From a virus, in the IMG/VR virus record IMGVR_UViG_3300023116_006663, positions 1 to 21,738 of that record: DNA of 21,738 nt. One strand, given 5' to 3'. Positions 1 through 21,738 of this stretch are shown here, piece by piece. The position numbers and the translations under genes are program-made. The stretch's first letter is position 1, and the number at the start of each line of letters is the position of its first letter. The notes under the pieces are model-generated. The model saw only the letters and a list, made by a program, of their open reading frames with translations. It was not told the DNA's origin and made no database searches.

Positions 1-2
1 AT

Positions 3-659
3 GGTAGATATATTCCTTTTAGGGAAATAATTTTATCTTATCTTATTGATAAAGACGGTCTATATAGTTGGCCATATTGTAGTTCTATAAATTGGGAAAG
101 ATTGCCTTGGTTTGAATCTAAAAAATTAAATATGGAAAAATTATTAGAAAATAGAAAAACATTAAATTCTAATGATTATTTTATAGACATGAAACGAATC
201 ACTAAATCTAACATAGAGTATAATTTAGATGAAAACAATATAAATACCGGCCTTCCTTTATCTAAATATGAAAAAACTAATCTAACGCTACCTGATGCAT
301 ATGATCAAATTTTCTGCTGCATTGCAACCGAAACAAGATTTGCTCAGCCTAACGCTTATATAAGTGAAAAAACTTTGTTACCTATGTTGTTCAAGAAACC
401 ATTTATTGTAGTAGGCGCACCTTATTCTTTAGAATACATAAAAAAATTAGGATTTAAAACATTTAATAACTACTGGGACGAATCATATGATACTACAACT
501 AATCACACAGAAAGATTAAAAAAAATTATGGATGTAATTAATTATATAGATTCTTTATCAATAAAACAATTAAAAGAACTTTATCGAGACATGTTTCTAA
601 CAATTATGCATAATTTTGAAGTTGTATACCAATTAAACAAAGACAGAACTATTTTGTAA
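3..659 (+). CDS. Partial putative GT-B-like protein (C-terminal part), paralogue of two operon genes
   Basis: The frame is open from the left edge, so the N-terminus lies outside the window. A TTG at 102 could be read as a start, but codons before it match the paralogues, so I reject it. About 218 residues are visible. The C-terminal half shares an ordered set of motifs with the proteins at 6806-8206 and 10074-11477: TET near the middle, then ISEKT followed by a proline, PFI, LGFKTF and DESYD. An S/T-E-K core after a glutamate-rich strand recalls the donor-binding part of fucosyltransferase-type GT-B enzymes, but that link is inference. The family itself I know only as conserved hypothetical proteins of marine phages. 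It is the only plus-strand gene here. Its stop codon lies inside the last codons of the opposing radical SAM gene. Paralogy is well supported; function is not. Confidence 0.7.
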   Translation, partial: GRYIPFREIILSYLIDKDGLYSWPYCSSINWERLPWFESKKLNMEKLLENRKTLNSNDYFIDMKRITKSNIEYNLDENNINTGLPLSKYEKTNLTLPDAYDQIFCCIATETRFAQPNAYISEKTLLPMLFKKPFIVVGAPYSLEYIKKLGFKTFNNYWDESYDTTTNHTERLKKIMDVINYIDSLSIKQLKELYRDMFLTIMHNFEVVYQLNKDRTIL

Positions 660-1635
660 TATATTCTTTAGGAATTTTACTGTCTGCACTCGACACACAA
701 CTATCAGTTACACATTTTCCTGCTGTTGTAAATATATTAAAATCTTCATAAATTTTTCCTATTGGCTTATCTGCACAACTATAAGATCTTTTTATTTCAT
801 CTTCCCGTATTATTATACTTTGAAATCCTGCATTGCAATTCCATCCTTTAAATTTATTAAATTTAAATGCATTTAATCTTTCTGCTTGATCAAGGTAATA
901 AACATTATTATTATTATCGTACAATTCTACCTGTAATAGTTCTACACCTTTCCATTTTTGAGGGAATCCTGTTTTTAAAATTTTTATTTGATCATCTGTG
1001 TACTCATTAACAATAAATTTTGCAGTAGGATCACTCTGTGGTTTTAAAGTTACATTTATTCCAGCATTTTTAAACCTTACACATCTTTCATACAATAAAT
1101 CAAATCTACTAGGTACCATTACTTGATTTATTGTGATAAAAATATCATGTTCTTGTAAAAACAAACATTTTTTTATAAATTCATCCTCGTCTGCAAATTC
1201 ATCATGATAACTTGCTGTAATACTTTTTCGAGATAATTTACTTACTTTTTTGACCCATTTATTCCACCATTTTAATGAAGGTGATAAATTAGTTGTCATA
1301 TGTATACTTTGATAATCAACATTATCTTTTGCATATATATCAATTAATTTCAATAAATGCAAATAAGCAGTAGGTTCGCCTCCACTAAAGCTAAAATGGA
1401 ATTTTTGAAAACCATTTTTTCTTGCTTGATCTTTAATTCTTACAATTGCATTTTCATAAACAGAAAAATTTAAAAAAGCAGTAGTGCTTGATCTTGCATA
1501 AGGCCAACAATACGTACAATTATAATTACAAAATCTATCTATAATCCAAGAAACTGTAAACAAATCTTTATGTAATAATGTAGATTGTCCTAGCTTAACA
1601 ATTTTATGAAAAGGAATATTTTGAAAATCTCTCAT
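649..1635 (-). CDS. Radical SAM enzyme with SPASM-like C-terminal cysteines
   Basis: The protein has 328 residues. The radical SAM cluster motif CxxxCxxC is at Cys36, Cys40 and Cys43, and the SAM-binding GGEP motif is at 85-88. Four further cysteines (267, 287, 308, 313) lie in the last 65 residues, spaced as expected for an auxiliary iron-sulphur cluster of the SPASM/twitch type. Such enzymes make a 5'-deoxyadenosyl radical; SPASM members often modify peptides, but some act on sugars or cofactors, so the substrate is open. It is the last gene of the leftward operon. It starts within the end of the preceding glycosyltransferase gene (32-base overlap) and lacks a clear Shine-Dalgarno sequence, so translational coupling is likely. 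Its architecture differs from the other radical SAM protein here (11490-12896), so the two are not simple duplicates. Confidence 0.88.
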   Translation of the reverse strand: MRDFQNIPFHKIVKLGQSTLLHKDLFTVSWIIDRFCNYNCTYCWPYARSSTTAFLNFSVYENAIVRIKDQARKNGFQKFHFSFSGGEPTAYLHLLKLIDIYAKDNVDYQSIHMTTNLSPSLKWWNKWVKKVSKLSRKSITASYHDEFADEDEFIKKCLFLQEHDIFITINQVMVPSRFDLLYERCVRFKNAGINVTLKPQSDPTAKFIVNEYTDDQIKILKTGFPQKWKGVELLQVELYDNNNNVYYLDQAERLNAFKFNKFKGWNCNAGFQSIIIREDEIKRSYSCADKPIGKIYEDFNIFTTAGKCVTDSCVSSADSKIPKEYITK

Positions 1636-3298
1636 GTAACCATTGAAAATTATTAATTAATTTTAACTTTTCTATATCATTTTTGTTTTTTTGTCCATAA
1701 TCTCTACCATCTTTAGCTCCTAAGATACAATAATTTCCATATTTTTTAATTGCACCTTCTGTACACCAAATATTTAATCTATGTTCCCGTTCTTCTTCAG
1801 CTTTTTTAGAATCTTCTACAGATATAAACACATCTTTTGATTGGTTTTTTTCTATAACACTAGAACTTAATTTACAACATTCTCTAAAAGCACTCTTCCA
1901 AGTATTAAAAGGATCTGTATTAAATTTTGTAATATTAGACACAGATTTCATAGGTTTAAATCTATTTGAAATAGATGTTGTCATATCAGTGCTATCTTTT
2001 TTCATGTTAATTGTTAAAATTCTTGGGAATAATTTAACTCCACCATATCCATACACTAAATCATTTATTGGATTTTTTGATGCCCAAACATGCACGGTTT
2101 GCCTGTCCCAAATATCAACAAAATATTCTAGTGTAAAATCTTCTAAAAGCATTGCATCTGCATCAATAAACCAAACCATATCTGATTTAGCTAACTTTGC
2201 TCCTGCTATATGTGCCTCATGTATTCCTTTAATTCCGTGTATGCGTATTGCTTCTGGATATTTTTGTTTCAAAATCTCAAAATTTTCATCTGCATTTTTT
2301 TCATTATAACTGACAAATACTACATCATAAACTTTATGTTTTGATGCAATTATTTGCCATTTTTTGCAAGATACTATGTGTCTAAAATCTATTTCATTTT
2401 TTGCTACTTTTTTGTGTTTACTAAGTAAAAAAATTCCATTATACAACTCTTCATTATTACATAAATTTACAAAAGCATGATTTTCGTGCCTATTATAGAT
2501 ATCATTATGATTAAAATACGTCTTCATAATATCTTTATCTATTACTGTGACTTGCTTTGATGTGCTCCAAAACATTTCTGTTTTAGATTTTGTTAAAGCG
2601 TAGTTGTAATCTTCAAAATTATTAATTTCAAATATATCATATTCAACGGACGTAGACGCACAAATTTCCCATTCTTTCCTGCTAACAATATGTCTATACT
2701 CTACTTCCTTTTTTGTTAGTAATTTATTTTTACTTAATAAAAATAAACCGTTGTAAAATACATCATCTCCTACTAGATGTTGAAATACATGATTTTCTTG
2801 TCTGTTATAACTATCATGATGACTAAAATAAAAATTTAAATCAAAATTTTTACATATCTTTATATTACTACTTGTTGCCCAAAACATTTCTGTACTAGAT
2901 TTTTTAAGAGCATGTTCGTAATCCTCCCATGTTTCAATACAAAAAATATCAAATCGTTTAGGATGTGTAACTTTTCTTTCAATTTTTTTGTGCTCAATAA
3001 AAAAACGATGATTAACTTCTTTTTCGGTTACTTGTTTACCTTTTGGTACAAGTGCTAAACCATCGTAATTTTTATCATTTAAAAATACATGAATATATTT
3101 TTCGTCATATTCATTTATTTTCAATCTAAATATTTCATAATCTAAAATTACCAAATCATCATAAACTGTCCAAAACATTTTAGTATTATTTTTTAAAACA
3201 GCTTCTTGAAAATTGTGTACTAACTTTGTGGTGGGAATAAGATCTTTTAACTTTTGATATTCTGTTAAATTTTTGCCTATATAAAAAACATCATACAT
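1604..3298 (-). CDS. Triple-repeat protein fused to a GT-A glycosyltransferase
   Basis: The protein has 564 residues in two parts. Residues about 2-320 are three copies of a roughly 105-residue unit. Each copy has a KMFW/EMFW core (40-43, 137-140, 241-244) and ends in a Y-(D/N)-G-hydrophobic stretch followed by a charged K-E-V/I-(N/E/D)-(H/Y/F)-R motif. Residues about 324-564 are a GT-A-type glycosyltransferase: a VSYNE opening strand, an HG-x-KG-x3-AH motif, and a DAD metal-binding triplet at 379-381. This half is clearly related to the 304-residue protein at 12909-13823, down to the YGYGG and GA-K/R-D/E-G motifs. The repeat unit is not one I can name; it could bind an acceptor glycan or protein. 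The first copy is the most diverged. No Shine-Dalgarno is apparent. The end overlaps the radical SAM gene, suggesting coupled expression. Confidence 0.82.
   Translation of the reverse strand: MYDVFYIGKNLTEYQKLKDLIPTTKLVHNFQEAVLKNNTKMFWTVYDDLVILDYEIFRLKINEYDEKYIHVFLNDKNYDGLALVPKGKQVTEKEVNHRFFIEHKKIERKVTHPKRFDIFCIETWEDYEHALKKSSTEMFWATSSNIKICKNFDLNFYFSHHDSYNRQENHVFQHLVGDDVFYNGLFLLSKNKLLTKKEVEYRHIVSRKEWEICASTSVEYDIFEINNFEDYNYALTKSKTEMFWSTSKQVTVIDKDIMKTYFNHNDIYNRHENHAFVNLCNNEELYNGIFLLSKHKKVAKNEIDFRHIVSCKKWQIIASKHKVYDVVFVSYNEKNADENFEILKQKYPEAIRIHGIKGIHEAHIAGAKLAKSDMVWFIDADAMLLEDFTLEYFVDIWDRQTVHVWASKNPINDLVYGYGGVKLFPRILTINMKKDSTDMTTSISNRFKPMKSVSNITKFNTDPFNTWKSAFRECCKLSSSVIEKNQSKDVFISVEDSKKAEEEREHRLNIWCTEGAIKKYGNYCILGAKDGRDYGQKNKNDIEKLKLINNFQWLHERFSKYSFS
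2339..3295 (-). repeat. Three tandem coding repeats in the N-terminal half of the glycosyltransferase
   Basis: The three units cover roughly 2975-3295 (residues 2-108), 2645-2953 (116-218) and 2339-2641 (220-320). Units two and three are closest: both carry EMFW, a Y-F-x-H-x-D-x-YNR-x-ENH segment and an R-H-I-V-S segment. Unit one keeps MFW, the YDG segment and the K-E-V-N-H-R end but has lost the ENH segment. The relationship is clear at protein level, while the DNA has diverged, so the duplications are not recent. Confidence 0.8.
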
Positions 3299-3307
3299 AA
3301 AAAATTA

Positions 3308-3832
3308 TTAAATATATAATTCTGGATATTCGACCAATAAGTGTATACCTTTATATTCATAAGCATCCTTATAACTTTGAAAAATTTTATCAGGTCCATC
3401 TAAATCTACAAAATTTATATTTTTACACAACGACTTAAATTCTTGTAAATAATTTCCTTTATGCTGGACTCCTGGATCTAATGGGGTATCAGCACCTTTG
3501 CCTACTCTAATGATCATACCAACAGTTTTATTAGTCATTAAACTAAATTTATCAACATGATTTACTAGTTGATTGGATGCGCTTAATAAAAAATCCCATC
3601 TAGGATAAAAGCTAATTACAAACTGTCCTGCTACTGCTAATCCTAATCCTAGCCCCATTTGTATTTCTTCAAAAACAGGAGTTTCTATCATTTTGTCTTT
3701 AGAAACATTTACTAAAGTAGTGCTCATAGGATTACCTTTGAACACAATTTGTTGTCCAACAAATATAGTATCGTCCTTTTCTCCTAAATATGTCATTGCA
3801 TTAATTAATTCTTGTTTATAAAGTGTTTCCAT
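3308..3832 (-). CDS. E1-beta-like ThDP enzyme subunit, pyrimidine-binding domain only
   Basis: The 174-residue protein matches the N-terminal (pyrimidine-binding) domain of 2-oxoacid dehydrogenase E1 beta subunits. Visible marks are an ETPVFEE segment whose Glu55 sits where the catalytic, ThDP-activating glutamate lies, a small-residue helix (GLGLGLAVAG, 60-69) and the FLLSASNQLVNHVDK stretch (81-95). Full E1 beta subunits have roughly 325 residues; the C-terminal transketolase-type domain is absent. The matching alpha half is the protein at 8191-8820, five genes upstream; ThDP sites in this family form between alpha and beta, so the two probably work together. No lipoyl-domain or E2 gene is visible, which argues against an ordinary dehydrogenase complex. 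The gene overlaps the preceding SGNH gene by 17 bases. The domain call is firm; the reaction is unknown. Confidence 0.83.
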   Translation of the reverse strand: METLYKQELINAMTYLGEKDDTIFVGQQIVFKGNPMSTTLVNVSKDKMIETPVFEEIQMGLGLGLAVAGQFVISFYPRWDFLLSASNQLVNHVDKFSLMTNKTVGMIIRVGKGADTPLDPGVQHKGNYLQEFKSLCKNINFVDLDGPDKIFQSYKDAYEYKGIHLLVEYPELYI

Positions 3833-4625
3833 TTTCTGTATCCATTTTTGTAAATCGTCTTCTTATTTTATCCCAATCTCTTGCTTGCTGCCGTTGATTT
3901 AAAAATTGACATTCTTGAGTAGTTACTTGCTGTAATTTTTTAGACGCATCTGTATAATATTCTGGAAAATTGCGTTCAATAAATCTAAACTGACTAGTGT
4001 AGTTTGGATGTCCGTCTACTGTTCCGTCTTTATATTGTATTGCTACTTCTTGATATATTTTATGTTCTATAAGCCAACTTTCTAAACTAGTATCTAAATC
4101 ACAAATTTCGTAAACTTGTTTCATTTTGTTTATAGATTTTATGCTATTAGTTAGATCTCTACCATGTTCATGTGAGTTACGCTGCAAGTAATGACTATTG
4201 TCAATTCCCATCAAAATTTTATGTTTTACTTTCTTAGATTCAAGAATAGATTTCATAGCTAAAACAGCCGTCCAAGTTTGGTGTACAGCAAAAGTTTCGT
4301 TATAGATGTCTTTTATAAAATTACGCATCGGAGTCCTGTTATTCTTTGCAACATAATTAATTAGATCTCCATCATAATTCCAATTTTCGTTGTTATCACA
4401 ATAACTAAATCTAAAAACACCAGTTAACATAATATATACAGTATCATTTTGATCTAAACCAAATCTATTATCTATTTCAACTAATTTTTCTAGCATATGT
4501 AGATTTGATCCACCAGTTCTGCCTATATTTCTGTATTCTTTAAAATTAATACCTATGAAGTCTGCCCATGTAGGATAGTTCCAATTTGTAAAACTACATC
4601 CAAATGCAAAAAATCTATCATTCAT
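3816..4625 (-). CDS. SGNH-type hydrolase or acyltransferase (first of three)
   Basis: The protein has 269 residues. FGCSFT at 8-13 gives the block I nucleophile, Ser11. TGGSN at 38-42 can supply the oxyanion glycine. DGHP at 204-207 supplies the Asp/His end of the triad. The usual block III asparagine is not obvious; the region reads MLTGVFRF. No signal peptide or membrane segment is seen, so it should act in the cytoplasm of the infected cell. SGNH enzymes add or remove O-acyl groups on sugars or lipids; in a glycan operon, O-acetyl esterase or transferase is the reasonable guess. A Shine-Dalgarno AGAGG precedes the start, which overlaps the end of another SGNH gene by 8 bases. It is related to the proteins at 4618-5454 and 8813-9535, but all three are highly diverged. 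Confidence 0.78.
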   Translation of the reverse strand: MNDRFFAFGCSFTNWNYPTWADFIGINFKEYRNIGRTGGSNLHMLEKLVEIDNRFGLDQNDTVYIMLTGVFRFSYCDNNENWNYDGDLINYVAKNNRTPMRNFIKDIYNETFAVHQTWTAVLAMKSILESKKVKHKILMGIDNSHYLQRNSHEHGRDLTNSIKSINKMKQVYEICDLDTSLESWLIEHKIYQEVAIQYKDGTVDGHPNYTSQFRFIERNFPEYYTDASKKLQQVTTQECQFLNQRQQARDWDKIRRRFTKMDTENGNTL

Positions 4626-5454
4626 TTAAACCTCTGATATTTATATAATTTATAATATTTTCTGCCATAACTTTATGGCATAATAAACTAGGATGACTAT
4701 CAGTAGGAGTTATATCAAAGTTGTCGTAATCGGCATGTATACAAAGTTCTTGGTTATCCTCCATCATACGTTCAATACTATTATAAGCAGAGCTTTTATA
4801 ACGCATTGATATGTATCGAGATCTTAGCCAATCATCATTCCTACAATATTGTACATTTGTTGCAGGCCATGTAAATATTGCTGTTTTTATTCCAATATCT
4901 TCTAAACGGCTCATAAACTGTCTTACACTAGTGAGACTACGAATAGTATACCATTCTACATATTTTTCTATAGTAGGTATCTTATTTTTTTTCATCCAAC
5001 TTCTGAGATATCTTCTATTTTCTGGTTCTAAGGCATCGCAATACGTCATTACCTGTTTTTTTCCTATACTAAAAGTACATCTATGAGGCTGTGTTAGCTG
5101 AAATATTACAAATTGAATGTCATTAGCATCTATATTAGGCACGTGTATATCATCAACATTTCCACCGTTTTTAAAAATTGCACAATCCCAAAATTTTATG
5201 ATACTTTCGTGTGACCCTCCACATGCAGGATGAACCAATTCAAAACTATTAAAATAATTAGCTACTAGACGAGGATATCTTAAAGATTTAGCGAATTCTA
5301 TATGTGTGTAATGTAAAATTTCCGGCTTATAAGTATTCAATGGTTGCTCTTTTACTGAAGACATTCCACTATAATAATACAATCCTTGGCCCCAAGTAAA
5401 TGAACATCCAGCAAACAAAAAACCTTTTATAATTTTATCTTTTTTTAGTTTCAT
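4618..5454 (-). CDS. SGNH-type hydrolase or acyltransferase (second of three)
   Basis: The protein has 278 residues. AGCSFTWGQG at 15-24 gives the nucleophile Ser18. HPACGGSHES at 75-84 corresponds to block II with its glycine and serine. FQLTQPHR at 118-125 lies where block III is expected, and TDSHP at 251-255 gives the catalytic Asp/His pair. There is no signal peptide, so a cytoplasmic role is expected. It lies directly upstream of another SGNH gene with an ATGAATGA overlap and 7 bases downstream of the small unknown gene at 5462-5881. As with its neighbours, the likely substrate is an acyl group on a sugar or lipid carrier. Similar proteins in marine phages and bacteria are usually annotated as hypothetical or GDSL-like, so the fold is well supported but the substrate is not. 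Confidence 0.78.
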   Translation of the reverse strand: MKLKKDKIIKGFLFAGCSFTWGQGLYYYSGMSSVKEQPLNTYKPEILHYTHIEFAKSLRYPRLVANYFNSFELVHPACGGSHESIIKFWDCAIFKNGGNVDDIHVPNIDANDIQFVIFQLTQPHRCTFSIGKKQVMTYCDALEPENRRYLRSWMKKNKIPTIEKYVEWYTIRSLTSVRQFMSRLEDIGIKTAIFTWPATNVQYCRNDDWLRSRYISMRYKSSAYNSIERMMEDNQELCIHADYDNFDITPTDSHPSLLCHKVMAENIINYINIRGLNE

Positions 5455-5461
5455 GTTTTAT

Positions 5462-5881
5462 TTAATCCGGCCAGCTGATTTCCCAATCTTTAAAATCAGC
5501 TGCTAAACAATCTACTTTATAATCTTTTCTACCCCCTATAATTTCTTGTATTATATTTTTACTAGTATTTCTTATTCCATTCAACCCATGAGTTAGTTCT
5601 AAGTTACCTTCTTTTTCTCCTTTACGAAATTTTGATTCGTTGTGCCAAATATGTAAATTCATTTGAGAACATACAATGATAGCTCTAATTGTTTTAGCAT
5701 CTACTACTGCATTATTTTCATCTAATATAATCTGTATGTCATGGACTATATCCTCAATTTCTTGCGAGTATTCATCTTTGTATTCTGTAATAAAAACTTC
5801 TTTAAGTTGTACAATACTTAAACGATCAATTAACTCACTAAGGGTTTGCAAATATCGTCTTTCTCTTTTTTGTTGTGTCAT
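5462..5881 (-). CDS. Small conserved-looking protein of unknown function
   Basis: The protein has 139 residues, is charged and probably mostly helical, and has no signal peptide or transmembrane segment. The segment LSELIDRLSIVQLK (14-27) weakly recalls the start of DUF4254-type proteins, which also sit in bacterial glycan clusters; I would not assign it on that basis. The middle has a helix ending in NLHIWHNESKFRKG, and the C-terminus is acidic and tryptophan-rich (DWEISWPD). Its ATG overlaps the stop of the NAD-dependent epimerase gene as ATGA, so it is likely translated by coupling and belongs to the same unit. It may be an accessory partner of a neighbouring enzyme, but nothing in the sequence shows this. 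Confidence 0.72.
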   Translation of the reverse strand: MTQQKRERRYLQTLSELIDRLSIVQLKEVFITEYKDEYSQEIEDIVHDIQIILDENNAVVDAKTIRAIIVCSQMNLHIWHNESKFRKGEKEGNLELTHGLNGIRNTSKNIIQEIIGGRKDYKVDCLAADFKDWEISWPD

Positions 5882-6813
5882 AAGTTTGTAAAACTCCTAT
5901 TATTATAAGTAATTATAACGCTGTATGCATTTATTAACTGTGTTATTCCATAATCTAAATCATATTTTGGATGAAAACCTATTGATTCAATTTTTTCATT
6001 ACTGACTATATAATTTCTTTTATCAAAATCTTGTCTAAACTCATCTTGTTTTATAACAAGACTAGGAAGATGTTTTTTAATTTTTTCAGCTAATTCTATC
6101 TTACTTAAATTAGCAGTTGATAGTCCTACATTAAATGCTTCCCCAAAACACTTGTCATAATTTTCTATTACAAATTCAAATACTCTTGCTATATCTTGTA
6201 CATGAATATAATTTCTCTTAAAGTTAGATTCAAATAAAACCAAATAACCATCTGTAACTGCTTTATATACAAAATCATTAACCAAAAGGTCTTGACGCAT
6301 TCTAGTTCCTATACCAAATACTGTAGCCAATCTTAATGCTACACCTTTTGCTGCTATGACTACATCTTCTGCATCACATTTTGTTTTAGCATATAAACTC
6401 AATGGTATAAAAGGACTGTTTTCTGTGATAATTTCTTCGCTAGATCCATACTGACTGTTTGTATTAGGCATTATAAGTTTTTGATGGCTTTTTAATACCC
6501 TTACAATATTTACTATTTGCCTATAATTTACATCTATGCTAAGATTAGGATTTACTTCACAAGCTGACATCCCTACAATAGCAGCCAAAGGTATAATAAC
6601 ATCGTGTTCTTTTACTAAATTTTGCAAAAGCTCAACATTTCTTACATCGTCTTTTACAAAATTAAATTTATTATATTTAAATAGGTGCAATAAACTTAAT
6701 TGTTTATACATTAAATTATCTAATACTGTTACACTGTACCCTTTACTAAGGAGATGTTCAGAAATAGTTGATCCTAGATATCCTGCACCACCTGTAATTA
6801 AAACCTTAGTCAT
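5878..6813 (-). CDS. NAD-dependent sugar epimerase/dehydratase (extended SDR)
   Basis: The protein has 311 residues, the normal length for extended short-chain dehydrogenases that act on nucleotide sugars. The dinucleotide motif GGAGYLG is at 8-14. An aspartate at 32, after the second strand, favours NAD over NADP. DDVRN (55-59) and LAAIVG (76-81) are standard cofactor contacts. YAKTK (141-145) is the catalytic YxxxK, preceded by an NTNSQYG stretch. RNYIHVQDIAR (200-210) is the conserved substrate-side motif of UDP-, dTDP- and GDP-sugar enzymes. It could be a 4-epimerase, 4,6-dehydratase or reductase; no residue seen here decides. Together with the RmlC-like enzyme at 9532-10077 it points to synthesis of a modified deoxy or epimerised sugar. 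The start overlaps the upstream gene as ATGACTAA. Confidence 0.9.
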   Translation of the reverse strand: MTKVLITGGAGYLGSTISEHLLSKGYSVTVLDNLMYKQLSLLHLFKYNKFNFVKDDVRNVELLQNLVKEHDVIIPLAAIVGMSACEVNPNLSIDVNYRQIVNIVRVLKSHQKLIMPNTNSQYGSSEEIITENSPFIPLSLYAKTKCDAEDVVIAAKGVALRLATVFGIGTRMRQDLLVNDFVYKAVTDGYLVLFESNFKRNYIHVQDIARVFEFVIENYDKCFGEAFNVGLSTANLSKIELAEKIKKHLPSLVIKQDEFRQDFDKRNYIVSNEKIESIGFHPKYDLDYGITQLINAYSVIITYNNRSFTNL

Positions 6814-8206
6814 AATAAAACCTTTTTAAATCATTCCAAGTATCTTTAAATGGACTTATGTCTTTTAGTGTATATAAATGTTTTTGATTGTGTACTAAAA
6901 TATCAGTAATACTATAATACCAATCATGTAACTCTTGTATCGGCATATCATTTAATTTTTTAATTTCATTAAATATACGCTCATAACGTATTTCTATACT
7001 AGTAAAATTGTCGTAAGTTTCGTTTATAAAAGGATGGAATGTTTTAAATCCTAAATCTTTTAAATATTGCAAACTATATGCACTATTTAACAAAATAAAC
7101 GGCTGTAAATTACTAATTGGTCTCCATGTTTTTTCTGATATAAATGTGTCTACATTTGCATCAAATTTAGTCTCAGTAATTATATTGACATACGAATTTA
7201 AAAAATGTTTTTTATTAGTATTATCAATTGTAAAACTGCCTTTGTCTTTTAAATGCTGTGTTTCTAATTCATACGGAATTATCTCAAAAAGGCTTTTTGC
7301 ATAGTGATCAGGGTTAGTTTCATTCGGAAAGTGTTGCTTTATACAATTCTTAAAATGCTCTACGTCGTTATTGGCATCCAAATTAAGGAACGTAAAAATA
7401 TTATTATCTAACAAGTTTAATTTAATTGCAACATATGCCATTGCAATTCTATGCGGACGCATCATCCTGTTAAAACAAATAAATCTATTTTCTCTAATAT
7501 TGTTTGAATCTAGATCATCTTCGCGTACTAAGTCTGAGATATAACCTAAACTAGTATGTTTAGGATAATATGTTGCATTAGTTGCTACTTGTTGAGAAAT
7601 CATCAGTGTTGCATCAGTAAGTTTTATACCGCATTTCGGACTGTGTTTTTTATATTCGCTATATTTGTTTCCAGCAATAAAAATCAGATTTTTGCTCGGC
7701 ACATTATACCGGTTAAAGTCACTTTGCATTATGTCAAGATCAATTGTATTGTTTAAAGGATCTTGAGCTTGATTAAAAACTATCTTTACTGTTCCGTATT
7801 GCAATAATTTTTTAGTCTTCTCAGACAAAGTATCTATTAATTTATAAGAATGTTGACGGCCATCTATTTGAACGCATAGTTTTTGATATGTAGTATTTGG
7901 AGATGTTCTTATTTCTATAGGATAGAAATACTCGTTACCGTACACAACTTCATCTAATGAACAGAAATTTTGCACACCTTTATCTTTAAGAAAGTAGCCA
8001 TTCAAATTACAATGATTAAAAACAAATACATCACCTGATACTCTTGCAGACACAACTTTTTGCGCTTCGCTCAATGTCATTGTTGTTCCGTTAAGTAATT
8101 CTAATAACTGATCAACAATTTTTTTATGCAATCCATTAGGTAAGGGATATCGTATTCCCTCTTGTACAAACCAATTTTCATAAACAAATTTCAAAATACC
8201 ACCCAT
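6806..8206 (-). CDS. Large putative GT-B-like phage protein, SEKT family
   Basis: The protein has 466 residues. The N-terminal 240 residues have no motif I recognise. The second half begins with ICFNRMMRPHR (243-253), continues through ITETKF (342-347), FISEKTWRPI (355-364) and LGFKTF with INETYD (385-399), and ends in a helical tail. The same order occurs in the proteins at 10074-11477 and 3-659, so this is a three-member family in the window. The E-x-F, S-E-K-T, P-x-P-F order is reminiscent of GT-B transferases such as fucosyltransferases; glycosyltransferase activity is inference from this and from the operon. The ATG start overlaps the E1-alpha-like gene by 16 bases with AGGGA close by; a TTG four codons in is an alternative start. 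It ends 8 bases inside the epimerase gene. Confidence 0.75.
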   Translation of the reverse strand: MGGILKFVYENWFVQEGIRYPLPNGLHKKIVDQLLELLNGTTMTLSEAQKVVSARVSGDVFVFNHCNLNGYFLKDKGVQNFCSLDEVVYGNEYFYPIEIRTSPNTTYQKLCVQIDGRQHSYKLIDTLSEKTKKLLQYGTVKIVFNQAQDPLNNTIDLDIMQSDFNRYNVPSKNLIFIAGNKYSEYKKHSPKCGIKLTDATLMISQQVATNATYYPKHTSLGYISDLVREDDLDSNNIRENRFICFNRMMRPHRIAMAYVAIKLNLLDNNIFTFLNLDANNDVEHFKNCIKQHFPNETNPDHYAKSLFEIIPYELETQHLKDKGSFTIDNTNKKHFLNSYVNIITETKFDANVDTFISEKTWRPISNLQPFILLNSAYSLQYLKDLGFKTFHPFINETYDNFTSIEIRYERIFNEIKKLNDMPIQELHDWYYSITDILVHNQKHLYTLKDISPFKDTWNDLKRFYYD

Positions 8207-8820
8207 TTCCCTGTACCATAATGAGGATATTTCGATTGATAAGTATAATGAATTATGTCCTCTGGAATAGACGATGTTTTATTCCACGTATGCTTTGTAG
8301 GTGTGTTAGTAGAAAGACCGTTATCTTCTACAATAAAATATATAGGCAAATCAAAATTCCTAGAATATTTATGTACTTCATAAAAAATACCCGATTCATA
8401 GCACATGTCTCCTACAAAACACCAAACTTTATCATTATATCCATTACGTTTTATAGATGCAGCTACTCCTAAAGCAATAGACAAACCACCTCCTACAATT
8501 GCAGAACTATAAAATTTTTCATCAATATTACAAATAGTTATACTTTTACCTTTTAAAATTTCATCTTCTAACCAATTTTGATCTATTCCTTTTAATAATG
8601 CATGATAATGATTTCTCCATGTAGAAAACACCCAATCAGATTTTTTTATCCGCTGGAAAATTTCAATTAATTCTATTTCATTGCCATTTGACAAATGCAC
8701 AGGTCCTCTTATTTTACCTGATTCCCAATGTATAACAATTTTATTTTCAAAATCAATTAAATCATTCTTATCATACTCTATATGCCTTACTATTGGATAT
8801 TTTTCTAAATTTTTAATCAT
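8191..8820 (-). CDS. E1-alpha-like ThDP enzyme subunit, minimal form
   Basis: The 209-residue protein resembles the core of E1 alpha subunits of 2-oxoacid dehydrogenases. STWRNHYHALLKGI (66-79) aligns with the family's arginine/histidine-rich substrate-side loop. SSAIVGGGLSIALGVA (105-120) is the cofactor-domain helix. GDM at 137-139 through Asn167 in VEDN has the length of the ThDP/Mg motif (GD, about 28 residues, N). Normal E1 alpha subunits have about 330-370 residues, so this one lacks the N-terminal extension and much of the C-terminal phosphorylation-loop region. The probable partner is the E1-beta-like protein at 3308-3832. The two would form one complete ThDP site between them. Both gene ends overlap their neighbours (8 and 16 bases). 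Alternatives are a split decarboxylase or transketolase-like enzyme, but the motifs fit E1 best. Confidence 0.83.
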   Translation of the reverse strand: MIKNLEKYPIVRHIEYDKNDLIDFENKIVIHWESGKIRGPVHLSNGNEIELIEIFQRIKKSDWVFSTWRNHYHALLKGIDQNWLEDEILKGKSITICNIDEKFYSSAIVGGGLSIALGVAASIKRNGYNDKVWCFVGDMCYESGIFYEVHKYSRNFDLPIYFIVEDNGLSTNTPTKHTWNKTSSIPEDIIHYTYQSKYPHYGTGKWVVF

Positions 8821-9535
8821 ACTTACCTTTTAAATGTTCTATAATTCTATTTGCGATTACTTCATGCCCTTCTACAGAAAAATGTTGGTTATTTACAGGA
8901 AAATTAGGTAAATCTAGTAACCTTAATTTTTGATTTGCGATAAATTGCGATAAATCTGTTCCGTCAAATGTTAGTATAGTTTTTGAACTTTTTAAAGTAT
9001 CGCCTGTTTCATACATCAACCAAACTACATTAATATTTTTTGATTGCAAATATTTTGTATGAACCTCAATATTTTGCAAAAGATTTCTGTATTCTATTTC
9101 TTTATCATAAAAATGCCGCAAATACATTTCATAATATTTTTTAGCATAATCTAGTATTCTTTCAAAATTGCTAATTGTTAAAAATTTTTCTTGTTTAATA
9201 TCATATACCATAATTCTTGACAAAAGTGTAGTTTGTACAGTTACAAGCAAATCACTTCCATTTTCTACGTTTTGAGTTTTTTCATATAATTTTTTAAAAA
9301 TTAAACTGTTTGACGATCCAGATACAGCAAAATTATCAAAATCACAATTAAGATTTCTTGCAAGATACGCCGGATAAGAATTATTATACATATAATCTCT
9401 ATATATAGTCTCTAATTCTAAATTATTTTTATTACCTAAATTACTAGATAAATATTGATGATAATATGGAGTTTCAAGACCATTACCTTCAGTAAAGCTA
9501 CATCCAAAAGACAATATCTTTTTATATATTTTCAT
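8813..9535 (-). CDS. SGNH-type hydrolase or acyltransferase (third of three)
   Basis: I place the start at 9535, giving 240 residues. A further in-frame codon at 9574 would overlap the RmlC-like gene by 43 bases, whereas the ATG at 9535 overlaps its stop as ATGA and has AGAGAG upstream. FGCSFTEGNGL (10-20) carries the nucleophile Ser13. FAVSGSSNS (69-77) fits block II, and HFSVEGHEVIA (218-228) gives the catalytic His224 at the expected place, about 17 residues from the C-terminus. The aspartate normally three residues before the histidine is replaced by serine (SVEGH), so the acidic partner is unclear. No signal peptide is present. It is distinct from the other two SGNH proteins, which suggests separate acyl positions or substrates rather than redundancy. 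Confidence 0.8.
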   Translation of the reverse strand: MKIYKKILSFGCSFTEGNGLETPYYHQYLSSNLGNKNNLELETIYRDYMYNNSYPAYLARNLNCDFDNFAVSGSSNSLIFKKLYEKTQNVENGSDLLVTVQTTLLSRIMVYDIKQEKFLTISNFERILDYAKKYYEMYLRHFYDKEIEYRNLLQNIEVHTKYLQSKNINVVWLMYETGDTLKSSKTILTFDGTDLSQFIANQKLRLLDLPNFPVNNQHFSVEGHEVIANRIIEHLKGKYD

Positions 9536-10077
9536 ATATCTCTCTTTTGTAATATAGGGCAATCTGTAGGCCACTCAATTTCATATTGAGGATCGTTCCA
9601 TTTAATAACGCTTTGTTTATTTTCGTCTACATAATCTCCATTATAAAACATAGTGTAATGAAAAATACAATCCGACAATGCAAAATGACCGTTTGCGAAC
9701 CCAGGAGGTATCAAAACTTGATCTCGTAATTTATCGTTAATTACATATGATTCCCATTTTCCGAACGTAGAGCTATCGGCCCTAACATCTAAAACAACCA
9801 AGTAAATATCTCCTACGATAGCCTGCACTAATTTATAAGTTTTATTATCATAATGCAACCCTCTTAGAACATTTTTATAAGATTTAGAAAATCTGCTATG
9901 TATATTTGAATTAATTGTTACAAAATTATTTACAGGATGATATGTAGAATGATATGTAGTAAATATTTGCCCTCTGTATTCGTGATATACACTAGGAGTA
10001 AAAATAGGAATCTCTTTATCAAAAGTAGTTAGATAACTTATATCAAACTCATTCCATTTTTTCTTTTTGTAATTCAT
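9532..10077 (-). CDS. RmlC-like dTDP-4-keto-sugar 3,5-epimerase
   Basis: The protein has 181 residues, the standard length for RmlC cupins. The family signature is nearly complete: LRGLHYD (71-77) with the catalytic-base position at His75, YKLVQAIVGDIYLVVLDVR (81-99), STFGKWES (103-110), IPPGFANGH (123-131), a tyrosine at 141 near the usual acid position, and KWNDP near 159-163 leading into EIEWP and PILQKRD. RmlC enzymes epimerise C3 and C5 of a dTDP-4-keto-6-deoxy sugar; relatives epimerise only one carbon. RmlA, RmlB and RmlD are not in the window, so the substrate would come from the host or from genes elsewhere. The family call is firm; exact specificity is not. The ATG overlaps the upstream gene's stop as ATGA. 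Confidence 0.9.
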   Translation of the reverse strand: MNYKKKKWNEFDISYLTTFDKEIPIFTPSVYHEYRGQIFTTYHSTYHPVNNFVTINSNIHSRFSKSYKNVLRGLHYDNKTYKLVQAIVGDIYLVVLDVRADSSTFGKWESYVINDKLRDQVLIPPGFANGHFALSDCIFHYTMFYNGDYVDENKQSVIKWNDPQYEIEWPTDCPILQKRDI

Positions 10078-11477
10078 GTATTTTCTATTTTACTTTGCAA
10101 AAAATTTAGCATTTCTAAATTCAATTTTTCACTATCATTAAAATTAATTAATACTTTATAATTATGTTCGTATATTTCATACATTGACCAATACATTTTT
10201 TCTATTTCATCTATAGGCAATGCAGCTAACCTTTCTATTTCATTTAATATCGCCCTGAATCTATGACTTTCATTTTCAATCGAATCATAAGATTCGTTAA
10301 TATAAGGATGAAAGGTTTTAAATCCTAATTTGTGTAACATTTTTAAAGCACCGGGAAACGCTATAAAAATAAATGGCATAAAATGTGCAATCGGTTTAAA
10401 AACTTTTTCAGTAAGAGATTTATGCTCTCCATGAGTAAATGTCTCTGAACATATATATATGTAACTTTGATTGTAAGAAATAGGTGCCTCGTTTGGCCAA
10501 TCTGCAACACTATCTACTGTAGATCTAGGCTCATAATGCAAATTTTTTGGTAAAATCTTATGCAAAGCTAAAATTTTATCATGATTTAATTGTGTATTAA
10601 ATTTATCTGCCATCCACGACAATGTACCTACATCAAACACATTTGGATTCAAACAAGACCAATCTATCTTGTGGAGTAAATTTTTTGTTGTAAAAGCAGC
10701 AAGAAAAAACAATCTATGTTGTCTTGGTGATCTAACCTTAAATAAAAAATAGTATTTCCTTTGTACCTTTTTCAATTTTCTAACATCATTAACTGGTTTT
10801 GTCGAATAAGTAAAACTAGACTGACATATTACAAAAGGAAAATTAAAAACTTTTAACCGTTGTCTTTCAGGAGCAAACCATTTTTCGTATAATGATTTAC
10901 CATTGAAAGTATTAAAACCGAGTACAATTTGATCTGCAGGTATATTACATCCACGTAAAGAATTATGTAACTTTTCATATGTAAGTTTATCTATAAAATT
11001 TTCCTGCCCATAATCTAAAAATATAACACATTTTCTATTTTGAACATCTTCTAAGACCTGTTTAGATATATATTTCCAAAAAAATTCTCCACTTAATTTA
11101 GTGTTTAAATCATAACCAGAAAAATCTTCTATATGAGGAGACATTTTTATAGGATATATATATTTTTCGTTATGTCTTTTACAATCATATACAGATTTTT
11201 CTATAATTTTTACTTTTTTATAATATGAATTTGCTAATATATTACTGTGATTAGTGCTGTTAGGCCAATGTCCTTTTTGGTTGCGAAATAGAAACTGATG
11301 AATTTTTAAATAATCTGTTTCCATATTCGGAGAAGTTAAAGCTTGATCAGATCTTGTAGCTACATGCTGGCTATACATATAATTTAAATGAAATAATTCT
11401 GGCCACAAAGCATTTGGCACAAAAAAATTAGGAAAAACATAATCATAACCAAATATTAATTTGTGTGTATTAGACAT
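10074..11477 (-). CDS. Large putative GT-B-like phage protein, SEKT family
   Basis: The protein has 467 residues, almost exactly the length of the paralogue at 6806-8206. Shared landmarks are KVRSPRQHR (247-255), an arginine-rich segment preceding a helix, then SETF (344-347), LTEKVFKPI (355-363), LGFKTF (384-389) and PYINESYD (391-398). The central VIFLDYGQENF segment looks like a Rossmann-type strand and loop. N-terminal halves of the paralogues share little, so acceptor specificity may differ. No signal peptide is present. Only 12 bases separate it from the radical SAM gene upstream, and no Shine-Dalgarno is evident. Glycosyltransferase is my inference from motif order and context; an unrelated phage-specific enzyme is possible. 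Confidence 0.75.
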   Translation of the reverse strand: MSNTHKLIFGYDYVFPNFFVPNALWPELFHLNYMYSQHVATRSDQALTSPNMETDYLKIHQFLFRNQKGHWPNSTNHSNILANSYYKKVKIIEKSVYDCKRHNEKYIYPIKMSPHIEDFSGYDLNTKLSGEFFWKYISKQVLEDVQNRKCVIFLDYGQENFIDKLTYEKLHNSLRGCNIPADQIVLGFNTFNGKSLYEKWFAPERQRLKVFNFPFVICQSSFTYSTKPVNDVRKLKKVQRKYYFLFKVRSPRQHRLFFLAAFTTKNLLHKIDWSCLNPNVFDVGTLSWMADKFNTQLNHDKILALHKILPKNLHYEPRSTVDSVADWPNEAPISYNQSYIYICSETFTHGEHKSLTEKVFKPIAHFMPFIFIAFPGALKMLHKLGFKTFHPYINESYDSIENESHRFRAILNEIERLAALPIDEIEKMYWSMYEIYEHNYKVLINFNDSEKLNLEMLNFLQSKIENT

Positions 11478-11489
11478 ATTTTTATTTAT

Positions 11490-12896
11490 CTATAAAAAAG
11501 TTCCACAATGTTTATAAAATTCTTCCATTTGTGGAAATGTTTGAACAAAGTTTGTGTTTCTTCGTTTGTCGTGCTCATCTACGAATAATCGAAAATTTTT
11601 CCTATTGTAATCATTATATGCTTCATTCTCTTTTTTAGGATGGGTCAATACCATTTCGTAAATTCTTTTCATCCTTTCTGCTTCGTGTTCATGAAATCCC
11701 ATCATTGCGCTACCTTGCCAATTCTTATTTTCTAGATTAGTATAGATAAATGTTACTTGATCATAAACATCTTTAACAAAATCTTCAGTTAAAATAAAAA
11801 CAGATTGATGTGTAGGATATCTTAAATAAGGTATATCTAACAATACAGGTGATGATGTATAAAATTTAGGATTCCAGTATTCTTTTTTTAATCTTACAAC
11901 ATCTTTTAAAAAATCAATATAGCTTGGAATACTTAGTGCATTATAAGTACTCATAATTGTAAAACCTAAACCTGGAACTTCTTTTAACATTTTTTCTATA
12001 TTAGACAACCATAAATTATAATCTAAACCAAATCTAATATATTCTGCTTGATTACCATGCGCTTCGCAACTGGTAAAAACTTTAAATTTTTTAACTTTCT
12101 TTTCATTAATTATTATTTTAACTTTTTCTATAAATTTATTTAATAAATCAGTTGGAGGACACATATTAGCATTGATACTTAAATTTAAATTTGGATTAGG
12201 ATTTTCAATTATATAATCCAAAAATTTATAAGTTTCTTTATTCAATAATGGTTCTCCTCCAGTTATTCTAAAATGTTCAACTTTATTAGCTATATCAGGC
12301 CACCATTTCCAAAATGCATCTATATATGGATTTTTATCTTTATAAGGTATTGGCAATGTGTTTTGCTTTTTAAGTGTATCAATATTATTAAAACTATCAG
12401 CTGTAGGATATGCACCATAAGCTTCAATTTCTTCCATCCATTTACTACTGATATGAGGAGCGCAGTAACTACATTTAAAGTTACATACATTTCCAAAACT
12501 TACTTCTAAATACGAAGGTACTTCATCTACATCCCAAGGTTTATTTTTTATATCATCGATATATGGTGCCGACCATGTATCAGCAGTTTTAAAAACTCTA
12601 TCGCTTATACTATCGCTGTTATTATCTTCTACCCGCCAACAATAATCACATTCTGGAGGTCTTTCTCCTTCTAGCATCATTTTCCGCAACATTTTCTTAT
12701 GCTTAGTATTATGCAAAGCACTTGGATTTTCTTTTAATTCGTCTAACGGAACTTTATGTGTTACAGGATGATGGCAACTGTGAGTGTGACCATTCTGTAA
12801 ATGAATTGTGACTTGTTTCCATTTTGCTGCACAAAAAGTAGGACTAATTTTGTCCATTACATCATATTTGAATTTGACTAGATTTTCTAATCCCAA
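11490..12896 (-). CDS. Radical SAM enzyme with N-terminal twitch-type cysteine domain
   Basis: The protein has 468 residues. The radical SAM core has CxxxCxxC at Cys138, Cys142 and Cys145 and TGGEP at 212-216. Before it, FCAAKW, SCHHP and ECDYCW supply Cys22, Cys41, Cys83 and Cys86, a set matching the N-terminal twitch domain of the family called twitch domain-containing radical SAM protein. These would ligate an auxiliary iron-sulphur cluster placed before the core rather than after it. Members are common in marine phages and in glycan or peptide-modification clusters, but their reaction is not known to me. The start is TTG, chosen because AAGGAG sits 8 bases upstream while the next in-frame ATG (codon 14) has no such site. 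It follows a glycosyltransferase gene. Confidence 0.87.
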   Translation of the reverse strand: MGLENLVKFKYDVMDKISPTFCAAKWKQVTIHLQNGHTHSCHHPVTHKVPLDELKENPSALHNTKHKKMLRKMMLEGERPPECDYCWRVEDNNSDSISDRVFKTADTWSAPYIDDIKNKPWDVDEVPSYLEVSFGNVCNFKCSYCAPHISSKWMEEIEAYGAYPTADSFNNIDTLKKQNTLPIPYKDKNPYIDAFWKWWPDIANKVEHFRITGGEPLLNKETYKFLDYIIENPNPNLNLSINANMCPPTDLLNKFIEKVKIIINEKKVKKFKVFTSCEAHGNQAEYIRFGLDYNLWLSNIEKMLKEVPGLGFTIMSTYNALSIPSYIDFLKDVVRLKKEYWNPKFYTSSPVLLDIPYLRYPTHQSVFILTEDFVKDVYDQVTFIYTNLENKNWQGSAMMGFHEHEAERMKRIYEMVLTHPKKENEAYNDYNRKNFRLFVDEHDKRRNTNFVQTFPQMEEFYKHCGTFL

Positions 12897-12903
12897 AACA
12901 AAA

Positions 12904-12909
12904 ACTCCT
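12904..12909 (-). promoter_or_regulatory. Strong Shine-Dalgarno that fixes a TTG start
   Basis: AAGGAG reads on the minus strand 8 bases before the TTG at 12894-12896 and overlaps the stop codon of the upstream glycosyltransferase. It is one of the best ribosome binding sites in the operon, and it supports TTG as the real start of the twitch-type radical SAM gene. Confidence 0.75.
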
Positions 12910-13823
12910 TAATAAAAATTTTTTCCTAATCTAGTAGGATTATTATATACTTTTTTAAAAAAAACGCTTTGATCATTTTCTAATGGTACTTTTGAAATCG
13001 GTATTTCTAAATATTTTATTAATTCTTTACCTACATATTCAATGTTGTTATGTAAATTGTTTTCTGATATATTTTCATACTCTTTTTTCCATAAATTATT
13101 TAAATATTCAAAATCTCTAACATTTATATAATCCCAATCTGTACACATGGTTTTATATAATCCTTCTCTAGCTCCATATATTGCCCAATCACCATTCTGT
13201 ATATCTAAACCAATCATACACCATATATATAATCTATGTAAATTTCTCCAATGGTTTTTTTTAAATTCTTCTATAGTTGGTTTTTTTCCTTGTTCTAGAG
13301 ACATTTTTACACCTTCTCTAAAACCTGCTCTCCACGCTTGCTGTGGAGTAGCATTATTATAAATTGTAGAAAAACAATGATCAACTTGAATATAATTTAT
13401 ATCCCAACAAAATTCAACTTGTGCTTGTAAATTATTAGGATCAGCATTTTCATGAGTTTTCATATTTAATGCATATTCTTTTGGCCAGCATTTTATTCCT
13501 CCATTGCCATAAATTAAACCATTTATAATATTATAAGCAGACCAAGAAATTACTGATTTTTCTAAAACAACATGAGATTCAATTTCTACTTCTTGCTGAA
13601 GCAAATTCTCTGTTACAATATTATCACCGTCTATTGTAACAAATCTATCTGTTTCTGATAACTCTGCACAAGCTTTGTGTGCGTTATCTGATCCTTTTAC
13701 ACCATGTACTCGTTTAGCCCACGGAACTTTTTTACACAAATCAGAATAATTTTTTTCTGCATTTGGCTCATCATAACTTAAATAAATTATATCATAATCT
13801 AAAACTTTAACACTATTAGTCAT
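12909..13823 (-). CDS. GT-A glycosyltransferase
   Basis: The protein has 304 residues. A YDIIYLSYDEP strand opens the nucleotide-binding half, followed by VHGVKGSDNAH (39-49) and the metal-binding DGD at 65-67. YGNGGIKCWP (105-114) and YGAREG (216-221) match the second half of the 564-residue fusion protein at 1604-3298, making the two paralogues. This copy lacks the N-terminal repeats and has about 55 extra residues at the C-terminus. GT-A enzymes with DxD use a nucleotide sugar and a divalent metal; donor and acceptor cannot be read from the sequence. Its start overlaps the unknown 187-residue gene as ATGACTAA. Confidence 0.82.
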   Translation of the reverse strand: MTNSVKVLDYDIIYLSYDEPNAEKNYSDLCKKVPWAKRVHGVKGSDNAHKACAELSETDRFVTIDGDNIVTENLLQQEVEIESHVVLEKSVISWSAYNIINGLIYGNGGIKCWPKEYALNMKTHENADPNNLQAQVEFCWDINYIQVDHCFSTIYNNATPQQAWRAGFREGVKMSLEQGKKPTIEEFKKNHWRNLHRLYIWCMIGLDIQNGDWAIYGAREGLYKTMCTDWDYINVRDFEYLNNLWKKEYENISENNLHNNIEYVGKELIKYLEIPISKVPLENDQSVFFKKVYNNPTRLGKNFY

Positions 13824-14379
13824 TATTCCTTATATGAAGATATGATTCAAAAATTTTATTTGTATACAAACTTATATTACAATTTTTATTAGATTCAAAA
13901 TTAAAACTAAAAGGTAATATAAAATATTTTTGTTTAATAAACTGTTGTAAATTAACGGCTAATGATTTGTAAAGAACATTAGGATTGTATTCTTCAGTAA
14001 TGCTAAAAAATAAATTCCTATTTAAGAATATTTTTTTATCTATAATTTTATTACACAATTGATATGAAGGTAAAAATTTCCAACATGTATTTTTAAAGTC
14101 TTGTACGATAGTTATTTCTGAATCATTTGAAATATTTCCTGTTGGTATTCGGTAAACCAATTTATCAATGGTCAAATTTTTATAATAATTTATTTCATTT
14201 GCTATTAATTCCATTTTATTCGTTAAAGCATTATAGCTAACTTTATAATTAGAAAAAGATTCTATACCATTAATTAAATTTTTTACATCTTCGTAATCAA
14301 CTTCTATACATTCTTTATCTTTTTTAAAATTTAGAATATCTAATATTCTACCGGTATTTTCATCATATGTGATAAACAT
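13816..14379 (-). CDS. Protein of unknown function between glycosyltransferases
   Basis: The protein has 187 residues, is rich in lysine, asparagine, isoleucine and phenylalanine, and has no recognisable catalytic motif, signal peptide or membrane segment. The N-terminus (MFITYDENTGRILDIL) reads as a short beta hairpin of a kind I associate with small phage tail-region proteins; the middle YKVSYNALTNKMELI also looks strand-rich. Its DNA appears even more AT-rich than most of the window. It starts three bases after the preceding glycosyltransferase and overlaps the next by 8 bases, so it is translated as part of the set. It could be an acceptor or adaptor protein that the glycosyltransferases act on, but this is speculation. 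Confidence 0.7.
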   Translation of the reverse strand: MFITYDENTGRILDILNFKKDKECIEVDYEDVKNLINGIESFSNYKVSYNALTNKMELIANEINYYKNLTIDKLVYRIPTGNISNDSEITIVQDFKNTCWKFLPSYQLCNKIIDKKIFLNRNLFFSITEEYNPNVLYKSLAVNLQQFIKQKYFILPFSFNFESNKNCNISLYTNKIFESYLHIRNND

Positions 14380-14382
14380 AAA

Positions 14383-15204
14383 TTAAGCACTTTCATATTT
14401 TTTAATTATATCGTCATTGATAAAATTATTGCTAGCATAATGAAATATTCCTTTTTGTAAATAATTACCAATTAATAATCTCAAGTCTCTAGTCAAATAA
14501 GTTCCAATTTTAAATTGCCAATCTTCTTCAGGATATTTCCAATCTTGTATCATGGGCTTCATATGTGTGAAAAAAATTGTTTTTTCTAACTTATTAGTTA
14601 TTACATTATCTATATTTAAAATTTTACTTACAATTGCATGAGTTAAATCCATACTAGGATTTTTTGGATAATTATTTTTACAAAATGATCCATAAAATAA
14701 TTGCCAGTTGTTATTTACTATTTCTACCCATTTAAAAAATTGATGTGAAATATCATTTTTCTTAAAATAAAAAATTGTAGAATATATGTTAGGCAAATTA
14801 TTATTATCAAATTGTTTCCTATAATAATTACTTGTAACTATATCTCCCCTATATGTGTACGCCTTAGTAGGAAAATATAAATAATATTTTCCTAAAAACT
14901 CCCACCAATGATCTATATTTTCTAGCACTAATAAATCACTATCTAAAACAACAGTTTCTTCATATGGTGTGCAATGATATAATTTCCATCTCGAAAAAAT
15001 TTGATATCTAGAATCATCCTCTTGGTCTTTCCAAGGCACTGTAATAATATTGTCAAAAACCTTTTTTATATGATTAGGAACATTATTATCAGTTACAATA
15101 CTAATAGGAAATTTATTATTAGTTCTTTTTAAACTTAAAGCTAATACATACGCTTGATGCAAATATAATTCACCGTTTGCATAAACTAAAAAACCTTTAC
15201 TCAT
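14383..15204 (-). CDS. GT-A (family 8-like) glycosyltransferase
   Basis: I place the start at 15204, giving 273 residues. A second ATG at 15216 adds four residues (MSIY), but the internal MSKG start aligns with the paralogue's MSKG and gives the 8-base ATGAGTAA overlap used elsewhere in the operon. The N-terminus (GFLVYANG, then QAYVLALSLK) is a typical opening strand and helix, SIVTDN follows, and VVLDSDLLVLEN contains the DSD metal-binding triplet at 88-90. A late FFTHMKP histidine is in the region where family 8 enzymes have a metal ligand. It is a paralogue of the protein at 15197-16090. Transferase activity is well supported by motif; sugar and acceptor are unknown. Confidence 0.8.
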   Translation of the reverse strand: MSKGFLVYANGELYLHQAYVLALSLKRTNNKFPISIVTDNNVPNHIKKVFDNIITVPWKDQEDDSRYQIFSRWKLYHCTPYEETVVLDSDLLVLENIDHWWEFLGKYYLYFPTKAYTYRGDIVTSNYYRKQFDNNNLPNIYSTIFYFKKNDISHQFFKWVEIVNNNWQLFYGSFCKNNYPKNPSMDLTHAIVSKILNIDNVITNKLEKTIFFTHMKPMIQDWKYPEEDWQFKIGTYLTRDLRLLIGNYLQKGIFHYASNNFINDDIIKKYESA

Positions 15205-16090
15205 GTAAATACTCATCTATACATCTATTTAAACTGAATTTATTCATAACATGAATATTGTGCTCTTTCCAATTTACAAGGGTGTACTCGCCATTATAAT
15301 CTTTCTTTTGTAACAAAAAAATCACACTATTGTTTCTAATTTGCCAACAAATATCTCTATCACTTGTATAAAACAATTTACCTGGTAAAGGTCTTGCAAA
15401 AGTGCCTTTTTTATAACCATTCATAATATGTATTGCTATGCTAAAAAGATGATCATTTCTAAAAATATTTGTTTTTATTTGATACATAGATCTATAATGT
15501 TGCCAATTATCCTGGATATGCTGTAACAAATCGAAAAATATTTTATTTTCATTAGTTTTTCTAAAAAAAACTGCAGTTGCCCAATAAAACTTAATTCCAG
15601 CATCAGACAAATAACTAAATTCCGTATGATCTCTAAAAGTACATAAGTCATATGCATCATCATAAATCAAAAAATCATTTGCTTGGCTAAAGCAAACTTC
15701 TAGATTTTTATTTAATATCAAATAATCTGTATCTAACAGTATTGTTTCGTCATAAGGCGAAATATCATATGCAGTAGAACGTAATTGGTTTTTAAACTGT
15801 AATTTTTTACTATATAATGCTCCATCTTTATAAGTTCTAGAAGTATGATTCTCATATCTACTTAAAACTGTGTTTAATGCAATGTCTGTATCATTCCATA
15901 CTACTTTAATTACTCTATCAAATATTTTATTGTAATTAGGAAAATTTTGTTCTAAGTAGTTAAAACTATCTGTAACAACGGTAGTAGGTAAATTTAATAT
16001 TTTCTTAGCTTGTATAGCTAAAAAATATGCTTGCTTTACATAATCAATTTGCAAATTATTCCTAGCATATAATAAAATTCCTTTACTCAT
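15197..16090 (-). CDS. GT-A (family 8-like) glycosyltransferase
   Basis: The protein has 297 residues. GILLYARN, a QAYFLAIQAKK helix and TTVVTDS open the nucleotide-binding fold, and TILLDTDYLIL carries the DTD metal-binding triplet at 120-122. ATAVFFRK and later strands align with the paralogue at 14383-15204, though identity is modest. The two neighbouring copies probably arose by an old duplication and could add successive sugars. The ATG overlaps the stop of the upstream small phage gene as ATGA. No signal peptide or membrane anchor is visible, so it acts in the cytoplasm. Confidence 0.8.
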   Translation of the reverse strand: MSKGILLYARNNLQIDYVKQAYFLAIQAKKILNLPTTVVTDSFNYLEQNFPNYNKIFDRVIKVVWNDTDIALNTVLSRYENHTSRTYKDGALYSKKLQFKNQLRSTAYDISPYDETILLDTDYLILNKNLEVCFSQANDFLIYDDAYDLCTFRDHTEFSYLSDAGIKFYWATAVFFRKTNENKIFFDLLQHIQDNWQHYRSMYQIKTNIFRNDHLFSIAIHIMNGYKKGTFARPLPGKLFYTSDRDICWQIRNNSVIFLLQKKDYNGEYTLVNWKEHNIHVMNKFSLNRCIDEYLHE

Positions 16091-16434
16091 AAATCTACTA
16101 TTTTATCAATTTTTCTATTATTTTTTATTTGTGCATAATCTGCAAAAAATTTATTACTTGCTGAATAATAAATGTCTAAAATATCATCTAAAAATTTTTG
16201 CAAATTTTCAATTTCAATTGGTATGTCGTTATCGTCAATTAACACCACAGAGTTTTGATGTCTATCAATTAACATATTACAAAAACATAACAATTCTTTT
16301 GTAACAGTAAATTGGCACCCGTTATGATAAAAAACAATATTTTGATTAAAGACTTCTTGAATTACTCTTTTTTGGTTATCTAATGTAACCATAAAGTTTG
16401 AAAATTCTAATGCTTTTTCTAATCTTTCATCCAT
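16087..16434 (-). CDS. Small conserved T4-like phage protein, first gene of the glycan operon
   Basis: The protein has 115 residues. The segments EKALEFSNFMVTLDNQK, FTVTKELL, VVLIDDNDIPIEIENLQKF and the closing KIDKIVDL match a small protein I recall as widely conserved and unnamed in T4-like marine phages. It looks alpha/beta with an acidic middle. It directly follows the promoter described at 16452-16479 and has a GGAG ribosome binding site five bases before its ATG. It is therefore the leader gene of the operon, coupled by ATGA to the first glycosyltransferase. Its position at the border of structural and glycan genes does not reveal its function. Confidence 0.78.
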   Translation of the reverse strand: MDERLEKALEFSNFMVTLDNQKRVIQEVFNQNIVFYHNGCQFTVTKELLCFCNMLIDRHQNSVVLIDDNDIPIEIENLQKFLDDILDIYYSASNKFFADYAQIKNNRKIDKIVDL

Positions 16435-16439
16435 ATAAT

Positions 16440-16466
16440 CTCCGTATATATATTATATATACAGAG
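16440..16466 (-). promoter_or_regulatory. Palindrome covering the -10 box and the ribosome binding site
   Basis: On the minus strand, CTCTGTATATAT pairs with ATATATACGGAG across an AAT centre: 12 paired positions, one of them a T-G wobble. It spans the TATAAT box, and its downstream arm contains the GGAG ribosome binding site of the small gene. It could be an operator for a dimeric regulator or, in transcripts that read through from the tail genes, a hairpin hiding the ribosome site. It lacks the GC-rich stem and T-run of an intrinsic terminator. Confidence 0.5.
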
Positions 16467-16479
16467 AAAATAATTTCAA
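16452..16479 (-). promoter_or_regulatory. Putative sigma70-type promoter of the glycan operon
   Basis: TTGAAA (16474-16479) and TATAAT (16452-16457) are read on the minus strand with a 16-base spacer. The -10 box matches the consensus fully and the -35 box in five of six positions. Transcription would begin near 16445, about ten bases before the first ATG. It lies in the only sizeable gap of the window, exactly between structural and glycan genes, which makes a chance match less likely despite the AT-rich sequence. Confidence 0.6.
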
Positions 16480-16492
16480 AAGATTTATGATA

Positions 16493-17500
16493 TTACAAGT
16501 TTGAAATGTTCTCGTATGATGGTGTAGCAACTTCTACAGAAGTACCTGGAGTAACTTCTGTAGCTCTCCTTTGACGTATCGTACTTCTTATGCTTCCTCC
16601 GCCTGACAAAACATTTTCATCAACTCCGCCTGGAGAACCTCCTGGTGGAAGAGGAAAAATCGGTTGATCTCCTGAATCCGAATCACTCATAACAATTTTA
16701 AAATAAATTATTGTTGCATTTGCTGTCGCTTGACGTGCATAAATTGTATAACTATTTTCTGAATAAAATTCACCAGTACCAAATTTTTCAAATATTTTTG
16801 TAGAAGGACTAAACGTGTCACTAACTGTTAAATTTACGTGACCAATATTATATGAAGTACCTGATGACCCTGTATTTGAAGTTCCAGAATGAGAAAAAAC
16901 TATTGTTTGCATATTATTTAACATTTGTGCCCAGTTATAATCTTTACTCGTAGAGTCATCTTGTAGTGAAGATCCGCTTAATTCGGCGTTAATTCTAATT
17001 TCTCCTCCGGAATTAAAAAAATACCGTCTATGGTTATAGTCAGTAAAAGTAACTTTGAATGAATGTTCTATTTGTGTATTCCAAGGAGTTGTTCGAGTAC
17101 TTTCTAGAGCTGTCTCTATGCTAGACTGATCTTCACCTAATAATAATGCATTATTGTAAATTGCTATAACTGCTGAATTATAATCATTATGTCCTTTAGT
17201 TTCTTCTGATAAATTAGTAGGATCTGGTCCAGATGCATCTGCACCTATCATATCTCCAGTCGTTATTACGCCTAATGTTGTTGTAGAATTAAATTGGTGT
17301 AAGTTTGCTCTATTAATATCTTTTCTTAAATTTTCCATCTGTTGAGCACTAACTGTCATGTTATTATTAACTAAACTACTATTTAAAGTTTGCCCATAAC
17401 CATAACTTCCTTCACCAGGACCTAATACATCATAGATTGTTTGATATAAACTATTATAATGATCAGCTTCTATCTTATCTTCATTTGTTACGTTTGCCAT
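16493..17500 (-). CDS. Conserved virion structural protein of T4-like marine phages
   Basis: The protein has 335 residues. The N-terminal segment with YNSLYQTIYDVLG, GEGSYGYGQ (29-37) and MENLRKDINRANLHQ (55-69) is a pattern I know from proteins annotated as virion structural in cyanophages and pelagiphages. A FFNSGGEIRI strand (161-170) marks the second domain. The C-terminus is low-complexity (PPGGSPGG, GGGS) and then basic, as in virion proteins with flexible tails. It has an AGGGA ribosome site and starts 11 bases after the tail fibre gene. I cannot say whether it is part of the neck, tail or fibre. It is the last structural gene before the glycan operon. Confidence 0.8.
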   Translation of the reverse strand: MANVTNEDKIEADHYNSLYQTIYDVLGPGEGSYGYGQTLNSSLVNNNMTVSAQQMENLRKDINRANLHQFNSTTTLGVITTGDMIGADASGPDPTNLSEETKGHNDYNSAVIAIYNNALLLGEDQSSIETALESTRTTPWNTQIEHSFKVTFTDYNHRRYFFNSGGEIRINAELSGSSLQDDSTSKDYNWAQMLNNMQTIVFSHSGTSNTGSSGTSYNIGHVNLTVSDTFSPSTKIFEKFGTGEFYSENSYTIYARQATANATIIYFKIVMSDSDSGDQPIFPLPPGGSPGGVDENVLSGGGSIRSTIRQRRATEVTPGTSVEVATPSYENISNL

Positions 17501-17511
17501 TTTATTCCCTT

Positions 17512-19014
17512 TTATTTTAAAAATATTTCAATAACGCCAACCTCTTCATCTGTTTTAGCTTCTAAAGCTATTCCTATAATTGTATATGCTGGGATACCAA
17601 TTGGTACAACTTGGGCAACTCCTGGTATATCGCATTTAGGAATTAGATAGTCACCTTTTTTACATTTGCCAACAATTTTACAAGGAACTCTACCCTTTAA
17701 AGCTACAGGTATTCCTTCACTTTCACTATTCATTAAATAGGCAGGATTTGTTGAAACTACACCAACAACCGGGTCAGTATCTTTCATAGTCGCAGTAATT
17801 TCTTGTTCACCGCCTATACAAACAACAGTGCCTGGTTCATAATTTTGATCGGCAATATATTTTTCCGCCAAGTCAGCGTATTTAGCTTCAGATGCTACTC
17901 CTTCAAACAAATTTGCAGATAAATTACCATTTGCGTCTCTGATAGCTACAGTATTTGCAGCTACAGTTGTTGACGGATACCTATTTGCATTAGAAAAATA
18001 TAAAGAATCAGACGCCGTTGATTTTCCATGGAAAGTCGTAGCATACATTGCAAAAAACGGAGCATTTGAGTTACCGATAGTGACATTTCTTGTTTCGCTT
18101 GTCGAATCAGTGGGTGCAGTACGTCCTGGAAAAATACCTTGAGCATTTATAGTAAATGGACTTTTTATTTCGCCATTTTGATCTTTCACGTTAAAATAAA
18201 TATCATTGCCTTGCTCATTTGCAATTTCTGCAAAGTTATCACTTACTACTTTGATAACAATATCATCTGAAGCACCTATTGTCAATCCGCTATCTGATTT
18301 AAATCTTACTAATGAACTGAATCCTGCATCACCAGTTGATATAAAATCACTTGCTGATTTACCGCCTAATTTTTCTGCATTAGTAGCAGTACCATGAAAC
18401 CGTGCATTACTATTTTCAGTTACTCCTGTGCTTGAATTAGTTAAATTCAATCCTGGTCTAATTATCGAAAATCCTTGTATTTCATTATCATCATTAATCA
18501 CAAACGTTTCATTTGCAATAATATGTATAACTTCATTATCAACCCTAGATAAAATTACTGAATGACTTACTGGAGGAACCGACGTATCTGTAATTTCTGC
18601 ACTTTCGAATCTTGTTACTAAATCTCCTGCACTTTGTGGTCCTACTAATATAAATTCTGTACCACTATACGCCCATAATTGTTCATTTGTAGTATCCCAC
18701 CAAAAATCTCCAACAGCTAAACCTGAAGGTTTTATATTAGAAACTTCTGCGCCGCCAGTAGTTCTCCATTGAGTACCATCATAAAATTTTAATTTACTTT
18801 CACCTACATCAAACCATAGTTGGCCATTTATTGCTTTAGGTGGTTCATTTTTACCAGCAAAATTTTCAAGTAAAAAAATGAAATTTTCATTTTGAATTTC
18901 ACCATATCCTGCATAATTTTTGCCAACTAGCTTTAAATCAGTAGTCTGATCAAGTGTTCCATCTTCGACTACTGCAAGTTGATTACCGTCATACTTATTA
19001 ATTATATAAGCCAT
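17512..19014 (-). CDS. Tail fibre protein with C-terminal Peptidase_G2-like domain
   Basis: The protein has 500 residues. Residues 3-55 (INKYDG, LVGKNYAGYGE, NENFIFLLENFA) and two tandem units of about 35 residues with a G-(Q/D)-(L/F)-W-x-D core (64-69, 102-107) form an N-terminal region shared with the fibre at 19037-21019. It probably attaches the fibre to the baseplate. The middle is a beta-rich shaft with ARFHGTATNAEKLGGKSASDF (204-224). The last 120 residues (from KYADLAEKY at 378, through EPGTVV, VVGVVSTNPAYLMNS and KGRVPCKIVG) match the C-terminal module of many cyanophage fibres, which resembles the autocleaving Peptidase_G2 (IMC) family; cleavage is inferred. The AGAGGT ribosome site is good. 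It probably helps determine host range. Confidence 0.88.
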   Translation of the reverse strand: MAYIINKYDGNQLAVVEDGTLDQTTDLKLVGKNYAGYGEIQNENFIFLLENFAGKNEPPKAINGQLWFDVGESKLKFYDGTQWRTTGGAEVSNIKPSGLAVGDFWWDTTNEQLWAYSGTEFILVGPQSAGDLVTRFESAEITDTSVPPVSHSVILSRVDNEVIHIIANETFVINDDNEIQGFSIIRPGLNLTNSSTGVTENSNARFHGTATNAEKLGGKSASDFISTGDAGFSSLVRFKSDSGLTIGASDDIVIKVVSDNFAEIANEQGNDIYFNVKDQNGEIKSPFTINAQGIFPGRTAPTDSTSETRNVTIGNSNAPFFAMYATTFHGKSTASDSLYFSNANRYPSTTVAANTVAIRDANGNLSANLFEGVASEAKYADLAEKYIADQNYEPGTVVCIGGEQEITATMKDTDPVVGVVSTNPAYLMNSESEGIPVALKGRVPCKIVGKCKKGDYLIPKCDIPGVAQVVPIGIPAYTIIGIALEAKTDEEVGVIEIFLK

Positions 19015-19036
19015 TTCATTTTACCTCTTTCTAAAT

Positions 19037-21019
19037 TTAACTAACGACTGTTCTAGATAGATACGTCCAAACACCGTTTTGATTTTGATATACATACAAG
19101 TATCGTAATGGAACAAATTCTACTATTCCTTCTGCCGTGCCCCCAGATTGAATATCTGCGATAACGCTTTCTTGCGAATTATTTAAACCTTGTACTGAAA
19201 CATAGGATTTTTGAATTAAAGCACCTGTACCCGTAGCTCCTACAGTAATTTCTATATTTTTTACAACTGCATTTGTATAACTCCATACCAAAACATTTGC
19301 ATATGCAAAATTTTCAACTGTTGTAGGATCTTTCATTGATGTTAAAATATTTCCTATACTAGTTGTTGGTCCTGGAGATATTTGTAAAGGTTGTGGTGAG
19401 TTCAGTCCTGATACATCAATACTTAGCATTAATGTAATTTCTCTGATTTTTGTATCAACATAATTTTTTGTAGTAACATCTTGCAGATCTACAGGATTTG
19501 TAACATCACTTATTCTATGTGATTGTAAAGAAAGCACTCCGCTTGTACCTGGATCAATGTTTATATTAATCCCATTAGTTCTTGTTATTGTAGATCCTGT
19601 TATATCAAAATAACTTGTGGTTATTGTACCTGAAACATCAAGTCCAGTTAATGTACCTACATTTTCTAAACTGCTATTGATAACTGTTGATCCCAACGTA
19701 GTACTGTTTAAAACTTGTGACCCACCTATCTTATAACTAGGAGTAGGAAATGTATCTATACTTAAATCTAAATTTTGATTACTTGTCCATGAATCAGTAC
19801 TATCTATCCAAGTAAGAGATTTAGTTCCTTGTGTACCTCTTAGTAATATACCTCCACCATCTATGTTTACATCGGGCTCATATGTACCATCAGGCTTGAC
19901 TGCTAACTCTATTGCTTTATCATTCACTTGTATTGCAGTAGAACTTACATAAAACTGTTCTCCTACTACAGTAAGATTTCCTGAAATCTTTACATCTTTA
20001 TTAACTTGTAAATTTCCATTAACAGTTGTAGTAGGAATAACTGCTGCTGTAGTTAAAGAAACACCCTTAAACAACTCAACTTCTAGCTCACTTGAATCGG
20101 CATAAAAAACATTATAAAAATTATTTCCTTGCCGTACTCGTAAATTTAAATCCGAGCCTGTTTGTTGATTTTCTATTTGTAGAGTATTACCTGCTATTTT
20201 AAAATTTGCAAAAGATACTCCTCCGTCATTTATTGTTAATCCATTTGAATTATTAATTGTTATAGTACCTTGTGTTGTAGAATCACTAGTTGTAGTAAAA
20301 AAATCAACAGCATATAACCTATTACCACTTTCATCTAATAATGCTTTTGCATCTTGACTTACTCCGTTATACCAAAATCCGCTAGTCGGTGTTTCCCCAT
20401 CTAAATTAGCGATATTGAAACCTCGATATAGTTTTTGTTTTGGATTTAAACTTGTATCATTTGGATCTGGAGATAAGCCTGGAATAGAAAATGCTAATGG
20501 AATTACAAAAGTTGACGGAGAATACACTCCTACTAATGCTCCTCCTAAAAATAATTTAAGTATAGTTCTTTCAGTTCCCGCTTCGTCAAGTTGTGATGCA
20601 GTTTCAAACCCTGTTTTTCCTTGATTTGCATTATAATTAGGACCAACTAAAGTTAAATCAACTCCATCATAAAGATATAATTTATTTTGTAAATTATCAA
20701 TCCATATGTCTCCTGCAATAAGATTGGTTGGTTGCGAACTATTTACAACAGTTCCTGATGCAGATTTAAAATCAACTCCGTTATAAACTTTAAGCTTTGA
20801 ATCCTGCTTATCGTACCACATTTGACCTATCATAGGATTACTAGGTGGAGATGTAGAAGCAAAATTTTCTAATAATTTTACAAAGTTTTCATTAATAGAT
20901 TCTCCAAACCCTTTATAATTTTTTCCAATTAAGGTTAAATCAGTTGATTCTTTATCTATTATACCATCTGTTAAATCTATAAGCAATTCGCCATCTGTTT
21001 TGTTTATTCTATATGTCAT
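19037..21019 (-). CDS. Long tail fibre protein
   Basis: The protein has 660 residues. The N-terminal 127 residues (INKTDG, LIGKNYKGFGE, NENFVKLLENFA, then two G-(Q/D)-(M/I)-W-x-D units at 65-70 and 103-108) duplicate those of the 500-residue fibre. The shaft has phage-fibre hallmarks: VNGNLQVNKDVKISGNLTVVG (333-353), an AIQVNDKAIELAVKPDGTYE stretch (362-381), GGGILLRGT (388-396) and DVTTKNYVDTKI (514-525). Unlike its neighbour it has no Peptidase_G2-like end; its last 130 residues are a strand-rich domain I do not recognise, possibly the receptor-binding tip. No dedicated chaperone is visible downstream. It begins six bases after the collar-domain gene and has a weak ribosome site. Confidence 0.88.
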   Translation of the reverse strand: MTYRINKTDGELLIDLTDGIIDKESTDLTLIGKNYKGFGESINENFVKLLENFASTSPPSNPMIGQMWYDKQDSKLKVYNGVDFKSASGTVVNSSQPTNLIAGDIWIDNLQNKLYLYDGVDLTLVGPNYNANQGKTGFETASQLDEAGTERTILKLFLGGALVGVYSPSTFVIPLAFSIPGLSPDPNDTSLNPKQKLYRGFNIANLDGETPTSGFWYNGVSQDAKALLDESGNRLYAVDFFTTTSDSTTQGTITINNSNGLTINDGGVSFANFKIAGNTLQIENQQTGSDLNLRVRQGNNFYNVFYADSSELEVELFKGVSLTTAAVIPTTTVNGNLQVNKDVKISGNLTVVGEQFYVSSTAIQVNDKAIELAVKPDGTYEPDVNIDGGGILLRGTQGTKSLTWIDSTDSWTSNQNLDLSIDTFPTPSYKIGGSQVLNSTTLGSTVINSSLENVGTLTGLDVSGTITTSYFDITGSTITRTNGININIDPGTSGVLSLQSHRISDVTNPVDLQDVTTKNYVDTKIREITLMLSIDVSGLNSPQPLQISPGPTTSIGNILTSMKDPTTVENFAYANVLVWSYTNAVVKNIEITVGATGTGALIQKSYVSVQGLNNSQESVIADIQSGGTAEGIVEFVPLRYLYVYQNQNGVWTYLSRTVVS

Positions 21020-21024
21020 ATATA

Positions 21025-21738
21025 TTAACCTAGTCCTGCATAAATTATGTAATTTATGGTCGTATACGGATTCATAATATTAATAGGTGCACCAACTGCA
21101 CCGTCTGTTTCAATATTTCCACTATTTGATAATGCTTGACCTCCTCCTAAACCGTCAGCTCCTTTAGATTCGGGAGAATCATATCTTACTACCCCTGCAT
21201 CATTTGATTCGCCAAATATATCTCTTATTGCATAAAATTGTGCTCCAGATGAACTAGATAACGAGTGTTTATGCTCTGGTAAATTTCCTATTTCAATTAA
21301 AGCAGAAGCTGAACCACCTTTTGCTCCAACAGTGTCTGCTGCTAAATCATTTACAACATCTGCAGACGAGCCGCCCATATTATCTGCACCTAAAGGTACT
21401 CTACCTCTAAAATCAGGTAGGCCAAAGTTATCAGCACTAGATAACATAGATTGTGCTTTATAAGAATAGCCAATTACTTCAAATAAAATGTAATATTTTG
21501 TTTTACTTATTTCTTGCCCAGCACATATTAACCATCCACTTGGAGCTATTTGCCCTGCAAACGGAACTAACATTCCTACAGGGATTGTCGGAACAGCTTG
21601 TAATATTGTTTGCCTACTGACTTTTTGTAAACCAGTATTTATACCTGAAATCCTGTTTATAAGAAATTCGTCATCTGCTTGCGTGGTATAGACTTGCGGC
21701 TTTGTTGCTAAAAGTGTATTAGCAACTTCCACATTAAA
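21025..21738 (-). CDS. Tail collar-domain protein, 5' end cut by the window
   Basis: The frame is open to the right edge (reading FNVEVANTLL), so the GTG at 21732 is an internal valine codon rather than the start. The visible 238 residues include a complete phage tail collar domain: VGMLVPFAG, APSGWLICAGQ, LPDFRGRVPLGADN, GAKGGSAS, LPEHKHSLS and, at the very end, MNPYTTINYIIYAGLG. This domain is found in T4 gp12 short tail fibres and other fibre tips, where the conserved histidines can bind metal. A glycine- and serine-rich loop lies between HKH and the C-terminus. The protein is a short fibre or fibre-tip component. It stands immediately upstream of the two long fibres. Confidence 0.88.
   Translation of the reverse strand, partial: FNVEVANTLLATKPQVYTTQADDEFLINRISGINTGLQKVSRQTILQAVPTIPVGMLVPFAGQIAPSGWLICAGQEISKTKYYILFEVIGYSYKAQSMLSSADNFGLPDFRGRVPLGADNMGGSSADVVNDLAADTVGAKGGSASALIEIGNLPEHKHSLSSSSGAQFYAIRDIFGESNDAGVVRYDSPESKGADGLGGGQALSNSGNIETDGAVGAPINIMNPYTTINYIIYAGLG

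Follow-up and report, generated by a model that had tools for sequence, protein, structure and literature searches.

Two short genes in a viral genome raise the question whether two small proteins, encoded at some distance from each other, form a single ThDP-dependent enzyme, and in which pathway such an enzyme would act. The window analysed here is the whole stretch of 21,738 nucleotides of the IMG/VR record IMGVR_UViG_3300023116_006663. In an initial annotation, which was based on the letters and a list of open reading frames, the two genes were described as the alpha-like and beta-like halves of a minimal E1 enzyme with five ORFs between them. The coordinates of both genes and the presence of five intervening ORFs were confirmed; all are located on the minus strand (Table 1).

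Table 1 Two half-genes of the putative ThDP enzyme and their neighbours in the window
Feature	Coordinates	Strand	Length	Basis
Beta-like subunit, pyrimidine (Pyr) domain	3308..3832	(-)	174 aa	PHROG 34187, PDH E1-beta match, AF2/Foldseek
SGNH/GDSL-like protein, between halves	3816..4625	(-)	269 aa	Operon position; fold inferred
SGNH/GDSL-like protein, between halves	4618..5454	(-)	278 aa	No Pfam match; fold inferred from GCSFT-type start
Protein with no function assigned, between halves	5462..5881	(-)	139 aa	Relatives in 33/95 split loci
SDR, probable GDP-heptose C4-dehydrogenase (Cj1427 type), motif TNSQYG	5878..6813	(-)	311 aa	PDB 6vo6
Predicted glycosyltransferase-like protein, between halves	6806..8206	(-)	466 aa	Function inferred from context; no significant Pfam match
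Alpha-like subunit, ThDP diphosphate/Mg (PP) domain	8191..8820	(-)	209 aa	Pfam E1_dh, PHROG 34187, PDB
GDSL-like hydrolase, directly upstream of alpha	8813..9574	(-)	253 aa	Pfam Lipase_GDSL 0.0019, below cut-off
RmlC-like protein, probable GDP-4-keto-heptose C3 or C3/C5 epimerase	9532..10077	(-)	181 aa	PDB matches

Both proteins are assigned to one phage protein family, PHROG 34187 (405 positions), in which the alpha half covers positions 2-198 (1.5e-50) and the beta half positions 237-398 (2.7e-19). The alpha-like protein matches the Pfam domain E1_dh (7.5e-14, profile positions 6-172 of 300) and ends about 30 residues past the E1 match; the beta-like protein shows a weak Pfam match to Transket_pyr (1.3e-3). 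In PDB searches with family profiles, human PDH E1-alpha was the top match for alpha (3.5e-16), and PDH E1-beta was matched by beta (5e-9). The alpha motif, G137-D138 ... D166-N167, fits the PP-domain motif GDX(25-30)N of the ThDP-dependent superfamily, and R69 and H71 are further listed residues of this chain. The initial annotation had recognized the motif and Asn167 correctly, but the aspartate, numbered 137 there, is D138. In beta, where R78 and R109 are also listed, E55 aligns with the Glu of human E1-beta, i.e. the catalytic Glu of the Pyr domain is kept, as had been noted before, and His124 aligns with a conserved His of the same protein. D138 and N167 of alpha and E55 and H124 of beta are 100% invariant among 79 aligned sequences of phage relatives. 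Both half-genes are thus real and under constraint, and the invariance of the cofactor residues led us to reject a relic or pseudogene.

The pair is considerably smaller than known E1 subunits. The AF2 model of the window beta (pLDDT 94) matches the first ~180 of the ~330 residues of E1-beta with a Foldseek TM of 0.86-0.87 (TMt 0.45-0.49), and the protein stops after the Pyr domain, which bears out the described loss of the beta C-terminal domain. By the same comparison, beta has no transketolase C-terminal (TKC) domain. An FAD-binding middle domain of the YerE type is not present in the pair, for which Pfam gives E1_dh and Transket_pyr, with TPP_enzyme_C below cut-off. The statement that no E2 accompanies the pair also held on a wider scale: the E2 core domain 2-oxoacid_dh (PF00198) was found in none of 13 records of related viruses (51-276 kb), with 10 of 14 control genomes being positive.

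Both halves are present in every sufficiently long viral contig, on one strand and 0-12 kb apart. For 77 of 80 alpha loci a beta gene was found in the same record, in all 77 pairs on the same strand, and the other 3 records end within 4.7 kb; for 80 beta loci, alpha was found in 59, and the other 21 end within 6.2 kb upstream. Each apparent case of one half without the other proved to be a contig end or was solved by a search of the whole record, and phage homologues in which one half always stands alone were not found among these loci. Moreover, the halves occur as a fused single ORF of ~400 aa in the cyanophages S-SM2 and P-TIM68 and in ~60 further nonredundant loci; the AlphaFold model of the fused chain has a pLDDT of 92.6 and a pTM of 0.93. 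Alpha and beta distances are correlated (Mantel r 0.63, shuffles <=0.17), but with shared genome history as a confounder we give this little weight. The natural fusions, the unbroken co-occurrence and the invariant cofactor residues on both chains support the earlier proposal of one ThDP site made from two small proteins, and alpha and beta very probably join into one ThDP-dependent enzyme. As neighbouring genes between alpha and beta nearly touch or overlap by a few bases (16 bp for alpha and the next gene, 17 bp for beta and the preceding gene), this region is likely to be a single transcription unit; a promoter and terminator scan gave signals at chance level.

The neighbouring genes point to the metabolism of nucleotide-activated heptoses. 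The top PDB match of the SDR is 6vo6 (E 7.9e-85, residues 3-301), which has the database title 'putative sugar-nucleotide epimerase/dehydratase' and which we take to be Cj1427; the next best subfamily follows at 1.7e-20. The motif TNSGYG/TNSQYG is present in 68 of 68 Cj1427-like SDRs of split loci. A role as 4,6-dehydratase was rejected, since TNSQYG lacks the acidic pair of dehydratases and the C4-dehydrogenase type gives the best match. The RmlC-like protein has among its top eight PDB matches four enzymes named GDP-D-glycero-4-keto-D-lyxo-heptose 3- or 3,5-epimerases (1e-36 to 2e-34); an ordinary dTDP-rhamnose RmlC was rejected, the best such match being far weaker (2e-22). Among 95 split loci, many of which are truncated, 68 contain a Cj1427-like SDR, 82 an Fcl-like reductase, 90 either of the two, and 70 the epimerase. 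HddA-like kinases were detected in 5 of the 13 large related records; in the two records examined for their position, they are distant from the pair.

A similar gene content is found in bacteria. In four bacterial loci (L295, L303, L304 and L305), adjacent alpha and beta genes are accompanied by HddC, an SDR of the same type and a ColD-like 3-dehydrase, and in some of them additionally by HddA, GmhA or GmhB. The SDR of L303 is 46% identical to that of the window over 300 aa, and the 3-dehydrase of this locus matches ColD (3e-49), in which the HH of the active site is aligned, with His in place of the PLP lysine. Bacterial fusions hinted at by read-through matches were false; in L303 and L305 the genes are split and adjacent. 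On plasmids, only ordinary E1-alpha was found, with <34% identity among the matches listed. The GDP-heptose context of the two-chain enzyme is therefore supported by homology and co-occurrence.

Several known systems resemble the phage pair in part. The E1 components (alpha2beta2) of the PDH and branched-chain 2-oxo acid dehydrogenase complexes, the nearest PDB sequences, share the G-D...N motif on the alpha PP domain and the catalytic Glu and aligned His on the beta Pyr domain; in contrast to these, the phage pair has no beta C-terminal domain, a shorter alpha, sugar-nucleotide neighbours and no E2 that we could find. AviB1/AviB2 of avilamycin and Pau11/Pau12 of paulomycin biosynthesis are likewise E1-like alpha/beta pairs in a sugar pathway; their proposed reaction is the attachment of a C2 branch, derived from pyruvate, to a 4-keto sugar (PMC4425429, PMC4753412). 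The initial annotation had drawn this analogy, which stands for the proposed function and fails for the architecture: compared by description, Pau11/Pau12 of these actinobacterial antibiotic pathways are full-size proteins of 325/345 aa (PMC4425429), whereas the phage proteins have 209/174 aa. The bacterial alpha and beta pair adjoins a 3-dehydrase, an enzyme type that yersiniose synthesis also uses. YerE, an enzyme of the acetolactate-synthase type, acts in that pathway. This ThDP enzyme puts on the C4 acetyl branch and is a single flavoprotein (PMC4753412), unlike the E1-like pair of two small chains. The split-gene transketolase ChTK of Carboxydothermus hydrogenoformans, with PP and Pyr domains encoded by separate genes, is active only as alpha2beta2 (PMC7661550), but its ChTK-C still has a C-terminal domain at residues 164-312, which is missing from the phage beta. 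Minimal two-subunit ThDP decarboxylases, i.e. the sulfopyruvate decarboxylase type and AzcB/AzcC (PDB 9u8q), also consist of a small PP and a small Pyr protein and lack a third domain, but have a different chemistry; the window beta model aligns with chain E of 9u8q (169 aa) at a TMt of 0.68 and 11% identity, a much weaker match than that to E1-beta. The S-SM2/P-TIM68 'transketolase central region-containing protein' belongs to the same family with both halves, but as a fused chain in another cassette and with identities of 38-43% (alpha) and 28-32% (beta). Finally, among proteins of known structure the window SDR and epimerase most resemble enzymes of the kind that act in the Campylobacter jejuni GDP-heptose modification (Cj1427 C4-dehydrogenase, Cj1430 epimerase, Cj1428 reductase), to which the ThDP pair would be an addition; a text search of the main paper on this pathway found neither 'thiamin' nor 'branched'.

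On this basis we lean towards a two-chain ThDP carboligase that acts on GDP-4-keto-heptose and probably adds a C2 unit at the ketone. Alpha (PP) and beta (Pyr) would assemble, probably as alpha2beta2, to a minimal enzyme of the E1/transketolase superfamily without C-terminal domain or E2 partner; ThDP-Mg would be bound by alpha D138/N167, the cofactor activated by beta Glu55, and the active site lined by beta His124 and alpha His71/Arg69. The C4 position of GDP-heptose would be oxidised by the SDR, and C3/C5 would be adjusted by the epimerase. The ThDP enzyme would then decarboxylate a 2-oxo acid, of which pyruvate is the simplest choice, and attach the resulting two-carbon acyl group at the C4 ketone; the product, a GDP-activated 4-C-branched heptose, may pass to a reductase and to nearby glycosyltransferases. 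Donor, acceptor, product and oligomeric state are those that we infer for the pair. Cj1427 yields C4-oxidised GDP-heptose, on which a C3-dehydratase acts in vitro, and GDP-4-keto-heptose can be obtained enzymatically in vitro (PMC10680097). The branched sugar suggested at the outset thus gains support and becomes more specific through the SDR and epimerase subfamilies and the four bacterial GDP-heptose clusters.

Different reactions would be expected if the pair were a minimal transketolase that passes a two-carbon ketol group from one sugar phosphate to another, e.g. to give sedoheptulose 7-phosphate, a heptose precursor, upstream of the nucleotide sugar. The best Foldseek matches of the fused model are transketolases over both domains (TMq 0.60-0.70, DXS ~0.35), the cyanophage proteins carry the annotation 'transketolase central region', and the HldE-like kinase and nucleotidyltransferase and the phosphoheptose isomerase gene of the fused cyanophage cassette, which also encodes a zinc alcohol dehydrogenase, fit a supply of heptose phosphate. 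Yet in sequence each half is closest to the PDH/BCKDH E1 subunits, the TKC domain of the transketolase class (PP-Pyr-TKC) is missing, GmhA was not above cut-off in the 13 large related records, the split loci combine the pair with GDP-4-keto-heptose enzymes and not with sugar-phosphate enzymes, and a host transketolase is to be expected anyway, so that we regard this function as unlikely, though worth keeping in mind. As a counter-point to the GDP-4-keto-heptose carboligase, the fused cyanophage form in its HldE-type cassette suggests that the substrate may differ by branch or that the chemistry may lie upstream of the nucleotide sugar.

The same carboligase might also use another acceptor, i.e. 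an upstream sugar phosphate or a sugar already on the glycan, or another donor such as 2-oxoglutarate or a further 2-oxo acid. The paulomycin branch has been proposed to follow glycosyl transfer (PMC4425429), 2-oxoglutarate is consumed by Cj1427 and thus already used in the pathway (PMC10680097), the donor cannot be read from a sequence, and the genes between the halves are variable. Because nucleotide-sugar enzymes are the tightest neighbours that the split phage loci share with the bacterial ones, we consider such a variant rather improbable. A truncated E1 feeding a host E2, as in a 2-oxo acid dehydrogenase AMG, or an inactive relic has sequence similarity to PDH E1 in its favour, but the beta C-terminal half and the alpha C-terminal part are missing, the related records lack an E2 core domain, every cofactor residue is invariant and the neighbourhood is one of sugar nucleotides in phages and bacteria; a dehydrogenase-complex E1 was rejected on the first two of these grounds, and we give either possibility hardly any credence. 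Further counter-points to the GDP-4-keto-heptose carboligase are that the fused model is nearer to transketolase than to E1, that alpha reads GEM...N in the bacterial loci L295 and L303, with Glu at the D138 position, and that the ColD-like 3-dehydrase has no gene in the window and is missing from most split loci.

For PHROG 34187, a family of 'unknown function', GDP-4-keto-heptose is a concrete candidate substrate class, which points to the synthesis of unusual, branched higher-carbon sugars by phages; the sugar may be undescribed. If so, an E1-type enzyme can work without a C-terminal domain and without E2, and the same enzyme is found split, dispersed in one operon, and fused. The pair would possibly be a small two-gene biocatalyst for C-C bonds on nucleotide sugars, and phage glycan genes would be linked to a flagellin-glycan island in bacteria. 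More tentatively, minimal two-chain E1-type carboligases may form an undescribed class, with a wide distribution among large phages that infect aquatic bacteria and among some flagellin/glycan islands of Pseudomonadota, that places a C2 branch on GDP-4-keto-heptose and yields a branched nine-carbon sugar for the decoration of phage or host surfaces. In searches of the open-access literature, neither this phage pair nor a pathway that combines heptose and thiamine was the subject of any paper found.

The genes lying between the halves differ among loci. Relatives of the predicted glycosyltransferase-like protein occur in 77 of the 95 split loci, those of the SGNH/GDSL-like proteins encoded at 4618-5454 and 3816-4625 in 30 and 14, respectively. 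A relative of the 139-aa protein adjoins an HldE-like kinase in L274, and the C-terminal domain of the 6806-8206 protein is shared with those encoded at 10074-11477 and 102-659.

The two genes that the initial annotation had read as the halves of a split E1 enzyme were both found at their claimed positions on the minus strand, separated, as it had stated, by five ORFs in a gene-dense, apparently single transcription unit. The match of the alpha protein to the Pfam E1_dh profile stops at position 172 of 300, beta gives a weak match to the transketolase pyrimidine domain of Pfam, and the phage protein family PHROG 34187 is matched in its first half by alpha and in its second half by beta. Profiles of the alpha and beta families match human PDH E1-alpha (3.5e-16) and E1-beta (5e-9), respectively. 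In profile alignment, Glu55 of beta, correctly described as retained, and His124 align with an active-site Glu and an active-site His, respectively, of human E1-beta. The proposed loss of the beta C-terminal domain agrees with the model of beta (pLDDT 94), which corresponds exactly to the Pyr domain of E1-beta (TM 0.86-0.87) with zero coverage of the C-terminal domain. The diphosphate/Mg motif of alpha is also present, the sole slip being the numbering of its Mg-binding Asp, which is residue 138. Among 79 sequences, alpha G137, D138, and N167 and beta E55, H124, R109, and R78 are 100% conserved, and alpha R69 and H71 are conserved at 98%. Judged by sequence, R78 is a signature of the family: it lies in the motif P-R-W-(D/N)-F, or E-R-H-D-F in forms with both domains in one chain, the Arg is kept in the bacterial forms too, and human E1-beta has Thr at this place.

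Relatives in viral contigs comprised 126 alpha and 102 beta proteins, and partners were sought for the best 80 of each. Homologues always lacking one half had been named as evidence against a joint enzyme; instead, both halves were present in every contig of sufficient length. The partner was missing from 3 alpha and 21 beta loci of these sets, owing in every case to a contig end: the sequence downstream of alpha stops after 31 bp to 4.7 kb in the former, and that upstream of beta extends for 6.2 kb or less in the latter. In all 77 nonredundant pairs both genes lie on the same strand, with alpha first in 73 and a median gap of 5.1 kb; they are directly adjacent or overlapping in three. A natural single chain of ~400 residues with the same two domains occurs in the cyanophages S-SM2 and P-TIM68 and in ~60 further nonredundant loci. 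The model of one such fusion (locus L188; pLDDT 92.6, pTM 0.93) has transketolases as best structural matches across both domains (TMq 0.60-0.70, yet with an rmsd of 10-12 A), compared with about 0.35 for DXS. Sequence, co-occurrence, and modelling support alpha and beta as one two-chain ThDP enzyme without a transketolase C-terminal domain or E2, and we infer that the split pair would share one ThDP pocket.

Features of the window and of related loci
Feature	Position	Strand	Remarks
Glycosyltransferase-like, member 1	window 102-659		Shared C-terminal domain (TFHPFINE.YD-type motif)
Radical SAM protein	window 649-1635		Same operon as alpha/beta
564-aa protein	window 1604-3298		Tandem ~95-residue repeat region (by eye), then GT2-like domain
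Beta	window 3308-3832	-	174 aa, Pyr domain
139-aa protein	window 5462-5881; L274:11073-11486		L274 copy at most 79% identical to split-locus copies
Cj1427-like SDR	window 5878-6813		
Glycosyltransferase-like, member 2	window 6806-8206		Same C-terminal domain
Alpha	window 8191-8820	-	209 aa, PP domain
Epimerase ("RmlC")	window 9532-10077		
Glycosyltransferase-like, member 3	window 10074-11477		Same C-terminal domain
"Twitch" radical SAM protein	window 11490-12896		Same operon; NCBIfam NF033640, 3e-101
602-aa ORF	L050:8021-9826	+	Beta plus C-terminal half related to members 1 and 2; overlaps the end of alpha
Chimera	L055:16771-17556	+	Beta residues 31-173 in frame with C-terminal part of Fcl-like SDR
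Carbamoyltransferase	L102:1444-2958		One of 15 split loci

The neighbouring genes strongly suggest that the pair belongs to GDP-heptose modification at the 4-keto stage. The SDR of the window has PDB entry 6vo6 as top match (7.9e-85; runner-up 1.7e-20), labelled "putative sugar-nucleotide epimerase/dehydratase" in the database and presumably Cj1427, the GDP-heptose C4-dehydrogenase of C. jejuni. Among solved structures, the "RmlC" is nearest to epimerases of heptose pathways, four PDB matches being named GDP-D-glycero-4-keto-lyxo-heptose 3- or 3,5-epimerase (1e-36 to 2e-34; ordinary RmlC, 2e-22). Among 95 nonredundant split loci, many of which end early, a Cj1427-like SDR occurs in 68, an Fcl-like SDR of the C4-reductase type in 82, and at least one of the two in 90; 70 carry the epimerase. 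This set is the trio of C. jejuni (C4-dehydrogenase, epimerase, and C4-reductase), to which the split loci add the ThDP enzyme. Cj1427 carries out a ping-pong oxidation driven by 2-oxoglutarate (PMC10680097). The 139-aa protein often accompanies the Cj1427-like SDR.

In this setting, we infer that the ThDP pair may act as a carboligase, which would join a C2 unit derived from a 2-oxo acid onto C4 and would yield a 4-C-branched heptose of nine carbons. A minimal transketolase that feeds heptose synthesis is the chief rival, and it is favoured by the gene content of the fused cyanophage cassette, in which a zinc alcohol dehydrogenase lies upstream in 60 and an HldE-type kinase is found in 61 of 61 nonredundant loci. 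The substrate of the fused branch may differ, and a single reaction is not claimed for the whole family. The invariant part of this cassette (L001, L002, and ~60 loci) consists of the dehydrogenase, the fused ThDP protein, and a short PfkB/HldE-like kinase (243 aa), followed in many loci by an HldD-like SDR and a CTP-transferase.

As regards C4 carboligation, the YerE step of yersiniose synthesis comes after a 3-dehydrase. YerE, a ThDP flavoprotein, installs the C4 acetyl branch (PMC4753412), and the C3-dehydratase of C. jejuni accepts GDP-4-keto-heptoses as substrates in vitro (PMC10440746, PMC10680097). Close bacterial relatives of the pair were few in about 1,190 sampled whole genomes of two phyla, namely two phage-looking MAG contigs and four Pseudomonadota loci (L295, L303, L304, L305), two of which lie on contigs 5.4 and 5.47 Mb long. 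In all four, alpha and beta are separate adjacent genes (alpha of L304 rests on a sequence match). Around them lie, in varying order, an HddC-like guanylyltransferase, a window-type SDR, a DegT-family enzyme, and a B12-type radical SAM protein, with an HddA-like kinase and an Fcl-like SDR in three loci each; single loci also have GmhA or GmhB. The DegT enzyme is nearest to ColD (3e-49) and keeps the active-site His-His, which marks it as a ColD-like 3-dehydrase. L295, which adjoins a flagellin gene and GT41-type transferases, is a flagellin-glycan island. Phage contig L274, with adjacent alpha and beta, a DegT enzyme (His at the lysine position), an HldE-like kinase, and a window-type SDR, is intermediate between the phage and bacterial arrangements; its 139-aa protein gene adjoins the kinase. 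The minimal alpha subunits of L295 and L303 have GEM versus GDM in phages, Glu replacing the Mg-binding Asp.

Split ThDP enzymes are already known, as in a split transketolase (PMC7661550) and E1, and so are a minimal two-subunit ThDP enzyme (9u8q) and C2-branching ThDP enzymes (AviB1/B2 type and YerE). The open-access papers searched did not yield the combination of E1-type sequence, single-domain subunits, halves dispersed in an operon, GDP-heptose context, and carriage by phages.

The three related glycosyltransferase-like proteins of the window, very frequent in these loci and without significant Pfam match where tried, probably form an undescribed phage glycosyltransferase family. The ORF of L050 is a natural beta-glycosyltransferase fusion, and the chimera of L055 is either a real fusion or a deletion or assembly artefact. 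Besides carbamoyltransferases, split loci carry 2OG-Fe(II) and PhyH-type oxygenases and methyltransferases, all additional sugar-tailoring genes. In the large related phages L306-L308, ~90-110 kb separate the ThDP pair from an HddA-like GHMP kinase, which is close to GroEL and to a TonB-linked-type protein; the TonB-linked type suggests Bacteroidota hosts, and Bacteroidota-looking genes occur in some large relatives.
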